Part shown: positions 1 to 64,000 of the stretch, piece by piece
How positions within the stretch are numbered: position 1 is the first letter of the stretch
Layout: each line of letters opens with the position of its first letter
NCBI RefSeq assembly: GCF_014638275.1
Contig: NZ_BMFJ01000001.1
Location: 1,228,338 to 1,292,337 of the forward strand
Direction: 5' to 3'
Length of the DNA stretch: 64,000 nt
From: Primorskyibacter flagellatus
GTDB lineage: Bacteria; Pseudomonadota; Alphaproteobacteria; Rhodobacterales; Rhodobacteraceae
The notes under the pieces: generated by a model
Seen by the model: the letters and a program-made list of their open reading frames with translations, nothing else
Told to the model about the DNA's origin: nothing
Database searches by the model: none
Made by a program: the position numbers and the translations under genes

Positions 1-74
1 CACATGGCGCGGGCGGCGGCGCCGATGTTCTCTCCCATCTGGGGACGGACGAGGACGAAGACGGGCTGGGACAT
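1..74 (-). CDS. TrmJ-like tRNA 2'-O-methyltransferase, N-terminus only
   Basis: Only the first 24 codons are inside the window; the gene runs off the left edge. Read on the minus strand from the ATG at 74, the peptide begins MSQPVFVLVRPQMGENIGAA. The segment VRPQMGENIGAAARAM is the hallmark first strand and helix of SPOUT-type tRNA/rRNA methyltransferases of the TrmH/TrmJ group, which methylate ribose 2'-OH groups of the tRNA anticodon loop (TrmJ: position 32). An AGGAGT ribosome-binding site lies a few bases upstream of the ATG. Which member of the family it is cannot be fixed from 24 residues; TrmJ is the best guess. The gene is divergent from the ThiE-like gene at 185. Confidence 0.6.
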   Translation of the reverse strand, partial: MSQPVFVLVRPQMGENIGAAARAM

Positions 75-184
75 GGGGACTCCTTGGTGACGGGATGCTG
101 TTAGCGCCGCCGCACGGTCGGAACAAGCCTTTGCGCGGGCAGGATTTCACAGGTATACGGCGCGGACTTACGGAGATTCACCCC

Positions 185-817
185 ATGGCCCAGCCCGGCG
201 ACGCCCCCGAACAGCCGCAGATCTACCTCGTCTCGCCCGCGGAGTTCGAGCTGAGCCGCTTTCCCGACGATCTGGGCCGCGTGCTGGACGCGGCGGAAAT
301 CGCCTGCGTGCGGCTGGCGCTGGCCACGCGGGACGAGGACGACCTGGCGCGCGCGGCGGATGCCCTGCGCGAGGTCTGTCATGCCCGCGACGTGGCCGTT
401 GTTATCGACCAGCATATCCTACTGGCGGAACGGCACGGGCTGGACGGGGTACATCTGACGGACGGGTCGCGGTCGGTCCGGGCCGCGCGCAAGCAGCTTG
501 GACCGGATGCGATCGTCGGCGCCCATTGCGGCCAGTCTCGTCATGACGGGATGAGCGCGGGAGAAGCCGGGGCGGATTACGTCAGCTTCGGCCCCGTGGG
601 CGAGACGCTGCTGGCCGGGGGCGAACGGGCAGAGTTCGAAACCTTTGAATGGTGGTCGCAGATGATCGAGATCCCCGTCGTGGCCGAGGGCCGACTGACG
701 ACGGAGCTGGTGCGCCAGCTTGGGCCGGTCACCGATTTCTTCGCGATCGGCGAGGAGATCTGGAAGGCCGAGGATCCGTCCGCCGCGCTGAAGGCGCTGA
801 TGGCGGGGCTAGAGTAG
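185..817 (+). CDS. thiamine-phosphate synthase (ThiE/TenI) family protein
   Basis: A 210-aa TIM-barrel protein of the ThiE/TenI family. Family marks are HGLDGVHLTDG (about residue 80), then a segment resembling IVGAHCGQSRHDGMSAGEAG, and YVSFGPVGET, which correspond to the phosphate- and pyrimidine-binding loops of thiamine-phosphate synthase. ThiE joins hydroxymethylpyrimidine diphosphate to thiazole phosphate. The usual GPxFxTxTK stretch is replaced by GPVGETLL, so this could be a divergent ThiE or a TenI-like regulator rather than the main enzyme. I chose ATG 185 because CGGAG precedes it at good spacing and the in-frame sequence upstream (from 95) does not look like protein. The 3' end overlaps the convergent olsA by 9 bases. 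Confidence 0.75.
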   Translation: MAQPGDAPEQPQIYLVSPAEFELSRFPDDLGRVLDAAEIACVRLALATRDEDDLARAADALREVCHARDVAVVIDQHILLAERHGLDGVHLTDGSRSVRAARKQLGPDAIVGAHCGQSRHDGMSAGEAGADYVSFGPVGETLLAGGERAEFETFEWWSQMIEIPVVAEGRLTTELVRQLGPVTDFFAIGEEIWKAEDPSAALKALMAGLE

Positions 818-1639
818 GCGCCGTTCGGGCGGCATTCCCTTTCTCACGGCGTCCTCGCATGCCCTGGCCAGCGCCTTGCGGTCGGGATAGTCGGCGACCC
901 TCAGCGGCGGATGATAGATGACCTCTGCCAAGCCCTGACGCCCGGCGCCAAGCACCTTGACGAGGTGCCAGCCAAAGCTCATCTCGCCCCACCATCCGTA
1001 GTAGGTCGGCTCCTCACCCTCCGGGGCGCGGTAGATGACAGAGACGGGCTGGACGGAGAGCGTGTCGCGCAGCGCGGGGTCGAAAAAAGCGGCAAAGAGC
1101 GTGGTCTTGAAGGGCAGGACATGCATCGCGTCCGTTGACGTACCTTCCGGGAAAAACAACAACTTGTGGCCCAGAGTTAACCTATCGCGAAAGATCTGCT
1201 CCTGAGTCTTCGCCTCGCCCCGTATCCTGTTGATAAATATGGTTCCCGTGGCCCTTGCCAGCCAACCGATACCGAACCAGCCGCGGACCTCGGCCTTGGA
1301 GACGTAATAGATGCGTTTGGCGGTGTGCAGGGTGAAGATGTCGATCCATGACGAATGGTTCGCGACGATGGCACCATGTTCGGGCATGGGGGCGCCGGAG
1401 GTGACGAACCGCATGCCGGAGATCACGAAGAACATGCGGCAGACACCCTGCGTGATATACGGTGTAAGCGGGCGACGCATGCCGTAGATCCAGCGTTCGG
1501 GCTGGCGCAGGATCAGCAGGATGCCGAGCCCCCCGAAGACGATGAGGCCGAAGGGCACCGCGCGCAGCCAGAAGCGGAACCAGGTGGCGGCGGAATGGGG
1601 CGGCTGCGGGGCCTCGGCCTCGTCCGGGTTCCAGGTCAT
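809..1639 (-). CDS. olsA: lyso-ornithine lipid O-acyltransferase (PlsC family)
   Basis: A 276-aa membrane acyltransferase that adds the second fatty acid to lyso-ornithine lipid, giving phosphorus-free ornithine lipid in the membrane. An N-terminal hydrophobic helix (residues about 20-45) is followed by the acyltransferase box NHSSWIDIF (H-x4-D), then INRIRGEAKTQEQIF, then FFPEGTSTDAMHVLPFK, the usual PlsC motifs in the usual order. It is the second gene of an olsB-olsA operon and shares a 4-base ATGA stop/start overlap with olsB, a sign of translational coupling. Ornithine lipids are common in Rhodobacteraceae, often as a response to low phosphate; no Pho box was identified upstream. Distinguishing OlsA from a general 1-acylglycerol-phosphate acyltransferase rests on the OlsB neighbour. 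Confidence 0.85.
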   Translation of the reverse strand: MTWNPDEAEAPQPPHSAATWFRFWLRAVPFGLIVFGGLGILLILRQPERWIYGMRRPLTPYITQGVCRMFFVISGMRFVTSGAPMPEHGAIVANHSSWIDIFTLHTAKRIYYVSKAEVRGWFGIGWLARATGTIFINRIRGEAKTQEQIFRDRLTLGHKLLFFPEGTSTDAMHVLPFKTTLFAAFFDPALRDTLSVQPVSVIYRAPEGEEPTYYGWWGEMSFGWHLVKVLGAGRQGLAEVIYHPPLRVADYPDRKALARACEDAVRKGMPPERRLL

Positions 1640-2430
1640 TTCGGCGCACCGTAGAGCCGCGCCTGCGCCTCGGTCATGCGGGCGGTGTCGAGGATCAGGC
1701 AGACGTCGGTGGTGTTGAAGGCATGGTCGACAAAGGCCCCCTCGCCCACGTAGCCGCCGAGCCGCAGGTAACCCTTGATGAGCGCGGGCACGGCCCGCAT
1801 CGCCGCCGCGCGGTCGATCCGGTCTTCGGGCAGGACATCCGTCGCGCCGAATGTCTCCTGCCGGGAACGGACGCGCAGGTCGGGCGGGGCGAGGTGGCGG
1901 TGATGGAGCAGCGACAGCGGACCCGCAAGCGCCCCGAGATCGGTACCGTGGAAGGAGGCGGTGCCGAAGAGCAGTTCGATCCCCCGCTCCGCCACGTAGT
2001 CCGACAGGGCGGACCAGAGCACGTACATTCCCATCCCGCCGCGCACGTCGGGCGCAAGGCAGGACCGGCCAAGTTCCAGCAGGCGGCGGCCGGACCGGCG
2101 CAGGACGGTGAGGTCGTATTCGTCCTCGGAATAGAACTGGCCGATCCGGGCCGCGCCGTCCTCTGTCAGCAGGCGGTAGACGCCGACGACCTGATCGCGG
2201 ATGGTGTCGCCCCGGTCCTCGTCCAGCAGGAGAAGGTGGTCGAAATAAGGGTCGAAACGGTCCCGTTCCAGCTGTGCGGCGTGGTCCACCATGGGCCCGT
2301 CGCTGCCCAGTTCCTGCACGAAGACCCGGTAACGCAGGTGCTGCGCGGCCTCGACCTCCTCCGCGCTGCGGGCAAGCCGGGTTGAGAAGCCGGGATCGGG
2401 TCTTGGCATCGGGATCCGCCTGCTGGTCAT
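1636..2430 (-). CDS. olsB: L-ornithine N-alpha-acyltransferase (GNAT-like)
   Basis: A 264-aa GNAT-fold acyltransferase that transfers a 3-hydroxyacyl group from acyl-ACP to the alpha-amino group of ornithine, the first step of ornithine-lipid synthesis. Characteristic pieces are AAQHLRYRVFVQELG near the N-terminus, the conserved DxFDPYFDHLLLLD stretch, VGVYRLL, LELGRSCLAPDVRGG (acyl-CoA/ACP binding region) and the late PALIKGYLRLGG block typical of OlsB and the related hemolysin-like acyltransferases. It is followed by olsA with a 4-base overlap. ATG codons at residues 1 and 8 are both possible starts. The intergenic region upstream (2431-2537) holds no other gene. Confidence 0.88.
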   Translation of the reverse strand: MTSRRIPMPRPDPGFSTRLARSAEEVEAAQHLRYRVFVQELGSDGPMVDHAAQLERDRFDPYFDHLLLLDEDRGDTIRDQVVGVYRLLTEDGAARIGQFYSEDEYDLTVLRRSGRRLLELGRSCLAPDVRGGMGMYVLWSALSDYVAERGIELLFGTASFHGTDLGALAGPLSLLHHRHLAPPDLRVRSRQETFGATDVLPEDRIDRAAAMRAVPALIKGYLRLGGYVGEGAFVDHAFNTTDVCLILDTARMTEAQARLYGAPK

Positions 2431-2537
2431 GGTGGCGGAGGTTTACGGACCGGCGCGGCCAAGCGCAATCCCCCGACATTTTCAGAATTTGTTAACCTTT
2501 ATGAAAGGTTCTCGCGATCATACTGCGCGCGGGGCCG

Positions 2538-2723
2538 TCAGGGCCGGGAAAACTGGGGGATCAGGGCTATGCGGCTGCTGTCGATGACAACCTTGCCCGC
2601 ATCGGGGAAGTTGACGGTCACGCGGCCGTCGATGTTGGACTGCACCTGTCCGACGCCCCAGTCGGGCTGGGCGGGATGTGTAACCAGCATGCCGGGTTCG
2701 AGGATCGCGTTCAGGTCATCCAT
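2538..2723 (-). CDS. DUF3553 small protein
   Basis: A 61-aa protein with the shape of DUF3553: PGMLVTHPAQPDWGVGQVQS followed by DGRVTVNFPDAGKVVIDSS. The WGxGxVQ and VxVxFxxAGKxxI pattern is an SH3-like small beta-barrel also found at the C-terminus of some UvrD-type helicases. Free-standing copies are frequent in Rhodobacteraceae next to chpT-like genes. Function is unknown; a DNA- or protein-contact domain is possible by analogy only. It is divergent from chpT, the two starts being only about 35 bases apart, so they probably share a compact promoter region. Confidence 0.8.
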   Translation of the reverse strand: MDDLNAILEPGMLVTHPAQPDWGVGQVQSNIDGRVTVNFPDAGKVVIDSSRIALIPQFSRP

Positions 2724-2758
2724 CGCGGTGCTGTCCCGTGGTGAGGAAAGGGGCGGGC

Positions 2759-3364
2759 ATGGCTGACGATACCGGATTGCTGGGTGCGCTGATAGGGTCG
2801 CGCATCTGTCACGACCTGATTTCGCCCGTCGGGGCGATCCAGAACGGGATCGAGCTTCTGACGCTTGAGGGGCGCGGCGGGCCCGAACTGGCGCTGATCG
2901 AGGAGAGCGTCGCCAATGCCTCTGCCCGGATCCGGTTCATGCGGGTGGCTTTCGGGCGGGCCGCGGCCGGGCAGAGCATCGGGCGGAGGGAGATCGTCGG
3001 CATACTCGACGACCTCGCCCGGGGCGGGCGCATCCGCTACGACTGGACCACGCGGGACGATTGCGACAGGGCGGCGGTGCAGGAGATTTTCCTTGCCGCG
3101 ATGTGCCTTGAATCGGCGATGCCGCGCGGCGGCCGTATCTCCATCGCGCGGGACAACGGCAACTGGGCGGTCAGCGCGGATACCGACCTTTCGCGGCCCG
3201 ATCCCGCGCTCTGGCAGATGCTGAAGGGTGAACGCAGGCCGGCAGAAACGGTCCAGCCCGCACATGTTCAGTTCCTGCTGCTGTCCATGCTGCTTGAGGC
3301 GCGTGGCGCGGCGGCAGAGGTGACGGAGGGTGACGGGACCGTCACCCTCGCCTTCCATGCCTGA
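2759..3364 (+). CDS. chpT: histidine phosphotransferase ChpT
   Basis: A 201-aa histidine phosphotransferase that passes phosphate from CckA to CtrA (and CpdR) in the alphaproteobacterial cell-cycle phosphorelay; in Rhodobacteraceae this relay controls motility, gene-transfer agents and quorum-linked traits. The phospho-acceptor is His18 in the motif GSRICHDLISPVGAIQNGIE, and the C-terminal half is the degenerate ATPase-like fold of this family (MPRGGRISI, VQFLLLSMLLEARGA). ATG 2759 is chosen over an in-frame ATG at 2738 because the family begins shortly before the helix with SRICHDL and a purine-rich GGAAAGGGG precedes it. The last codons contain a perfect 10-bp inverted repeat, listed separately. 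Confidence 0.9.
   Translation: MADDTGLLGALIGSRICHDLISPVGAIQNGIELLTLEGRGGPELALIEESVANASARIRFMRVAFGRAAAGQSIGRREIVGILDDLARGGRIRYDWTTRDDCDRAAVQEIFLAAMCLESAMPRGGRISIARDNGNWAVSADTDLSRPDPALWQMLKGERRPAETVQPAHVQFLLLSMLLEARGAAAEVTEGDGTVTLAFHA
3327..3348. terminator. hairpin at the chpT/proA convergent junction
   Basis: AGGGTGACGG is followed after two bases by its exact complement CCGTCACCCT. It lies in the last codons of chpT, 20 bases before the end of the convergent proA. No T-run follows, so it may act as a bidirectional transcription barrier or be chance in GC-rich sequence. Confidence 0.35.
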
Positions 3365-3368
3365 GGTA

Positions 3369-4634
<1,266 letters not shown>

Positions 4635-4695
4635 GGCGATGCTCCTTTGAGCGTTGCGCGGGTTGTAGGACGCGCCGGCCCTTCGCGCAACAGAA

Positions 4696-4721
4696 AGGCC
4701 CGCACGGTTCTGTGCGGGCCT
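4696..4721 (-). terminator. probable intrinsic terminator after the 34-aa ORF
   Basis: A perfect 10-bp stem (AGGCCCGCAC / GTGCGGGCCT) with a 6-base loop. On the minus strand the hairpin is followed by TTCTGTT, a modest T-rich tract. It sits between the small reading frame at 4744-4848 and proA, suggesting the small gene is a separate transcript. Confidence 0.55.
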
Positions 4722-4743
4722 GCGGAGGTTTCGGTCCTGCGCG

Positions 4744-4848
4744 TCAGGTCTTGCGACACCTCAGCAGGCCAAAGGCTCCGGGTCCCGCCAGCAGGGCTGG
4801 CAGGGTGGCCGGGAGCGGGCGCGCCATCAGGGGTGTCACAGTGTGCAT
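4744..4848 (-). CDS. orphan VPLPA-CTERM-like sorting-tail peptide (34 aa)
   Basis: Too short for ordinary gene calling. From ATG 4848, preceded by GGAAGGA, the frame encodes [20 protein letters not shown] followed by [14 protein letters not shown] and a stop. This has the three parts of an exosortase/rhombosortase-style C-terminal sorting signal, closest to the VPLPA-CTERM class seen in Rhodobacteraceae: a PLPA motif, a hydrophobic helix of about 15 residues, and a short basic end (RCRK). There is no mature protein in front of the tail. It could be the surviving end of a decayed surface protein, or a true micro-protein inserted in the inner membrane. The ATG at 4860 is an alternative start. 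The terminator-like hairpin directly downstream favours it being expressed. Confidence 0.45.
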
Positions 4849-4926
4849 GAATCCTTCCATGTTCCGGGCGGACGATAGCAGGGATAGCGGCGAACGCAAA
4901 CGGCCGGGTTGAGGGGGAGACGGCCC

Positions 4927-7130
<2,204 letters not shown>

Positions 7131-7682
7131 TCAATTCAGTTTGCGGATGTAGGTCCAGGTCGCGACCTTGGCGTTGCGCGCGACAGAGAAGCTTTCGGCG
7201 TCGCCGACATAGGCGAAACCGGCGTTGGTCAGAACCCGCGCGGAGGCCGGGTTGTCCTGGAACACCGATCCGAAGATCGTGTCGTTGTTCAGCGGGTTGG
7301 CCCCGACAAGCGCCTGCACGGCAGCCGATGCGACTCCCGTGTTCCACCAGGCGGGTGCCACCCAGTAGCCGATTTCGGACTGCGACTTGCCGCCCGCTGC
7401 GCTGTCCATCCGCTTGAGACTGATGACGCCCTTCAGTTCCGCCCCGCCTGCCGGGGTGCCGTCGATCACCCAGACCGCTTCGTCCACAGAAGAGGTCATG
7501 GCGCGGGTGACGAAGGATTCCGTTGTACCTGGCGGCAGCGGATGCGGGATCGAGGTCGTCATGCGCGCGACCCGTTCGTCAGAGCCGTAGAGTTCGATCA
7601 GCCCCGCGTCGGACTTCCGCAGGGGGCGAAGGATCAGATCCTCGCCCGGGATTTCGGGGGCCTTGTTCAATACGTCGTTCAT
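7131..7682 (-). CDS. GNAT N-acetyltransferase (RimJ/RimL type)
   Basis: A 183-aa GNAT acetyltransferase. It has the opening LILRPLRKSDAGLIELYGSD, the central strand GVISLKRMDS, the IGYWVAPAWWNTGVASAAVQ region where RimJ/RimL-type enzymes bind acetyl-CoA, and the late NPASARVLTNAGFAYVGD. The substrate cannot be told from sequence; relatives modify ribosomal protein N-termini or small amines. It lies between rpmA and obgE on the same strand, an arrangement conserved in Rhodobacteraceae that may reflect a role near the ribosome. Immediately upstream is the probable rpmA terminator, so read-through or a separate promoter supplies expression. Confidence 0.85.
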   Translation of the reverse strand: MNDVLNKAPEIPGEDLILRPLRKSDAGLIELYGSDERVARMTTSIPHPLPPGTTESFVTRAMTSSVDEAVWVIDGTPAGGAELKGVISLKRMDSAAGGKSQSEIGYWVAPAWWNTGVASAAVQALVGANPLNNDTIFGSVFQDNPASARVLTNAGFAYVGDAESFSVARNAKVATWTYIRKLN

Positions 7683-7723
7683 GGCGGCTTTCTCCTCCGG
7701 GACCTGGGTCCCGTAACGTCAAA

Positions 7724-7749
7724 GGGGACCGGCGGTAGTGCCGATCCCC
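7724..7749 (-). terminator. rpmA intrinsic terminator
   Basis: On the minus strand GGGGATCGGC pairs with GCCGGTCCCC (one G-U pair) around a 6-base loop, followed by TTTGACG. It lies 29 bases after the rpmA stop. Confidence 0.6.
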
Positions 7750-7777
7750 CTGATGTCTCATCAGCCTTAAGGTCGGC

Positions 7778-8047
7778 TTACTCGGCGGCCTCCGCCGCTG
7801 GCAGGACCGAAATGAAGGTACGGCCCTTGAGGCCCTTGTGGAATTTCACATGGCCTTCGACGGTTGCGAAAATGGTGTGGTCCTTGCCCAGGCCCACGCC
7901 TTCGCCCGGCCACCACTTCGTGCCGCGCTGGCGGACGAGGATGTTTCCGGGGATGACAGCTTCGCCGCCGTATTTCTTGACGCCGAGACGGCGACCGATG
8001 GAGTCGCGACCGTTGCGGGATGAACCGCCAGCTTTTTTATGTGCCAT
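7778..8047 (-). CDS. rpmA: 50S ribosomal protein L27
   Basis: An 89-aa L27. The N-terminus [20 protein letters not shown] reaches towards the peptidyl-transferase centre and is almost invariant; [20 protein letters not shown] and the later [16 protein letters not shown] are also standard. There is no N-terminal leader of the Firmicute type. It follows rplU by 12 bases in the usual rplU-rpmA operon. Confidence 0.97.
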
Positions 8048-8059
8048 ATCGTGGTCTCC

Positions 8060-8689
8060 TTACGCTTTCGCCAGCTCGGCGGCCTGCTCGATCCACTCCG
8101 GCTTGACCTTGACGGCGTCAAAGGTCTCCGGGTCGATCGCGGCAAGCTGCGCGAAGGTGGTGATGCCGGCTTCGTTGAACTTTTTCTGCGCGGCGGGGCC
8201 GACGCCGGTGATATGGGTCAGATCGTCGGCAGAGGCGGCGTTGGCTTCGGCTTTCGGCGCGGCCTTGGCTTCGGCCGGGGCCGCCTTGGCTTCGGCCTTG
8301 GGCGCGGCTTTCGGAGCCGAGGCACCGGTGACGGAGCCTGCGCCGATCGCGGCCTTGATGCCCGACTTGCCCGCGCCCTGCGCGAGGATGTCGGTCACGC
8401 GCAGCAGGGTCAGCTGCTGGCGGTGGCCCTTGGTGCGCTGCGAGGAATGCTTCCGGCGGCGCTTGACGTAGTGGATGACCTTGTCACCCTTGATCTGATC
8501 CACGACCTCGGCCTGCACGGCGGCATCGTCCACCAGGGGTGCGCCGACGACGACGGAGTCACCGCCAACCATCAGGATATCGTTGAACTGGACTTTTTCA
8601 CCGGCATCGGCTGCCAGCTTTTCCACGCGGAGCATATCGCCGGATTTCACGCGATACTGCTTCCCGCCGGTCTTGAGGACCGCAAACAT
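8060..8689 (-). CDS. rplU: 50S ribosomal protein L21 with C-terminal HhH extension
   Basis: A 209-aa protein, about twice the usual length of L21. Residues 1-103 are ordinary L21: MFAVLKTGGKQYRVKSGDML, GAPLVDDAAVQAEVVDQIKG and YVKRRRKHSSQRTKGHRQQL. Then comes an Ala/Lys/Glu-rich linker (about 120-165, repeats of PKAEAKAAPAEAKA type) and a C-terminal helix-hairpin-helix module, DLTHITGVGPAAQKKFNEAG followed by ITTFAQLAAIDPE. The HhH part resembles the domain seen in other Rhodobacteraceae L21 proteins and in NADH-dehydrogenase-linked HhH proteins. The extension likely projects from the ribosome surface; its role is not known. First gene of the rplU-rpmA operon; the leader region 8690-8877 has no gene. 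Confidence 0.95.
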   Translation of the reverse strand: MFAVLKTGGKQYRVKSGDMLRVEKLAADAGEKVQFNDILMVGGDSVVVGAPLVDDAAVQAEVVDQIKGDKVIHYVKRRRKHSSQRTKGHRQQLTLLRVTDILAQGAGKSGIKAAIGAGSVTGASAPKAAPKAEAKAAPAEAKAAPKAEANAASADDLTHITGVGPAAQKKFNEAGITTFAQLAAIDPETFDAVKVKPEWIEQAAELAKA

Positions 8690-8877
8690 GAGCGTCTTCC
8701 TTTTCTGCCGCGTCGTGAGGCCCCCGTTTCCGGGCGTTCAGGGGTTTCCCCGCCTGTAAACAGCGCGCCCTTCGAAGGGGCGAATTGAACATGGTCCCCG
8801 CAAACCGAATGCCTGCCGGGATGCGGGCAGATACGCAGGATTCCCCTGCAAGTCAAGGGGCGGGGGTTTCCCGGACC

Positions 8878-9726
8878 CTACAAATCCTGTCCGGCCATCT
8901 GCTGCGCAACGGCAAGGCCGAGGGCGTGGTACTGCTGTTCATACATCTCTCCGAACCCGGCAAACAGCGCGCGGTTCAGGCGCTGGCCCTGTTCGGTCCG
9001 GGAAAAGTCGAGATAGCTTTGCAGATCATCGTCGCTCAGCGGTTCGTAGGCGGTCGTCAGGTAGGCCTGAAGCCAGAGTTCGGTATCGGCGCGGCTGCTT
9101 TCGGATTCGGTCCAGACCTGATCCAGAACCTCGGCCTCCGTCATGGCAAAGCTGTCGGATCGGGACAGGCCGGTCAGGAAGGCGAAGTTGGTGTTCATCG
9201 CGCCCGAGGTGTTGAAGTCGACAAGGTCGTTGGCGTCGATGAAGCGGTCGATCAGGGCCGCGCGATCCTCCGGCACGTCGCCGCTGAGCACGAGATCGCG
9301 GGCGGCGTCCTCCACCTGGCGGTCGAGAAAGGACCGGCGGGCGGTCATCTCGAACGAGATGATGCGGTGGCCGAGATCGCTTTCGAAGAAGGCGAGAATC
9401 GGCGCGGCATCGGCCCCGGAGAGATCCTCGGCAAACGCAGTGCGCATGGTCTGATCCATCGCTTCGGGATCGTAGATACGCTCAACCGCCTGGTCCCATC
9501 CCCCGCCGTCGCGACCCGCGAGGTAGTCGCGCGCGATCTCGTCGGAAAGCGCCCGGCCCTCTTCCCGCATGATGTCCAGCGCCTCCGTCAGGTCGAGCGC
9601 CTGCCAGATGCGGTCCACCTGTTCGGCGGGCATCGGGACAGAGACGGGCGGGCGCGTCCCCTGCCCCAGCACCGGCGCGGCGGTCAGGGCAAGCGCAACG
9701 GCGGTGACGAAGGGCTTGAGCATCAC
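8878..9726 (-). CDS. DUF2059 exported protein (second copy)
   Basis: A 282-aa protein with a cleavable signal peptide (KPFVTAVALALTAAPVLGQG) and a mostly alpha-helical body of DUF2059 type, including TAFAEDLSGADAAPILAFFE with SDLGHRI and a late DLQSYLDFSRTEQGQRLNRA. The DUF2059 hallmark, a short helical repeat in which the protein ends its cycle with F(Y)xSxxGxR/K, appears twice, so two DUF2059 units are probable. It is a likely periplasmic protein of unknown function. It overlaps the upstream paralogue by 4 bases, so the pair is co-translated. Confidence 0.75.
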   Translation of the reverse strand: MMLKPFVTAVALALTAAPVLGQGTRPPVSVPMPAEQVDRIWQALDLTEALDIMREEGRALSDEIARDYLAGRDGGGWDQAVERIYDPEAMDQTMRTAFAEDLSGADAAPILAFFESDLGHRIISFEMTARRSFLDRQVEDAARDLVLSGDVPEDRAALIDRFIDANDLVDFNTSGAMNTNFAFLTGLSRSDSFAMTEAEVLDQVWTESESSRADTELWLQAYLTTAYEPLSDDDLQSYLDFSRTEQGQRLNRALFAGFGEMYEQQYHALGLAVAQQMAGQDL

Positions 9727-10556
9727 AGTTCCTGGCCCGGGTTCAGTTCGGCCAGACGCTCCGCGACCTCCTCGAACCGTCCGGCCATGATCTCATACTG
9801 CACGGCGTTCATCAGTTCGTAGACCTCCTGCATCAGCGGCGCCTCCAGAGCCTCGGAATAGGCGACCAGTTCCTCGTCTGAAAAGTCCCGGTAGGTCGCG
9901 GCGGAGGACGCGAGCCCGGACAGGCGCATGGATTTCTTGGTCTCCTCGGCAGCCTCGGCCTGGGCGGCGCGCAGGCCTTCCTCGTCCACCCGCAGGCGGA
10001 TCACACCGGCGTGCTGCGCGGCCATGAGGAAGCGGATTTCCAGTTCGTTGGCGGATCGCAGGCTCTGATCCTCGGACCCGATGGCATCCATCATGCGCTG
10101 CAGGATCTCGACCCGCTCCGGGTCGCTGTCCTGAAGCTCCGCCAGCAGCCGCCCGCCCTCGCCCCGCTTGTCGGTGCGGTCGCGCATGTGGCTGGCGTTC
10201 TCGGCCTCCACCAGACGCTGGCCAAGGTCGGAGGCATAGAAATCCGCCGCATGCGCGAGGGCCTCGTCGCTGAGCGTGGCGGCGAGGATCTCCACTGCGT
10301 CCGCCTGCATCTCCTGCACGTCGAAGACATCCCGGCTCATCAGCGTCCAGGAGGCGCCGAAGTCCTTCGCGTCGAGCCCGAGCATGCGCGGCGCGTCCTC
10401 AGCCGAAAGCTTGATGCTTTCCAGCGCGACATCAAAGCCGGTCACCTTCAGGAAGGCGGTCAGCTTGTCGCGGTCGGCGCCCGCGGCCTGTGTGACCGTC
10501 AGAAGCAGCGCGACCAGCGTCGCGGCGAGCGGTTGGAGAAGGGTCGGAAGTCGCAT
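9723..10556 (-). CDS. DUF2059 exported protein (first copy)
   Basis: A 277-aa paralogue of the downstream gene: a signal peptide (MRLPTLLQPLAATLVALLLT, cleavage probably after QAAGA), then the DUF2059 pattern ALAHAADFYASDLGQRLVEA and a C-terminal second unit DFSDEELVAYSEALEAPLMQ. ATG 10556 is chosen because it starts directly at the signal peptide; a longer frame from 10667 has no supporting features. Function is unknown. The two-gene arrangement with ATGA overlap suggests a hetero-oligomer or a shared periplasmic role. The gene starts 138 bases from tRNA-Ser on the opposite strand. Confidence 0.75.
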   Translation of the reverse strand: MRLPTLLQPLAATLVALLLTVTQAAGADRDKLTAFLKVTGFDVALESIKLSAEDAPRMLGLDAKDFGASWTLMSRDVFDVQEMQADAVEILAATLSDEALAHAADFYASDLGQRLVEAENASHMRDRTDKRGEGGRLLAELQDSDPERVEILQRMMDAIGSEDQSLRSANELEIRFLMAAQHAGVIRLRVDEEGLRAAQAEAAEETKKSMRLSGLASSAATYRDFSDEELVAYSEALEAPLMQEVYELMNAVQYEIMAGRFEEVAERLAELNPGQEL

Positions 10557-10694
10557 ATTGGCAGGCACCTCTGGCTCATGCGTGGTCTGTTTGACATGTG
10601 GGGCTTGAGCTAGGTCTATTCCACATCCGAGCAATGCAAAAGGCCTCTTGCGCGGGCTGGCGATCACGTTTAGACGGACCTCCCAGACCCCCGC

Positions 10695-10784
10695 GGAGAG
10701 GTGCCGGAGTGGTCGAACGGGGCGGTCTCGAAAACCGTTGAGCCTTTACGGGTTCCCAGGGTTCGAATCCCTGTCTCTCCGCCA
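10695..10784 (+). tRNA. tRNA-Ser (anticodon CGA)
   Basis: A 90-nt class II tRNA including an encoded CCA. The acceptor stem GGAGAGG pairs with TCTCTCC (one G-U pair), discriminator G, CCA at 10782-10784. The anticodon stem-loop reads CGGT-CTCGAAA-ACCG, giving anticodon CGA for UCG codons. A long variable arm (TTGAGCCTTTACGGGTTCCC) is typical of tRNA-Ser, and the T-arm is CCAGGGTTCGAATCCCTG. Its 3' end is the integration target of the adjacent island; the T-loop-to-CCA part was supplied by the element at insertion and still gives an intact tRNA. Confidence 0.97.
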
Positions 10785-10785
10785 C
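10762..10785 (+). repeat. attL, 24-bp direct repeat at the tRNA-Ser 3' end
   Basis: The 24 bases from the T-loop through CCA plus one C (starting TTCGAATCCCTGTCTCTCC) recur exactly at 34745-34768. Integration at the T-loop/3' end of a tRNA is the classic pattern for tyrosine integrases, and one lies beside the second copy. Confidence 0.9.
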
Positions 10786-10860
10786 TTTCACCCCTGCGGG
10801 TGATGGCAAGATCCTGAAAAGTAAAAACTTTAAGAGCAACACCCCTCCTTGGGGCGAAAT

Positions 10861-10883
10861 TTTGCTCCACATTTTGCTACACA
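10861..10883 (+). repeat. left internal 23-bp direct repeat (candidate integrase arm site)
   Basis: TTTGCTCCACATTTTGCTAC plus ACA, itself a tandem pair of TTTGCTMCACA units. An exact copy lies at 34645-34667. The left copy begins 75 bases inside attL and the right copy ends 77 bases inside attR, in the same orientation. Such paired sites fit arm-type binding sites of the integrase or its directionality factor. Confidence 0.6.
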
Positions 10884-11071
10884 TTTTCCGTCGAGAAAAT
10901 GGCAGCGTCCGTTCGCAGGCGTGATTTGCGACGCGGTGATCAGGATCCGGCTTGCCCGACCGGAAGCACGATGTCGAAAGGCTGGCGCGCGTCCGCGTCA
11001 CCGGATGCCAGAAAACGGTTCCCATCGGCAGTCACCCATGCTTTTCTGGCCCGAAAACGGAGCATTACGCG

Positions 11072-14000
11072 TTGTTGATTGATGAGTTTATTTCCCGCTG
11101 GCAGGCCTCCGGCGGGAACGAGATGGCCAACTTCCAGACCTTCGCGACCGAGCTCTGCGACATCATCGGCGTCGACCGCCCTAAGCCCGCGCAGAGCGAC
11201 GGGCAGACCAACGACTACCGCTTCGAGCGTCCGATCACCGAAACGCACACAGGTCGGCGCCACCACCGCCGCATGGATCTCTACCGCCAGGGCTGCTTCG
11301 TCATGGAAGCCAAGCAGGGTGCAGGGCCCAAGGCCGAGGCCGAACAGCTTTCGCTCCTGATTGAGGAAGACGCCCCGCGCGCACAGGGCGGCCATGGCCG
11401 CCGGGGCACCCGCGCCTTCGAGGACACGATGCTTCGGGCCCGGAACCAGGCTGACGGCTACGCCCGCGCCGTGGCGAAAGAAGACGGCTGGCCTCCGTTC
11501 ATCATGGTTGTCGATGTCGGGCATTTCATCGAGGTCTACGCGGATTTTTCGCGGCAGGGTCAGGGCTACACCCAGTTCCCGGACGGCAACCGCTACCGCA
11601 TCACGATGGAGGACCTGCGCGACGAGGTGGTCCGGAACCGGCTCAAGGCGATCTGGCAGGATCCCATGTCGCTCGACCCGTCCAAGACCGCCGCCAAGGT
11701 CACGCGGGAGATCGCCGGGCACCTCGCCGAACTCGGCAAGAGCTTCGAGGGACAGGGCCACGAGGGCGAGACCGTCGCCCGTTTCCTCATGCGCTGCCTC
11801 TTCACCATGTTCGCCGAAGATGTGGAGCTGCTGCCCAGGGACAGCTTCCGCGACAAGCTGCGCGAACTGCGCGGCAAGCCCGATCAAGCGCAATATGTGC
11901 TCCAGTCGCTGTGGGAGACGATGAACACCGGCGGCAACTCCCCCGTCCTGATGGCCAAGCTCCTCCGGTTCAACGGCGGGCTTTTCAAGGACGCGACCGC
12001 CCTGCCCCTCTCCGAACTTCAGCTGGGCCTGCTGATCGAGGCCGCTGAGGCCGACTGGCGACAGGTCGAACCGGCGATCTTCGGCACCCTGCTGGAACGC
12101 GCCCTGACCGCCAAGAACCGCCACAAGCTTGGTGCCCACTATACGCCGCGCGCCTATGTCGAACGGCTCGTCATGCCGACGATCATCGAACCGCTGCGCG
12201 CCGACTGGCGGTCGGTGCAGGCCGCGGTCGACCTTCTCCGCAGCCAGGACAAGGGCAAAGAAGCGCTCCAGCAGGTGCGAGACTTCCACCGTAAGTTATG
12301 CGACATCCGCGTGCTCGACCCGGCATGTGGGTCGGGCAACTTCCTCTATGTCGCGCTGGAGCTGATGAAGCGGCTGGAGGGCGAGGTGACTGCCCTGATG
12401 GAGGAACTGGGAGAACGCCAGTCCGCCCTCGGCCTCGAAGGGCATACCGTCGACCCGCACCAGTTCCTCGGGATCGAGCTGAACCCATGGGCCGCCAATG
12501 TGGCGGAGCTGGTGCTGTGGATCGGTTACTTGCAATGGCACTTCCGCACCCACGGGCAGGCCGCGCCGTCGGAACCGATCCTGCGGGATTTCAAGAACAT
12601 CGAGAACCGGGACGCCGTGCTGACCTGGACCGCCCGGACCGAGCGGAGGAATGACGACGACACCCCGGCGACCCGTTGGGACGGCGTGACCATGATGCGC
12701 CACCCCGCGACCGGAGAGGATGTGCCCGACCCCACAGCCCGCGTGCAGGTCTGGGACTATGCCGAGCCCCGCCCGGCGGCATGGCCGGAGGCGACCTTCA
12801 TCGTCGGTAACCCGCCGTTCATCGGGAACAAGAGGATGCGGGAAGCCCTGGGCGATGGCTATGTGGAGGCGCTGTGGAAGGCTTATCCGAAAGTGCCGCA
12901 GAGCGCCGATCTGGTCATGTTCTGGTGGGAGAAAGCCGCATTGATGGCGCGCGGGTTCGACGGCGAGACCGGTCTACGGCGCTTCGGGCTGATCACCACG
13001 AACTCCCTTCGCCAGACTTTCAACCGCCGGGTGCTGGAGCCACATCTGGGCGATAGCAAACGGCCCCTGTCACTGCTCTTTGCCATCCCGGATCACCCAT
13101 GGGTGGACACGGCGGACGGTGCGGCGGTGCGGATCGGGATGACGGTGGCGGCGTCAGGCTCCCGCCCGGGGCGACTGGTCACGGTCGTGTCCGAGAGTGG
13201 GGAGAGGAATGAGGCCGAGGGGAGACAAGTAGAAGTCACGCTTGCATACGGGAATATTCAGCACGACCTTCGAATAGGCGCGGAGTTGAGCTCCGCAAGT
13301 GACCTTCATTCAAATGACTTCCTCGCGCATCAGGGCGTCACCCCACTGGGAGAAGGATTTCGTGTAGAAGCTCGGGAAGCGATTTCCGTCAATGGCCAAG
13401 CCGTAGCCTCGGGTATCCTTCGAAGATACCTGAACGGTCGCCAGTTTCTTCATGGCGATGCCCCAGGATATATAATCGACTTTTTCGGACTTTCAGAAGA
13501 AGAATCGAGAAATAAGTATCCCGTCTTATACCAGCGTGTTCTTGATACCGTTCGCCCGACGCGAGATACATTGAAACGAGACGCATATAGGCAGCGATGG
13601 TGGATATTCGCTGAGCCGAGAAAAAAAATGCGTCCGGCGTTGGAATCGCTGGAACGCTATATTGCTACCTGCCGAACGGCCAAACACAGAATATTCGGAT
13701 TCCTCGAGAGCGACATTTTGCCTGACGCAAAACTGATTGCGATTGGCCTTTCAAATGCCGAAAACTTGGCCGTTCTGTCATCGGGCATTCATTTGAAATG
13801 GGCATTGGCGACCGGAGCTCATTTGGAGGACCGACCGAACTATAATCACGCCGATTGCTTTGCAAAATTTCCCTTCCCCGACCTCACCCCGGCACAACGC
13901 ACCACCCTCCGCGCCCTCGGAGAGGAACTCGACGCGCATCGCAAGGAGCGGCAGAAGGCCCACCCCAAGCTGACCCTGACCCAGATGTATAACACCCTCG

Positions 14001-14503
14001 AAAAGCTCCGCGCGGGCGAGGTGCTTGAGGGCAAGGACAAGCAGGTTTATGACGACGGGCTGATCGGCCTGCTGCGCGACATCCATGACCGGATCGACGC
14101 CGCCGTGGCCGAGGCCTACGGCTGGCCCGCCGACCTGCCCGAAGACGAGATCCTCCTTCGCCTTGTCGCGCTGAACCACGAACGCGCCGAGGAAGAAGCG
14201 CGCGGCCATGTGCGCTGGCTCCGCCCCGAGTATCAGAACCCCGACGGCCGCGCCGCCCAGGCCAAGACCGGCAAGCTGGAGATCGCCGCCGGCGCCAAGA
14301 CCGGCAAGGCCGCCTGGCCCAAGACCCTGCCCGAACAGATCACCGCCGTCCGCGAGGCGCTGGAGACCCTGGGAGAGGCCGACGCCGAAACCATCGCCCG
14401 GACTTTCCATCGCGGCCGCGCCGGATCGGTCGAGCCGCTGCTGGAGACACTGGCGGGGCTCGGGATGGCCGAAGCGATTGACAACAATCTCTACACTACT
14501 TGA
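11072..14503 (+). CDS. type IIG restriction-modification enzyme (MmeI-like)
   Basis: A 1143-aa single-chain enzyme with nuclease and adenine methyltransferase activity. An N-terminal PD-(D/E)XK site is visible (D69 in RMDLYRQGCF, then E79-A-K81). The methyltransferase has DPACGSGNFL at 416 (SAM binding) and NPPFIGNK at 580 (catalytic NPPF), the motif order of gamma-class N6-adenine enzymes. A C-terminal helical segment follows the target-recognition region. Residues about 718-932 (bases 13225-13868) are clearly AT-richer than both flanks and coincide with the expected target-recognition domain, a sign of domain exchange. A TTG at 11072 with ACGGAG 9 bases upstream places the start just before the conserved EFISRWQASGG; an in-frame ATG at 10952 would add 40 unconserved residues. 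Likely role: defence of the element or host against foreign DNA. Confidence 0.85.
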   Translation: MLIDEFISRWQASGGNEMANFQTFATELCDIIGVDRPKPAQSDGQTNDYRFERPITETHTGRRHHRRMDLYRQGCFVMEAKQGAGPKAEAEQLSLLIEEDAPRAQGGHGRRGTRAFEDTMLRARNQADGYARAVAKEDGWPPFIMVVDVGHFIEVYADFSRQGQGYTQFPDGNRYRITMEDLRDEVVRNRLKAIWQDPMSLDPSKTAAKVTREIAGHLAELGKSFEGQGHEGETVARFLMRCLFTMFAEDVELLPRDSFRDKLRELRGKPDQAQYVLQSLWETMNTGGNSPVLMAKLLRFNGGLFKDATALPLSELQLGLLIEAAEADWRQVEPAIFGTLLERALTAKNRHKLGAHYTPRAYVERLVMPTIIEPLRADWRSVQAAVDLLRSQDKGKEALQQVRDFHRKLCDIRVLDPACGSGNFLYVALELMKRLEGEVTALMEELGERQSALGLEGHTVDPHQFLGIELNPWAANVAELVLWIGYLQWHFRTHGQAAPSEPILRDFKNIENRDAVLTWTARTERRNDDDTPATRWDGVTMMRHPATGEDVPDPTARVQVWDYAEPRPAAWPEATFIVGNPPFIGNKRMREALGDGYVEALWKAYPKVPQSADLVMFWWEKAALMARGFDGETGLRRFGLITTNSLRQTFNRRVLEPHLGDSKRPLSLLFAIPDHPWVDTADGAAVRIGMTVAASGSRPGRLVTVVSESGERNEAEGRQVEVTLAYGNIQHDLRIGAELSSASDLHSNDFLAHQGVTPLGEGFRVEAREAISVNGQAVASGILRRYLNGRQFLHGDAPGYIIDFFGLSEEESRNKYPVLYQRVLDTVRPTRDTLKRDAYRQRWWIFAEPRKKMRPALESLERYIATCRTAKHRIFGFLESDILPDAKLIAIGLSNAENLAVLSSGIHLKWALATGAHLEDRPNYNHADCFAKFPFPDLTPAQRTTLRALGEELDAHRKERQKAHPKLTLTQMYNTLEKLRAGEVLEGKDKQVYDDGLIGLLRDIHDRIDAAVAEAYGWPADLPEDEILLRLVALNHERAEEEARGHVRWLRPEYQNPDGRAAQAKTGKLEIAAGAKTGKAAWPKTLPEQITAVREALETLGEADAETIARTFHRGRAGSVEPLLETLAGLGMAEAIDNNLYTT

Positions 14504-14637
14504 TCAGAAAATTAAGCGCTATTGCCCCCTTCAAATACAATGCACCTGAACGCCCATTCCTTCCTGATTCAGAAAAAATATTTCTTACTGAATGCGGTGA
14601 ATAAAGAAAACTTTCAAAAGAAACGGCGGGAAAGATA

Positions 14638-15471
14638 ATGAATCAAAAAAGTGACGTTGACATCGACGCGGCGGCGATGTCGAAACCTGGATCCCCTAAA
14701 GATAAACCGAAAAACCATTTGTCATTGCTTTTCGGCTTCGCTTTGGCTCCTTACATCCTCGCATTTGAGTGCTTGAGGAATATCTCAAATTTCTGGCAGC
14801 TCGCCCAAGAAACCGAAACTTCAGCCAAAGTGATAACCGCATACGCATGGCTTCATGTCTACGGCTACTGGCTCGTCTCCTTATACAGAACAGGCCCAGA
14901 TTCTGATCCTTTCATTAGGAGAAACGCGGAAGCCACACAGCATTTGTTTTTCTCTGAAACTTTTACGTTTCTCTCATTGCTTATCAGTATATTATATATC
15001 TATATAATCCTGGCAATCTACTGCAAAAGTATTCGCTCTACGATTATTGTATTCAACTACGTAGGCTCCGTGGGGTATATTTCAGGATTGCCGTTTATTA
15101 TTTGGACTTCGTATCAAGTGTTTTCTCGCTCCCCCAACGACCCCTACCGCGATATTCTGGATTCATTCCCTCCATGGGTGCACTATATACCCATTTTAAT
15201 TTTATTCATTGCGCTCTCAAATCAATCGAAAATGAGACCAAAATCAGTCAAATTTCGATTTTCACCCCTGCTCACCCATCTCGCTGTTTCTTTAGGCGCG
15301 GCTATATGGACATTTTTCAATCAAGGAGGAATGGTTGACTCCGTTCTGTTGGTCAATTTGACCTCCTCTTTTATGGGTGAAACTCCATTTCACACTCTGC
15401 CCCAGGATATTGCCGATGGTATTTTCAGAAATCTTACAGAAAGGTGGTATGATTTGATGATCTGGCGATAA
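14638..15471 (+). CDS. AT-rich multi-pass membrane protein, unknown
   Basis: A 277-aa protein I do not recognise. It has a soluble polar N-terminus of about 28 residues, then about five or six hydrophobic segments (around LSLLFGFALAPYILAF, FTFLSLLISILYIYIILAIY, IIVFNYVGSVGYISGLPFII, WVHYIPILILFIAL and FSPLLTHLAVSLGAAIW), and a polar tail. Its codon use and AT content differ sharply from neighbours and from the chromosome, marking recent transfer from another host. It lies 134 bases after the restriction enzyme on the same strand, so a defence-associated effector or an immunity protein is possible, but nothing in the sequence proves that. A GGGAAAG precedes the ATG. Confidence 0.6.
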   Translation: MNQKSDVDIDAAAMSKPGSPKDKPKNHLSLLFGFALAPYILAFECLRNISNFWQLAQETETSAKVITAYAWLHVYGYWLVSLYRTGPDSDPFIRRNAEATQHLFFSETFTFLSLLISILYIYIILAIYCKSIRSTIIVFNYVGSVGYISGLPFIIWTSYQVFSRSPNDPYRDILDSFPPWVHYIPILILFIALSNQSKMRPKSVKFRFSPLLTHLAVSLGAAIWTFFNQGGMVDSVLLVNLTSSFMGETPFHTLPQDIADGIFRNLTERWYDLMIWR

Positions 15472-15978
15472 TCTGGGTTAGGGAATAATGACCACTGCCG
15501 TCGGAATGCTGTCCGCCGAGCAATCGCCGCATAGGCTGCAACCTTCTCAATACCGTCTGCTGGAACCAAAGCCTTCTCAATCTTCACCGGTGACACGACA
15601 TCGGAAAACTTTAGGCACGAAATGCATGTCGCGAACGCGCAAACACGAACGCCGATCATAGCTTTCCCGGAGATTTGAACCGTATCGTTTAGGTCGGGTC
15701 CGCATCCCAACATAGAGGCCCCAGGCGTCGTAAACTGCCCGACAGGACGCACGTCAACACATTATGTAGTAAGAACGTTCAGCGTCTACTCCAAGGGGCA
15801 AGTTTTGCCTCTGTTCTAAGGCCAAGCGGTAGACATTTCTTTGTCCTCAGCAAGCTCATGAGCATGTGAGCTTCCGACCTTCTCAACGGTGCCGGATTGG
15901 AAACGCGTTGTGGCGGAGTCGGCAACAACACTCGTAACCAAGTCCTGAACTCCTCTTCACTGCACTATGGAGTTCCCG
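15472..15978. other. 507-base gap without a convincing gene
   Basis: AT-rich at the left, mixed at the right. A minus-strand open frame spans 15390-15752 but has no family resemblance and overlaps the end of the membrane protein gene, so I do not call it. No repeat, tRNA or clear promoter was recognised. Confidence 0.5.
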
Positions 15979-16428
15979 ATGCAGACACCCGCCTACACCC
16001 GTGACGAAGTTCTTGCCGCCGCCATGACTCTCATGGCCAGGGGGGAAACCCCTGACCGACTGAACTTGTGGAATGCTCTCGGCCGCCGTGGCCTCGCCTT
16101 GACCGCTTGGCGGACATACCTCGCCGCGCGTGAGGAAGGTCTTCCCGACCTGCCTCGTCAGATCATCGAAGAAGGGATTTCGCCAGAGGTCGCCAAGGCC
16201 ACGCAGGCCCATTCCGATACACTTCGGACCCTGGCCGAGGCCATCAGTGCCGAAGCGGCCCGGCCGCTCGAGCTTCGCGTCCAAGCCCTCGAAAAGATGC
16301 TTGTCGAGCGAACCGCATCAGTCAACGACCTCGAAGCTCTCGTGGATGCGATGGAAGAGCAGATGGCAGATCTCGAAGGCCAACTGTCCCAGATCAAGCG
16401 GGGCAATACCCCTCGCCTCATTATCTGA
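15979..16428 (+). CDS. KfrA-like DNA-binding coiled-coil protein
   Basis: A 149-aa protein whose first 55 residues (YTRDEVLAAAMTLMARGETP, then NLWNALGRRGLALTAWRTYL) match the layout of the KfrA N-terminal DNA-binding domain: a helix with V-x-AA, a G-x-xP turn, then a recognition helix and a tryptophan. The rest is predicted coiled coil (LRVQALEKMLVERTASVNDL, ALVDAMEEQMADLEGQLSQI). KfrA proteins are plasmid-borne autoregulators and partition accessories. It lies directly before the primase-like replication gene, which supports a plasmid-maintenance origin of this part of the island. ATG 15979 is preferred (GGAG 6 bases upstream) over ATG 15967. Confidence 0.6.
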   Translation: MQTPAYTRDEVLAAAMTLMARGETPDRLNLWNALGRRGLALTAWRTYLAAREEGLPDLPRQIIEEGISPEVAKATQAHSDTLRTLAEAISAEAARPLELRVQALEKMLVERTASVNDLEALVDAMEEQMADLEGQLSQIKRGNTPRLII

Positions 16429-16568
16429 GGCCACCTGGACACGACGATGGTCATCAGCACCGAGGCCGTTTGCAGGCTTTCGCTTGCAGCACAGGCCTCG
16501 GCAGCCCGCTCTTACTGCCCGGCTGGTGGCTGTTTGGGTAACGCCGTCGCGCGAACCAGTTCCCCAAA

Positions 16569-17885
16569 ATGGAACACCTCAACACACGCACCCTCATAGA
16601 CGCGCTGCCCGCCGCGGCCGATATGGCCACCGCGGACTATGTGCGCCTGCTGCACCCTGACGACGCCATCGGAAAGGTGAATTTTCTGATCGCGGACCGG
16701 AAAGACCGGGCCGAGTGCAAGATCTCCGAGATCGCAACCGCTCCGTTCTATGCCACCTGTGCGACCGAACGAACCTCGTTCGTTTCCCTGAACCGGTTTC
16801 ATGGTCATCGGGAAGATATGCGCCTTGCCGCGCTGAACGCGATGTTCGTGGATCTCGATGCCGATCTCGCTCCAACGGGCCTTGTGGCGGACCCAGCCGC
16901 ATGGCGCGCCAAGGTCACGGAGATATGCGAGACTGCGGGGTTGCCAATGCCTTCACTGCTGAACGCGACCGGACGCGGCCTCGCCGCTATCTGGCTCATA
17001 CGACCGTTGCCACCCCATGTGCGGGCACGATGGCGGGCGGCAATCCATGGCCTTATCACCCTGTTCAGGAGTGCCGGCGCCGATAAGTCGTGTTCGGATA
17101 CCGCAAGAGTTTTCCGCCTCCCTGGCAGCATCAATCCAAAGTCCGGCCGTGTCGTCCGCGTTATTGGCGGAACACTCCTGCGTTACGATTACGACGCTCT
17201 GGAGGACGCCACATACACGGCCCTCGGCCGACCTACACGGCGCCAGCTTCAAGAGCGAAAGCTGCGGCATGTCAAAAAGGCAAGGCGTCGGGTGACCGGC
17301 TCGGGGCTCACCCCGGCTGCAAGGTTCCAGCAGATCCTGAACGACCTCGATAAGCTTTGCGTCTTCTGGGGAGGCCAAGTCCCCCAAGGGCGCCGGAACA
17401 CCTTCCTGCACCTATATGCGACATGCCTGACGCACCTGCGAGAGCCAGGCGATATTGCGACGGCGATCGACAGGATGGCCGCCGTCGTGACGCCCGGCCT
17501 TCCCGCGACAGAAGTGCGAAGTATCATCCGTAACGCAGAGGACCGTGCGGCGCGGCCTCGGACGGCAAATCCGCTGGATGACGGCAGGTATCATTATTCC
17601 GGCGCCCAGGTCGCGCAACTGCTCGACATCACCGATGACGAAGCGCGCTCCCTCAGCCTCCAGCAGGTTTATTCGACCAAGGAACGACGCCGCAGGAAGA
17701 CCGAACGGGAAAGAGAGCGCCGCGCCGCCGCCGGCGCCGTGCCGCGAGCGGAATACCTCGCAGCGAATGCTATATCGAGAGAGATGCCGTGGAAAGTTCA
17801 GGGCATGTCCCGTGCGACTTGGTATCGGAAGGGAAAGCCCGTGATTTCGGCGGCTTCCACTGCATCGTCGGCATTTTTTCAGTGA
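16569..17885 (+). CDS. plasmid-type replication protein with AEP primase-like domain
   Basis: A 438-aa protein. The N-terminal two thirds look like the archaeo-eukaryotic primase fold used by some plasmid replication proteins: the metal-binding pair D95-L-D97 in NAMFVDLDAD, the second motif LLNATGRGLAAIWLI, and the conserved DTARVFRLPGSINPKSG with basic residues around 180-192. Residues 240-330 form a helical domain, and the C-terminal part has a basic, Arg/Glu-rich helix (KERRRRKTERERERRAAAG) and a possible DNA-binding end. It would prime DNA synthesis on the excised circular or transferred single-stranded form. It follows the KfrA-like gene on the same strand. No iteron-type origin was found nearby. 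Confidence 0.65.
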   Translation: MEHLNTRTLIDALPAAADMATADYVRLLHPDDAIGKVNFLIADRKDRAECKISEIATAPFYATCATERTSFVSLNRFHGHREDMRLAALNAMFVDLDADLAPTGLVADPAAWRAKVTEICETAGLPMPSLLNATGRGLAAIWLIRPLPPHVRARWRAAIHGLITLFRSAGADKSCSDTARVFRLPGSINPKSGRVVRVIGGTLLRYDYDALEDATYTALGRPTRRQLQERKLRHVKKARRRVTGSGLTPAARFQQILNDLDKLCVFWGGQVPQGRRNTFLHLYATCLTHLREPGDIATAIDRMAAVVTPGLPATEVRSIIRNAEDRAARPRTANPLDDGRYHYSGAQVAQLLDITDDEARSLSLQQVYSTKERRRRKTERERERRAAAGAVPRAEYLAANAISREMPWKVQGMSRATWYRKGKPVISAASTASSAFFQ

Positions 17886-18107
17886 GACAGGTCCGTGTCC
17901 GCTACAGGGGGCGAAGCCTTGCCGAAGGCTGAGGGACCGACATAGCCGAAATAAGGCCGTTTCCCCATTTCCCCCAACCGCGCCAAACCCACCCACGGAC
18001 CCAGATTTGACGATCTTTCCATTGATGCGAGCAGTTCCCCATGAAATCGCTTCGTCGATGCCGCTTCGGGCCAATGTTGGGTTACGCCACCGTGGGAGGA
18101 ACGACGC

Positions 18108-18431
18108 ATGGATACGCCAGACAGAAAAATGCTGCTCGGTTGGGTAGAGGCAGCCCTGAGAGCAGACAATGCAGACCTGCCAACTCTCCGGCTGGCAGCA
18201 CAGTCCCACTATCGGCCAGGCTCAGGATTTGCGTTTATCGAGGTCTACGGCGTGGACGATCAACGCGACCGGCGCCGTGGCATTCGGGCCGAAGCAAGTC
18301 GCTTGCTCGGATTGTTGGGATGCAAGGTGGATCTCGAGGTCGGCTACGATGTGTTCACTGTGTATCCCACCCGCCCCGAGACGGCGCACCAGCATCTCAG
18401 GGCCCTCAAAGTCGTGCGGGACGCACGATAA
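18108..18431 (+). CDS. hypothetical protein (107 aa)
   Basis: Not recognised. A small soluble alpha/beta protein with the regular pattern FAFIEVYGVDDQRDRRRGIR, EASRLLGLLGCKVDLEVG and YDVFTVYPTRPETAHQHLRA. A strong ribosome-binding site (GGGAGGA, 7 bases before ATG) supports a real gene. It stands between the replication block and the copper cluster; the 222-base gap upstream contains no gene. Confidence 0.55.
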   Translation: MDTPDRKMLLGWVEAALRADNADLPTLRLAAQSHYRPGSGFAFIEVYGVDDQRDRRRGIRAEASRLLGLLGCKVDLEVGYDVFTVYPTRPETAHQHLRALKVVRDAR

Positions 18432-18533
18432 ATCAGCGGGTCCGACCACAGCGGCGGGTTTGCACCTTTGCCCATGTTGGTGATGCGCTTGTGACTTGCC
18501 ACGGCACTCGCGCTACCGGATGATGCGAACACG

Positions 18534-18929
18534 ATGAAGAGATACCTGATCGCACTCTTCCTGGCGTTGACCGGGCTGATGATGGTGGCCGCCCCGGTCG
18601 CCGTCATGGCCATGTCCGGCTCCATGCTGTGCGAACAGCAGGCGAGCGTCAGTATGCAGCATGCCGCGCAACAGCCTTCGGCTGCTTCGATGGACCATTC
18701 CCACCATGGCGCGGACCACGGCATGCATCAGGTGGTTCAGACTTCGGATGAGGCCTCAACGGATTCAGCGCCGATCTGCTGCGATCATGCATGCGTGGCT
18801 GAGCTGACGGTGATGCCCGTGGTGCTGAGCGTCGGCCAGATCGCATCGAGTGCGCCGCACGACCTGTCATCGTCCGACCTGACCGAACTGACGCACCCGA
18901 ACGGGCTGCGACGACCTCCGAAAGCGTGA
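18534..18929 (+). CDS. exported Met/His/Cys-rich protein, copper cluster
   Basis: A 131-aa protein with an N-terminal signal peptide (MKRYLIALFLALTGLMMVAA). The mature part is rich in potential copper ligands: MHQVVQ, MDHSHHGADHGMH, and CCDHACVAEL. It ends with NGLRRPPKA, and the other small exported copper-cluster protein at 26412 ends in a similar proline-rich SRDLPPPRS, so the two may be distant paralogues. It begins the plus-strand copper operon (this gene, lipoprotein, TolC, multicopper oxidase, CusF). Probable role: periplasmic copper buffering or sensing; no characterised family is recognised. Confidence 0.7.
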   Translation: MKRYLIALFLALTGLMMVAAPVAVMAMSGSMLCEQQASVSMQHAAQQPSAASMDHSHHGADHGMHQVVQTSDEASTDSAPICCDHACVAELTVMPVVLSVGQIASSAPHDLSSSDLTELTHPNGLRRPPKA

Positions 18930-18989
18930 TCGAGCTGTCGTAGGGCGCCATCCGGCGCCTGCTCTGCCGATCCCTTCCGGAGACCAATC

Positions 18990-19208
18990 ATGAAGATCCT
19001 CTTGGCGGCCACCGTGCCGCTGGCGCTCGCGGGCTGTTCGCAGCCGTTCGAGCCCCCCTTGGCCGCGCCCCTCACCCGGGCTGCCGATCCAATGACCGCA
19101 CGCGCCGCCCCGGCCGGGCCAGCCGTCGCACATACCTCACGTGCCATCGAGGCGCCCGGGGATTGGCGCCAGTTGAACGACGCGCAGGCGCCGGGAGGGT
19201 CGTCATGA
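18990..19208 (+). CDS. small lipoprotein in copper operon
   Basis: A 72-aa protein with a signal peptide ending in a lipobox (LPLALAGC-like, Cys16), so it should be anchored by lipid in an envelope membrane. The mature peptide is Ala/Pro-rich without recognisable fold (PLTRAADPMTARAAPAGPAV). GGAGACC precedes the ATG. Its stop overlaps the start of the TolC-family gene by 4 bases, so translation is coupled to it. It may help assemble or anchor the efflux channel; that is inference from position. Confidence 0.6.
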   Translation: MKILLAATVPLALAGCSQPFEPPLAAPLTRAADPMTARAAPAGPAVAHTSRAIEAPGDWRQLNDAQAPGGSS

Positions 19209-20617
19209 GAAGACCCCTCAAGATGAGCGTAGCGCTGCTGCCGCTGGCTCTTGCGGCCTGTGCGGATGCGGGGCTGGTCGGTCAGGCCTCAGCCCCCGGT
19301 GCTGGCTTCTCCCTGGTATCCAGCGGAACGAAACAGGCAACCGGCGCGTCAGGCGTCTGGGCGCAGTCGGCCGCCGAGGTGGCCGCGAACGCGGCGCGGG
19401 CCCGCGCGCTGGTGCACCGGAAGACCATCGGGCCCGACACGGCCGTGCAGGTGGCGCTGATGAACAACCGCGGCCTCCAGGCGGCCTATGCTGACCTGGG
19501 GCTCTCGGCGGCGGACCTCTGGGAGGTTGCAATGGGTCCGGTGCCGTCCTTCGGTGTGACGATCTCCGGGATCGGCGAGGTCGGGCTGGCCCGCTCGCTT
19601 GAGGCGGTGGTGACGGGCGCGATCCTCGATGCGGCGACCGTGAAGCCCCGCCGGGCGATTGCGCAGACGAAGTTCCAGCAGGCACAGTTCGCCGCCCTCG
19701 GGGCGACCATCGCTCTGGCGACGGAGGTCCGTCAGGCGTGGATCGACGCGGTTGCGGCCTTCGAGGCCGCCGCGCTGATCGGGCGGGCGCAGGGCACGGC
19801 GGATGCGGCATCGGAACTGGCCGCCGAACTCGGTCGCACCGGGGCGATGAACCGGGCCGATCAGGCGCGGGAGCATGTCTTCACCGCCGAGCTCGCCGCC
19901 GAACGCGCCGATGCCCGTCTGGAAGCCCAGCTGGCGAAGGAGAAACTGACCCGGCTCATGGGCCTCTGGGGGGCGGATATCGACTTCTATGTTCCGGATC
20001 GCCTGCCAGGCCTGCCCGGTCGACGGCCCGGCCGGTCGGATATCGAGAAACTGGCGCTGGAACACCGCACCGACCTCGCCATCGGGCGGCTGGAGCTGGA
20101 GGCTATCGCGCAGGAATACCGGCTGGAGGGTCAGACGCGGATGCTTTCGGACATCGAGATCACCGCAGGGGCCGAGGTCGAGCGGTCCGACACGCCCACG
20201 GGACGGGAGACGGAGACCTCTCGCGTGCTGGAAGCGAGCTTCGAGATCCCGCTCTATGACACAGGCAAGCTGACCAGCCGCCGGGGTGAACTCGCCTACA
20301 TGCGCGCGGCGAACGAACTGGCGCAGGCGGCGGTCAATGCCCGGTCCGAGGCGCGGTCGGCCCATGCCGCTGTTACCGGTAAATACAACATCGCCCGGCA
20401 CTGGCGCGACGAGGTGCTGCCGCTGCGCCGCACGATCGATGCGGAGGCGCTGAAGTCCTATAACGGCATGCTCACCTCGACGTTCGAGCTGATCACCGAC
20501 GCCCGAGAGGGGCTTGAGGCAGAGCTCAGCTATGCCGAGGCAAAGGCCGATTACTGGCACGCCGAAGCATCCATGACTGCCGCCATCTGGGGTGGCGCGA
20601 CAGGAGGTGCAGAATGA
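19205..20617 (+). CDS. TolC/OMF-family outer-membrane efflux lipoprotein
   Basis: A 470-aa outer-membrane factor of the TolC superfamily. The signal peptide ends in a lipobox (PLALAAC, Cys19). The body has the two-fold repeated helical pattern of these channels, including NNRGLQAAYADLGLSAADLW near the front and AQAAVNARSEARSAHAAVTG in the second repeat. TolC lipoproteins in copper clusters form the outer channel of CusCBA-type pumps or act alone in CopB-like roles; here no inner-membrane pump or adaptor gene accompanies it, so it may pair with a chromosomal pump. Starts at ATG 19205, overlapping the lipoprotein gene; the end overlaps the multicopper oxidase gene by 4 bases. Confidence 0.85.
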   Translation: MRRPLKMSVALLPLALAACADAGLVGQASAPGAGFSLVSSGTKQATGASGVWAQSAAEVAANAARARALVHRKTIGPDTAVQVALMNNRGLQAAYADLGLSAADLWEVAMGPVPSFGVTISGIGEVGLARSLEAVVTGAILDAATVKPRRAIAQTKFQQAQFAALGATIALATEVRQAWIDAVAAFEAAALIGRAQGTADAASELAAELGRTGAMNRADQAREHVFTAELAAERADARLEAQLAKEKLTRLMGLWGADIDFYVPDRLPGLPGRRPGRSDIEKLALEHRTDLAIGRLELEAIAQEYRLEGQTRMLSDIEITAGAEVERSDTPTGRETETSRVLEASFEIPLYDTGKLTSRRGELAYMRAANELAQAAVNARSEARSAHAAVTGKYNIARHWRDEVLPLRRTIDAEALKSYNGMLTSTFELITDAREGLEAELSYAEAKADYWHAEASMTAAIWGGATGGAE

Positions 20618-21966
20618 ACCGCAGACAACTTCTTGCCGGCGGGGCCGGCCTCGCCATGGCCTCGGCCGCACAGGCGCAGACCCGGTTCCGGGACCTTCCC
20701 GAAGCGGCGAGCTATGACAGCCCGAACACGCAGGTCCCGCCGCGCCCGTCCAACGGCCCGGACTACAACCCGGTCGTCACGCTGAACGGCTGGTCCCTGC
20801 CCTGGCGCATGAACAGCAATGTGAAGGAGTTCCATCTGGTCGCCGAGCCGGTCGAACGGATCATGGCCAATGGCATGATGGCCCGTCTCTGGGGCTACAA
20901 TGGCCAGTCCACCGGCCCCACGATCGAGGCGGTCGAGGGCGAGCGGGTGCGGATCTATGTCACCAACCGCCTGCCCGAGCATACCTCGGTCCACTGGCAC
21001 GGGCTGATCCTGCCCTCGGGCATGGACGGCGTGGGCGGGCTGAGCCACCCCGCGATCCCGCCCGGCAAGACCTTCGTCTATGAGTTCGACCTGACCAAGT
21101 CCGGCACCTTCATGTATCACCCGCATGCGGACGAGATGGTGCAGATGGCCATGGGCATGATGGGACTTTTCATCGTGCATCCGCGTGATCCGGCCTTCAT
21201 GCCGGTCGACCGGGACTTCGCATTCCTGCTGGCCGCCTACGACATCGATCCGGGCACCTACATCCCGCGCGTGGCCGAGATGACCAACTTCAACATGTGG
21301 ACCTGGAACAGCCGGATTTTCCCGGACATTGATCCACTGGTCGTGAACAAGGGCGACCGCGTCAGGGTGCGCTGCGGCAACCTGACGATGACGAACCACC
21401 CGATCCACATGCACGGATACGACTTCGAAGTCACCTGCACCGACGGCGGCTGGGTGCCGGAGTCGGCCCGCTGGCCCGAGGTCAGCATCGACATCCCCGT
21501 GGGCGCCATGCGCGCCTACGAGTTCGACGCCGTGCACGAAGGCGACTGGGCCATCCACTGCCACAAGTCGCACCACACGATGAACGCCATGGGCCACGAC
21601 CTGCCCACCTTCATCGGGGTCGACAAACGCAAGCTGACCGGCATGATCCGGAAGGAAACGCGCGGCTACATGCCCATGGGCACCGCCGGGATGGCCGACA
21701 TGGGCGAGATGTCGATGGAGCTGCCCGAGAACACAGTGCCGATGATGACCGGCTGGGGGCCCTACGGCCCGTTGGAGATGGGCGGCATGTTCTCTGTCGT
21801 GAAAGTGCGCGAAGGTATCGCGCCCGACGATTACTCCGACCCCGGCTGGTATGAGAACCCGCCCGGCACCGAAGCCTGGGAATGGACCGGCGAGCTTCCC
21901 GAAGAGGCCCGCAACACCAGTCCCGACACCATCATCCCGCCCCGCGATCATGTGCGTCGCGGCTGA
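20614..21966 (+). CDS. multicopper oxidase (periplasmic, copper tolerance)
   Basis: A 450-aa multicopper oxidase with a Tat-type leader (NRRQLLAGGAGLAMASAAQA). All four copper-ligand motifs are present: HWHG (127), HPHAD (169), HPIHMHG (262) and HCHKSHH (315). The segment between the last two is close in sequence, and the fourth motif is an unusual HCHKSHHTMNAMGHD. The C-terminal region is Met-rich (MPMGTAGMADMGEMSMELPE), as in copper-tolerance oxidases that detoxify Cu(I) in the periplasm. The fold is a three-domain oxidase but the C-terminal cupredoxin order is atypical, because about 120 residues follow the last ligand motif. It is in the operon with TolC and CusF. Confidence 0.88.
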   Translation: MNRRQLLAGGAGLAMASAAQAQTRFRDLPEAASYDSPNTQVPPRPSNGPDYNPVVTLNGWSLPWRMNSNVKEFHLVAEPVERIMANGMMARLWGYNGQSTGPTIEAVEGERVRIYVTNRLPEHTSVHWHGLILPSGMDGVGGLSHPAIPPGKTFVYEFDLTKSGTFMYHPHADEMVQMAMGMMGLFIVHPRDPAFMPVDRDFAFLLAAYDIDPGTYIPRVAEMTNFNMWTWNSRIFPDIDPLVVNKGDRVRVRCGNLTMTNHPIHMHGYDFEVTCTDGGWVPESARWPEVSIDIPVGAMRAYEFDAVHEGDWAIHCHKSHHTMNAMGHDLPTFIGVDKRKLTGMIRKETRGYMPMGTAGMADMGEMSMELPENTVPMMTGWGPYGPLEMGGMFSVVKVREGIAPDDYSDPGWYENPPGTEAWEWTGELPEEARNTSPDTIIPPRDHVRRG

Positions 21967-22026
21967 TTTCCCCCGGCGCCCGGCCTGCCCGGGCGCAACC
22001 CCTCCCGTCTTGAAAGGACACCCACG

Positions 22027-22332
22027 ATGAAAACCCTGATGACCCTCGCCTTCGCCCTCTTTGCAACCACGGTTGTCGCGGAAGGCTCCCACTCCGGCGA
22101 TCACGGCGATGCGGGCATGAGCATGGGAACGATCACCAAAGTCGATACCCAGTGGAATCGCCTGACGATTGATCACGGCCCCCTCGACAATCTCGACATG
22201 GAGGCGATGACGATGGTTTTCGAAGTCGCCGATCCCGAAATGCTGGAAGGCCTTTCCGAAGGTCAGGAAGTTGCATTCACAGCCGACCGCGTGAAGGGCA
22301 AGCTGACCGTGACCGAGATCATGGCCGAGTAA
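22027..22332 (+). CDS. CusF-like periplasmic copper-binding protein
   Basis: A 101-aa protein with a signal peptide (MKTLMTLAFALFATTVVAEG) and a His-rich short linker (HSGDHGDAGMSM), followed by a CusF-like beta-barrel: GTITKVDTQWNRLTIDHGPL and MEAMTMVFEVADPEML. In CusF, a Met-x-Met pair with a histidine and a tryptophan binds Cu(I)/Ag(I); here MTM, nearby W and H fit that set. It probably carries periplasmic copper to an efflux component. Last gene of the plus-strand copper operon; a hairpin follows. Confidence 0.85.
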   Translation: MKTLMTLAFALFATTVVAEGSHSGDHGDAGMSMGTITKVDTQWNRLTIDHGPLDNLDMEAMTMVFEVADPEMLEGLSEGQEVAFTADRVKGKLTVTEIMAE

Positions 22333-22350
22333 CCAATCTCCAAATCTCGC

Positions 22351-22376
22351 GGCGGTGCCCCGGTTCAGGGGCGCCG
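22351..22376 (+). terminator. terminator-like hairpin after cusF-like gene
   Basis: GGCGGTGCCCC and GGGGCGCCG pair around a 6-base loop, followed by TTCCTTCGG. The T-run is weak. It stands between the end of the plus-strand copper operon and the convergent Crp/Fnr gene. Confidence 0.45.
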
Positions 22377-22422
22377 TTCCTTCGGCCTGCCGTTCAGGCT
22401 GTGAGACGCCGCGCCGGGACGG

Positions 22423-22953
22423 TCACGACCGCCGTTTGGCAAGCTCGCGATAGAGCGCGGGCGGCGAGACCCCGATCACTTCCGCGACGCTTTTCCAGTG
22501 CCCCTCTGGCGGCGGGCCGTTCAGGTCAAGCCAGGCATCCAACCTGCTGGACACCTTGCGCATGCGCAGGATCTCGATCCGCGTCCGCTGTGCCTGGACG
22601 GTATGGGCGTAGGCCTCAATCAGACCAAGCGCGATTTCGGGCCGATCCCGCAAGGTGGCGTGAAACACAGCCTTGGGCAGGATCGAAACCTCGGCCGTCT
22701 CGCGCACCACGGCATCACAATGGTAAGTGTCGGCAAAGAGCGACGCCTCGGCCAACGCCATCCCGGACCGGGCGACTGACAGCGCCAGCGCCGTCCCGTC
22801 AGCCAAGGGGCGTTCCAGCGCGACGGAACCGGATCGGACAAGATACATCGACCGGACGGGGTCCTCCCTTCGGAAGATCGCCGCCCCGGTGTCAAAGGTC
22901 GTGACGGGTGCACCGTCGAATATCGCCTGCCATTCCGACATGATGGATATCAT
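22423..22953 (-). CDS. Crp/Fnr-family transcriptional regulator (short)
   Basis: A 176-aa regulator, shorter than the usual 220-250 aa. It has the cyclic-nucleotide-binding-like beta-roll (FRREDPVRSMYLVRSGSVAL, LALSVARSGMALAEASLFAD), a dimer helix, and a compact C-terminal helix-turn-helix (SVAEVIGVSPPALYRELAKR). There is no N-terminal Fe-S cysteine cluster, so it is not an oxygen-sensing Fnr; a copper or redox cue is possible given its place between two halves of the copper cluster. ATG 22953 and ATG 22941 are both possible starts; neither has a clear ribosome-binding site. A 14-bp Fnr-box-like palindrome overlaps the start region. Confidence 0.78.
   Translation of the reverse strand: MISIMSEWQAIFDGAPVTTFDTGAAIFRREDPVRSMYLVRSGSVALERPLADGTALALSVARSGMALAEASLFADTYHCDAVVRETAEVSILPKAVFHATLRDRPEIALGLIEAYAHTVQAQRTRIEILRMRKVSSRLDAWLDLNGPPPEGHWKSVAEVIGVSPPALYRELAKRRS
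22940..22953. promoter_or_regulatory. FNR/CRP-like palindrome over the regulator start
   Basis: ATGAT-GGAT-ATCAT is a perfect 5-4-5 inverted repeat, the geometry of Fnr/Crp-family boxes (TTGAT-N4-ATCAA). It lies on the start of the Crp/Fnr gene and 54 bases before the divergent gene at 23008, a natural place for autoregulation. Confidence 0.4.
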
Positions 22954-23007
22954 ATGGGGTTTTCAGGCGATCCGATAGGTTGGTCGCAACCGTCGAAAGG
23001 AGCCATC

Positions 23008-23583
23008 ATGAGACCGAAGATTTTCGTCATTGCCGCGGCGCTGATCGGGGGATCGGCCAGCGCATTCGCCCAAACCACCCATACGCCCGGCATGGACCAC
23101 TTGGCACACATGCAGCCAGCGCGGTCCGTCCCCACCCTGGCCGAGCCGGGTCAAGGCGCCTTCGCAGCGCTGAGCGAGGTCGTGCGGGTGCTGGAAGCCG
23201 ATCCCGAAACGGACTGGACGAAGGTGGACCTTGCCGGCCTCCGGGCGCATCTGGTCGACATGGACCGGCTTGTCACCGACACGGTCGTGACGGAAACGAT
23301 GCTGCCCGATGGCATTCTGGCTGCTGCAACCGGTGACGACGCGACGATTGCCACGCTAAGGCGCATGGTGCCTACCCATGCAGCGCAACTCGCGCTGGAC
23401 GACCGCTGGCAGGTAGACGCCTCAGTAGCCGACACCGGGGCCGAACTTCGGGTCACCAGCAGCGACCCCGCCGTGGTCGCCCGCATTCAGGGGCTCGGCT
23501 TCTTCGGGCTCATGGCCAGTCAGGATCATCATCGCGCGCATCACCTGATGATGGCGCGGGGAGAGGACGCCCATGCCCATTGA
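23008..23583 (+). CDS. exported hypothetical protein of copper cluster
   Basis: A 191-aa protein with a signal peptide (RPKIFVIAAALIGGSASAFA) and a good ribosome-binding site (AAAGGAG). The start of the mature protein is rich in His/Met (HTPGMDHLAHMQ) and the end as well (MASQDHHRAHHLMMARGEDA then HAH), which suggests metal binding at both ends of a helical body. The central part has no recognised family but contains the regular DMDRLVTDTVVTETMLPDGI stretch. Transcribed divergently from the Crp/Fnr gene and probably controlled by it. Function is unknown; periplasmic copper sequestration is a reasonable guess. Confidence 0.7.
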   Translation: MRPKIFVIAAALIGGSASAFAQTTHTPGMDHLAHMQPARSVPTLAEPGQGAFAALSEVVRVLEADPETDWTKVDLAGLRAHLVDMDRLVTDTVVTETMLPDGILAAATGDDATIATLRRMVPTHAAQLALDDRWQVDASVADTGAELRVTSSDPAVVARIQGLGFFGLMASQDHHRAHHLMMARGEDAHAH

Positions 23584-23621
23584 TCCGAAGATGGACCGTC
23601 TCGCCAGGTCAAAGGGGCCGA

Positions 23622-24050
23622 TCAGTTCGTTCCATGTGTCCGCTGGCGTTGCACCTCCTGCGCCCGCTCGGGCCAGGTCGACCGGATGAAGGCGAGGATA
23701 TCCAGCACCTCGTCTTCGGTCAGGGTGTCCTCGAAGGCGGGCATGCCGCTTTTGAACCCTGTGACGCCACGGGCCTCCAGCGCGGCCTGACCGCCCTTCA
23801 GCGTGTAGTCCAACAAGAGCGGCGTATCGTGGTGCCAGGTGTGACCGGTCACATCATGCGGCGGCGCGGGCAGGACGCCGTCCTCTCCGGGCGTGCGCCA
23901 GTTGGGCTGGCCTTCCAGTTTGGCGCCATGACATGAGGCGCAGCTCTCAGCATAGAGAGCGGCACCGGCTTCAATGTCGCGATCCGTGAGGCTGTGATCG
24001 GCCTGCGCCACTGTGGCAGCGCAGGCAAACAGAACCGTGGCCAGCCTCAT
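23622..24050 (-). CDS. c-type cytochrome (class I)
   Basis: A 142-aa exported cytochrome: signal peptide (RLATVLFACAATVAQA), one haem-binding CASCH motif at about residue 37, and a distal methionine probably in GFKSGMPAFEDTLTEDEVLD. Monohaem class I fold. It overlaps the next upstream gene (a cytochrome c') by 4 bases and is the last gene of the minus-strand copper operon. Likely an electron carrier for the multicopper oxidase or another periplasmic redox step. Confidence 0.85.
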   Translation of the reverse strand: MRLATVLFACAATVAQADHSLTDRDIEAGAALYAESCASCHGAKLEGQPNWRTPGEDGVLPAPPHDVTGHTWHHDTPLLLDYTLKGGQAALEARGVTGFKSGMPAFEDTLTEDEVLDILAFIRSTWPERAQEVQRQRTHGTN

Positions 24051-24481
24051 TTCGCGCGAAAGTCCCCGTGGCAGGCACCGCAGGCTTTCCCGATCTGCTG
24101 AACCGCCGGTCCGAGGTCGGCCGAGGTTTGGACGGTTCCGACCAGCCCGCCCGAGACCTTTTCGAGATCCGTCGCACGCGCCGTGAATGTGTCGAAGTCG
24201 TCCCAGATGACCGGAAGGGCTTCGGACTTCGGATCAAGCGCCTTCTTTTCGAAAAGCGACGGGATATAGCCCGCCTCCTCTGAGATCTTGGCCAAAGCCG
24301 CGTCGATTGCCGCCGCATCAAAGGCGGCCTCACCCTTGGCCATGCTGCCGATGACCTTCATCTGATTGGCCAGTTCCGACATGCCCATCATGCGGTTCAT
24401 CACATCCGGGTCCTTCACGCCGCTATGGGCGAAGGCCGCGGTGCCGGTGGCGATCAGCGCGATGGCGATGTATTTCTTCAT
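24047..24481 (-). CDS. cytochrome c' (class II c-type cytochrome)
   Basis: A 144-aa exported protein with signal peptide (KKYIAIALIATGTAAFAHSG) and the haem motif CGACH near the C-terminus, the arrangement of cytochrome c' with a four-helix bundle (MNRMMGMSELANQMKVIG at the first helix). Members bind NO/CO or serve as redox partners. Translational overlap with the downstream cytochrome gene indicates they work together. The multicopper oxidase gene lies 24 bases upstream. Confidence 0.87.
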   Translation of the reverse strand: MKKYIAIALIATGTAAFAHSGVKDPDVMNRMMGMSELANQMKVIGSMAKGEAAFDAAAIDAALAKISEEAGYIPSLFEKKALDPKSEALPVIWDDFDTFTARATDLEKVSGGLVGTVQTSADLGPAVQQIGKACGACHGDFRAK

Positions 24482-24505
24482 GATATTTCCTTCCTGCTGA
24501 GGGGA

Positions 24506-25897
24506 TTAGCTTACATTGATCCAGGTGGTCATGCCTGAGGCCGCATGGCCAAGCATGTGGCAGTGAAATAGCCACTTGCCGGGGTTGTCGGCGACAAAGG
24601 CGATCTCCAGCGGTTCGTCCGGAGTGCTGAGGATCGTGTCGCGCATCTGGCCGAGCGTGCCGTCCTCCGCCACCTGCCGGAAGTGCATCCCGTGCAGGTG
24701 CATGGCGTGGGCAAAGGCCGTGTCGTTGGTCAGCTTGACGCGCACCGTCTCGCCCCGATCGAGGCTGGCGAAGGGCGTGTCGGTCATGCCGACCTGCCCC
24801 GACAGGGCCCAGAACTGGCCCTGCCCCGCCATCTCGCGAAACCCCATGGAGCGGCCGTTCATCATGGCCCCGGACATACGCCCCATGGCGCCGCCCTCCA
24901 TTGCCATGTCGAGCCGACGGGCGCTGTCGATCCCCGGCACCTCCATGCGTGGGTTCGGCGGCAGGGCGGCGGGCGTGTCGCGCCGGGTCGCGGATGCCGT
25001 GCCCGCGACCGGGAACCGCGCCTGCGGCCGCGACTGGTCGTCGTCGTCGAACCTGACGAGAGCCGCGGTCTCACCGTCCTCCGCCGTCACATCTACGATC
25101 AGGTCAATGCGCTGAGCGGGGGCGAGGATCAGCTCTGCCTCCACAGGCTCCGGCGCGGGCAAAGGCATGCCGTCCAGCGCGACGGTCCAGCCGTCGAGGC
25201 CCGCCAGCCGAAGCACGAAGATCCGCGCGTTGGACGCGTTGATCAGGCGCAGACGGAGGCGCTCGTTGGCCCTCACTTCGCGGGCATAATCATAGGTCCC
25301 GTTGGTGCCCAGCAGATTTCCGAACCGACCGCCGTGGCTGAGGCTCATCATGTGGCCGAAGGGCTCCATGAACTGCGCATTCTCGGGGTTCAGCAGCCAG
25401 TCGTCGAGGACCAAAACCTCGTCCCGGTCGACCTCCGGCGCGTCTGCCTCCTCGACGATCAATGCGCCTGCAAGCCCGCGCGCCACCTGTTCGAACGAGT
25501 TGGTGTGCGCGTGATACCAGTAGGTCCCGGCGTCGGGCACGGTGAAGTCGTAGTCGAAGGCTTCGCCCGGCGGCACCGCCTCCTGCGTCAGGCCGGCCAC
25601 ACCGTCCATCGCGTTGTCGATGCGGATGCCGTGCCAGTGGATCGAGGTCGGAACCGGCAACTCGTTCGCCAACCGGCGGGTCACGCGCCCGCCCTGGGGC
25701 ACGCGCAGGACCGGGCCGGGCAAGGTGCCGTCATAGCTCCAGACTTCCGTCGCCGCGTATTTCGGTGGGGCAATCTGGGCGGTGGCGGCGCGGGCTGTCA
25801 GCGTCTGCGGACCGGCTGCGCGCACCGGCAGGGCGGCCAATCCCGCCGTCCCCGCCATCGCGCCGCAGAAGGCGCGTCTTGTCATGCGAAAGCTCAT
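24506..25897 (-). CDS. multicopper oxidase (Tat-exported, CopA/CueO-like)
   Basis: A 463-aa three-domain multicopper oxidase with a twin-arginine leader (MTRRAFCGAMAGTAGLAALP). The four copper motifs are in canonical order: HWHG, WYHAHT, HAMHLHGMHF and HCHMLGHAASGM. A Met-rich insert (MEGGAMGRMSGAMMNGRSMG) lies before the third, as in CueO, where such a loop binds extra copper. Probable reaction: oxidation of Cu(I) to the less toxic Cu(II) with O2. ATG 25897 is chosen because it begins at the leader; an in-frame ATG at 25957 lies inside the upstream cytochrome gene. The stop of that gene is one base before this start, so coupling is tight. Confidence 0.92.
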   Translation of the reverse strand: MSFRMTRRAFCGAMAGTAGLAALPVRAAGPQTLTARAATAQIAPPKYAATEVWSYDGTLPGPVLRVPQGGRVTRRLANELPVPTSIHWHGIRIDNAMDGVAGLTQEAVPPGEAFDYDFTVPDAGTYWYHAHTNSFEQVARGLAGALIVEEADAPEVDRDEVLVLDDWLLNPENAQFMEPFGHMMSLSHGGRFGNLLGTNGTYDYAREVRANERLRLRLINASNARIFVLRLAGLDGWTVALDGMPLPAPEPVEAELILAPAQRIDLIVDVTAEDGETAALVRFDDDDQSRPQARFPVAGTASATRRDTPAALPPNPRMEVPGIDSARRLDMAMEGGAMGRMSGAMMNGRSMGFREMAGQGQFWALSGQVGMTDTPFASLDRGETVRVKLTNDTAFAHAMHLHGMHFRQVAEDGTLGQMRDTILSTPDEPLEIAFVADNPGKWLFHCHMLGHAASGMTTWINVS

Positions 25898-25898
25898 G

Positions 25899-26327
25899 TC
25901 ACTCGATCCCGTTGGCGCGCTGAAGTTCGCGGACGTAGGTGATGATCGCACCAACATCGGCCGGGGTCAGGCCGGACTGCGCGGGCATGTCGCCGAAGGG
26001 CCAGTGATGGGCCCGAACTCCGTTCTGCACCGCCATCACAAAGGCCATGTCGGCGTGATGGTTCGGCTCGTAAATCTTGTGGACCAGCGGCGGGCCAAAA
26101 CCCATCTTGCCGGTTGCGTTAGTCCCGTGGCAGGCCGCACAAGTGGCGTCGAAGGCCCGCTGGCCCATCATGGCATCCGCGGTCAGCGTCTCCGGCACCG
26201 TGATCGAAACGAGCGGGTCGCCTTCGGCAGGCTGTGCGCTCGGCTCCGGGGCCTCGGGCCGAGTGAGGTAGTAGGCACCGCCTGCAATGGCAACGATGGC
26301 CAGGGCGGCGGGAATGATCTTGTTCAT
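25899..26327 (-). CDS. c-type cytochrome (membrane-anchored)
   Basis: A 142-aa protein with an uncleaved-looking N-terminal anchor (NKIIPAALAIVAIAGGAYYL), a proline/acid linker, and a class I haem site CAACH at about residue 66, with distal Met in FGDMPAQSGLTPADVGAIIT. The sequence GPPLVHKIYEPNHHADMAF adds several histidines. It stands directly upstream of the multicopper oxidase, with which it is nearly fused; it may feed electrons to it or accept them. Confidence 0.87.
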   Translation of the reverse strand: MNKIIPAALAIVAIAGGAYYLTRPEAPEPSAQPAEGDPLVSITVPETLTADAMMGQRAFDATCAACHGTNATGKMGFGPPLVHKIYEPNHHADMAFVMAVQNGVRAHHWPFGDMPAQSGLTPADVGAIITYVRELQRANGIE

Positions 26328-26411
26328 GGGTCGTGATCCTGAAGGGCACGGCCGATAGGCCGAGCATCTCAAAAAACTGCGAGCCGTGTCGCAGTTGCGG
26401 CTTCAAAGCCG

Positions 26412-26744
26412 TCAGGATCGCGGAGGCGGCAGGTCCCGCGAGAGGGTAACGGATCGCGCGTCGATCGTGTCGTTCGGGCGGATGGTGCGGGTCACCACCG
26501 GATCAATCGTAAACGACAGAGAGACCGGCAGTGCATGAACTGCCGGACCACAGCCCGCCGCGTGGTGACAGTCGACGCCCGAGGTGTGCCCGCCCATGGC
26601 GTCCATGCCCGAGCAGTCGGCGCATTCGCTATCCATGGTCCCGGCACCCATCTCGACATGCGGCATGTCATGCGCTTGTGCCGCCCCGGGCACAAACGCC
26701 CAGGCGGTGACGATCAGCGCGATGATGACGAGGATATGCCGCAC
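26412..26744 (-). CDS. exported Cys/His/Met-rich protein, copper cluster
   Basis: A 110-aa protein with a signal peptide (RHILVIIALIVTAWAFVPGA then AQA). The mature part has HDMPHVEMGAGTMDSECADC and VDCHHAAGCGPAVH: many Cys, His and Met residues suitable for Cu(I). The C-terminal part has beta-strand pattern and ends SRDLPPPRS, recalling the end of the 18534 protein. First seen as a possible metal-buffering or sensing peptide. It lies in the minus-strand copper operon, between the glutaredoxin fusion and the cytochrome. Confidence 0.7.
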   Translation of the reverse strand: MRHILVIIALIVTAWAFVPGAAQAHDMPHVEMGAGTMDSECADCSGMDAMGGHTSGVDCHHAAGCGPAVHALPVSLSFTIDPVVTRTIRPNDTIDARSVTLSRDLPPPRS

Positions 26745-26822
26745 GGGACCTCCGGATAAGTGACCGGACTATGACGCGATGCGTGTTGCAAGGTCAACTG
26801 CGGCGGGCAATCACACTTCCGT

Positions 26823-27584
26823 TCATCCGGCAAAAGCCCGCACGCCCATCCAGATCCCCATGAGCATCATCATCAGGTTCTCGGTCAACGAGATGAACCC
26901 GAGCGGCACATTGGAATCCCCGCCGACGCAGGCACACTTCAGTTCGCGCTTGTCGATGTAGACCGCCTTGAACACGCTCACCGCACCGATCGTCCCAATA
27001 AACAGCGCCACCGGGGCCGAGATCCACGGCAGGATCCCCGCCGTCATCAGGACGCCGGCCAGCGCCTCGCCATAGGGATAGACCTTGCCGTAAGGCACCC
27101 ATCTTTTCGCCAGCAGGTCGTAGTTTAAGAACATGGTCGAGAACTGTTCGACATCCTGCAACTTCTGGATCGCCAGAACCGACATCGACAGTGAGATGAA
27201 CCAGACAAAGCTCTGCCATGTCACAACGGTGCCATACTGATGCCAGGCCAGACCGAGCGCCAACAGCGCGCAGACCGAGAAGATCGCGATTACAGGCCGG
27301 TAACTGGTGTCACTCTGCTCCTCCTTCGGCGGGTCGATCCCGAGGAAGATGCGCAACTCGTCGTGGCCGCCGATCCGTTCGCCGTCGATGAAGGTCTGCG
27401 GAGTCGTCTTCACATCATGCTCGCGCATGAACGCGTCGGTTTCTTCCCGAGTTTTTAGGTGGTGGTCCTCCACATCATAGCCGTGCGTTTCGAGGAGATG
27501 CTTGGACTTCAGGCCATAGGGGCAGGTGTGCTGCGGCATGACCATGCGGTAGAGGGCGGCCGTCTTTTTGGTGTCCTTGGACAT
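26823..27584 (-). CDS. glutaredoxin-MauE/DoxX-like membrane fusion protein
   Basis: A 253-aa fusion. Residues 10-85 are a monothiol-like glutaredoxin with CPYG (Cys21) and the cis-proline motif TTPQTFIDGERIGG. Residues 95-253 are a four-helix membrane domain of the MauE/DoxX type (SYRPVIAIFSVCALLALGLA, YGEALAGVLMTAGILPWISA), with a CACVGGDSN cysteine pair in a loop near the end. Such proteins carry reducing power across the membrane to periplasmic thiols. In a copper cluster it may keep Cys-rich copper proteins reduced or help mature cytochromes. It follows the DUF305 gene by 10 bases. Confidence 0.85.
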   Translation of the reverse strand: MSKDTKKTAALYRMVMPQHTCPYGLKSKHLLETHGYDVEDHHLKTREETDAFMREHDVKTTPQTFIDGERIGGHDELRIFLGIDPPKEEQSDTSYRPVIAIFSVCALLALGLAWHQYGTVVTWQSFVWFISLSMSVLAIQKLQDVEQFSTMFLNYDLLAKRWVPYGKVYPYGEALAGVLMTAGILPWISAPVALFIGTIGAVSVFKAVYIDKRELKCACVGGDSNVPLGFISLTENLMMMLMGIWMGVRAFAG

Positions 27585-27594
27585 GTCGATCTCC

Positions 27595-28419
27595 TCAGTT
27601 CGCGCAGGTGAACTGGCCGCGGAACCCGGCGGTGTAGTCGGGCCCGGCGGTCACGATCAGGTCTTGAAGGTCGTCGTCTTCGGTCTGTTTGACCTGCGCC
27701 GTCAACGGGCCGGCGGCAAAGCCGTCGCCATCGGCCTCAAGCCGGACAAGGTCGCCGCTGATCCGGATCAACGCGCTGTTGTCGCCCGTCACAAGCACCG
27801 GCGGGCTGGTCTCGGTATAGGTGAAGCGGCAGTCGGCACCATCGGGGAAGACCTTCGCGATGTCGTCCTCCGTCAGGAACTCCGGATCGACGGTCTTGAC
27901 GACCTCGGTCGACAGCGCCTCGGCAGCATCCTTCAGCTTCGGCGCGGCGGCGGCAGGCCCCGGCTGTGCCTCGCCATTCGCCGCGATGTCGGCGAGCAAG
28001 TAGCGCATCTCGGCGATCTCCTTGTCCTGAGCGTAGATGATCCCATCCGCCAGCTCGCGCACGCGCGGGTCGGTCAGATTGGCCCGTGAAGAGGTCATGA
28101 TGGCGATCGAATGGTGCGGGATCATCGCGCTCATGTAGGACCGGTCCTGCACAGTCGCCTGGCTGCGCACCAGCCAGAGCGCCCCGGCGAATACGACGAC
28201 GGACCCGGCGAAAATGGCGATATTGGCGGTGCGGTTCTTATACATGCCCAGCATGAAAGCCAGCATCACGAAAGCCATAACGGCCCCCATGACCAGCGCC
28301 ATGTAGGCGCGCGTTTCCGACCAGAAGACATGGCTGACGAGATAGGTGTTCAAATACATCAGACCGAGCATCAGCAGGGTCGAGGTCGCGATCATGAGGA
28401 AAAAACGGGTGTAGGCCAT
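27595..28419 (-). CDS. DUF305 membrane-anchored protein
   Basis: A 274-aa protein. Three hydrophobic helices at the N-terminus (about 5-30, 38-60, 65-85) are followed by a periplasmic DUF305 domain with the hallmark MSAMIPHHSIAIMTSSRA and AQDKEIAEMRYLLADI. DUF305 is ferritin-like in fold and is often found in copper and heavy-metal resistance loci. Residues 150-274 are an extra C-terminal beta-rich domain of unknown role. First gene of the minus-strand copper operon; its ribosome-binding site lies inside a perfect 11-bp inverted repeat, listed separately. Confidence 0.82.
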   Translation of the reverse strand: MAYTRFFLMIATSTLLMLGLMYLNTYLVSHVFWSETRAYMALVMGAVMAFVMLAFMLGMYKNRTANIAIFAGSVVVFAGALWLVRSQATVQDRSYMSAMIPHHSIAIMTSSRANLTDPRVRELADGIIYAQDKEIAEMRYLLADIAANGEAQPGPAAAAPKLKDAAEALSTEVVKTVDPEFLTEDDIAKVFPDGADCRFTYTETSPPVLVTGDNSALIRISGDLVRLEADGDGFAAGPLTAQVKQTEDDDLQDLIVTAGPDYTAGFRGQFTCAN

Positions 28420-28423
28420 CGGG

Positions 28424-28448
28424 GTTCTCCTGAAGTGTTCAGGAGAAC
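28424..28448 (-). promoter_or_regulatory. perfect 11-3-11 palindrome over the DUF305 ribosome-binding site
   Basis: GTTCTCCTGAA and TTCAGGAGAAC are separated by three bases. The AGGAG of the DUF305 gene, which starts 5 bases away, is inside one arm. As DNA it could be an operator for a dimeric regulator; as RNA it would form a hairpin that hides the ribosome-binding site. Confidence 0.55.
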
Positions 28449-28454
28449 AACAAC

Positions 28455-28471
28455 CCTCCAGTGGCTGGATG
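28455..28471. promoter_or_regulatory. CueR-box-like palindrome upstream of island copper operon
   Basis: CCTCCAG-TGG-CTGGATG matches 14 of 17 positions of the palindrome in the chromosomal copA promoter (37852-37868). The flanking -35 and -10 hexamers are poor on either strand, so it may be a degraded or differently placed site. It suggests control of the minus-strand copper operon by CueR. Confidence 0.45.
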
Positions 28472-28514
28472 TTCCCGAAAAAGTCATGAAGCCCGCATGA
28501 GGACTGACGAAATC

Positions 28515-28853
28515 ACCGGGTCCCATTGGTTAGCCGCCGCGAAGGCGGTAGAGGAGAAAAAGGTGTTTCCGTCTGAAACGGCGCCACCCTATCTCCTTGC
28601 CAAGGACCCGGTGTGAGCCGCCGCGTAGACGGCTGAGAAACAACGCTCTTGATACAAGAGTGCGCCGGGTCCCACCAGTTAGCCGCCGCGAAGGCGGTAG
28701 AGGAGAAAAAGGTGTTTCCGTCTGAATCGGCGCCACCCTATCTCCTTACCAGGGACCCGGTGTGAGCCGCCGCGTAGGCGGCTGAGAAAGACGCTCTTGA
28801 TACAAGAGTGCGCCGGGTCCCACCAGTTAGCCGCCGCGAAGGCGGTAGAGGAG
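28515..28853. repeat. structured 149-bp tandem repeat with CRISPR I-F-like hairpins
   Basis: Two full units and a partial third. Each unit has hairpin A (CCGCC-GCGAA-GGCGG) at 28529-28556, 28678-28705 and 28826-28853; a 56-base segment; hairpin B (CCGCC-GCGTA-GGCGG followed by CTGAGAAA) at 28613-28640 and 28762-28789; then 36-37 bases with hairpin CTCTTGATACAAGAG. An outer inverted repeat CCGGGTCCC/GGGACCCGG encloses hairpin A. B is 28 bases long and ends in CTGAGAAA, the form of a type I-F CRISPR repeat and its 8-nt handle. Intervals between A and B are 56 and 36-37 bases and nearly identical between units, so this is not a normal spacer array. No cas gene is present. The first B copy has one change in its stem. 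Confidence 0.75.
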
Positions 28854-29051
28854 ACCGCGATCTCCAGCCCGAACTTCGTGATCCTTGTGTTGAAGATGCG
28901 GATATCGCCCCGGTGGGAGATCGCAGGTCCCCAAGGAAAAACCTTCGGAGACGGCAGTCAGATTGCCAATCCCTCAGGTCACAACCGCTCCGATTCAGTT
29001 CTTCATGGAATCATGCGGTAGCTGCTGATCGCGACTATCGGTCGATGCCGG

Positions 29052-29333
29052 CTATTGCTTCTCTCCGGGCGACGCGGGCAGAGGCTCAAGACCAAGAAAC
29101 TTCCGATCTGTCGGTCGATTGATGTGTTTGTCGATGAACCGTTCCAACCTCTTGCGATCCTCCGGGCTGGCCTTGGCCATCGCCGCCAGAAACGCACCAC
29201 CGTGGATGTATTTACGCCGATCGTCCTCCTTGCGCTGACGCTTCTTCTCCTCGCCCTCCGCAGATTTCAAGCGCGCCTGCGCCTGCTCCAGCTTTTCCTT
29301 GAGCATCTCTACCCGTTTGCTGCGATCTGTCAT
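29052..29333 (-). CDS. small mobilization accessory protein (MobC/TraD-like)
   Basis: A 93-aa basic, mainly helical protein (KRVEMLKEKLEQAQARLKSA, EEKKRQRKEDDRRKYIHGGA, DRKRLERFIDKHINRPTDRK). Short proteins of this type, with a coiled N-terminal half and a KYxxGGA centre, are encoded divergently from MobA/MobL relaxases in alphaproteobacterial elements and help assemble the relaxosome. It is divergent from the relaxase at 29550, and the intergenic region contains the oriT. Family assignment rests on position and overall shape. Confidence 0.65.
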   Translation of the reverse strand: MTDRSKRVEMLKEKLEQAQARLKSAEGEEKKRQRKEDDRRKYIHGGAFLAAMAKASPEDRKRLERFIDKHINRPTDRKFLGLEPLPASPGEKQ

Positions 29334-29459
29334 GGGACCACCTCCTGATTTCGCATTTCCGAAAGGGAGATGTTGCCCCGCCTTGCTTCGCGCACCCGAA
29401 AATCAGAACGGCGACGCGAGAACATCTGTGCACGGCACCAGTCCCCGCCGCCGAGAGGC

Positions 29460-29491
29460 AAGGGCGCAGTTACGCAAAGTTGAGACTTTGC
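29460..29491 (-). other. oriT with nic site of the RSF1010/Ti (MobQ) type
   Basis: Read on the minus strand: inverted repeat GCAAAGT-CTCA-ACTTTGC (29491-29474), one G, then TAACTGCGCCCTT (ending at 29460). RSF1010 has an inverted repeat followed directly by TAAATGCGCCCT, and pTF1/Ti-type sites have TAAGTGCGCCCT; nicking is within this core. Position between the accessory and relaxase genes fits exactly. Confidence 0.8.
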
Positions 29492-29549
29492 CGCGCGCTG
29501 CCGCGGGCATTGAGGAGCGGATACCCGCCCCGGGCATGATTTCATTTCC

Positions 29550-30788
29550 ATGAAACACTCGCGCCCACATCCAGCCAGCCATTGCCCACTCCTGGTCATT
29601 TCCCGATCGGACGGGCGGTCATCCGTCGCCGCGGCCGCTTACGCCTCTCGGAGCCGGATGACCGATCATCGGACTGGTCTGATTTTCAACTATCGCAATG
29701 TTCCGGGTCTCCTGCACGAGGGCCTCGTGGGCTGGGAATCCTCAGCCGAGGAACTTTGGAACGCCGCCGAGAAATCCGAGGTGCGAAGCAACGCGCGTGT
29801 CGCGAGGGAACTGAGGCCGGCCCTGCCCGCTGAGCTGCCGCACAACGAGCAGATCCGTCTGGTTCACGGGTTTGCGTGCTGGCTGCGAGACTCGTTCGGC
29901 GTTGCCGTCCATTATGTGACCCACGCCCCCAGAGTCTTCGACGAAGAATGGGGGAAGGCGCTCTGGAAAAACCGTGGGACGGAGGTCGGCGAACAGGACT
30001 ATTTTACCGCTCTAAAAGACCCAACAAAGAGCAATCTCAACTTTCATGCGCACATCCGGTTCACGACCCGGGAAGTCGAGCGCGATAGTGGCGTTTTCGG
30101 AGAGAAAACGCGTGTGCTCGACGCACGGGACACCGGTGCCGCCTGCGTCCTTCTCATGCGCCAAGAATGGGAAACCCGAACAAACGCCGCGCTCAAACGC
30201 TGTGGATCATCCGCTCGTATCGACCTGCGTTCCTATGCCGATCAAGCAGCGGCTGGCGACGCGCCGGAAGGGCTTGAGCCCCAGAGGCACGAGGGACCGA
30301 AGACGGCAGCGATCAAAAGAAAACGACGGCAGGCAAAAGCAGCACCAGCGGGGGCCAGACAACGGGACCGCGCGCCCGTGCGCTCAAGGAATGAGGCTCT
30401 GTGGCAGGCGTGGGATCTGAAGCGCGCGAGGCAACGGGAAGAAGCTCGGAGATCCGGAGAGTCGCAGCATATCGCGAACAAGCGGGAGGCTGAGCGCCGA
30501 CAGGAAGCCACGGCTCATGCCGACAGGATCCGTTCGGCCGATACTGATGAAGCAAGAAGGGCCGCGGTCGAACAGTCACACTCCGTCGAGAGCACTCGAG
30601 CTGGATGCGGCTGGGCTCAGGCTATCAGCGACGCAATGGCCGGACGCGGTCCCTTCGCCGAAGGTTTCGAGAACGACGAAACGATAGATCCCGAGAACTA
30701 CAATCTGCCCCATGCTCCGGAACCCGAACCGATCATGCGGCCGGTCGCGGTGAATCGCCGCTCACCGCGGCAGCGCACACGGGGATAG
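29550..30788 (+). CDS. MobQ-type relaxase (MobA/MobL family)
   Basis: A 412-aa relaxase that nicks oriT and pilots the strand during conjugal transfer. The N-terminal domain has LVISRSDGRSSVAAAAYASR (residues 15-34), corresponding to the AAYR region of MobA/MobL, and the metal-binding motif NFHAHIRFTTREV with H166 and H168, usually HxHxLxTTR. The catalytic tyrosine is probably Y31 in AAAYASR. The C-terminal half is a basic, Arg/Glu-rich helical region (KRKRRQAKAAPAGARQRDRA). There is no helicase or primase domain, so processing stops at nicking and strand transfer; a host coupling system is needed. Confidence 0.88.
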   Translation: MKHSRPHPASHCPLLVISRSDGRSSVAAAAYASRSRMTDHRTGLIFNYRNVPGLLHEGLVGWESSAEELWNAAEKSEVRSNARVARELRPALPAELPHNEQIRLVHGFACWLRDSFGVAVHYVTHAPRVFDEEWGKALWKNRGTEVGEQDYFTALKDPTKSNLNFHAHIRFTTREVERDSGVFGEKTRVLDARDTGAACVLLMRQEWETRTNAALKRCGSSARIDLRSYADQAAAGDAPEGLEPQRHEGPKTAAIKRKRRQAKAAPAGARQRDRAPVRSRNEALWQAWDLKRARQREEARRSGESQHIANKREAERRQEATAHADRIRSADTDEARRAAVEQSHSVESTRAGCGWAQAISDAMAGRGPFAEGFENDETIDPENYNLPHAPEPEPIMRPVAVNRRSPRQRTRG

Positions 30789-31019
30789 TGGCGTGACACA
30801 GGCGACGGTTTGTTGCTGAGGCACTCCGCATTTCTCCTACCGACTGTATGCCCGCCCGCCTCCAATAGCGCCGAAACGAGGTTAAGCGGCGATCCTGCTG
30901 CACTTCCATCGAGAAGGATGTCTGCACCGGCTGCACGCGCGTTGTGACGCGCATCCGGTGGCCGATATCCGGGAGAGGCAATGTTGGACCGCGTCGATCA
31001 TCGAAAACAGGAGATATTG

Positions 31020-31544
31020 ATGTTCGATCACACAACCCAAGTAGCAGCCAACTGGGCCGAACATGTCCAGCCAGGTCATGTCGTGCTGTTTCGCTTCCCC
31101 GTTCGCTATCCGCAAACGAAAGACGGAGTGCCGATGACACGCCCATGCCTCGTCCTGGAAGTCGATGGCGAAGGCGCTTCCCAAAAGGTCGTGCTCGCTT
31201 ATGGCACGACTGCGACATCGGTCTCGCACACCGGCTACGACATTAGTCTCACGCGCTTGTCCGACCTAAGAAGTGCAGGTTTGAAACGGTCCACTCGCTT
31301 CATCGGCGCTCGTCTGTTGTCGGTCAGTCCGAACCATAATGGCTTCCCCATTGGAATGACCGGCACACCGGTCACAGGTCGTCTGGCAGATGCCCCTTGG
31401 GAAAGGATGCAATGGGTGCGCGCGCGTCTCCACGCCGAGCACGATATAGCCGTCGAGCACCAGAGGGAACGCAGCTCAACCCCCGTCGCCGTTGAGCATC
31501 GCATGCAGCGAACGATGGAATCGGGGCGCCAATCGGCAGTCTGA
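31020..31544 (+). CDS. PemK/MazF-like growth inhibitor
   Basis: A 174-aa protein with a beta-barrel opening of MazF/PemK type: PGHVVLFRFPVRY, then MTRPCLVLEVDG, VVLAYGTT, and STRFIGARLLSVSPNHNGFP. The G-x-V-[VL] and RPxLVL pattern fits mRNA-cleaving toxins or related PemK-like regulators, though this group of longer proteins is not well studied. No antitoxin-like small gene overlaps it; the next gene at 31617 might be a partner but has no known antitoxin fold. ATG 31020 (AGGAG 6 bases upstream) is preferred; ATG 30981 with GGGAG is an alternative. The 231-base gap upstream has no gene. Confidence 0.55.
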   Translation: MFDHTTQVAANWAEHVQPGHVVLFRFPVRYPQTKDGVPMTRPCLVLEVDGEGASQKVVLAYGTTATSVSHTGYDISLTRLSDLRSAGLKRSTRFIGARLLSVSPNHNGFPIGMTGTPVTGRLADAPWERMQWVRARLHAEHDIAVEHQRERSSTPVAVEHRMQRTMESGRQSAV

Positions 31545-31616
31545 CCACCGGCAGTGTGACCGGCCCCTCGATGATGAGGGCCGGCAGCACTCCGGCTCCC
31601 AGACCTGGAGAAAAAC

Positions 31617-32036
31617 ATGTTTCCGAAACCCACCACATACGCCAACGGCAACAACCATCGCTTGGTGCATTTCTTCGATCAGAAAATGCAGGGAGATTTC
31701 GAGAGGATGGAGGACATCCTCGCTGACGCGTCGCGCCATACCCGAGCAGCGTGCGAGGAGATCACCCAGCTTCCCTACGAGGCGTTCAAGCCGCTCCAGA
31801 GGTGGTCCGGTGACCTCGACCGGCATCTCGAACAGAACTCTCTGCTCACCGAGGATTTCCGCCACGCTGCCCGATCGGCACTTCGCGAAATGGCGCAACT
31901 GGAGCCGGAGCTGGCCCCCGGTCTGATCGAAGATGCCACGCGACTTTTGCGCGATGCTCTGGAGGCGTCCTACCGGGTCTGCGACTTGCTCGCAGCGGAG
32001 CAAGCCATCGCCAAGCACCGCGGAAACCGTAACTGA
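31617..32036 (+). CDS. hypothetical helical protein (139 aa)
   Basis: Not recognised. An acidic, almost wholly alpha-helical protein (MQGDFERMEDILADASRHTR, LLTEDFRHAARSALREMAQL, LIEDATRLLRDALEASYRVC). It has a good GGAG ribosome-binding site. It follows the PemK-like gene by 72 bases on the same strand. Confidence 0.5.
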   Translation: MFPKPTTYANGNNHRLVHFFDQKMQGDFERMEDILADASRHTRAACEEITQLPYEAFKPLQRWSGDLDRHLEQNSLLTEDFRHAARSALREMAQLEPELAPGLIEDATRLLRDALEASYRVCDLLAAEQAIAKHRGNRN

Positions 32037-32045
32037 CGCCGAGAT

Positions 32046-32068
32046 CGCCGGGGCTGGATCCCCCGGCG
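32046..32068 (+). terminator. hairpin after the 139-aa gene; rest of gap empty
   Basis: CGCCGGGG pairs with CCCCGGCG around a 7-base loop, 10 bases after the stop of the preceding gene. No T-run follows. The remainder of the 307-base gap (32037-32343) contains no recognised gene or repeat. Confidence 0.35.
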
Positions 32069-32343
32069 CCAGGGCGCGCTGGCCCCACTCACCTTTCTTT
32101 TGCTCAAGTTGGCGCGCCCGTCCTGACACCACCGCCTTTACCGGCAATGAATACCAGGAAGTGATCATCGTTCCCGGAAAGACCGATCACAGGTCAGAAC
32201 GAACTGTTTCTTATACAGATGTTTATCTGGCGAAGTCTGTCGGCTACTTTCAACCTCAGCACAATGGAGCAACTTTATGTAGCGATCACCTTCCAGGCCC
32301 TCGAAACCAGCCGCATCCCTGCGGTGGTCGGGCATGGAGTGCT

Positions 32344-32595
32344 ATGTCGAAAACGACAGCCGCACGGGCCGCGGCGAACGCAAGAGCCCGAGTCTCCCTG
32401 ACCTCCTCGACCGCGCAGATCCAACAGGTCAAAAGCGCCCTCAGCGAGGCCGCGAGGCAGATCACCCAGGGCGAAACCTGGGTGCTCCCCTACTTGAAAA
32501 GGCTCAAGGCCGAACTTGCCCGGCTCGAAGACGACCAAGACCTTCTCCTGCAAGCCCACGAAATCGCCAACGCCGCCCCTCGCAGGGCGGCGTAA
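32344..32595 (+). CDS. hypothetical small basic protein (83 aa)
   Basis: Not recognised. A short Ala/Arg-rich N-terminus (SKTTAARAAANARARVSLTS) leads into two helices (AQIQQVKSALSEAARQITQG and YLKRLKAELARLEDDQDLLL). GGAG precedes the ATG. Such small helical proteins are frequent near relaxases and integrases, sometimes as DNA-binding accessories. Support is limited to codon use and the ribosome-binding site. Confidence 0.4.
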   Translation: MSKTTAARAAANARARVSLTSSTAQIQQVKSALSEAARQITQGETWVLPYLKRLKAELARLEDDQDLLLQAHEIANAAPRRAA

Positions 32596-32682
32596 TGCTT
32601 TCACATCCACCGGAAACGGAGTGATCAGCGCGTGCAGCTTAACATGGCGTGCACGTCGTATGGTGCTATCGTCGAGAGAGAT

Positions 32683-33234
32683 ATGTCCGACAACACAGAA
32701 AACATTGAAAAAAAGGCTGCTATGTCAGACTATGCGGTCATCGACTTCGAAGCCAGCAGCCTTTCGTCTGAAAGCTGGCCGATCGAGATCGGTTTGTCAT
32801 GGCTCGACGAAGGAGAGGTTAGGACCTGGTCATCTCTTATTCGGCCTTCCAGATCATGGAGCCTCGATGACTGGTCTGATGAGAGCGCAGCAGTTCATCG
32901 GATCCCCATAGAAATCGTCCACGCTGCGCCATGCGTCGATGTCGTCGCGGCCCGTTTCTTCGAAGTCCTCGGAACGCGCCAGTTGGTCTCCGACGCGCCG
33001 GTCTTTGAAACACACTGGTTAACCAGAATGACCGAGGCCGCTGATCAGCCGGCCAAAGGACCGGTGCTCGATTTCCACCGGGTTTCATTCGCGAACTTCA
33101 GCGGCCTTGCCCTCGATTTGCTATACGAAACGATCGAGAGAAAGGTTGTGCCGCATCGAGCTGGCCCCGACAGCGCCCGTTTGGTTGCTGGTTGGCGCAG
33201 AGCCCTTGCGCATCATGAGGACCACCTCTCGTAG
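32683..33234 (+). CDS. DEDDh 3'-5' exonuclease (DnaQ-like)
   Basis: A 183-aa exonuclease of the DnaQ/epsilon superfamily. ExoI is VIDFEASSLSSESWPIEIG (D-x-E), ExoII lies in LVSDAPVFETHWL (D), and ExoIII is HRAGPDSARL (H-x-A-x2-D), so all four acidic residues and the histidine are there. It acts on single-stranded 3' ends of DNA or RNA. ATG 32683 has GAGAGAG upstream; ATG 32722, just before the first strand, is an alternative, and ATG 32632 is possible. It stands between unknown genes and the integrase; a role in trimming ends during excision, or in defence, is speculative. Confidence 0.78.
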   Translation: MSDNTENIEKKAAMSDYAVIDFEASSLSSESWPIEIGLSWLDEGEVRTWSSLIRPSRSWSLDDWSDESAAVHRIPIEIVHAAPCVDVVAARFFEVLGTRQLVSDAPVFETHWLTRMTEAADQPAKGPVLDFHRVSFANFSGLALDLLYETIERKVVPHRAGPDSARLVAGWRRALAHHEDHLS

Positions 33235-33264
33235 ATTTTGCCGTAGCACCCGGTTTTGCCACGA

Positions 33265-34596
33265 TCATGCGAGATGATCGGGCACCGGCAAGGACAGCTG
33301 CTGGGCAATCTCGTGCCGCTTTTCGAGCGTCACATCGTCACCGTAGACCGGCCGCCCCCGGATCTTTTTGATGCTGTGGCCCATCATGTGGCCCTTCTCC
33401 GTTTCGCTCACCCGGAACGCCTCCATCCTGCTCTCCCAGGAATGCCGCAAACCTCCGATCGTGTGCTCTGGCGAAGGAAAAAGACCACTTGTCCTGAGGC
33501 GACCATTCACATTGCCGGAATACCCACCTTTTCCGCGATACCTGGGGAACCCATTCGGGTTTCGCCGTGCCGCCGCCAAAGCGACGCCCACCAATGGCAC
33601 CTTTCGTTTTGACGCAGTGTTCTTGATTTCGCGCCGGTGAGCCCCGTCGCTATTCGCGACGAGTATATGCGGAATAGCTGCATCCAGCACGATCGCCTCT
33701 GGCGGAAGATCATGGATTTCTGATTGCCGACACCCCGTCTCGATGGAGATCAGCAGGATGTCACGCGCCTCCGCATTGAGATTGTCGAACGCCCCGGGTG
33801 CAAACCATTTCTCGACGATCCAGTCGGTCGAGATTTCGAGCTTCCGGTTTTCATCATTGTGCCGATCACGCAGACTGACCCTCCGATACGGCTCGGGAGG
33901 GTTCGGTCGCGCGATGTTCTCGTAGTAACGCCTAAGCATTCCTGCGAGGTTGGCGAACTCTTTGTTTGCGCTCTCAATCGCGAGGCCTTCGGCAGCCACC
34001 CTGCGCTTCCACCACGCTCGATGCCGTAGCGCGACCGCATGGTCGATATCCTCCACGAGGATGTCGGCACCGTCCAACGCCGCCCGTAGGTTGCTGGCAG
34101 CCCGGATTTTCGCATTGCGCCAGACCCGCATCTGGTTGGGATTTTTGAACCGATTGTCGAATGCAGCAAGCTGCTCATCAGCAGCCGCGAACTGGGATAG
34201 TCGCAGGCCCGTCTGCTCTACGCCGCCAAGCACGGCCTTCGCGACCGTTGGATCGCCTCCATGCCTTTCCACGGCGGCGAACCGATTCAACAACTCATCG
34301 AGGGGCGCGGTTACCAGTTCCGCGACCGGGCGATAGAGAAATCCCTCATTGGCCGCGATATGCGAGGCAGCGGCCAGTTGATCTACCGTGTCTGACATTT
34401 CCGGTGTGAGCGCCCGCATCACCTCAAGGTCCCTGAGGATTTGTGCTTCAGCAGCGGGCAGGAGCTCGCGCGCGCGTCGCTCGCTGTCCGTCCGAAGACT
34501 GCGATGAATCTCACTGCGACCGGCGACATCGAGATATCTACGCGGGACCCGCATCCGGAGATGCCAAGTGCCGTTTCGCTTATGCAATCCCGCCAT
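33265..34596 (-). CDS. int: tyrosine recombinase (site-specific integrase)
   Basis: A 443-aa integrase. The N-terminal region (residues 1-60, GTWHLRMRVPRRYLDVAGRS) is the arm-binding type seen in P4-like and related phage integrases, followed by a SAM-like core-binding domain. Catalytic residues are R290 (ETGCRQSEI), R384 in a GLRHSWESR box, H407 (MGHS) and the nucleophile Y418 (PVYGDD). It catalyses integration into and excision from tRNA-Ser. The gene is transcribed inward from attR, and a candidate arm site (34645-34667) lies 49 bases upstream of its start, where binding could repress int itself. No excisionase gene was recognised. Confidence 0.92.
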   Translation of the reverse strand: MAGLHKRNGTWHLRMRVPRRYLDVAGRSEIHRSLRTDSERRARELLPAAEAQILRDLEVMRALTPEMSDTVDQLAAASHIAANEGFLYRPVAELVTAPLDELLNRFAAVERHGGDPTVAKAVLGGVEQTGLRLSQFAAADEQLAAFDNRFKNPNQMRVWRNAKIRAASNLRAALDGADILVEDIDHAVALRHRAWWKRRVAAEGLAIESANKEFANLAGMLRRYYENIARPNPPEPYRRVSLRDRHNDENRKLEISTDWIVEKWFAPGAFDNLNAEARDILLISIETGCRQSEIHDLPPEAIVLDAAIPHILVANSDGAHRREIKNTASKRKVPLVGVALAAARRNPNGFPRYRGKGGYSGNVNGRLRTSGLFPSPEHTIGGLRHSWESRMEAFRVSETEKGHMMGHSIKKIRGRPVYGDDVTLEKRHEIAQQLSLPVPDHLA

Positions 34597-34644
34597 GATT
34601 TCCCCCGTATCGGACCCGGTCCCGATGCCATAGCTTCAGCCGGG

Positions 34645-34667
34645 TTTGCTCCACATTTTGCTACACA
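34645..34667 (+). repeat. right internal 23-bp direct repeat (candidate arm site)
   Basis: Exact copy of 10861-10883, in the same orientation, ending 77 bases inside attR and upstream of the integrase gene. Confidence 0.6.
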
Positions 34668-34744
34668 ATGCCCGGCATGTCTCGCATCGTGATGTGTCGC
34701 AACTATCTTGAAATCATGGCTTTTTCAGGATGCAGATTGTCGCA

Positions 34745-34768
34745 TTCGAATCCCTGTCTCTCCGCCAC
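34745..34768 (+). repeat. attR, 24-bp duplicate of tRNA-Ser 3' end
   Basis: Exact copy of 10762-10785. Only the T-loop-to-CCA part is present, so it is a duplicated tRNA tail and not a tRNA gene. It marks the right edge of the island. Confidence 0.9.
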
Positions 34769-34822
34769 CGGGCCCGGCCAATTTGCCCGGACCGGTTGGT
34801 TTCCCTGCCAGTTTTCGCCTGA

Positions 34823-35242
34823 TCACACGGCTTTCGGCGCAGTATCCTCGCCGCAGGCTGCATCGGCGAGGCGGTCGAGGATCGCGCAGTCGGAGGTGTC
34901 GTCACCGGGGCAGCTGGCAATCAGCGAGGTGAGCTCCGTTTCCAGCGCGCGCAGGCGGCGGATCCTTGCGCGGACCGAGCGGAGATTCTCCTGCGCGAGG
35001 GCGCGGACGTCCCGGCTCGCCCGGTCCGGGTCGGCGTTCAGGTCAAGCAGGCGGCGGCATTCGTCCAGCCCGAACCCAAGGTGGCGGGCCTGAGCCAGAA
35101 GGCGCAGCTGCGTGATCTGTCGGTCGCCGAAATCGCGGTAGCCATTGGCGGCGCGGTCGGCGGTGACGAGGCCGATCTCTTCATAATAGCGGATGGTCTT
35201 GACCGGGAGACCGGTCAGGCCGGCGGCATGTCCGATGTTCAT
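34823..35242 (-). CDS. cueR: copper-responsive MerR-family activator CueR
   Basis: A 139-aa MerR-family regulator. The N-terminal winged helix (IGHAAGLTGLPVKTIRYYEE then IGLV) is followed by a coiled dimer helix. The Cu(I)-binding cysteines are C111 and C119 in CPGDDTSDC, a C-x7-C spacing matching E. coli CueR. It activates copA when cytoplasmic Cu(I) rises by twisting promoters with 19-bp spacers; such a promoter is found before copA (37843-37873). ATG 35242 begins directly at the winged helix; an in-frame start at 35290 adds 16 unsupported residues. It is downstream of copA on the same strand. Confidence 0.93.
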   Translation of the reverse strand: MNIGHAAGLTGLPVKTIRYYEEIGLVTADRAANGYRDFGDRQITQLRLLAQARHLGFGLDECRRLLDLNADPDRASRDVRALAQENLRSVRARIRRLRALETELTSLIASCPGDDTSDCAILDRLADAACGEDTAPKAV

Positions 35243-35289
35243 GGGCGGCTCCTTTGCATCATATGAGGGGGTCTGCTGCCCGGGGGTCA

Positions 35290-35345
35290 AGGGGGGCGCG
35301 GCCCCCCGCCCTGCGGACGTGCTCCGGAGTATTTCCGGAAAGGTG
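35290..35345. repeat. dispersed GC-rich repeat copy (weak)
   Basis: Contains GGGGGGCGCGGCCCCCC-type palindromic sequence and GGAGTATTTCCGG, related to the GCCTCCGGCGGGGATATTT-type dispersed repeat at 41213 and 53089. This copy is poor. Confidence 0.35.
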
Positions 35346-35353
35346 ACGCGGCA

Positions 35354-37804
<2,451 letters not shown>

Positions 37805-37842
37805 CGGCGGATCCCTTCCTTCCTCAAGGAGCATGGATCGCC

Positions 37843-37873
37843 GATGTAGGGCCTCCAGTCACTGGAGGGTCAA
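37843..37873 (-). promoter_or_regulatory. CueR-activated copA promoter
   Basis: On the minus strand: -35 TTGACC, a 19-base spacer, -10 TACATC. The spacer holds a perfect CCTCCAG-3-CTGGAGG palindrome (37852-37868). The 19-base spacer with a dyad is the hallmark of MerR-family targets. It lies 39 bases before the copA start. Confidence 0.88.
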
Positions 37874-37917
37874 GAGGGCCGGACGAAATTTTCCGGCACC
37901 CCCTGTCAGGCGTCGTC

Positions 37918-38601
37918 TCAGGAGACCAGGACCCCCTCACCCAGCATACGGGCGATGACCGGGTCGATGGAGGGACGCGCGGGTTTGTAGGGCGAAGGCA
38001 CGAATTCCAGTTCGGGGAACAGCGCGAACAGTTCTTCGACCGCGGAGGCATCCATGCCGTTGAATGCGCCGACGCCGGGCAGGAAGCTTTCGGTCCAGGT
38101 GCCTTCGGACAGGACCAGTTCGTGATCGTCGAACATCAGGTGGTAATAGATGACGGCCTCGACCTCTTCGACCGTGACACCTTCGCGGCCGGTCAGGCAC
38201 TTGGCCGGGACCAGCGCCTCGTCATCGCCGCAGAGTTCGGCAACGACGCCGCCGGAGACCATCACGCGGTGTTCGGGGGACACGAGAAGATCGCGGTCCG
38301 GCATGTTCTCGCCCAGTGCGCCCTTGGCGATGCGGATCGGGCGGACCTGTTCGAATTCCTCGGCCTCGGAGATGTCGACGTGGCGGCAGCCGATCCAGCG
38401 CAGGGTCTGGATGCCGTGGTCGCGGGTCATGATCTGGTCGCCGGGAACAAGATGTTCGACGGTGCGCTGGCCCTGAAGCGTCAGGATCCGGGTGCCCGCC
38501 GCAAAGCATGCGATCGCACCGCGCTTGCCGACCCGGCGCACATGTGCCGCGTCGATGTTGTCGTTGGTTCCGTTGATCCCGTTACCCGCGAAGTCTGCCA
38601 T
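37918..38601 (-). CDS. Hint-domain protein (Hedgehog/intein-like)
   Basis: A 227-aa protein with a Hint domain: it begins ACFAAGTRILTLQGQRTVEH, continues LVPGDQIMTRDHGIQTLRWI, and has LLVSPEHRVMVSGG, IYYHLMFDDHELVLSEGTWT and ESFLPG. Hint domains of this bacterial type are widespread in Rhodobacteraceae, often at the end of secreted or calcium-binding proteins. Here it is almost free-standing, with only about 30 residues in front and a 50-residue tail. Self-processing activity is possible (the Cys of ACFAAGT is the nucleophile in inteins), but there is no clear C-extein. ATG 38601 follows AGAGG; ATG 38625 is an alternative. Confidence 0.8.
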   Translation of the reverse strand: MADFAGNGINGTNDNIDAAHVRRVGKRGAIACFAAGTRILTLQGQRTVEHLVPGDQIMTRDHGIQTLRWIGCRHVDISEAEEFEQVRPIRIAKGALGENMPDRDLLVSPEHRVMVSGGVVAELCGDDEALVPAKCLTGREGVTVEEVEAVIYYHLMFDDHELVLSEGTWTESFLPGVGAFNGMDASAVEELFALFPELEFVPSPYKPARPSIDPVIARMLGEGVLVS

Positions 38602-39034
38602 CTTCTTGCCTCTCGTCATGCTCATGCAAAACCAAGGCCCCCGCCGATGCTTATACACAGATTTGCCGCAAAGTGGCGGTTTAAGGCGGAAAAACGGCCA
38701 AAATCCGGAAATCCGGCCCGATTTGGGGAAGCCGCCGATCCAGTCAGGGAACAGTCCCGCCGGACCGTCCGAACTGTTGCCGGCCCGGGTACAAACTGGC
38801 CATATTTTGATTCGATTTTACGACGCTTTTGCCTCATTCCGGCGTCATCGCGGACCCGAACCGGACACATTTCCGGGTCACCGGCGACTCGGACCTGCTG
38901 CGAATGCCGACTCGGGCTGGCCCCACCCCTCCCCCCGATCCGCCGCGAAGGCGCGTCAGGACGCATCGGGATCGCGTCACCGGCCGTGGCGGGGGGCCTT
39001 GACTTCCCGCCTCCGCACTTACAGCGTACACCAC
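38602..39034. other. 433-base gap between divergent genes
   Basis: No coding frame has support. It must contain the promoters of the Hint gene and the TetR gene; TTGACT at about 38999 followed by TTACAG is a possible but weak promoter for the TetR operon. No repeats or RNA genes were recognised. Confidence 0.4.
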
Positions 39035-39703
39035 ATGATGCAGACCGACTCCGCCTCGCCGCCCGAACCCCGCAAACCGCTCTCGCGCGAACGCGTGCTG
39101 CGGGCGGCTCTGCGCCTTGCGGATGACGGCGGGCTGTCTGCGCTGTCGATGCGCAAGGTCGGGGCGGAACTGGGGGTGGAGGCGATGTCGCTCTACAACC
39201 ATATCCGCAACAAGGAGGACATCGTCGCCGGCATCACCGACCTCGTTGCCGGAGAGATCGACCTCCCCACCCCCGATTTCGACTGGAAGGGACAGATGCG
39301 CACCCGGTCCCAGTCAGCGCATCGCGTGCTGATGCGTCACCCCTGGGCGGCTGCGCAGTTCCAGTCCGGACGCACGCCGGGGCCGCAGATGATGACCTAT
39401 CTGGACGCGACGCTCGGCTGCCTGATGGCGGTCGGCTTCACCCCGGCGCAGGCCGACCATGCGCGCAACACCATCGACAACCATATCTACGGTTTCACCC
39501 TGCAAAGCCTGACGCGCCCGACCCGCGTGCGCGAAATCTCCCGCCAGGCCAAGCGGGCGCTCAAGGATATTCCCAAGGCCAGCTACCCCAACCTCTACCG
39601 GCGGACCGAGGACCTCGCCAATGCGGCGGACCCTGAGGCGGAGGATTTCGACTTCGGCCTGACACTGATCCTCGACGGGCTCGACGCGCTGACCCGGAGA
39701 TGA
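39035..39703 (+). CDS. TetR-family transcriptional regulator
   Basis: A 222-aa repressor. The DNA-binding domain is LSRERVLRAALRLADDGGLS plus ALSMRKVGAELGVEAMSLYN with HIRNKEDI. The rest is the ligand-binding domain with the TetR_C type helical pattern (FGLTLILDGLDALTRR at the end). The ligand is unknown. It heads a four-gene operon with tight overlaps: TetR, TfoX-C, Pmp3-like, DUF4112. ATG 39035 or the next codon is the start. Confidence 0.88.
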   Translation: MMQTDSASPPEPRKPLSRERVLRAALRLADDGGLSALSMRKVGAELGVEAMSLYNHIRNKEDIVAGITDLVAGEIDLPTPDFDWKGQMRTRSQSAHRVLMRHPWAAAQFQSGRTPGPQMMTYLDATLGCLMAVGFTPAQADHARNTIDNHIYGFTLQSLTRPTRVREISRQAKRALKDIPKASYPNLYRRTEDLANAADPEAEDFDFGLTLILDGLDALTRR

Positions 39704-40080
39704 GCGAACCCGTCACCGCCATCCGAAACGTCGGTCCGGCCTCGGTCGCGCTGTTCGACCGCGCGGGGCTGACGACGGCAGAGCAGGTGCGCTCCCTTGG
39801 TGCCGACGCCGCTTACGCGCGGCTGGTCGCCACAGGCACGAGGCCGCATTTCATCGGATACTACGCATTGGTCATGGGCCTGCAGGGCCGGCCCTGGAAC
39901 GACTGCAAGGGGGCGGAGAAGGCCGCGCTGCGCCAGCGGTTCGACGCGATCTGCTACGGAGCACGGACTGCTGCCGAGGAAACCGGCGCACTTCCCGCCG
40001 AGCTCGCCCGCTTCCTTTCCGACCATGGCCTGCGGGCGGGACGCAGAGCCGCATCAGGGCGGGAACCGGCGGCGGACTGA
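39700..40080 (+). CDS. TfoX/Sxy C-terminal-domain protein
   Basis: A 126-aa protein consisting only of the helical TfoX C-terminal domain (AIRNVGPASVALFDRAGLTT, HFIGYYALVMGLQGRPWNDC), with the N-terminal TfoX domain absent. The DNA-bending or regulatory role of TfoX in competence is unproven for such short forms. It overlaps the TetR stop by 4 bases (ATGA). Confidence 0.8.
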   Translation: MSEPVTAIRNVGPASVALFDRAGLTTAEQVRSLGADAAYARLVATGTRPHFIGYYALVMGLQGRPWNDCKGAEKAALRQRFDAICYGARTAAEETGALPAELARFLSDHGLRAGRRAASGREPAAD

Positions 40081-40119
40081 CCCGTTATCCTTTCAACGTA
40101 ACGTGAAAGGACCAATGAT

Positions 40120-40293
40120 ATGGACATCCTCCGCATTCTCGTCGCGATCTTCATTCCGCCGCTTGGCGTCTTCATGCAGGTCGGTCTGGGCGGGGCCTTC
40201 TGGCTTAACGTGCTGCTGACGATCCTCGGCTATATTCCGGGCATCGTTCACGCCCTCTACATCATCCTCAGCCGGGGCCCGGCACGGGCATGA
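40120..40293 (+). CDS. YqaE/Pmp3-family small membrane protein
   Basis: A 57-aa hydrophobic protein: MDILRILVAIFIPPLGVFMQ, GGAFWLNVLLTILGYIPGIV and HALYII, the exact pattern of the Pmp3/YqaE family with two membrane helices and the PPLGVF motif. Members are linked to stress tolerance and membrane-potential control in bacteria, yeasts and plants. It begins ATG 40120 and overlaps the DUF4112 gene by 4 bases. Confidence 0.9.
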   Translation: MDILRILVAIFIPPLGVFMQVGLGGAFWLNVLLTILGYIPGIVHALYIILSRGPARA

Positions 40294-40688
40294 CCGCCGA
40301 CCCTCGCCTTGCAAGCGTCGCGCGGGCCGAACGGCTCGCGCGGCTCATGGACCGGGCGTTCCGCGTGCCCGGCACACGGATCCGGCTCGGTCTCGACAGC
40401 CTGCTCGGGCTGGTGCCGGGCGTCGGCGACACGCTGGCACTGGCCCCCTCGGCCTATATCCTGGCCGAAGCACACCGGCTTGGTGTGCCGCGCCGCGACC
40501 TCACCCGCATGGCCGGGAATATCGGCATCGACTGGCTGATCGGCCTCGTGCCGCTGATCGGGGATATTTTCGACGTAGGCTGGAAGGCGAACATGCGCAA
40601 CACCGCGATCCTTCGGGCGCATGTGGAAACGTCGCCTGAAACGAAAAGGGCCGCGCCCTCGCAGGCCCGGCCCTTCGCAAAGGTCTGA
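40290..40688 (+). CDS. DUF4112 protein
   Basis: A 132-aa protein with the DUF4112 pattern: GTRIRLGLDSLLGLVPGVGD, TLALAPSAYILAEAHRLGVP and IGIDWLIGLVPLIGDIFDVG with WKAN. Two hydrophobic helical segments suggest a membrane association. The last 14 codons are also the hairpin of the ndk terminator on the opposite strand, so the C-terminus (TKRAAPSQARPFAKV) is probably dispensable. Function is unknown. Confidence 0.85.
   Translation: MTADPRLASVARAERLARLMDRAFRVPGTRIRLGLDSLLGLVPGVGDTLALAPSAYILAEAHRLGVPRRDLTRMAGNIGIDWLIGLVPLIGDIFDVGWKANMRNTAILRAHVETSPETKRAAPSQARPFAKV
40646..40675 (-). terminator. ndk intrinsic terminator overlapping the DUF4112 3' end
   Basis: AAGGGCCG/CGGCCCTT stem, with further pairing inside, 22 bases after the ndk stop on the minus strand, followed by TTTTCGTTTC. 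It lies inside the last codons of the convergent DUF4112 gene. Confidence 0.7.
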
Positions 40689-40696
40689 ATAACGGG

Positions 40697-41119
40697 TCAG
40701 CCGACCAGTTCGAGCCCGGAGAAGAAGTATGCGATCTCCTGCGCGGCGGTTTCGGCGGCATCCGACCCGTGCACGGAGTTCTCGCCGACCGACTCGGCGA
40801 ATTCCGCGCGGATCGTGCCGGCCGCGGCGTCCTTGGGGTTGGTCGCGCCCATGACTTCGCGGTTCTTGGCAATGGCACCCTCGCCTTCCAGAACCTGCAC
40901 GACCACCGGGGCAGAGGCCATGAATTCGCAAAGCTCACCGTAGAAGGGACGCTCGGCATGCACCTCGTAGAACTTCCCGGCCTGTGCCATGGTCAGCTGG
41001 ATACGCTTCTGCGCGACAATGCGCAGGCCCGCGTCCTCGAACTTGGCGTTGATCTTGCCGGTCAGGTTGCGGCGGGTGGCGTCGGGCTTGATGATGGACA
41101 GGGTGCGTTCGATGGCCAT
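40697..41119 (-). CDS. ndk: nucleoside diphosphate kinase
   Basis: A 140-aa enzyme that transfers the gamma-phosphate of ATP to other nucleoside diphosphates. It has [20 protein letters not shown] at the start, the [20 protein letters not shown] block, and the catalytic histidine in ENSVHGSDA. Length and motifs are standard; the start at ATG 41119 fits the family and upstream in-frame codons are noise. A single gene with its own terminator. Confidence 0.97.
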
Positions 41120-41212
41120 GGCTCTCTCTTTCAACGGGCGGAGCGCACTCCGCAGGAAACGTCGGCGCCCGCCTAACATGGCCCCGCAGGTTTGAAAAGC
41201 CGTCACGCCCCC

Positions 41213-41275
41213 GCTTCATCTTGCTGCAAATATCCCGGGGGAGTCCGAAGGACGGGGGCAGCGCCCCCTGCCCCC
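41213..41275 (-). repeat. dispersed Rhodobacteraceae-type intergenic repeat
   Basis: CTTCATCTTGC, AAATATCCCGGGG, and a GC-rich palindromic tail GGGGGCAGCGCCCCC. It resembles, in opposite orientation, the copy at 53089-53170. Short repeats of this type are scattered between genes in this family. Confidence 0.5.
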
Positions 41276-41312
41276 TCTGGCCCCCTTCCCCGGGCTCTGC
41301 TATGGCGCGCGC

Positions 41313-43175
41313 ATGCTGCGCATTCAGAACATCTCCTATTCCATCGCCGGACGTCCCCTGATCGAGGATGCCTCGGTCACGATTCCCGAAGGCCACAAGG
41401 TCGGTATCGTCGGGCGCAACGGGGCGGGCAAGACCACCCTGTTCAAGCTTATCCGCGGTGAACTGGTGCTCGACACCGGCACGATCACCCTGCCCGAGAA
41501 GGCGAAGATCGGCGGCGTCGCGCAGGAGGTGCCGGGGAACGAGGTTTCGCTTCTCGACACGGTGCTGGCGGCGGATACAGAACGCGCGGCGCTGATCGCG
41601 GAATCCGAAACCGCAACCGACGCCGCCCGGATCGCCGACATCCAGACGCGGCTGGCCGACATCGACGCATGGTCGGCGGAGGGGCGCGCTTCGGCGATCC
41701 TCAAGGGGCTCGGCTTTACCGAGGCCGAACAGCGCATGCCCTGCTCCGCCTTCTCGGGCGGCTGGCGGATGCGGGTCGCGCTGGCAGGGGTGCTGTTCGC
41801 GCAGCCCGACGTGCTGCTGCTCGACGAACCGACGAACTACCTCGACCTCGAAGGGGCGCTCTGGCTTGAAAGCTACTTGCAGCGCTATCCCAACACCGTC
41901 ATCATCATCAGCCACGACCGCGGCCTTCTGAACCGCGCGGTGAACCACATCCTCCACCTCGAGGGCAAGAAGCTTACACTGTATTCGGGCGGCTACGACA
42001 ACTTCGCGCGCCAGCGGGCGGAGCAGCGGGCGCTGCAGACCGCGGCGGCCAAGAAGCAGGATGCGCGGCGTGCGCATCTGCAAAGCTTCGTGGACCGGTT
42101 CAAGGCCAAGGCGTCGAAGGCGAAACAGGCGCAGTCCCGCGTCAAGATGCTTGAGAAGATGGAGAAGATCACCGCGCCCGAGGACGCGGCGCGCACCGTC
42201 TTCACCTTCCCCTCGCCCGAGGAACTGTCGCCCCCCATCATCCGTATCGAATCCGGGTCGGTCGGCTACGGCGCGCGCACCGTGCTGTCCCGGCTCGACC
42301 TGCGGATCGACCAGGATGACCGGATCGCGCTTCTCGGCCGCAACGGCGAGGGCAAGTCGACGCTGGCCAAGCTGCTGTCGGACCGGCTGGCGCTGATGGA
42401 GGGGAAGATCACGCGATCCTCCAAGCTGCGCATCGGTTTCTTCGCCCAGCATCAGGTCGACGAGCTGTTCCTCGACGAAACACCGCTGGACCACATCCGC
42501 CGCCAGCGCCCGGACGAGGCCCCGGCGCGGCTGCGCGCGCGGCTGGCGGGCTTCGGCCTTGGCGCGGATCAGGCGGAGACCGAGGTCGGGCGGCTCTCTG
42601 GCGGGCAGAAGGCGCGGCTGACGCTGCTGCTGGCGACGCTTGACGCGCCGCATCTGCTGATCCTCGACGAACCGACCAACCACCTCGACATCGAAAGCCG
42701 GGAGGCGCTGGTAGAGGCCCTTACGGCGTATAGCGGCGCGGTCATCCTGGTGTCCCACGACATGCACCTGCTCAGCCTCGTCGCGGACCGGCTGTGGCTG
42801 GTGAAGGACGGACGCGTGGCCCCGTTCGAAGAGGATCTGGAAGCCTACAGACACCTCCTTCTGAACGTGAACACCGGGTCCGAAAAACCTGAAAAGAAGA
42901 AGGAAACCCCCAAACGCCTGTCCCGGGACGCGATCCTTGCCCTGCGCGCGGACGTGCGTAAATGCGAAGAGCGGGTCGAGAAGCTGCAGCAGATGGAAAC
43001 CAAGCTGGCGGCCAAGCTGGCGGACCATTCGCTTTACGAAGACGCCCGGGTCGGCGAGCTCGAGGTCTGGAACCGCAAGTATGCCGAACTGCGCGACGCG
43101 ATGGAGAAGGCAGAGGCGCTGTGGATGTCGGCCCTTGAAAAGCTGGAGCGCGCGGAAGGGGCCACGGCGGCCTGA
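41313..43175 (+). CDS. ABC-F family ATPase (Uup-like)
   Basis: A 620-aa cytosolic protein with two ABC domains and no membrane part. Domain 1: Walker A GRNGAGKT (34-41), signature FSGGWRMR, DEPTNYLD; domain 2: Walker A GRNGEGKS, signature LSGGQKAR, DEPTNHLD. The domains are joined by a helical linker with many basic residues, and a C-terminal coiled coil (EERVEKLQQMETKLAAKLAD) is of the Uup type, which binds DNA or ribosomes. Members act in translation quality control or antibiotic resistance; the Uup-like tail makes the former more likely here. Confidence 0.9.
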   Translation: MLRIQNISYSIAGRPLIEDASVTIPEGHKVGIVGRNGAGKTTLFKLIRGELVLDTGTITLPEKAKIGGVAQEVPGNEVSLLDTVLAADTERAALIAESETATDAARIADIQTRLADIDAWSAEGRASAILKGLGFTEAEQRMPCSAFSGGWRMRVALAGVLFAQPDVLLLDEPTNYLDLEGALWLESYLQRYPNTVIIISHDRGLLNRAVNHILHLEGKKLTLYSGGYDNFARQRAEQRALQTAAAKKQDARRAHLQSFVDRFKAKASKAKQAQSRVKMLEKMEKITAPEDAARTVFTFPSPEELSPPIIRIESGSVGYGARTVLSRLDLRIDQDDRIALLGRNGEGKSTLAKLLSDRLALMEGKITRSSKLRIGFFAQHQVDELFLDETPLDHIRRQRPDEAPARLRARLAGFGLGADQAETEVGRLSGGQKARLTLLLATLDAPHLLILDEPTNHLDIESREALVEALTAYSGAVILVSHDMHLLSLVADRLWLVKDGRVAPFEEDLEAYRHLLLNVNTGSEKPEKKKETPKRLSRDAILALRADVRKCEERVEKLQQMETKLAAKLADHSLYEDARVGELEVWNRKYAELRDAMEKAEALWMSALEKLERAEGATAA

Positions 43176-43231
43176 CGCCCCCCGGCCCCGTTCCTCTGGC
43201 AGCACCGCGCGTGTCCGTGTAAAGCCGGAGT

Positions 43232-43852
43232 ATGGAGACCACCGCCCTCATTACCGCCTTCGTCACGCTGTTCGTGATCATCGACCCGATCGGGCTCACC
43301 CCGCTTTTTGCCGCATTGACGCAGGGCGCGCCGACGTCCGAGCGCCGCGCCATCGGCCTGCGGGCGTGCTGTGTCGCGCTGGTCCTGCTCGCCCTTTTCA
43401 CCGTGTTCGGAGAGGCGGTCATGGGTTTTGTCGGAATCTCCATGCCCGCCTTCCGGATCGCGGGGGGCGTGCTGCTGTTCCTGACCGCGCTCGAGATGCT
43501 GTTCGAACGGCGGACCAAGCGGCGGGAGGGCCAGACAGAGGCCCCGCAGACCGTGCCCGATCCGTCGGTCTTTCCGCTGGCGACGCCACTGATCGCCGGT
43601 CCGGGGGCCATCGCAACGGTGATCCTGCTGGCGGGACAGCAGCCGGGCTGGATCGGCGCGGCCTGGGTTGTCGGAGTCACGACGGCGGTATTGCTGGTGG
43701 TCTACGGCTTTTTCCTGACCGCCGGTCTGTTGGAGCGCATTCTCGGACGCACAGGCATCAACGTCGTGACGCGCGTGCTGGGGATGCTGCTGGCCGCGCT
43801 GGCGGTGCAGTTCGTTCTGGACGGGCTGAAGGATTTCGGCTTCGCCGGGTGA
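43232..43852 (+). CDS. MarC-family membrane protein
   Basis: A 206-aa integral membrane protein with six hydrophobic segments. Family marks: FVTLFVIIDPIGLTPLFAAL at the start, AFRIAGGVLLFLTALEMLFE, and ATPLIAGPGAIATVILLAG in the second half. Function is uncertain: first thought to be a multiple antibiotic resistance protein, this was later disproved for E. coli MarC. Upstream of a retropepsin-like protease gene, in the same direction, 31 bases apart. Confidence 0.92.
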   Translation: METTALITAFVTLFVIIDPIGLTPLFAALTQGAPTSERRAIGLRACCVALVLLALFTVFGEAVMGFVGISMPAFRIAGGVLLFLTALEMLFERRTKRREGQTEAPQTVPDPSVFPLATPLIAGPGAIATVILLAGQQPGWIGAAWVVGVTTAVLLVVYGFFLTAGLLERILGRTGINVVTRVLGMLLAALAVQFVLDGLKDFGFAG

Positions 43853-43883
43853 CGGCGCGCCGGGCGGTGCCTATATACGGTCG

Positions 43884-44462
43884 ATGGACACCGACTCCAC
43901 CATGAACCTACTCTACCTCGTGCTGCTTCTCGCGGCTGTGGGCGGCTGGATATTCACCTCCGGCCGGCGGCAGCTTGGAAAACTGGCACAGCAGATGGCC
44001 GCATGGGCGCTGATCTTCGTCGGCGTGATCGCGGCCATCGGGTTGTGGGACGACATCCGCGGGACGGTCATGCCCAGTCAGGCGGTGCTGCAGGGTGGCG
44101 AGATTTCGGTGCCCCGTGCGCCGGACGGGCATTATTACCTCGATGCAGTGGTCAACGGCACCCCGCTGCGTTTCATGGTCGACACCGGCGCAACCGACAT
44201 CGTGCTGACGCAGGAGGACGCCGGCGCCGTCGGGATCGACCCCAGGAGTCTCGTCTATTCCGCCCGCGCGATGAGCGCGAACGGCGAGGTCGGGATCGCG
44301 CCCGTCGTGCTGGACCGCGTCGCCATCGGCCCGGTCGAGACAGAGGGCGTGCGAGCCATGGTGAATGGCGGCGACATGCGGCAGAGCCTTCTGGGCATGC
44401 GCTACCTCCAGCAGTTCTCGAAGATCGAGATCGGGGACGGGGCGTTGATCCTTACGCCGTAA
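43884..44462 (+). CDS. retropepsin-like aspartic protease, membrane anchored
   Basis: A 192-aa protein with two N-terminal hydrophobic helices (NLLYLVLLLAAVGGWIF, MAAWALIFVGVIAAIGLW) and a periplasmic clan AA aspartic protease domain: the catalytic motif is FMVDTGATDIVLTQEDA, with the flap-like VNGTPLR upstream and SLLGMRYLQQFSKIEIGDG at the end. It matches the TIGR02281-type alphaproteobacterial family. It would act as a dimer. An internal ATG at 43902 is also possible. Confidence 0.85.
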   Translation: MDTDSTMNLLYLVLLLAAVGGWIFTSGRRQLGKLAQQMAAWALIFVGVIAAIGLWDDIRGTVMPSQAVLQGGEISVPRAPDGHYYLDAVVNGTPLRFMVDTGATDIVLTQEDAGAVGIDPRSLVYSARAMSANGEVGIAPVVLDRVAIGPVETEGVRAMVNGGDMRQSLLGMRYLQQFSKIEIGDGALILTP

Positions 44463-44474
44463 GGGAGGGCTGTG

Positions 44475-44939
44475 TCAGGCGGCGGGGCTTTCTGCCTTCA
44501 TCTGCCAACGGCCCGTTTCCTCCGACCAGTACTTCGCGCCGCAGCCCGCCCCGGTCAGGGTCCTCCATTGCACGCGCGCGGCCTGCACCGCGTTTTCGTC
44601 ATTGCCGTCGAACAGGATGCAGACCCGTTCCAATGCCTGCACCTCCTCCGCCGTGATCTCCGCGCCGTCGATGGTCATCACGCAGGCCGGGTCGTTTGCG
44701 GCCGCGCCCGTGGTCAGCAGCACCGGCTGGATCGCGTCATGTTCGCCCCCGGCAAGGCCATGCGGCAGAAAGTCATCCTCCGGCCCGAGCCAGAGCTTGT
44801 CGTCCAGCCACTGCAGTCGCGCCGTGTCCCGAGCCCGAACCGCCACCCGCCAACCCGCACCAAGCGCGCGGGTCAGCAGCACCGGAAGGGTCTGTTCCAG
44901 CGGCGCCTGCGTGAGGTGATAGAAATAGGCCTCACCCAT
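44475..44939 (-). CDS. holC: DNA polymerase III chi subunit
   Basis: A 154-aa chi subunit, which binds SSB and links it to the clamp loader. The fold marks are YFYHLTQAPLEQTLPVLLTR, GWRVAVRARDTARLQWLDDK, LWLGPEDDFLPHGLAGGEHD and CVMTIDGAE. Start at ATG 44939 overlaps the pepA stop by 8 bases, and the pepA-holC order is well conserved in proteobacteria. Confidence 0.92.
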   Translation of the reverse strand: MGEAYFYHLTQAPLEQTLPVLLTRALGAGWRVAVRARDTARLQWLDDKLWLGPEDDFLPHGLAGGEHDAIQPVLLTTGAAANDPACVMTIDGAEITAEEVQALERVCILFDGNDENAVQAARVQWRTLTGAGCGAKYWSEETGRWQMKAESPAA

Positions 44940-46407
44940 CCTTGCCCTCGAACCGGTCCCGGACCAACTGGTCCAGCGCCCGGACACCCCAGCCCGTGGC
45001 GCCCGCCGGGGCGAAGGTGGTGTCGGCCTTGACGCTGGCCACGCCCGCGATGTCGATGTGGCACCAGGGGGTCTCGTCCTTCACGAAGCGGCGCAGGAAT
45101 TCGGCCGCGGTGATCGACCCGGCCGGCCGCCCGCCGACGTTGTTGACGTCCGCGATGCGGGATTTCAGCTGTTTCGCGTAATCCTTGCCAAGCGGCATCC
45201 GCCAGGCGCCTTCGCCCACGGTCTCGGCCGCCTTCAGCAGGCCGTTGCAGAGCGCATCGTCGGTCGAAAACACCCCGGCATTGTGATGGCCGAGCCCGAT
45301 GATGATCGCGCCGGTCAGCGTGGCGAGGTCGATCATGCCCGCGGGCTTGAAGCGGTCCTGCGCGTACCACATGACATCGCAGAGCACGAGCCGCCCTTCG
45401 GCATCGGTGTTCGTGACCTCGATCGTGTCGCCCTTCAGGGAGGTGATGACATCGCCGGGCCGCATCGCGGTGCCGTCGGGCATGTTTTCCACCAGACCGA
45501 CCAGTCCGACCACGTTTGCCTTCGCCTTCCTCAAAGCAATCGCACGCATGGCCCCGGCGACGGTACCCGCACCGCCCATGTCCATGGTCATGTCCTCCAT
45601 CCCGCCCGCCGGTTTGAGGGAGATGCCGCCGGTATCAAACACCACGCCCTTGCCAACCAGAGCCAGAGGCGGTTCATCCCCGCCGCCCTGCCACTGCATG
45701 ACCACGACCTTGGAGGGGCTGGCAGAGCCCTGCCCCACGGCCAGCAGCGCATTCATGCCGAGGCTGGCGAGGTCGGCTTCTTCAAGCACCGTGACCTCCA
45801 GCCCGATGTCGGCCATCTCCGTCAGGCGGCGGGCGAATTCGGTGGTGGTCAGCACGTTGGCCGGGGCGTTGACCAGATCGCGGGTGAAGAAGACGCCCTC
45901 GGCCACGGCAATCGCATCGGCGCAGGCGGCCTGTGTGGCGTCCGGGTCGCTGGTGACAACCGTCACCGGCCCCGGGACCTTGGCGTCCGCCGTCTTCTGG
46001 TCGCCGTAGTCGTAGGCGCGCAGGACCAGCGCCTCCACCATCTCCGCGACGCTGCGCAGCGTGCCGGTCAGCAGGGTCATCCCGGTGTCGTCAAGCAGCT
46101 TGCCAAGTGCGGCTCCGGCGATGCGCGCCTCCTCCGCCCCGGCGCGGCGGTCCAGCTTCACGACCTCCAGCGACTCTGCGGCCAGCCCGGCGGGGAAGGC
46201 CAGCGACAGAACCGCGCCCGCCTCGGCCTTCGCGAACCGTTCGCTTTCCGCCAGCCTGGCCAGCGTGCCGCGAGTCAGGCGGTTCACCCGACGCGCCGCC
46301 GGACCCAGCTTTCCGTCGCCGGGCACGACCACCGCCAGCCGTCCGGTCATCCCGGCAATGGCGTCGAGGTCGGGGGCGGCAAAGCTCACTCTGGCGGGTC
46401 GGGTCAC
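44932..46407 (-). CDS. pepA: leucyl aminopeptidase (M17)
   Basis: A 491-aa cytosolic metallopeptidase removing N-terminal residues from peptides. The M17 active-site signatures are LVGKGVVFDTGGISLKPAGG, MTMDMGGAGTVAGAMRAIA and the NTDAEGRLVL motif; GGRPAGSITAAEFLRRFV follows. The two-metal site residues (K, D, D, D, E) are in place. Length is normal. It is divergent from the lptF operon across a 187-base gap. Confidence 0.96.
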   Translation of the reverse strand: MTRPARVSFAAPDLDAIAGMTGRLAVVVPGDGKLGPAARRVNRLTRGTLARLAESERFAKAEAGAVLSLAFPAGLAAESLEVVKLDRRAGAEEARIAGAALGKLLDDTGMTLLTGTLRSVAEMVEALVLRAYDYGDQKTADAKVPGPVTVVTSDPDATQAACADAIAVAEGVFFTRDLVNAPANVLTTTEFARRLTEMADIGLEVTVLEEADLASLGMNALLAVGQGSASPSKVVVMQWQGGGDEPPLALVGKGVVFDTGGISLKPAGGMEDMTMDMGGAGTVAGAMRAIALRKAKANVVGLVGLVENMPDGTAMRPGDVITSLKGDTIEVTNTDAEGRLVLCDVMWYAQDRFKPAGMIDLATLTGAIIIGLGHHNAGVFSTDDALCNGLLKAAETVGEGAWRMPLGKDYAKQLKSRIADVNNVGGRPAGSITAAEFLRRFVKDETPWCHIDIAGVASVKADTTFAPAGATGWGVRALDQLVRDRFEGKDG

Positions 46408-46594
46408 GTCGGTCTCCTTGATTTATTAAGGCGTTTTGCCGGGGCCGGCGGCGCGGATCATCGCCCGCCCCGGGCCTGTCGGAGGAGGCTAGCGCCCTCC
46501 CGCCGCTTTGGCCAGATAGCAGTTTTCCCCCCCTCGCAAATCCGCTAGGGTCCGTCCAGCCCGCTGCCGGGCGGTATGACTTCTGGGGGAAGAC

Positions 46595-47749
46595 GTGGCG
46601 CGTTTCGACAGATACATCCTGTCGCAATTCCTTGTGCTGTTCGGATTCTTTTCCCTTGTCCTGGTGTCGATCTACTGGATCAACCAGGCGGTCCGGCTGT
46701 TCGACGCGCTGATCGGCGACGGTCAGACGGCCTGGGTGTTCCTGGAATTCACCGCGCTGTCCCTGCCGAACGTGATCCGCATCGTGCTGCCGATGGCCTC
46801 CTTCGCCGCCGCGGTCTACGTGACCAACCGGCTGTCGAGCGAAAGCGAACTGGTGGTGATGCAGGCGACCGGGTTCTCGCCCTGGCGGCTGGCGCGTCCG
46901 GCGCTGTTCTTCGGGCTGGCGGTCGGGATCATGATGTCGATCATCACCCATTTCCTTGTGCCCGCGTCGATGTCGCAGCTGCGGTCCCGCCAGGACGATC
47001 TGGAGCGGAACGTGACCGCCCGCCTGCTGACCGAGGGCACCTTCCTGCATCCGGTCGAAGGCGTGACCTTCTACATCCGCAGCATCGACAGCGACGGCAC
47101 GCTCAACGACGTGTTCCTGTCCGACCGGCGCAACACCGACTCTCCGCAGACCTTCACCGCCGCCCGGGCCTATCTGGTGGCCGATCACAGCGGGGACGAT
47201 CAGGCCGGGGCGAAGCTGGTGATGGTGGACGGGCTGGCACAGACGCTGCGCACCGACAGCGAACAGCTGTTCACCACGCATTTCCAGGATTTCACCTACG
47301 ACATCGGGCGGCTGTTCGGGGACACCGGGGCGCGCTTCGTGCACATCCGGTTCCTGTCGACATGGCAGCTGTTCTCCGACCCGGCGGGGGTGCAGGCGCT
47401 GACCGGTTCCACCCCCGGCCAGATCCTCGAAGAAGCGCACGGGCGGTTTGCGCAGCCCCTGCTCTGCGTCGCGGCGGCGCTGATCGGGTTTTCGACCCTA
47501 CTGTCGGGCGGGTTTTCGCGCTTTGGCGTATGGCGGCAGATCGTGCTGGCCATCGTGCTGCTGCTGGTCGTCAAGTCGGTCGAAGGCATCGCCGCCGATC
47601 CGGTCCGCCGCGATCCGTCGATGTGGCCGCTGCTCTACACCCCGCCGCTGGTCGGGTTCGCGATCAGCGCGGTGATGCTGTGGCAGGCGACGCGGGCCAA
47701 CAGGCCGGGGCTGTTCTCGTCGAAATTCGGGGCGAAAGGCGCGGCATGA
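46595..47749 (+). CDS. lptF: LPS export permease LptF
   Basis: A 384-aa inner-membrane permease. With LptG and LptB it forms the ABC transporter that pulls lipopolysaccharide out of the inner membrane. It has six membrane helices (three at each end) and a periplasmic beta-jellyroll between residues 130 and 280. The start is a GTG at 46595, preceded by GGGGGAAG. The stop overlaps the lptG start by 4 bases. Confidence 0.93.
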   Translation: MARFDRYILSQFLVLFGFFSLVLVSIYWINQAVRLFDALIGDGQTAWVFLEFTALSLPNVIRIVLPMASFAAAVYVTNRLSSESELVVMQATGFSPWRLARPALFFGLAVGIMMSIITHFLVPASMSQLRSRQDDLERNVTARLLTEGTFLHPVEGVTFYIRSIDSDGTLNDVFLSDRRNTDSPQTFTAARAYLVADHSGDDQAGAKLVMVDGLAQTLRTDSEQLFTTHFQDFTYDIGRLFGDTGARFVHIRFLSTWQLFSDPAGVQALTGSTPGQILEEAHGRFAQPLLCVAAALIGFSTLLSGGFSRFGVWRQIVLAIVLLLVVKSVEGIAADPVRRDPSMWPLLYTPPLVGFAISAVMLWQATRANRPGLFSSKFGAKGAA

Positions 47750-48843
47750 TCCTGAATTTCTACGTCGCGCGCCGCTTCCTGCGGATATTCTTCGGCCTGC
47801 TTGTGGTCTTTCTGCTTATGTCGATGCTGATCGACGTGGTGGAGCATCTGCGCAAGCTGTCCTCCGCCTCTGCCGGGTTCCCGCAGGTGCTGCAACTGGT
47901 GCTGTTGAACGCGCCCAAGGGGATCTACACGATCCTGCCGCTCATCATGATCCTGTCCACCGTCGCGCTGTTTCTCGGTCTCGCCCGGTCGTCGGAGCTT
48001 GTCGTGATGCGGGCAGCGGGGCGGTCGGCCCTGCGCGCCCTGCTGTCGCCGGTGATCGTCGCTTTCCTGATCGGTGTCATCAGCGTGGCGACGGTCAACC
48101 CGATCGTCGCGGCGACCTCCAAGCGGTATGCCGTGCTGCTTGAGACCTACAGCAACGGCGGGCTCGACGTGGTGTCGCTGTCGTCCGAGGGGCTCTGGCT
48201 GCGTCAGGGCGGGGCCGAGGGGCAGACGGTGATCCGCGCCGCCCGGTCGAACCCGCAGGCGACCGAACTCTACGACGTCACCATGATCGGCTATGCGCCC
48301 GACGGCGGGCCGAACCGGCGGATAGAGGCGAAGAACGCGCATCTGACGCCCGGGGCGTGGGAACTGCTTGATGTCCGGATCTGGCCGCTGGACGAAGGCA
48401 CCAATCCCGAGGCGCGGACCGAACGGCTGGAACGGATCGAGGTGCCCTCCACCCTGACAGAGGCCCGGATCCGCGACACGTTCGGCGAACCTTCCGCCAT
48501 CCCGGTCTGGGACCTGCCGACCTACATCGGACTGCTGACGGAGGCCGGGTTTTCGGCGCGCCGCCATGCGGTCTGGTTCCAGATGGAGCTGGCGATGCCG
48601 GTCTTCCTGGTCGCGATGGTGCTGGTGTCGGCCGCCTTCACCATGCGCCACGTCCGGTTCGGCAAGACCGGGGTGGCGGTGCTGGCGGCGGTGATGACCG
48701 GCTTCGCGCTCTACTACATCCGGAATTTCGTGCAGATCCTCGGGGAAAACGGACAGGTGCCGGTCGCGCTCGCAGCCTGGGCGCCGCCCGTGGCCTCCGT
48801 CCTGCTGGCGCTTGGCCTGCTGCTGCACATGGAGGACGGATGA
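47746..48843 (+). CDS. lptG: LPS export permease LptG
   Basis: A 365-aa partner of LptF with the same layout: three helices at the front (MILNFYVARRFLRIFFGLLV, PQVLQLVLLNAPKGIYTILP, LLSPVIVAFLIGVISVATVN), a periplasmic jellyroll, and three at the end. Translation is coupled to lptF upstream and lptD downstream by 4-base overlaps. Confidence 0.93.
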   Translation: MILNFYVARRFLRIFFGLLVVFLLMSMLIDVVEHLRKLSSASAGFPQVLQLVLLNAPKGIYTILPLIMILSTVALFLGLARSSELVVMRAAGRSALRALLSPVIVAFLIGVISVATVNPIVAATSKRYAVLLETYSNGGLDVVSLSSEGLWLRQGGAEGQTVIRAARSNPQATELYDVTMIGYAPDGGPNRRIEAKNAHLTPGAWELLDVRIWPLDEGTNPEARTERLERIEVPSTLTEARIRDTFGEPSAIPVWDLPTYIGLLTEAGFSARRHAVWFQMELAMPVFLVAMVLVSAAFTMRHVRFGKTGVAVLAAVMTGFALYYIRNFVQILGENGQVPVALAAWAPPVASVLLALGLLLHMEDG

Positions 48844-50981
48844 TGCTGCGCCGTCTTCTGCTGATCCTGCTCCTGCTGCCCGGTCTCGCCCTCGCGCAGG
48901 CCGACACGACCGACGACGGCCCCGCGATGCTGGTCGCCGACCGTGTCTGGCTGGAGGGCCGGTCCCGCGTGACCGCCGAGGGTTCGGTCGAGGTGCTGCA
49001 GGGCGATGCCCGCCTGCGCGCCGCCCGCGTCAGCTATGACCGCGATACCGACCGGCTGACGGTGACAGGGCCGATCGTGCTGACCCGCGGGGACAACGAA
49101 CTGGTGCTGGCCGACGCCGCCGCGCTGGACGCGGACCTTCGCAACGGGATGATCCGCGGCGCGCGCATGGTGCTGAACCAGCAGCTGCAGCTGGCCGCTG
49201 CCCGGCTGGACCGGGTCGACGCGCGCTATTCGCAGCTGACCCGCGCCACCGTCAGCTCCTGTCAGGTCTGCGGCACGCGTCCCCCGCTCTGGCAGATCAA
49301 GGCGCGGCGGGTGATCCACGACCAGGAGGAAAAGCAGCTCTACTTCGACGACGCGCGGATGGAGGTCATGGGCGTGCCGATCTTCTGGCTGCCCCGGATG
49401 CGCCTGCCCGATCCCGACCAGACCCGCGTGACAGGCTTCCTGATCCCGTCGATCAAGCGCAACTCCCAGCTCGCGACCGGGCTGAAGGTGCCCTATTTCA
49501 TCACGCTCGGCGATCATCGCGACGTGTTGCTTACGCCGTATGTCTCGGCGAAGACCCGGACGCTGGAATGGCGCTACCGCCAGGCTTTCGCCAAGGGGCG
49601 GATCGAGTTCGCCGGGGCGGTGTCGCGCGACGACCTCAAGCCCTCGCTCACCCGCGCCTATATCGAGGGCAAGGGCCATTTCCAGCTGCCGCGGGATTTC
49701 CGGCTGGATTTCACCCTGCAGGCGGTGAACGACCCCGCCTACCTGACCGACTACGACTATTCAGAGGCCGACCGGCTGGAGAGCGAGATCACCGTGTCGC
49801 GCATCCGGCGCGACGAATACATCTCGGCCGGGCTGGCCCATTACCGGACGCTGCGGCTCAACGAGGATACGGACACCATCCCCTCGATCATCGCCGATGC
49901 CTCCTACGAACGGCGGTTCTTTCCGAAATGGGGCGGAGAGGTGCGGCTGTCGGCAGAGAACCACAGCCACCTGCGCTATTCCGACACTCTGGTCGACGGT
50001 ACGGATGACGACACCCTGTCCGACGGGCTCGACCTGAGCCGGCTGACGGTCGGGGCGCACTGGATGAACGCCTGGACCCTGCCCGCCGGGATCCGGGCCG
50101 AGGGACGGATCGGCGTCGACATCGACAGTTTCCGGACCGTGCAGGACCCGGGTTTCCCGACCTCCGAATCCGGTGCCACGCCCTCGGCCGCGCTGACCCT
50201 GCGCTGGCCCTGGGTGCGACACCGCAATGGCGTGAGCGAGGTGGTCGAACCCGTCGCCATGCTCACCTGGAGCGGCGGCAGCCCGCTGAACGTCGCCAAT
50301 GACGAAAGCACGCGGGTGGAATTCGACGAAGGCAACCTGCTGACCCTGTCCCGCTTCCCGGCCCCGGACCGGCGCGAACGGGGCGGTCAGCTGGCGCTTG
50401 GCGTGAACTGGACCCGCATCGACCCCGAGGGCTGGGATGCGCGGCTGACGTTCGGGTCGGTGCTGCGGCGCGCGCCGGATACCAATTTCTCCGCCTCCTC
50501 CGGGCTGGGCGGCGATACCTCCGACCTGCTGATCGCCGCGCAGCTGCGCAACCGCGCCGGGCTGACCCTGACCGCGCGCGGACTGTTCGACCACAAGCTG
50601 ACCGTGAACAAGGCCGAGGCCCGCGCCAGCTGGTCGTCGGACAAGCTGGACCTGTCGGCGGGCTACGTCTGGCTGTCGGCGGACCCGGCGGAATCGCGGC
50701 CTGTCTCGGTGTCGGAATGGTCCTTTGAATCGGAGTTCGACATCACCCGGACCCTGCGCGGCCAGCTTGCCGGACGTTACGACATCGCCGCGGACGAGCC
50801 GATCTCGGCCGGGTTCGGCGTGATCTATTCCAACGAATGCGTCGATGTGGCTCTTTCGGCCTCGCGCCGCTTCACCTCTTCCACTATCGTCACGCCAGCC
50901 ACGGACTTCAGCTTCACGATCGGACTGCGCGGCTTCTCCGCCCGGACCTCGGGCGGGACCGTCGCCCGGTCGTGCCGCTAG
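48840..50981 (+). CDS. lptD: LPS assembly outer-membrane protein LptD
   Basis: A 713-aa outer-membrane translocon with a signal peptide (LRRLLLILLLLPGLALA), an N-terminal OstA/jellyroll domain (MLVADRVWLEGRSRVTAEGS, ARVSYDRDTDRLTVTGPIVL) and a large C-terminal beta-barrel. The conserved region SSCQVCGTRPPLWQIKARRV-like provides cysteines for disulfide assembly, with another near the end (SNECVDVALS, CR at the end). The operon order lptF-lptG-lptD-surA-rsmA places LPS export with the chaperone for barrel folding. Confidence 0.93.
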   Translation: MMLRRLLLILLLLPGLALAQADTTDDGPAMLVADRVWLEGRSRVTAEGSVEVLQGDARLRAARVSYDRDTDRLTVTGPIVLTRGDNELVLADAAALDADLRNGMIRGARMVLNQQLQLAAARLDRVDARYSQLTRATVSSCQVCGTRPPLWQIKARRVIHDQEEKQLYFDDARMEVMGVPIFWLPRMRLPDPDQTRVTGFLIPSIKRNSQLATGLKVPYFITLGDHRDVLLTPYVSAKTRTLEWRYRQAFAKGRIEFAGAVSRDDLKPSLTRAYIEGKGHFQLPRDFRLDFTLQAVNDPAYLTDYDYSEADRLESEITVSRIRRDEYISAGLAHYRTLRLNEDTDTIPSIIADASYERRFFPKWGGEVRLSAENHSHLRYSDTLVDGTDDDTLSDGLDLSRLTVGAHWMNAWTLPAGIRAEGRIGVDIDSFRTVQDPGFPTSESGATPSAALTLRWPWVRHRNGVSEVVEPVAMLTWSGGSPLNVANDESTRVEFDEGNLLTLSRFPAPDRRERGGQLALGVNWTRIDPEGWDARLTFGSVLRRAPDTNFSASSGLGGDTSDLLIAAQLRNRAGLTLTARGLFDHKLTVNKAEARASWSSDKLDLSAGYVWLSADPAESRPVSVSEWSFESEFDITRTLRGQLAGRYDIAADEPISAGFGVIYSNECVDVALSASRRFTSSTIVTPATDFSFTIGLRGFSARTSGGTVARSCR

Positions 50982-51012
50982 GACCTGACCTGAACTGCAA
51001 ACGGACCTGACT

Positions 51013-52227
51013 ATGCCCAACTTCCTCCGCCTCTGCCTGATGACCGCCCTGGTGCTCTTCGGCCTCGTGCCGCCCGCCGTGGCGCAGGGACAGTTCTCCC
51101 CGGCGATCAAGGTCAACGAAGAGGTCATCACCCGCTATGAGCTCGACCAGCGGGCGCGCATGCTGCGGCTGTTCCGCGCGCCCGGCGACCCGCGCGAGGA
51201 GGCCGAGACGCAGCTGGTCGAGGACCGGCTTCGCCTGCAGGCGGCCAGGCAGCTTGGCATCACGCCGTCCGAGGAAGAGATCGTCGACGGCATGAACGAA
51301 TTCGCCGGCCGCGCCAACCTGACCGGGGACCAGTTCCTCAAGGCGCTGGCGCAGGGCGGGATCGCGGCTGAAACCTTCCGCGACTTCGTGCGCGCCGGCG
51401 TGGCCTGGCGGCAGGTGGTGCGCGCCCGCTTTGCGCCCAAGATCAACATCTCGGAAACGGAAATCGACCGGGCCATCGCCAACGGCGGCGGCGGCGGGCC
51501 GAGCCTGCATGTCCAGCTGGGAGAGATCTTCCTGCCGATCTCCGGCGGAGAGGCCGAGGCCCGCGCACTGGCCGACCGCATCCGCAGCGGCGGCGCAGGC
51601 GGCTTTGCCGCCGCCGCCCGTCAGTACTCCGCCGCGCCGACCGCGCAGGACGGCGGCATGGTCAACTGGGTGCCCGCCTCCACCCTCGCCCCCGAGGTCC
51701 GCGAGGCGCTGCAGGGCCTGCGCCCCGGCCAGATCAGCCAGCCGGTGCGCATCAACAACCAGATCGCCATCTTCCTGCTGCGCGCGCTCGACCAGCGCGA
51801 CACCTCCTCCTCTGCCGGGACCGCCATCGAATACGCGGCCTATTACATGGCGGGCGGACGCAGCGAACAGACCCTGGCACAGGCGGCGAAGATCAAGGCG
51901 CGGGTGAACACCTGCGATGACCTCTACGGCGTGGCCAAGGGCCAGCCGGCCGAGGTGCTGGAGCGTGGCGTGAAATCCGCCGGCGAGATCCCTGCCGACA
52001 TCGCTGCCGAACTGACCCGGCTCGACCCCGGCGAGGTCTCCACCAACCTGACGCGGGCCAACGGGCAGACGCTGGTGTTCCTGATGCTCTGCGACCGGTC
52101 TGCCGACCTGTCGGGCGCGGTGTCCCGCGAGGGCGTGGCGCTGAACATCCAGAACCGCCGGCTCGGGGCCTATGCGGACGGCTATCTCGAACAGCTGAAG
52201 TCCGAGGCGCGGATCGTCCGGTACTGA
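51013..52227 (+). CDS. surA: SurA-like periplasmic peptidyl-prolyl isomerase
   Basis: A 404-aa periplasmic chaperone for outer-membrane proteins such as LptD. It has a signal peptide (LMTALVLFGLVPPAVAQG), an N-terminal SurA domain (FSPAIKVNEEVITRYELDQR, GITPSEEEIVDGMNEFAGRA), one parvulin domain (LHVQLGEIFLPISGGEAEAR to AIFLLRALDQ), and a C-terminal helical segment (residues 300-404). Only one parvulin domain is evident, while E. coli SurA has two. It is 31 bases after lptD; in many bacteria pdxA lies between surA and rsmA, but here it is missing. Confidence 0.88.
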   Translation: MPNFLRLCLMTALVLFGLVPPAVAQGQFSPAIKVNEEVITRYELDQRARMLRLFRAPGDPREEAETQLVEDRLRLQAARQLGITPSEEEIVDGMNEFAGRANLTGDQFLKALAQGGIAAETFRDFVRAGVAWRQVVRARFAPKINISETEIDRAIANGGGGGPSLHVQLGEIFLPISGGEAEARALADRIRSGGAGGFAAAARQYSAAPTAQDGGMVNWVPASTLAPEVREALQGLRPGQISQPVRINNQIAIFLLRALDQRDTSSSAGTAIEYAAYYMAGGRSEQTLAQAAKIKARVNTCDDLYGVAKGQPAEVLERGVKSAGEIPADIAAELTRLDPGEVSTNLTRANGQTLVFLMLCDRSADLSGAVSREGVALNIQNRRLGAYADGYLEQLKSEARIVRY

Positions 52228-52230
52228 GCC

Positions 52231-53070
52231 ATGGCCGCCATCGACGGCCTTCCCCCCCTGCGCGAGGTCATCGCGACGCATGGGCTTGCCGCGAAGAAGT
52301 CGCTTGGCCAGAACTTCCTGCTGGACCTCAACCTGACCGCCAAGATCGCGCGTCAGGCGGGCGACCTGACGGCCTGCGACGTGCTGGAAATCGGGCCCGG
52401 TCCCGGCGGCCTGACCCGCGGCCTGCTGGCCGAGGGCGCGCGCCGGGTGCTTGCGATCGAGAAGGACAGCCGCTGCCTGCCCCCGCTGGAGGAGGTCGCT
52501 GCCGCCTATCCCGGCCGGCTGGAGGTCATCAACGGCGACGCGCTCCTGGTCGATCCACTGTCGCACCTGACCCCGCCGATCCGGGTGGCCGCCAATCTGC
52601 CCTACAACGTGGGGACGGAACTGCTGGTACGCTGGCTCACCCCGCCCGAATGGCCGCCCTTCTGGCAGTCGCTGACGCTCATGTTCCAGCGCGAGGTGGC
52701 CGAACGCATCGTGGCCACGCCCGGCTCCAAGGCCTACGGACGGCTGGCCCTGCTGGCCTCGTGGCGGGCGGAGGCGCGCATCGTCCTGTCCCTCCCGCCC
52801 GAGGCGTTCACCCCGCCGCCCAAGGTTTCCTCCGCCGTCGTGCATCTGACCGCGCTGCCCGAGCCGCGCTATCCGGCGGACCCTAAGGTGCTGGAGCGGG
52901 TGGTGGCGATGGCGTTCAACCAGCGCCGGAAGATGCTGCGCGCGGCGCTGAAGGGGCTGGGCCCGGATATCGGGGACCGGCTGATCGCCGCCGGGATCAA
53001 GCCGACGGACCGGGCGGAGACGGTCAGCCTTGAACAGTTCTGCGCGCTGGCGCGGGCGGTGGCAGGCTGA
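52231..53070 (+). CDS. rsmA: 16S rRNA dimethyltransferase (KsgA)
   Basis: A 279-aa enzyme that dimethylates two adenines near the 3' end of 16S rRNA. Key blocks: [36 protein letters not shown] (SAM binding), NGDAL, and the catalytic [27 protein letters not shown] is the typical late motif. It follows surA by 3 bases. Confidence 0.95.
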
Positions 53071-53088
53071 TCGCGCCTTGCGGCACGA

Positions 53089-53170
53089 TGCCTCCGGCGG
53101 GGATATTTTCTGGCAAGATGAAGACAGGATTTCGCCTTGCGTGAAATATCCCGGGGTCCGGGGCAGCGCC
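53089..53170. repeat. dispersed intergenic repeat, two arms head to head
   Basis: GCCTCCGGCGGGGATATTTT, then GGCAAGATGAAGA, and about 15 bases later AAATATCCCGGGG with GGGGCAGCGCCCC. It repeats elements of 41213-41275. It sits in the convergent gap between rsmA and the P450 gene. Confidence 0.55.
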
Positions 53171-53174
53171 CCGG

Positions 53175-54524
53175 TCAGCGTTTGGTCAGGCGCAGGTGGA
53201 TGCCGTTTTCTGATCGGACGGTCAGATGCGCCACGGGCACGGGCGGTTCGCCCACAGGTTCGATGCGGAAGTGGCGCAGGATCAACGACAGGATCAACGG
53301 GCCTTCGACCATGGCGAAGCCCGCGCCGGTACAGACCCGCGCGCCCGCTGAAAACGGAATGAAGGCGTCGCGCATGCAGGTGCGGCCGTTCTCCGTGGTC
53401 CACCGGGCCGGGTCGAAGCCGTCGGGATTGTCCCAGAGCCGTTCATGGCGGTGCAGGTGCCAGGGGCTCACGACCACCTGCGCGCCCGGCTTGACCGCGC
53501 GGTCGCGGAACTGTTCCGGGCAGGTGGTTTCGCGCACCATCATCGGCACCGGCGGGTAAAGGCGCAGCGTCTCGCGGAAAACATCGCGGGACAGTCTGAG
53601 CTGCGCCATGACCGGGAAATCCCTGCTGTCGTCGAGGGCACGGGCTTCTTCCGCCAGTCTCTCCTGCCAGTCGGGGTGCGTCGCCATCAGGTAGAGCGCC
53701 CAGGCCAGGGCGGAGGCGGAGGTTTCGTGACCGGCAAGAAAGAAGATCGCGACCTGATCGACCATCTCTTCGGTGGTGAAACGGTCGCCGGTCTGCGGAT
53801 CGACGGTGGTCATGATCTTGGTGGCGAGGTCGTCGGGCGCGGTTCCGGCGGCGATGTCCTTCTGGCGGGCGTCGGTCAGGCGGGTGATGAGCGCGCGGAT
53901 GTCGCGTGCGGCGGCGCGCGTCGCGCGGGAATGGCCGCGGGGGACCCATTTCGGCAGAGGGATGAAGGCGGCGATGTTCAGGATCGGCGAGGAGCGCTGG
54001 TAGTCGCGGAACCGGGTGAAGACCTGCGCGGCAAGCTCGTGGTCGATCGGGATGGAGAACAGGGTGCGGAAGATCACGTCGGCGGCGGCGTGAGAGGTCT
54101 CTGCCTCGATCTCTACAGTCCTGTCAGTCATTTCTGACAACCGGGAAACGCTGGCCTCCGCCGCGGCCACCATGGCGGGGAAGGTGTCCTTCAGGCGGCC
54201 GCCTTCGAAAGCCGGGTCGATGATGCGGCGCTGGCGTTTCCAGGTCTCTCCGTTGGTGAGGAAGACAGAGTTTCCGAGCAGCGGGCGCAGGCCCTCGGAC
54301 ACCCTGTCGGACTTGGGGAAATCGTCGGGACGGTCCCTGAGGACGGTCTTCACCAGTTCGGGCTGGTTCACGAGGTAGGAGCGGAAGAAGGGCGTCCGGA
54401 ATTCGGCCATCCAGGCGCGATAAAGCCGGGCGGGCTGGGCCGACAGGATGTCCTGCCGGAACAGGCGGACGTAGCGCCAGAGAGACACGCGGTCGGGGCG
54501 TGACGGGGGTTTGGGCGGGGTCAT
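53175..54524 (-). CDS. cytochrome P450
   Basis: A 449-aa soluble bacterial P450. It has the oxygen-binding I-helix LAGHETSASALAWALYLM, the K-helix ExxR in FRETLRLYPPVP, the PERF-like FDPARW, and the haem loop FSAGARVCTGAGFAMVEG with Cys398 as thiolate ligand. The substrate is unknown; the family is close to CYP bacterial enzymes acting on fatty acids, terpenes or steroids, without a decisive signature. No ferredoxin or reductase gene is adjacent, so it must use distant redox partners. Its start overlaps the stop of the upstream membrane protein gene by 4 bases. Confidence 0.93.
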   Translation of the reverse strand: MTPPKPPSRPDRVSLWRYVRLFRQDILSAQPARLYRAWMAEFRTPFFRSYLVNQPELVKTVLRDRPDDFPKSDRVSEGLRPLLGNSVFLTNGETWKRQRRIIDPAFEGGRLKDTFPAMVAAAEASVSRLSEMTDRTVEIEAETSHAAADVIFRTLFSIPIDHELAAQVFTRFRDYQRSSPILNIAAFIPLPKWVPRGHSRATRAAARDIRALITRLTDARQKDIAAGTAPDDLATKIMTTVDPQTGDRFTTEEMVDQVAIFFLAGHETSASALAWALYLMATHPDWQERLAEEARALDDSRDFPVMAQLRLSRDVFRETLRLYPPVPMMVRETTCPEQFRDRAVKPGAQVVVSPWHLHRHERLWDNPDGFDPARWTTENGRTCMRDAFIPFSAGARVCTGAGFAMVEGPLILSLILRHFRIEPVGEPPVPVAHLTVRSENGIHLRLTKR

Positions 54525-55777
54525 GCGACGCTCCGGTAACGGTTCACCGGGGTTTCGATGCGGGACTTTGACGGCGGGCGATCATGGTAGCGGGCTGACA
54601 GCGTAAGCGGCCCGGCCGTGATGCGGAAGTAGTCGTAGTGATCCGGGCGATCGAAGGCGCAGAGGTACTGGAAATGCAGGCGGAAGAAGCGCCAGCGGAG
54701 CTCTTTCCAGCGTTCGGGCGACAGGGTCTGGGTGAAGGCGGCGGACAGGACGAGCGGCCAGCGTCTGGATTCGGGGGCGACGCCGGTGACGCTGACGGGA
54801 TCGCAGAGCGCAAAGGCGCAGCCGTCTCCGGGCGCTGTGACATCGACCCAGGTGATGTCCTGCGTCGAAAGGAAAGCGAGGTCGGCACGCAGGCGCTGTG
54901 CCTTCGGCAGGAAGGACACCATGGGCACGACCTGCCCGAGGGAAAGGAAGGAGAGCGTCGCACCGGCCGGCACGCGGCCCGCACGGATGAGGTCGGACAG
55001 GATCGAGACCGCAAGGTGCGCGCCGGAGGAGTGGCCGACGACGAGGACCTCGTCGGCGCTCGTCTCCAGCGCGTCGGCTATGGTGTCGGCGAAGGTGGAG
55101 ATACGTTGCTCCAACGCTTGAGGATTGGCTCCCATGTATCTGGCAGAGAAGGAATAGTCGTGCATGAGGTAGTAGGCAAAGAACTTGCCGTCCTTCTTGC
55201 GGAACCAGGTCAGCAGCCACCAGACGACCGCCCCGCCCTTGAGGATCGAGAGGATCAGGATTGGTATGGACAGTGGTGTTTCCGCATGTGCGGGCCAGAT
55301 CAGATGCTCGAGCCAGCCGCCAAACCAATCCACGATGACCGCCGCCAGCAGGCCCGCGGCGAGGGCGATGACAAGTTGTACCAGCAGGAAGACGATCGGG
55401 TAGAGCGCGGCGATCACCGGGCCCTTGCGCAGGCGCATCAGGCGGAACAGTGCTCCGGTGAAGATGTAGACTGACGCTGTACGTATGAGCGAAACGTAGG
55501 TGGCGAGGATCGTGCCGTCCATGCTGTCGCGCACGATGTCGGACCAGTAGAGCACCTCGATATCCGTTTCGACCGTCTCACCCTCCTGAGTGGACGTCAC
55601 GTGCCAGCCGTATGGGCCTTTGGTGGCCTTCGGCTTCAGGGCAATATCGTAGCCGGATATGCGCGCCTGCTCCGCCGCTTCCTTGCGGTAGAGTTCGCGG
55701 TAGCGCCGCGGGTGGATCGGGTCGTAGCCGGGGATGTAGAAGACCCGGCGTGTCTGGACTGTCTGCGGGCTGCTCAT
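54521..55777 (-). CDS. membrane protein with alpha/beta-hydrolase-like domain
   Basis: A 418-aa protein I cannot assign to a named family. N-terminal soluble part begins VFYIPGYDPIHPRRYRELYR; two or three membrane helices lie at about residues 120-200 (VIAALYPIVFLLVQLVIALA, IPILILSILKGGAVVWWLLT). The C-terminal part has a nucleophile-elbow motif VLVVGHSSGAHLAVSILSDL (G-H-S-S-G), as in alpha/beta hydrolases. Only the serine is clear; Asp and His partners cannot be fixed. It might be a lipase/esterase acting in the membrane. The 4-base overlap with the P450 gene suggests that they act on the same lipid or hydrophobic compound. Confidence 0.75.
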   Translation of the reverse strand: MSSPQTVQTRRVFYIPGYDPIHPRRYRELYRKEAAEQARISGYDIALKPKATKGPYGWHVTSTQEGETVETDIEVLYWSDIVRDSMDGTILATYVSLIRTASVYIFTGALFRLMRLRKGPVIAALYPIVFLLVQLVIALAAGLLAAVIVDWFGGWLEHLIWPAHAETPLSIPILILSILKGGAVVWWLLTWFRKKDGKFFAYYLMHDYSFSARYMGANPQALEQRISTFADTIADALETSADEVLVVGHSSGAHLAVSILSDLIRAGRVPAGATLSFLSLGQVVPMVSFLPKAQRLRADLAFLSTQDITWVDVTAPGDGCAFALCDPVSVTGVAPESRRWPLVLSAAFTQTLSPERWKELRWRFFRLHFQYLCAFDRPDHYDYFRITAGPLTLSARYHDRPPSKSRIETPVNRYRSVA

Positions 55778-55863
55778 GTCTGCCTCATTCTTTTTTGAGG
55801 CGTTGTATACCATGTTCGGGGCGAAAGTGTGAACGCAGCGTACGGTGCCCCCTGTGTCCGCCC

Positions 55864-56613
55864 TCAGCCCAGTGTGGCAAGGCCGGGGAAGGTTTCCAAC
55901 AGCCAGAAGGACATGGCCGAAAAGCCCCCCGTCAGCATCAGCAGGCCGATGGTCCAGAGCAGCAGGCCCATGATACGCTCGATCCGTTCCATGTTGCGCT
56001 TCATCCAGTTCATCGTTCCGGTGAGGCGCGGGAGGAAGGCGGCGACCAGCAGGAATGGGATGCCCAGCCCCGCCGCGTAGACCGCCAGCAGGGCGGTTCC
56101 GCGCGCGACCGAGGCCTCCGATGCCGCGAGGGAGAGGATCGCACCAAGCTGCGGACCGATGCAGGGGGTCCAGCCGAAGGCAAAGGCGAGGCCGAGGACA
56201 TAGGCCCCGAAGGCGGAGCCGCCGCGGTCGCCCGCGTCAAGCCGCGCTTCGCGATCGAGGAAGCCAATGCGGTAGATCCCGAGGAAATGCGCGCCGAACA
56301 CCATGACGAGGACACCGGCACCGGTGTTGAACCAGCCCTGGTAGCGCAGGAACATAGTCCCGACGACGGAGGCCGCGAAGCCGAGCAGCAGGAACACGGT
56401 GGAGAGGCCAAGCACGAACATCAGCGCGGCAGAGAGCGCCCGCCCCCGTCGCTGCCCCTGCCCGAGGTCGCCGAGGGTCACGCCGGACATATAGGCGATA
56501 TAAGGCGGTACGATCGGCAGGACGCAGGGGCTGAGGAAGGAGATCCCCCCCGCCAGCAGCGCCACGATCATGGCGGGCAGAAGCCCCGCGTCGAAGATGT
56601 CGATCCCGAACAT
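55864..56613 (-). CDS. ccdA: cytochrome c biogenesis protein CcdA
   Basis: A 249-aa, six-helix thiol transporter that passes electrons from cytoplasmic thioredoxin to periplasmic thiols for cytochrome c maturation. The paired cysteines are in LSPCVLPIVPPYIAYMSG and FGWTPCIGPQLGAILSLA, one in each half of the internal repeat. ATG 56613 (MFGIDIFDAG) is chosen; a TTG two codons before is less likely. It may serve the many cytochromes of the copper island. Confidence 0.93.
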   Translation of the reverse strand: MFGIDIFDAGLLPAMIVALLAGGISFLSPCVLPIVPPYIAYMSGVTLGDLGQGQRRGRALSAALMFVLGLSTVFLLLGFAASVVGTMFLRYQGWFNTGAGVLVMVFGAHFLGIYRIGFLDREARLDAGDRGGSAFGAYVLGLAFAFGWTPCIGPQLGAILSLAASEASVARGTALLAVYAAGLGIPFLLVAAFLPRLTGTMNWMKRNMERIERIMGLLLWTIGLLMLTGGFSAMSFWLLETFPGLATLG

Positions 56614-56760
56614 GGGCAAGGATTAGCGCAGGTTAGCGGGTTCGTCACGCGGGGCGATGTCGCGGGGCGGTCACAAGGGTGTTGATGGGGTGAAACATGG
56701 ATGGAGCGGCTGGTCGGGCAGAGATTGCGTCGTCTTGGCCGGGGGAGTATTGGCGCGGGC

Positions 56761-56994
56761 ATGACCGTTGATATCGACGCCCTCGGGCTTCTGTGCCCCC
56801 TGCCCGTTCTGAAGCTGCGCAAGCGGCTGGAGGGGGTGCCCGTCGGGGCGGAGGTGAGCATTCTGACGGACGATCCGGTCGCGGTGATCGACATCCCTGT
56901 TTTCTGCCGCGACGGCGGGCACGAGGTCGTGGACAGCCGGGAGGACGCTGGCGGTCTGGTGTTCCGGGTGCGGAAGGGTTCGGCGCAGGGCTGA
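56761..56994 (+). CDS. tusA: TusA-family sulfurtransferase
   Basis: A 77-aa sulfur carrier: VDIDALGLLCPLPVLKLRKR with the active Cys12 in the CPxP motif, followed by VSILTDDPVAVIDIPVFCRD and GHEVVD. It moves persulfide sulfur for tRNA thiolation or molybdenum cofactor work. ATG 56761 follows GGGGGAGT-type sequence at a longer distance. A palindrome CCCTCTCCC/GGGAGAGGG at 57033-57056 downstream could end the transcript, although it lacks a T-run. Confidence 0.9.
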   Translation: MTVDIDALGLLCPLPVLKLRKRLEGVPVGAEVSILTDDPVAVIDIPVFCRDGGHEVVDSREDAGGLVFRVRKGSAQG

Positions 56995-57549
56995 GGCTGG
57001 GTTTGTCGGGCGCTGCGGCCCCCTCACCCCGGCCCTCTCCCTCGTGGGGGAGAGGGAGTCGCTGCCGTACGGGGTTGGGTGGTGGTAGCAGGGCGGTTTG
57101 GGCGGGGCACTGTCACCTGGGTCTGTGACTGCCGTCATTCCCGGGGCCGCGCGTTGCAAAGGCTCGTTTCTGGCCAACCCGTCCTTTCATATCATCGCAC
57201 TCCGCGGGGTGGTACCTCATCCACCCTTCCCGATTTTATCCTCTGGTCTGACCGGAGACTCCTGTGCCGCCCTGCGCCACGTCGTCGCCAACGGCATTCT
57301 GAGGCCGATCATCCCCCTCCCGGCGTCATCCTCGGGTTCGACCCGAGGGTCACCTGCCACCCTGCGCCGCCTGATCGTCAAACACGCCCATGGTTCTCCG
57401 CCCTCCCGTATCACATGGTCCTCCTGCCTGCCCGGTCGGTCCCATGATGAAGCGCGCATGAGGGCAGCTCCTCGGGTCGTGCCCGAGGATGACGGGTCTT
57501 TGAGGTGGAAGCGGCTGCATGGCGGCCGGCGCCGACGATTGCGCGAAAC
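56995..57549. other. 555-base gap with degenerate palindromic repeats
   Basis: No gene. It holds hairpins typical of dispersed alphaproteobacterial elements: CCCTCTCCC/GGGAGAGGG (57033-57056), CTCGGGT-TCG-ACCCGAG (57331-57347) next to GTCATC, and CTCGGG/CCCGAG (57471-57487) next to GATGACGGG. Long open frames here are products of GC bias. Confidence 0.5.
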
Positions 57550-57551
57550 AA

Positions 57552-57578
57552 AAACGGCGACCGCGGGGGCCGCCGTTT
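57552..57578 (-). terminator. rne intrinsic terminator
   Basis: AAACGGCG/CGCCGTTT, 8-bp stem, 18 bases after the rne stop. On the minus strand it is followed by TTTTGTTTC. Confidence 0.75.
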
Positions 57579-57596
57579 CCGTTCAATCATATCGCC

Positions 57597-60257
57597 TCAG
57601 CCCTTGCCGAGGGACCACCAGCCGCGGCGTTTGGGCTTGTCGTCCTCCGGGGCGGCTTCGGCCTCGGCGGGTTCAAGCTCCGGTTCCTTGGCGGGCTCGG
57701 GGGCTGGCTCCGGGGCTGGCTGGGTTTCTGCAGCCGGCTCGGGCGCCGCTTCCGCGACCGGTTCGGGCGTGGGCTCGGGCGTCGGTTCCGGCGCGGGTGC
57801 AGGTTCGGCTGCGGCCTCGGGCTCTGCGGGCTGCTCCGGTTCTGCCGCCTTCTTGGCGCGCGAACGGGTGCGCTTGGGTTTGGGCTTGGGGGCCTCTTCC
57901 TCTGCCGAGGCCTCGGCTTCGGTTGGTGCCGCTTCCTCCGCCGGGGCTTCGGGCTCGGCAGGAGCAGCGTCCGCGGTCTCCGCCGACTCCTCGGCGGGCG
58001 TGTCGGACTTCTTGCGGCTGCGCGAACGGGAGCGGGAGCGGCGCTTGGGCTTTTCGCCCTCGCCTTCCCCTTCGGCTTCAGGTTCGTCCGTGTCAGCAGC
58101 CGCATCCCCGGTCGACTCGGCTGGGCTGTCGCCCTCACCCTCGGACTCGCCTTCGGAGCCGCTGTTCACCTGGTCGTCGCCGGAGCCGTTGCCGGACCCG
58201 CCGCGCCGACGCCGCCGGCGACGGCGACGCTTCTTGGGCTTCTGATCGTCGCCTTCGGAGCTTTCGCCCTGAGTTTCGGAGGTCTGATCCTCTTCTTCCT
58301 CGATCTCCTCCTCGACCACGTCGTCGTCGGTCTGGTCCATCAGCATGGCATCGGCCGAAACCACGGCAGAAGGCTCGGGAACCACGCGGGTGGCGGTCTT
58401 GAACTTTTCAAGCGTGAAATCGGGGCTGACCAGGTGCGGGTCGCCCTCGATACGGACGGAAAGGCCGTAGCGCGCCTCTACCGCGGCAACGTGTTCGCGC
58501 TTCTGGTTCATCAGGTAGTTGGCGATGCCGACCGGGCATTTCACCAGCACCTCGCGCGAGCGGCGGCGGGTGCCCTCTTCCTCGATCTGGCGCAGGATGT
58601 TCAGCGCCATGGAGTCGTCGGACCGGATGAGGCCGGTGCCGTGGCAGGACGGGCACGGCTGCGTGGTCGCTTCGAGCATCCCCGGACGGAGGCGCTGGCG
58701 CGACATTTCCAGCAGGCCGAAGCCCGAGATGCGGCCGACCTGAATGCGTGCGCGGTCGGTCTTGAGCTTGTCCTTCAGCTTCTTCTCGACGGCGAGGTTG
58801 TTCTTGCGCTCGTCCATGTCGATGAAGTCGATGACGATCAGCCCGGCAAGGTCGCGCAGGCGAAGCTGACGGGCGACTTCTTCGGCCGCTTCGAGGTTGG
58901 TCTTGGTCGCCGTATCCTCGATCGAGCCTTCCTTGGTGGCGCGGCCGGAGTTCACGTCGATGGCCACCAGCGCCTCGGTCACGCCGATGACGATGTAGCC
59001 GCCGGATTTCAGCTGCACGACGGGATTGAACATGGCGCCGAGGTAGCTTTCGACCTGGTAGCGGGCGAAAAGCGGCATCTGTTCGTTGTAGTATTTCACG
59101 TTCTTGGCGTGGGACGGCATGATCATCTTCATGAAGTCCTTGGCGTTGCGGTAGCCGCGTTCGCCTTCCACCAGAACCTCGTCGATGTCGCGCGAGTAAA
59201 GATCGCGGATGGACCGCTTGATGAGGTCGCCTTCCTCGTAGATCTTGGCGGGCGCGATCGACTTGAGCGTCAGTTCGCGGATCTGTTCCCACATGCGCTG
59301 GAGATATTCGTAGTCGCGCTTGATCTCGGTCTTGGTGCGCTTGGCCCCGGCGGTGCGCACGATCAGGCCCGCGCCCTTGGGCACGTCGATTTCCGACGCG
59401 GTTTCCTTGAGCTTCTTGCGGTCGACGGCGTTGGTGATCTTGCGGGAGATGCCGCCGCCACGCGCGGTGTTGGGCATCAGCACGCAATAACGACCGGCGA
59501 GCGAGAGATAGGTGGTGAGGGCGGCGCCCTTGTTGCCACGTTCCTCTTTCACGACCTGCACCAGCATGATCTGGCGGACCTTCACGACCTCCTGGATCTT
59601 GTAGCGGCGCGGGCGCGGCTTGCGGACCGGGCGGAGGTCTTCGTGATCGTCCTCTTCGGCGACGGATTCGATCTCGTCGTCGAGAGCGGCGGCGTCGCGC
59701 ACCGTATCCTCGGCAGCGTGGTCGTGGTCGTGGTGGTGGTGATCGTCGTCCTCCGGTTCTTCGACCGGGGTTTCGGCGACCGTTTCCATCGGGGACAGGC
59801 CTTCGCCCTCTTCCGGCTCCTCGCCGTCGAGGTCGATGGTTTCCATGCCGGAGATGTCCTCGCCCGTGGCGACGGCATCGTCGGAGGAGACCTTTTCCGC
59901 CTTTGCCGGCCGGCGGCGACGGGATTTCGGTTTTTCGTCGGCTTCTTCGCGCGCCTTCATCGCCTCGGCATAGGCGCGCTCTTCCTCCATCAGGGCCTCA
60001 CGGTCCGCGACGGGGATCTGATAGTAATCCGGGTGGATTTCCGAGAAGGCGAGGAAGCCGTGGCGGTTGCCGCCGTAGTCCACAAAGGCTGCCTGGAGCG
60101 AGGGTTCGACCCGCGTGACCTTGGCGAGGTATATGTTGCCGGCTAGCTGGCGTTTGTTTTCCGATTCAAAGTCGAATTCCTCGACCTTGTTTCCGTCCAC
60201 CACCACGACGCGGGTCTCTTCCGCGTGGGTGGCATCGATGAGCATTTTCTTGGCCAT
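57597..60257 (-). CDS. rne: ribonuclease E/G
   Basis: An 886-aa endoribonuclease, the centre of the RNA degradosome. The N-terminal S1 domain (YLAKVTRVEPSLQAAFVDYG then GNRHGFLAF) is split by a long acidic insert (residues 110-200, rich in E/D, with a HHHHDHDH stretch). The catalytic domain has AIDVNSGRAT (D434) and a second acidic block VIDFIDMD, and the zinc link CPSCHGTG (C535, C538). The C-terminal third (from about 650) is low-complexity: acidic, Arg-rich (KKRRRRRRRRRG) and Ala/Pro/Glu repeats. That tail is the scaffold region in this family. ATG 60257 is chosen (MAKKMLIDATHAEE). Confidence 0.96.
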   Translation of the reverse strand: MAKKMLIDATHAEETRVVVVDGNKVEEFDFESENKRQLAGNIYLAKVTRVEPSLQAAFVDYGGNRHGFLAFSEIHPDYYQIPVADREALMEEERAYAEAMKAREEADEKPKSRRRRPAKAEKVSSDDAVATGEDISGMETIDLDGEEPEEGEGLSPMETVAETPVEEPEDDDHHHHDHDHAAEDTVRDAAALDDEIESVAEEDDHEDLRPVRKPRPRRYKIQEVVKVRQIMLVQVVKEERGNKGAALTTYLSLAGRYCVLMPNTARGGGISRKITNAVDRKKLKETASEIDVPKGAGLIVRTAGAKRTKTEIKRDYEYLQRMWEQIRELTLKSIAPAKIYEEGDLIKRSIRDLYSRDIDEVLVEGERGYRNAKDFMKMIMPSHAKNVKYYNEQMPLFARYQVESYLGAMFNPVVQLKSGGYIVIGVTEALVAIDVNSGRATKEGSIEDTATKTNLEAAEEVARQLRLRDLAGLIVIDFIDMDERKNNLAVEKKLKDKLKTDRARIQVGRISGFGLLEMSRQRLRPGMLEATTQPCPSCHGTGLIRSDDSMALNILRQIEEEGTRRRSREVLVKCPVGIANYLMNQKREHVAAVEARYGLSVRIEGDPHLVSPDFTLEKFKTATRVVPEPSAVVSADAMLMDQTDDDVVEEEIEEEEDQTSETQGESSEGDDQKPKKRRRRRRRRRGGSGNGSGDDQVNSGSEGESEGEGDSPAESTGDAAADTDEPEAEGEGEGEKPKRRSRSRSRSRKKSDTPAEESAETADAAPAEPEAPAEEAAPTEAEASAEEEAPKPKPKRTRSRAKKAAEPEQPAEPEAAAEPAPAPEPTPEPTPEPVAEAAPEPAAETQPAPEPAPEPAKEPELEPAEAEAAPEDDKPKRRGWWSLGKG

Positions 60258-60663
60258 TGTATCCAATTGCGCGCGGATCCCTCCCTTGGTCCTGGCGGAC
60301 CCGAGGCGAAATCGGCGTGTCTGATTAGGGCGATGGTACGGGCGTGACGCGGCAAAGCTGCGAGGCGGCGCGGCTGCGCCCTGCCCCTGCCTGCTGTCAT
60401 GTCGTCGCGCCTCATCGCGGTTCTTCTCCGGCGGTTTGCTGCCAGTGGCAGGTCCCGCCCGTTCGGTGCCTGGTCAGCTTGTCGGGCCGCCCGGCGTTTG
60501 GATGACCCCTTGCGGGATCCATTCGGTCTGTCCAGTCATCCGGGGCCGGTCTTTCGGACGGTCCCTGCAATATCCGGAGCAGAGAAACTTACGTGCGCCG
60601 ACGCCTGTTCGCGTCACGCCATTTGTCCACAATAGGGGTGCGGGTGGTGAAAAGACAATGGAG
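60258..60663. other. gene-free region; long leader of rne
   Basis: No coding frame with support. Its left part must be the 5' untranslated region of rne, which in many bacteria is long and used for self-control by RNase E. I see no recognised motif beyond GC-rich hairpins. Confidence 0.4.
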
Positions 60664-60667
60664 AAAA

Positions 60668-60721
60668 TGGTCGCGGCGGTTTCGCATCGGAAAATTGCCT
60701 GCGGAACGGACGCCGCGACCA
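60668..60721 (-). terminator. dctD terminator
   Basis: TGGTCGCGGCG and CGCCGCGACCA form an 11-bp stem with a 32-base loop, 25 bases after the dctD stop on the minus strand. It is followed by TTTTCTCC, a short T-run. Confidence 0.6.
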
Positions 60722-60745
60722 CTGTGATCCCGTAGGTCGATCCGG

Positions 60746-62083
60746 TCAGTTGATATAGTCGGAGCGCTGAAGCCCGTACTTCGCCATCTTCTCGTTCAGG
60801 GTGCGGCGCGGCAGGCAGAGCTCATCCATGACGGATGAGATGGAGCCCTTGTGGCGGCGCATCGTGTTGTCGATGAGCATGCGCTCGAACGCCTCCACGT
60901 ATTCCTTGAGCGGCTTGCCCTCGGTCGTCACGACGGACTGCATGTCATCGTGTTCGGTCATCAGCAGCGAGGCGATGGTGCCAGACCCGCGGCGTGACTG
61001 GAGCACTGCGCGTTCGGCGACGTTGATCAGCTGACGGACGTTGCCCGGCCAGGGCGCCTGGAGCAGCTGCGCGGCCTCCTGCGCGGCGACCTTGGGGGCG
61101 TCGCAGCCGTATTCCTCGGAGAACTGTTCGGTGAAGGTGGTGAACAGGGTCAGCACGTCCTCTCCGCGCTGGCGCAGCGGCGGGACGGTGATGCGGAGCG
61201 CGGCGAGGCGGTAGAACAGGTCGGAGCGCAGCGCGTCCTCGCAGGTGCGGTCGGCCTCCTGCATGTTGGAGATCGCGACGATCCGCGTTTCGCCGGGCGT
61301 GCCCTGTTCGTTGATCATGTTCAGCAGCTTGCCCTGCAGAGTGTCGCTCAGCGCCTCAACGTCTTCCAGCACCAGCGTTCCGCCGCGCGCCTCTTCCACG
61401 GCGGGCAGCTGGCTGTCTTCGGGGTTCATCGGGCCGAACAGGCGCTTGGCCAGCGCATCGCTGTCCATCGCGGCGCAGGAGACCAGCACGAATTTCTTTC
61501 CGGCGCGGGCGCCGACGGCGTGCAGGGCATGGGCGACCAGCGTCTTGCCGGTGCCGGTTTCGCCGTCGATCAGGACGTGACCGTCGGCCTGGCCGAGGTC
61601 GAGGATGTCCTCGCGCAGCCGTTCCATCGCCGGAGAGGTGCCGATGAGCTTCTTCATCAGCTGACCGCCGTCCGACAGTTCGCGCCGCAGTTGGCGGTTG
61701 TCCATCACCAGACGGCGGGCATTGGCGGCCTTCTTGGCCAGCTGGTTCATGCGGTCCGGGTCGAAGGGTTTTTCAAGAAAGTCGAAAGCGCCGATGCGCA
61801 TCGCCTCGACCGCCATGGGCACGTCGCCGTGGCCGGTGATCATGATGACCGGCAGGGCGGAGTCCGATCCCATGAGCTTCCTCAGGAACTGCATCCCGTC
61901 CATGCCGGGCATGCGGATGTCGGAAATCACGATGCCCGGATAGTCGGGACCAAGGGATTTCAGCGCGTCCTCCGCGCTCGGGAAGGTTTCGGTGTCATAG
62001 CCCGACAGGGCGAGCCACTGGCTGATCGACTGACGCATGTCCTGTTCGTCGTCGACAATCGCGATCTTCATGGCCTTTTGCAT
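60746..62083 (-). CDS. dctD: DctD-type response regulator lacking the GAFTGA loop
   Basis: A 445-aa response regulator. Receiver domain: DDE at 11-13, D55 in SDIRMPGMDG. AAA+ domain: Walker A GETGTGKT (174-181), Walker B-like GGTLVLEDVE, and arginine finger region RSDLFYRLAALRI. Fis-type helix-turn-helix at the C-terminus (SSVMDELCLPRRTLNEKMAK). The GAFTGA loop used to touch sigma-54 is absent: after RLFG (213-217) comes PMNPEDSQLPAVEEARGG. Thus it may activate without sigma-54, as NtrC of Rhodobacter capsulatus does. It is paired with the kinase gene upstream (18 bases). Likely controls C4-dicarboxylate (TRAP/Dct) transport. An internal ATG at 62071 is an alternative start. Confidence 0.9.
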   Translation of the reverse strand: MQKAMKIAIVDDEQDMRQSISQWLALSGYDTETFPSAEDALKSLGPDYPGIVISDIRMPGMDGMQFLRKLMGSDSALPVIMITGHGDVPMAVEAMRIGAFDFLEKPFDPDRMNQLAKKAANARRLVMDNRQLRRELSDGGQLMKKLIGTSPAMERLREDILDLGQADGHVLIDGETGTGKTLVAHALHAVGARAGKKFVLVSCAAMDSDALAKRLFGPMNPEDSQLPAVEEARGGTLVLEDVEALSDTLQGKLLNMINEQGTPGETRIVAISNMQEADRTCEDALRSDLFYRLAALRITVPPLRQRGEDVLTLFTTFTEQFSEEYGCDAPKVAAQEAAQLLQAPWPGNVRQLINVAERAVLQSRRGSGTIASLLMTEHDDMQSVVTTEGKPLKEYVEAFERMLIDNTMRRHKGSISSVMDELCLPRRTLNEKMAKYGLQRSDYIN

Positions 62084-62101
62084 TTACGGTTCTCCGGTCA
62101 A

Positions 62102-63883
62102 TCACTCGGCTGCTTCGATCTCTGCCTGTTCGTTCAAGATAGGCAGCTGTATCTCGAAAACAGCCCCACCCGTCTCTGCGTTCCGTGCGGTCAGACGTCC
62201 GCCGAGGTCGTTCACGATACCCGAGGAGATGGCAAGACCAAGGCCGACCCCGTCTCCGGGCTGCTTGGTGGTGTAGAAAGGTTCGAAAAGATCGTCGAGA
62301 TTCTCGATCCCCGTACCATTATCGCGCACCGTGATCGTGGCGGTTTCCCCGGCCGACAGGATAACGTCGACAGAGGGGTTGGCGACGGTAGAGGTTGCGT
62401 CCAGCGCGTTCCGCAGCAGGTTGATGAGCACCTGTTCCAGACGCACCCGGTCGGCCATGACGCGCACGGGACGGTCGGGGATGGCGCGGGTGATGCGGAT
62501 CTGGCGCTGACGCAGCTGCGGCTCCATCATGGACAGGGCGGAATTGAGCGCATCGCCAACGTTTACAGGGGCGAACTGCTCTCCTCCCTTGCGCGCATAG
62601 CTCTTCAGCTGGCGGGTGATGGAGCCCATGCGGTTGATGAGATCGTCGATCCGCTGGAAGGACGACAGCGCCTCATCCGGGCGGTTCCGGCGCAGCAGCA
62701 GGGCGGCCCCGGCGAGGTAGGTCTTCATCGCGGCGAGCGGCTGGTTGAGCTCGTGACTGACAGCGGCGGACATCTCACCCAGTGCGGCCAGCTTGGAAGA
62801 CTGTGCGAGGGTCTGTTCGGCCACGGCGAGCGACTTCTGCATCCGCTCCCGCTCGGCGATCTCCCGCTGCAGGCGTTCGTTCAATGCGCGGAGTTCCGCC
62901 GACTCCATCTGGAAGAGCGCCATGCGCAGCGCGTTCTTGCGGCTGAGGGCGTAGAAGGCCAGCGCCATGAGGATGGCGAACCCCATGATTTCGAGCGCGA
63001 GCACGCCGTTCACCTTCTCCCTGACAGAGGCATAGGTGGTGAAGGATGCGATCTGCCAGCCCCGGAACGGCAGGCGTGAGGCGACGCGCATCACGGCCTC
63101 GCCCTTCACGTAGGCGTCGGCGGGCAGCGCGGACCAGTCGGCGGTGGCCTGAATGGCGCGCTGGATCGCCGTTTCGGGCGGTTCGCGCTTCAGCGCCACG
63201 CCCTCGGTCAGGCCGCGCCAGCGCGGTTCGGTGGCGAGGATGATCTCTCCGGTGCTGTCGGTGACCAGCACGGCGTCGGAAATCCCGGCCCAGGCCCGTT
63301 CGAACTTCTGCAGGTCGACCTCGACCACGATCACGCCAGCGGTGGTGCCGCTGCTTTCCATCCGGCGGGAATAGGTGAACCGGTAGCCGACCCCTTCGCG
63401 CGCGGCGACGGTGAAGACGGTGCCGGTCGAGGCCAGCGCATCGACGAAATGCTGCAGGCCGGAGTGCATTTCCCCAAGCCGGTTGCGGTCGGTCGCGGCC
63501 ACGGTGCGCCCGTCCTTGTCCAGCAGCATCAGTGAGGCCGCGCCGATTTCGTCGACGAAGGAGATCAGGCGCTGCGTGGACTGGGAATAGTCGGCGGAGT
63601 TCAGCGCCCCGATCAGCGTCGGGTCGCGCGCCAGCAGCTGCGGCACGATGGAATTGCGCCGCAGTTCGCTGACCAGGTTGCCGCCGTAGAGTGCGAGGCG
63701 CAGTTCGGCGCGGTTGCGGGTGTTCTGGGTGAAACGGTCTGTCAGCGCGGAGTTGGTGATCCAGATCGTCGCCAGCGCGATCAGGAAAAACACGCCAAGC
63801 GCCACCCGGCTGCGCCAGCTGAACGTCGGCCCGCCGATCCGGCGTGCCGGCAGGGGCTGGGGAGGCATGGTGGTTTCCTGCAT
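62102..63883 (-). CDS. dctB: DctB-type sensor histidine kinase
   Basis: A 593-aa membrane kinase. Two membrane helices (VALGVFFLIALATIWITNSA and VLALEIMGFAILMALAFYAL) flank a periplasmic double-PAS-type sensor (residues 50-300). Then a coiled coil (AELRALNERLQREIAERERM), the H-box AAVSHELNQPLAAMKTYLAG, and the ATPase domain (NLLRNALDAT, VRDNGTGIENLDDLFEPFYT, GVGLGLAISSGIVNDLGG). Probable signal: C4-dicarboxylates such as succinate. It phosphorylates the adjacent DctD. Confidence 0.93.
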   Translation of the reverse strand: MQETTMPPQPLPARRIGGPTFSWRSRVALGVFFLIALATIWITNSALTDRFTQNTRNRAELRLALYGGNLVSELRRNSIVPQLLARDPTLIGALNSADYSQSTQRLISFVDEIGAASLMLLDKDGRTVAATDRNRLGEMHSGLQHFVDALASTGTVFTVAAREGVGYRFTYSRRMESSGTTAGVIVVEVDLQKFERAWAGISDAVLVTDSTGEIILATEPRWRGLTEGVALKREPPETAIQRAIQATADWSALPADAYVKGEAVMRVASRLPFRGWQIASFTTYASVREKVNGVLALEIMGFAILMALAFYALSRKNALRMALFQMESAELRALNERLQREIAERERMQKSLAVAEQTLAQSSKLAALGEMSAAVSHELNQPLAAMKTYLAGAALLLRRNRPDEALSSFQRIDDLINRMGSITRQLKSYARKGGEQFAPVNVGDALNSALSMMEPQLRQRQIRITRAIPDRPVRVMADRVRLEQVLINLLRNALDATSTVANPSVDVILSAGETATITVRDNGTGIENLDDLFEPFYTTKQPGDGVGLGLAISSGIVNDLGGRLTARNAETGGAVFEIQLPILNEQAEIEAAE

Positions 63884-63943
63884 ACCGTAATCTAGGTCAG
63901 CGGGCCGATCCGCTCAAGCCAGACGGGCGAAACCGCGTGTTGC

Positions 63944-64000
63944 TCAGGCGGAAACCAGCGCGTTCATCAGCGACGTGAACATCGCCCGCCCGTCGGTGCC
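63944..64000 (-). CDS. C-terminal 18 codons of a gene, probably purQ
   Basis: Read on the minus strand: GTDGRAMFTSLMNALVSA and a stop. The GTDGxxxF then short amphipathic helix resembles the end of phosphoribosylformylglycinamidine synthase subunit I (PurQ). Too short for certainty; the rest is outside the window. Confidence 0.4.
   Translation of the reverse strand, partial: GTDGRAMFTSLMNALVSA

Follow-up and report, generated by a model that had tools for sequence, protein, structure and literature searches.

A hairpin-rich tandem array in a copper-resistance mobilizable island resembles type I-F CRISPR repeats and may be a minisatellite

The window (the whole 64,000-nt stretch of Primorskyibacter flagellatus DNA analysed here) contains a tandem array at positions 28516–28854 of the + strand, made of 2.3 head-to-tail copies of a non-coding unit of 148/149 bp. 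We put at roughly one half the probability that we are dealing with a hairpin-rich minisatellite lying between the genes of one Pseudooceanicola copper-resistance mobilizable island, and we infer that it has no dedicated function. This reading is favoured because copy number differs at the same island site in three species (2.3 in the window, 3.3 in Pseudooceanicola onchidii, and at least 2.3 in Pseudooceanicola atlanticus), and because the units diverge like nearby intergenic DNA, with unfavourable covariation (a two-sided change that keeps the pair in 1 of 46 pairs). It is also favoured because no copy was found in viral_contigs, phages, or plasmids, and because close copies in genome_contigs come from P. 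onchidii and P. atlanticus only, with 143 of 147 genomes giving no covariance-model match. Against this reading, no other part of the window is as structured on the + strand, variable columns avoid the predicted stems (8 of 14 folds, p < 0.05), the hairpin loops seen all have the form G-N-R-N-A, and all three islands of this kind retain the array.

Architecture and genomic setting of the array

Tandem Repeats Finder reports the array with a period of 149, 2.3 copies, 95% matches, and a score of 613, the top of eight rows for the window. Unit comparison divides it into unit 1 (149 bp, 28516–28664), unit 2 (148 bp, 28665–28812), and a partial third unit (28813–28854) that stops after the A box, all on the + strand. 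The segments 28516–28640 and 28665–28789 form a 125-nt direct repeat with 94% identity, and a 64-nt piece is present three times, one of these at 72%. The duplicated 149-bp unit with hairpins reported in the preliminary description is thus borne out.

Each unit contains a hairpin A, a 28-nt element B, and a third hairpin, CTCTTG-ATA-CAAGAG, and the order of the A and B hairpins along the + strand is A-B-A-B-A. Specifically, hairpin A reads AGCCGCC-GCGAA-GGCGG in the window, with the loop GCGAA, and a core pattern scan places its copies at 28532–28548, 28681–28697, and 28829–28845. Element B lies at 28613–28640 and 28762–28789, and the third hairpin lies at 28646–28660 (fold prediction and palindrome scan) and 28794–28808 (palindrome scan). 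Cores of the form AGCCGCC-N5-GGCGG start at 28532, 28616 (one mismatch), 28681, 28765, and 28829. When as many as two mismatches are allowed, the window contains eight core matches, where 1.26 are expected; the array accounts for five of the eight, and none of 100 shuffles reaches eight. The two B elements had been given one stem sequence; both hairpin cores are present, but the 28613 copy has one broken stem pair (columns 106/114), the only such case among seven complete B copies from the three carrier genomes.

The A-B gap is 56 bases and the B-A gaps are 37 and 36 bases, as counted earlier, and the intervals between hairpins are near-identical from unit to unit. A 42-bp box, consisting of hairpin A and its left flank, is present at either end of every unit; recombination between these boxes would add, remove, and mix 149-bp units. 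Hairpins A and B agree at 22 of 28 letters, which suggests that both descend from an old duplication. Fold prediction closes a domain in unit 1 (28516–28611, + strand), in which an outer stem (28516–28523/28604–28611) encloses hairpin A and an interrupted long stem (28551–28557/28592–28598), a domain that covariation does not support.

The array stands in a 24-kb mobilizable island (10762–34768) bounded by att repeats, which are 24 bp of the 3' end of tRNA-Ser(CGA), at 10762–10785 and again at 34745–34768. Strong similarity to both relatives, P. onchidii and P. atlanticus, ends at 34768. The island encodes an integrase-like protein (33265–34596; PHROG integrase, E = 2.6e-17) and, on the + strand, a MobA/MobL relaxase (29550–30788; E = 1.2e-33), which family models place as MOBQ-like with a MobQ score of 144.7 bits, under the cut-off of 200. 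It also carries copper genes (two multicopper oxidases, a CusF-like protein, and DUF305), a primase-like protein with weak matches (PrimPol AEP domain, E = 0.0079; PHROG replication protein, E = 1.3e-6), and a KfrA-like N-terminal match, under the curated cut-off, at 15967–16428. A large protein encoded at 10952–14503, just within the left end of the island, weakly resembles BREX PglX methyltransferases, with a score under the cut-off. Just beyond the right att repeat, a MerR-type regulator and a heavy-metal P-type ATPase are encoded at 34823–37834.

The array lies between the DUF305/DUF6692 gene (27595–28419, – strand; family model and plasmid alignment) and a small gene beside oriT (29052–29333, – strand), which has no family match and was named mobC-like for its position, the positional model being mobC of MOBQ4 plasmids (PMC6856555). 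Motif comparison across relaxase loci identified an oriT-like motif at 29460–29478 on the – strand (AAGGGCGCAGTTACGCAAA on the + strand), 0.6–0.95 kb from the array. The motif is exact at three other loci (L015, L024, and L030), whose relaxases match that of the island at 54–68% identity. One of these, L030 (C1:1696720–1698012), is a second relaxase in the host genome; it is 58% identical to the island relaxase and has the same oriT-like motif, and the hairpin core is absent within its locus. The nicked strand and direction of the island motif at 29460–29478 were assigned from the MOBQ nic orientation, and by the same assumption the array is on the side of the oriT-like site that enters the recipient first.

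The DUF305 gene, together with about 60 bp upstream, aligns to two plasmids (H1 and H2), both without the array. Upstream of the gene, at 28450–28476, is a palindrome that we take to be CueR-like, and a similar one is found in a Falsirhodobacter plasmid. The promoter of the DUF305 gene seems to lie between the array and the gene, because these 60 bp are kept in array-less plasmids (the sequence was read for H1). A copper-operon leader or riboswitch was rejected: in the two plasmids the gene retains the upstream segment with the palindrome, and the array was found in no plasmid.

Copy number, distribution, and divergence

The 361-base array query matches the host genome once. A looser core, with one mismatch allowed, occurs 31 times in that genome, the five array copies included; because a reversed-pattern control gives 50 matches, these stray cores are at chance level. 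Among 100 relatives searched, the host included, the array was found in three, each time at the same place in the same island. P. onchidii has its 3.3 copies at the equivalent site. In P. atlanticus the assembly breaks inside the array: the contig that carries the copies at the equivalent site starts within a B, after which come two complete units and then an A box, and a second contig terminates in an A box followed by the first 78 bases of a unit. Many unrelated chromosomal copies, an outcome that the preliminary description had set against its own reading, were looked for and not seen, the repeat occurring at one locus in the host and, in the relatives found to have it, in this island only.

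Wider searches gave the same picture. An exact A-box pattern, which detects close copies only, returned three stretches from genome_contigs, and the same pattern together with two further exact patterns found no array copy in viral_contigs. A distant BLAST search with the array found no match among plasmids and phages. A covariance model of the seven units, run with strict filters and with 21 candidates scored per genome, matched four of 147 genomes, the fourth (G045, a non-carrier) at E = 0.2; this match and those at L015 (E = 0.076) and L026 (E = 2.7) are at chance level and were rejected as distant homologues. The two genomes with the next nearest integrases in the genus (G021 and G009, 61–62%) have no array match among the seven candidates scored in each. 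A literature search found nothing on the 149-bp repeat. A different hairpin-rich tandem repeat, with a 130-bp period and 2.1 copies, was seen at L026 2820–3096 (genome G144), downstream of a distant relative of the relaxase; it has no Rfam family at cut-off.

Comparison of the window with P. onchidii shows that one entire unit was gained or lost, with one difference each in the adjoining 662 and 197 bases. With the units taken in order, 6 of 296 sites differ. This differs significantly from the rate in the adjoining, mostly coding flanks (2/859, p = 0.0047) and in all surrounding pieces (9/1357, p = 0.037), but not from that in the adjoining intergenic DNA (1/293, p = 0.12) or in intergenic DNA including the oriT region (6/509, p = 0.37). 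Faster evolution of the array than of its flanks is thus not robust and was discarded. Compared with P. atlanticus, the units have a mean divergence of 7.1%, the intergenic DNA right of the array differs at 13/197 (6.6%) and 15/216 (6.9%) sites, and the mobC-like gene differs at 4/282 sites (1.4%). Judged from these alignments, the array is conserved no better than the intergenic DNA nearby. Because the units are about as diverged as the right-hand intergenic pieces, we see in these comparisons no sign of tight constraint on the array, and its copy number is labile.

Alternative roles for the hairpins

In a first alternative to the minisatellite, which we regard as rather unlikely, the + strand would be transcribed as a tandem structured non-coding RNA, comprising the closed domain, hairpin B, and the CTCTTG/CAAGAG hairpin. 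The hairpins would be the working parts of such an RNA, for instance as protein-binding sites at the G-N-R-N-A loops, and additional copies would raise the dose. The folding results are consistent with this reading. Among 1278 windows of 150 nt, the array holds the two most stable after G+C correction on the + strand (z = –3.77) but ranks third, not first, on the – strand (z = –2.69). For a 371-nt array piece, z is –7.39 on the + strand and –6.71 on the – strand. In addition, two one-sided stem changes (pairs 132/144 and 135/141) pair as U-G on the + strand, where the – strand would have A-C. Predicted stems are less variable than loops (p < 0.05) in five of seven single-copy folds on the + strand and in three of seven on the – strand.

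Other evidence argues against the RNA. The RNAalifold covariation term is unfavourable (+0.47), and changed pair cells, summed over 14 folds that are not independent, number 146 kept against 176 broken. No Rfam family reaches its cut-off in the arrays of the window, P. onchidii, or P. atlanticus. A consensus scan of 28300–29600, by which diverged boxes would be missed and whose consensus is unsuited to some organisms, found no sigma-70-like site, and conservation, as described above, is no better than in neighbouring intergenic DNA. Three proposals for a coding or antisense role were also rejected. A 17/19 match of the units (28553–28571 and 28702–28720) to the start of ORF 31617 (31607–31625) is no better than for shuffled units, 35 of 150 of which reach the observed score. 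A 17-codon GTG mini-ORF preceded by an SD-like stretch (28563–28616 and 28712–28765) is open in all seven units, and its variable sites (nine nonsynonymous and two synonymous) give no sign of selection for a leader peptide. A minus-strand protein remnant has no match in plasmids.

The hairpin loops seen are GCGAA, GCGTA, GCATA, GCGCA, and GAGTA; all fit G-N-R-N-A, a stable loop class, and changes are few. It is conceivable, if unlikely, that islands of this type use the array as a functional element of a kind not yet described, namely tandem G-N-R-N-A hairpins, as a multi-domain RNA or as folded transferred-strand DNA in the leading region, which a protein of the island or the host would recognise during establishment in a new cell. 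In that case a shared loop fold would account for the likeness to type I-F repeats, and the array would represent a new kind of repeated hairpin element on mobilizable islands. Even a nut-like array for antitermination is conceivable, the CGCTCTTGA piece being boxA-like and the hairpins boxB-like.

It is doubtful that the hairpins act as single-stranded DNA on the transferred strand, either as ssi-like priming sites, perhaps read by the primase-like protein of the island, or as a leading-region single-strand promoter. The primase-like gene and the position of the array, close to the oriT-like site on the side presumed to enter first, are consistent with this reading, which the preliminary description had raised in the form of an initiation hairpin for the primase. 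Hairpin ssi sites and leading-region promoters are known elsewhere: RSF1010 ssiA is a 40-nt hairpin site (PMC4434180), and leading regions often contain single-strand promoters (PMC11541004). However, RSF1010 has one ssi per strand and no array (PMC4434180). Moreover, the hairpin core is found in none of 18 other relaxase loci (L015–L032, up to 1.5 kb on each side, with L030 in the host genome and L026 and L032 overlapping), although L015, L024, and L030 have the same oriT-like motif. No sigma-70-like boxes were found in the scanned region either, although diverged –35 and –10 boxes would escape the scan.

Still less probable is an anchor for a DNA-binding island protein, in which case the array would serve partition, replication, or a regulator. 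The tandem arrangement of inverted and direct repeats and the sub-cut-off KfrA-like match are compatible with such a role. However, the CTCTTG palindrome has no further above-chance copy in the window, no copy of the unit lies around the primase-like and KfrA-like genes, and 149-bp units are long for operators.

Resemblance to type I-F CRISPR repeats and to other known systems

Element B resembles the type I-F repeat family CRISPR-DR4 (RF01317 of Rfam), a family picked after B had been seen from an Rfam that contains 4227 families. B scores 15.5 (28613 copy) and 25.1 bits (28762 copy) in the window, 18.6, 18.6, and 25.1 bits in P. onchidii, and 28.3 and 25.1 bits in P. atlanticus, so that seven of seven complete copies are under the curated cut-off of 35 bits. 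Some A copies also match (15.6, 15.6, and 21.6 bits, in P. onchidii and P. atlanticus). When the three carrier genomes were scanned with the model, with the best 150 of 2098–2759 candidates scored per genome, one place had E < 0.001 (a B of P. atlanticus, E = 7.3e-4 for one genome) and none reached the cut-off. The seven copies agree with the DR4 consensus at 19, 20, 19, 19, 20, 21, and 20 of 28 letters, the copies at 28613 and 28762 at 19 and 20, rather than the roughly 22 given in the preliminary description. The best other 28-mer in the window agrees at 18 of 28, and across 15 further loci a count of 19 is attained by array copies alone. By this letter count, B is the closest I-F look-alike in reach, a point in favour of the preliminary description. 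However, the handle CTNAGAAA is replaced by CGGAGAAA in two of the seven copies. The T-A to C-G stem change that had been called compensated departs from the I-F consensus, and no such change occurs among the array copies.

The Csy4 model found no match in 60 relatives, the three carriers included, none in 394 family genomes (347 with a completeness of 90% or more and a contamination of 5% or less), and one in 385 class genomes; these samples overlap and some genomes are incomplete, and the E. coli control was positive every time. The Cas1 model found none in the three carrier genomes. The earlier statement that cas genes are lacking thus holds for the two models covered. Similarly, the view that the array is not adaptive memory agrees with its near-identical intervals. 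Type I-F CRISPR arrays have near-identical repeats separated by differing spacers of about 32 nt; the array has no such differing spacers.

According to a published search for solitary repeats, RNA anti-CRISPRs (Racr) of type I-F require C6 and G20 at the stem base, and matches below 90% identity were dropped (PMC10651486). B has C6 and G20, and its 28-nt length, 5-nt loop, and GAGAAA tail also suit a decoy. However, its identity is at most 75%, measured against the Rfam DR4 consensus rather than the 17,823-repeat database of that search (PMC10651486). Nor is the array solitary, as hairpin A stands 36–37 bases from each B. An RNA anti-CRISPR or decoy for type I-F Cas6f is therefore not supported and is very improbable, because the scores are sub-cut-off, identity is below 90%, and the nuclease target has no match in the family sample and a single one in the class sample; the broken stem, the replaced handle, and the lack of a promoter-like site in the consensus scan also weigh against it.

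B owes its I-F likeness to its GAGAAA tail, its G-N-R-N-A loop, and its G+C stem of 5 bp, and we take this likeness for convergence rather than kinship. The best fit among the three readings in the preliminary description is thus the third, in which an intergenic repeat rich in hairpins looks like I-F repeats by chance. Evidently, a mobile element can carry a convincing 28-nt CRISPR-like hairpin even where no CRISPR partner was found in reach, which calls for caution in searches for solitary repeats and RNA anti-CRISPRs.

Compared with the type I-F repeat, B has the same 28-nt length, a 5-bp stem at 6–10/16–20, a 5-nt loop, and a tail ending in AGAAA. It differs in its sub-cut-off scores, its 19–21 matching letters, and a stem extendable by two pairs, and the array differs in its fixed intervals (56 and 36–37), where CRISPR has variable spacers, and in having no Cas1 in its carriers and no Csy4 in the family sample. 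Like RacrIF1-type solitary units, the array places a repeat-like hairpin with the C6-G20 stem base on a mobile element with no nearby cas genes; unlike them, it is tandem, its identity is too low, and no target system or promoter was found. With RSF1010 ssiA/ssiB and F-type Frpo it shares hairpins on mobilizable-element DNA close to transfer functions, but it is tandem, has no recognition sequence or promoter boxes that we found, and is absent beside related relaxases. Although unusually hairpin-rich and, as far as searched, confined to one mobile island, the array is like bacterial intergenic minisatellites or VNTRs in its head-to-tail units of about 150 bp and in a copy number that varies between close relatives.
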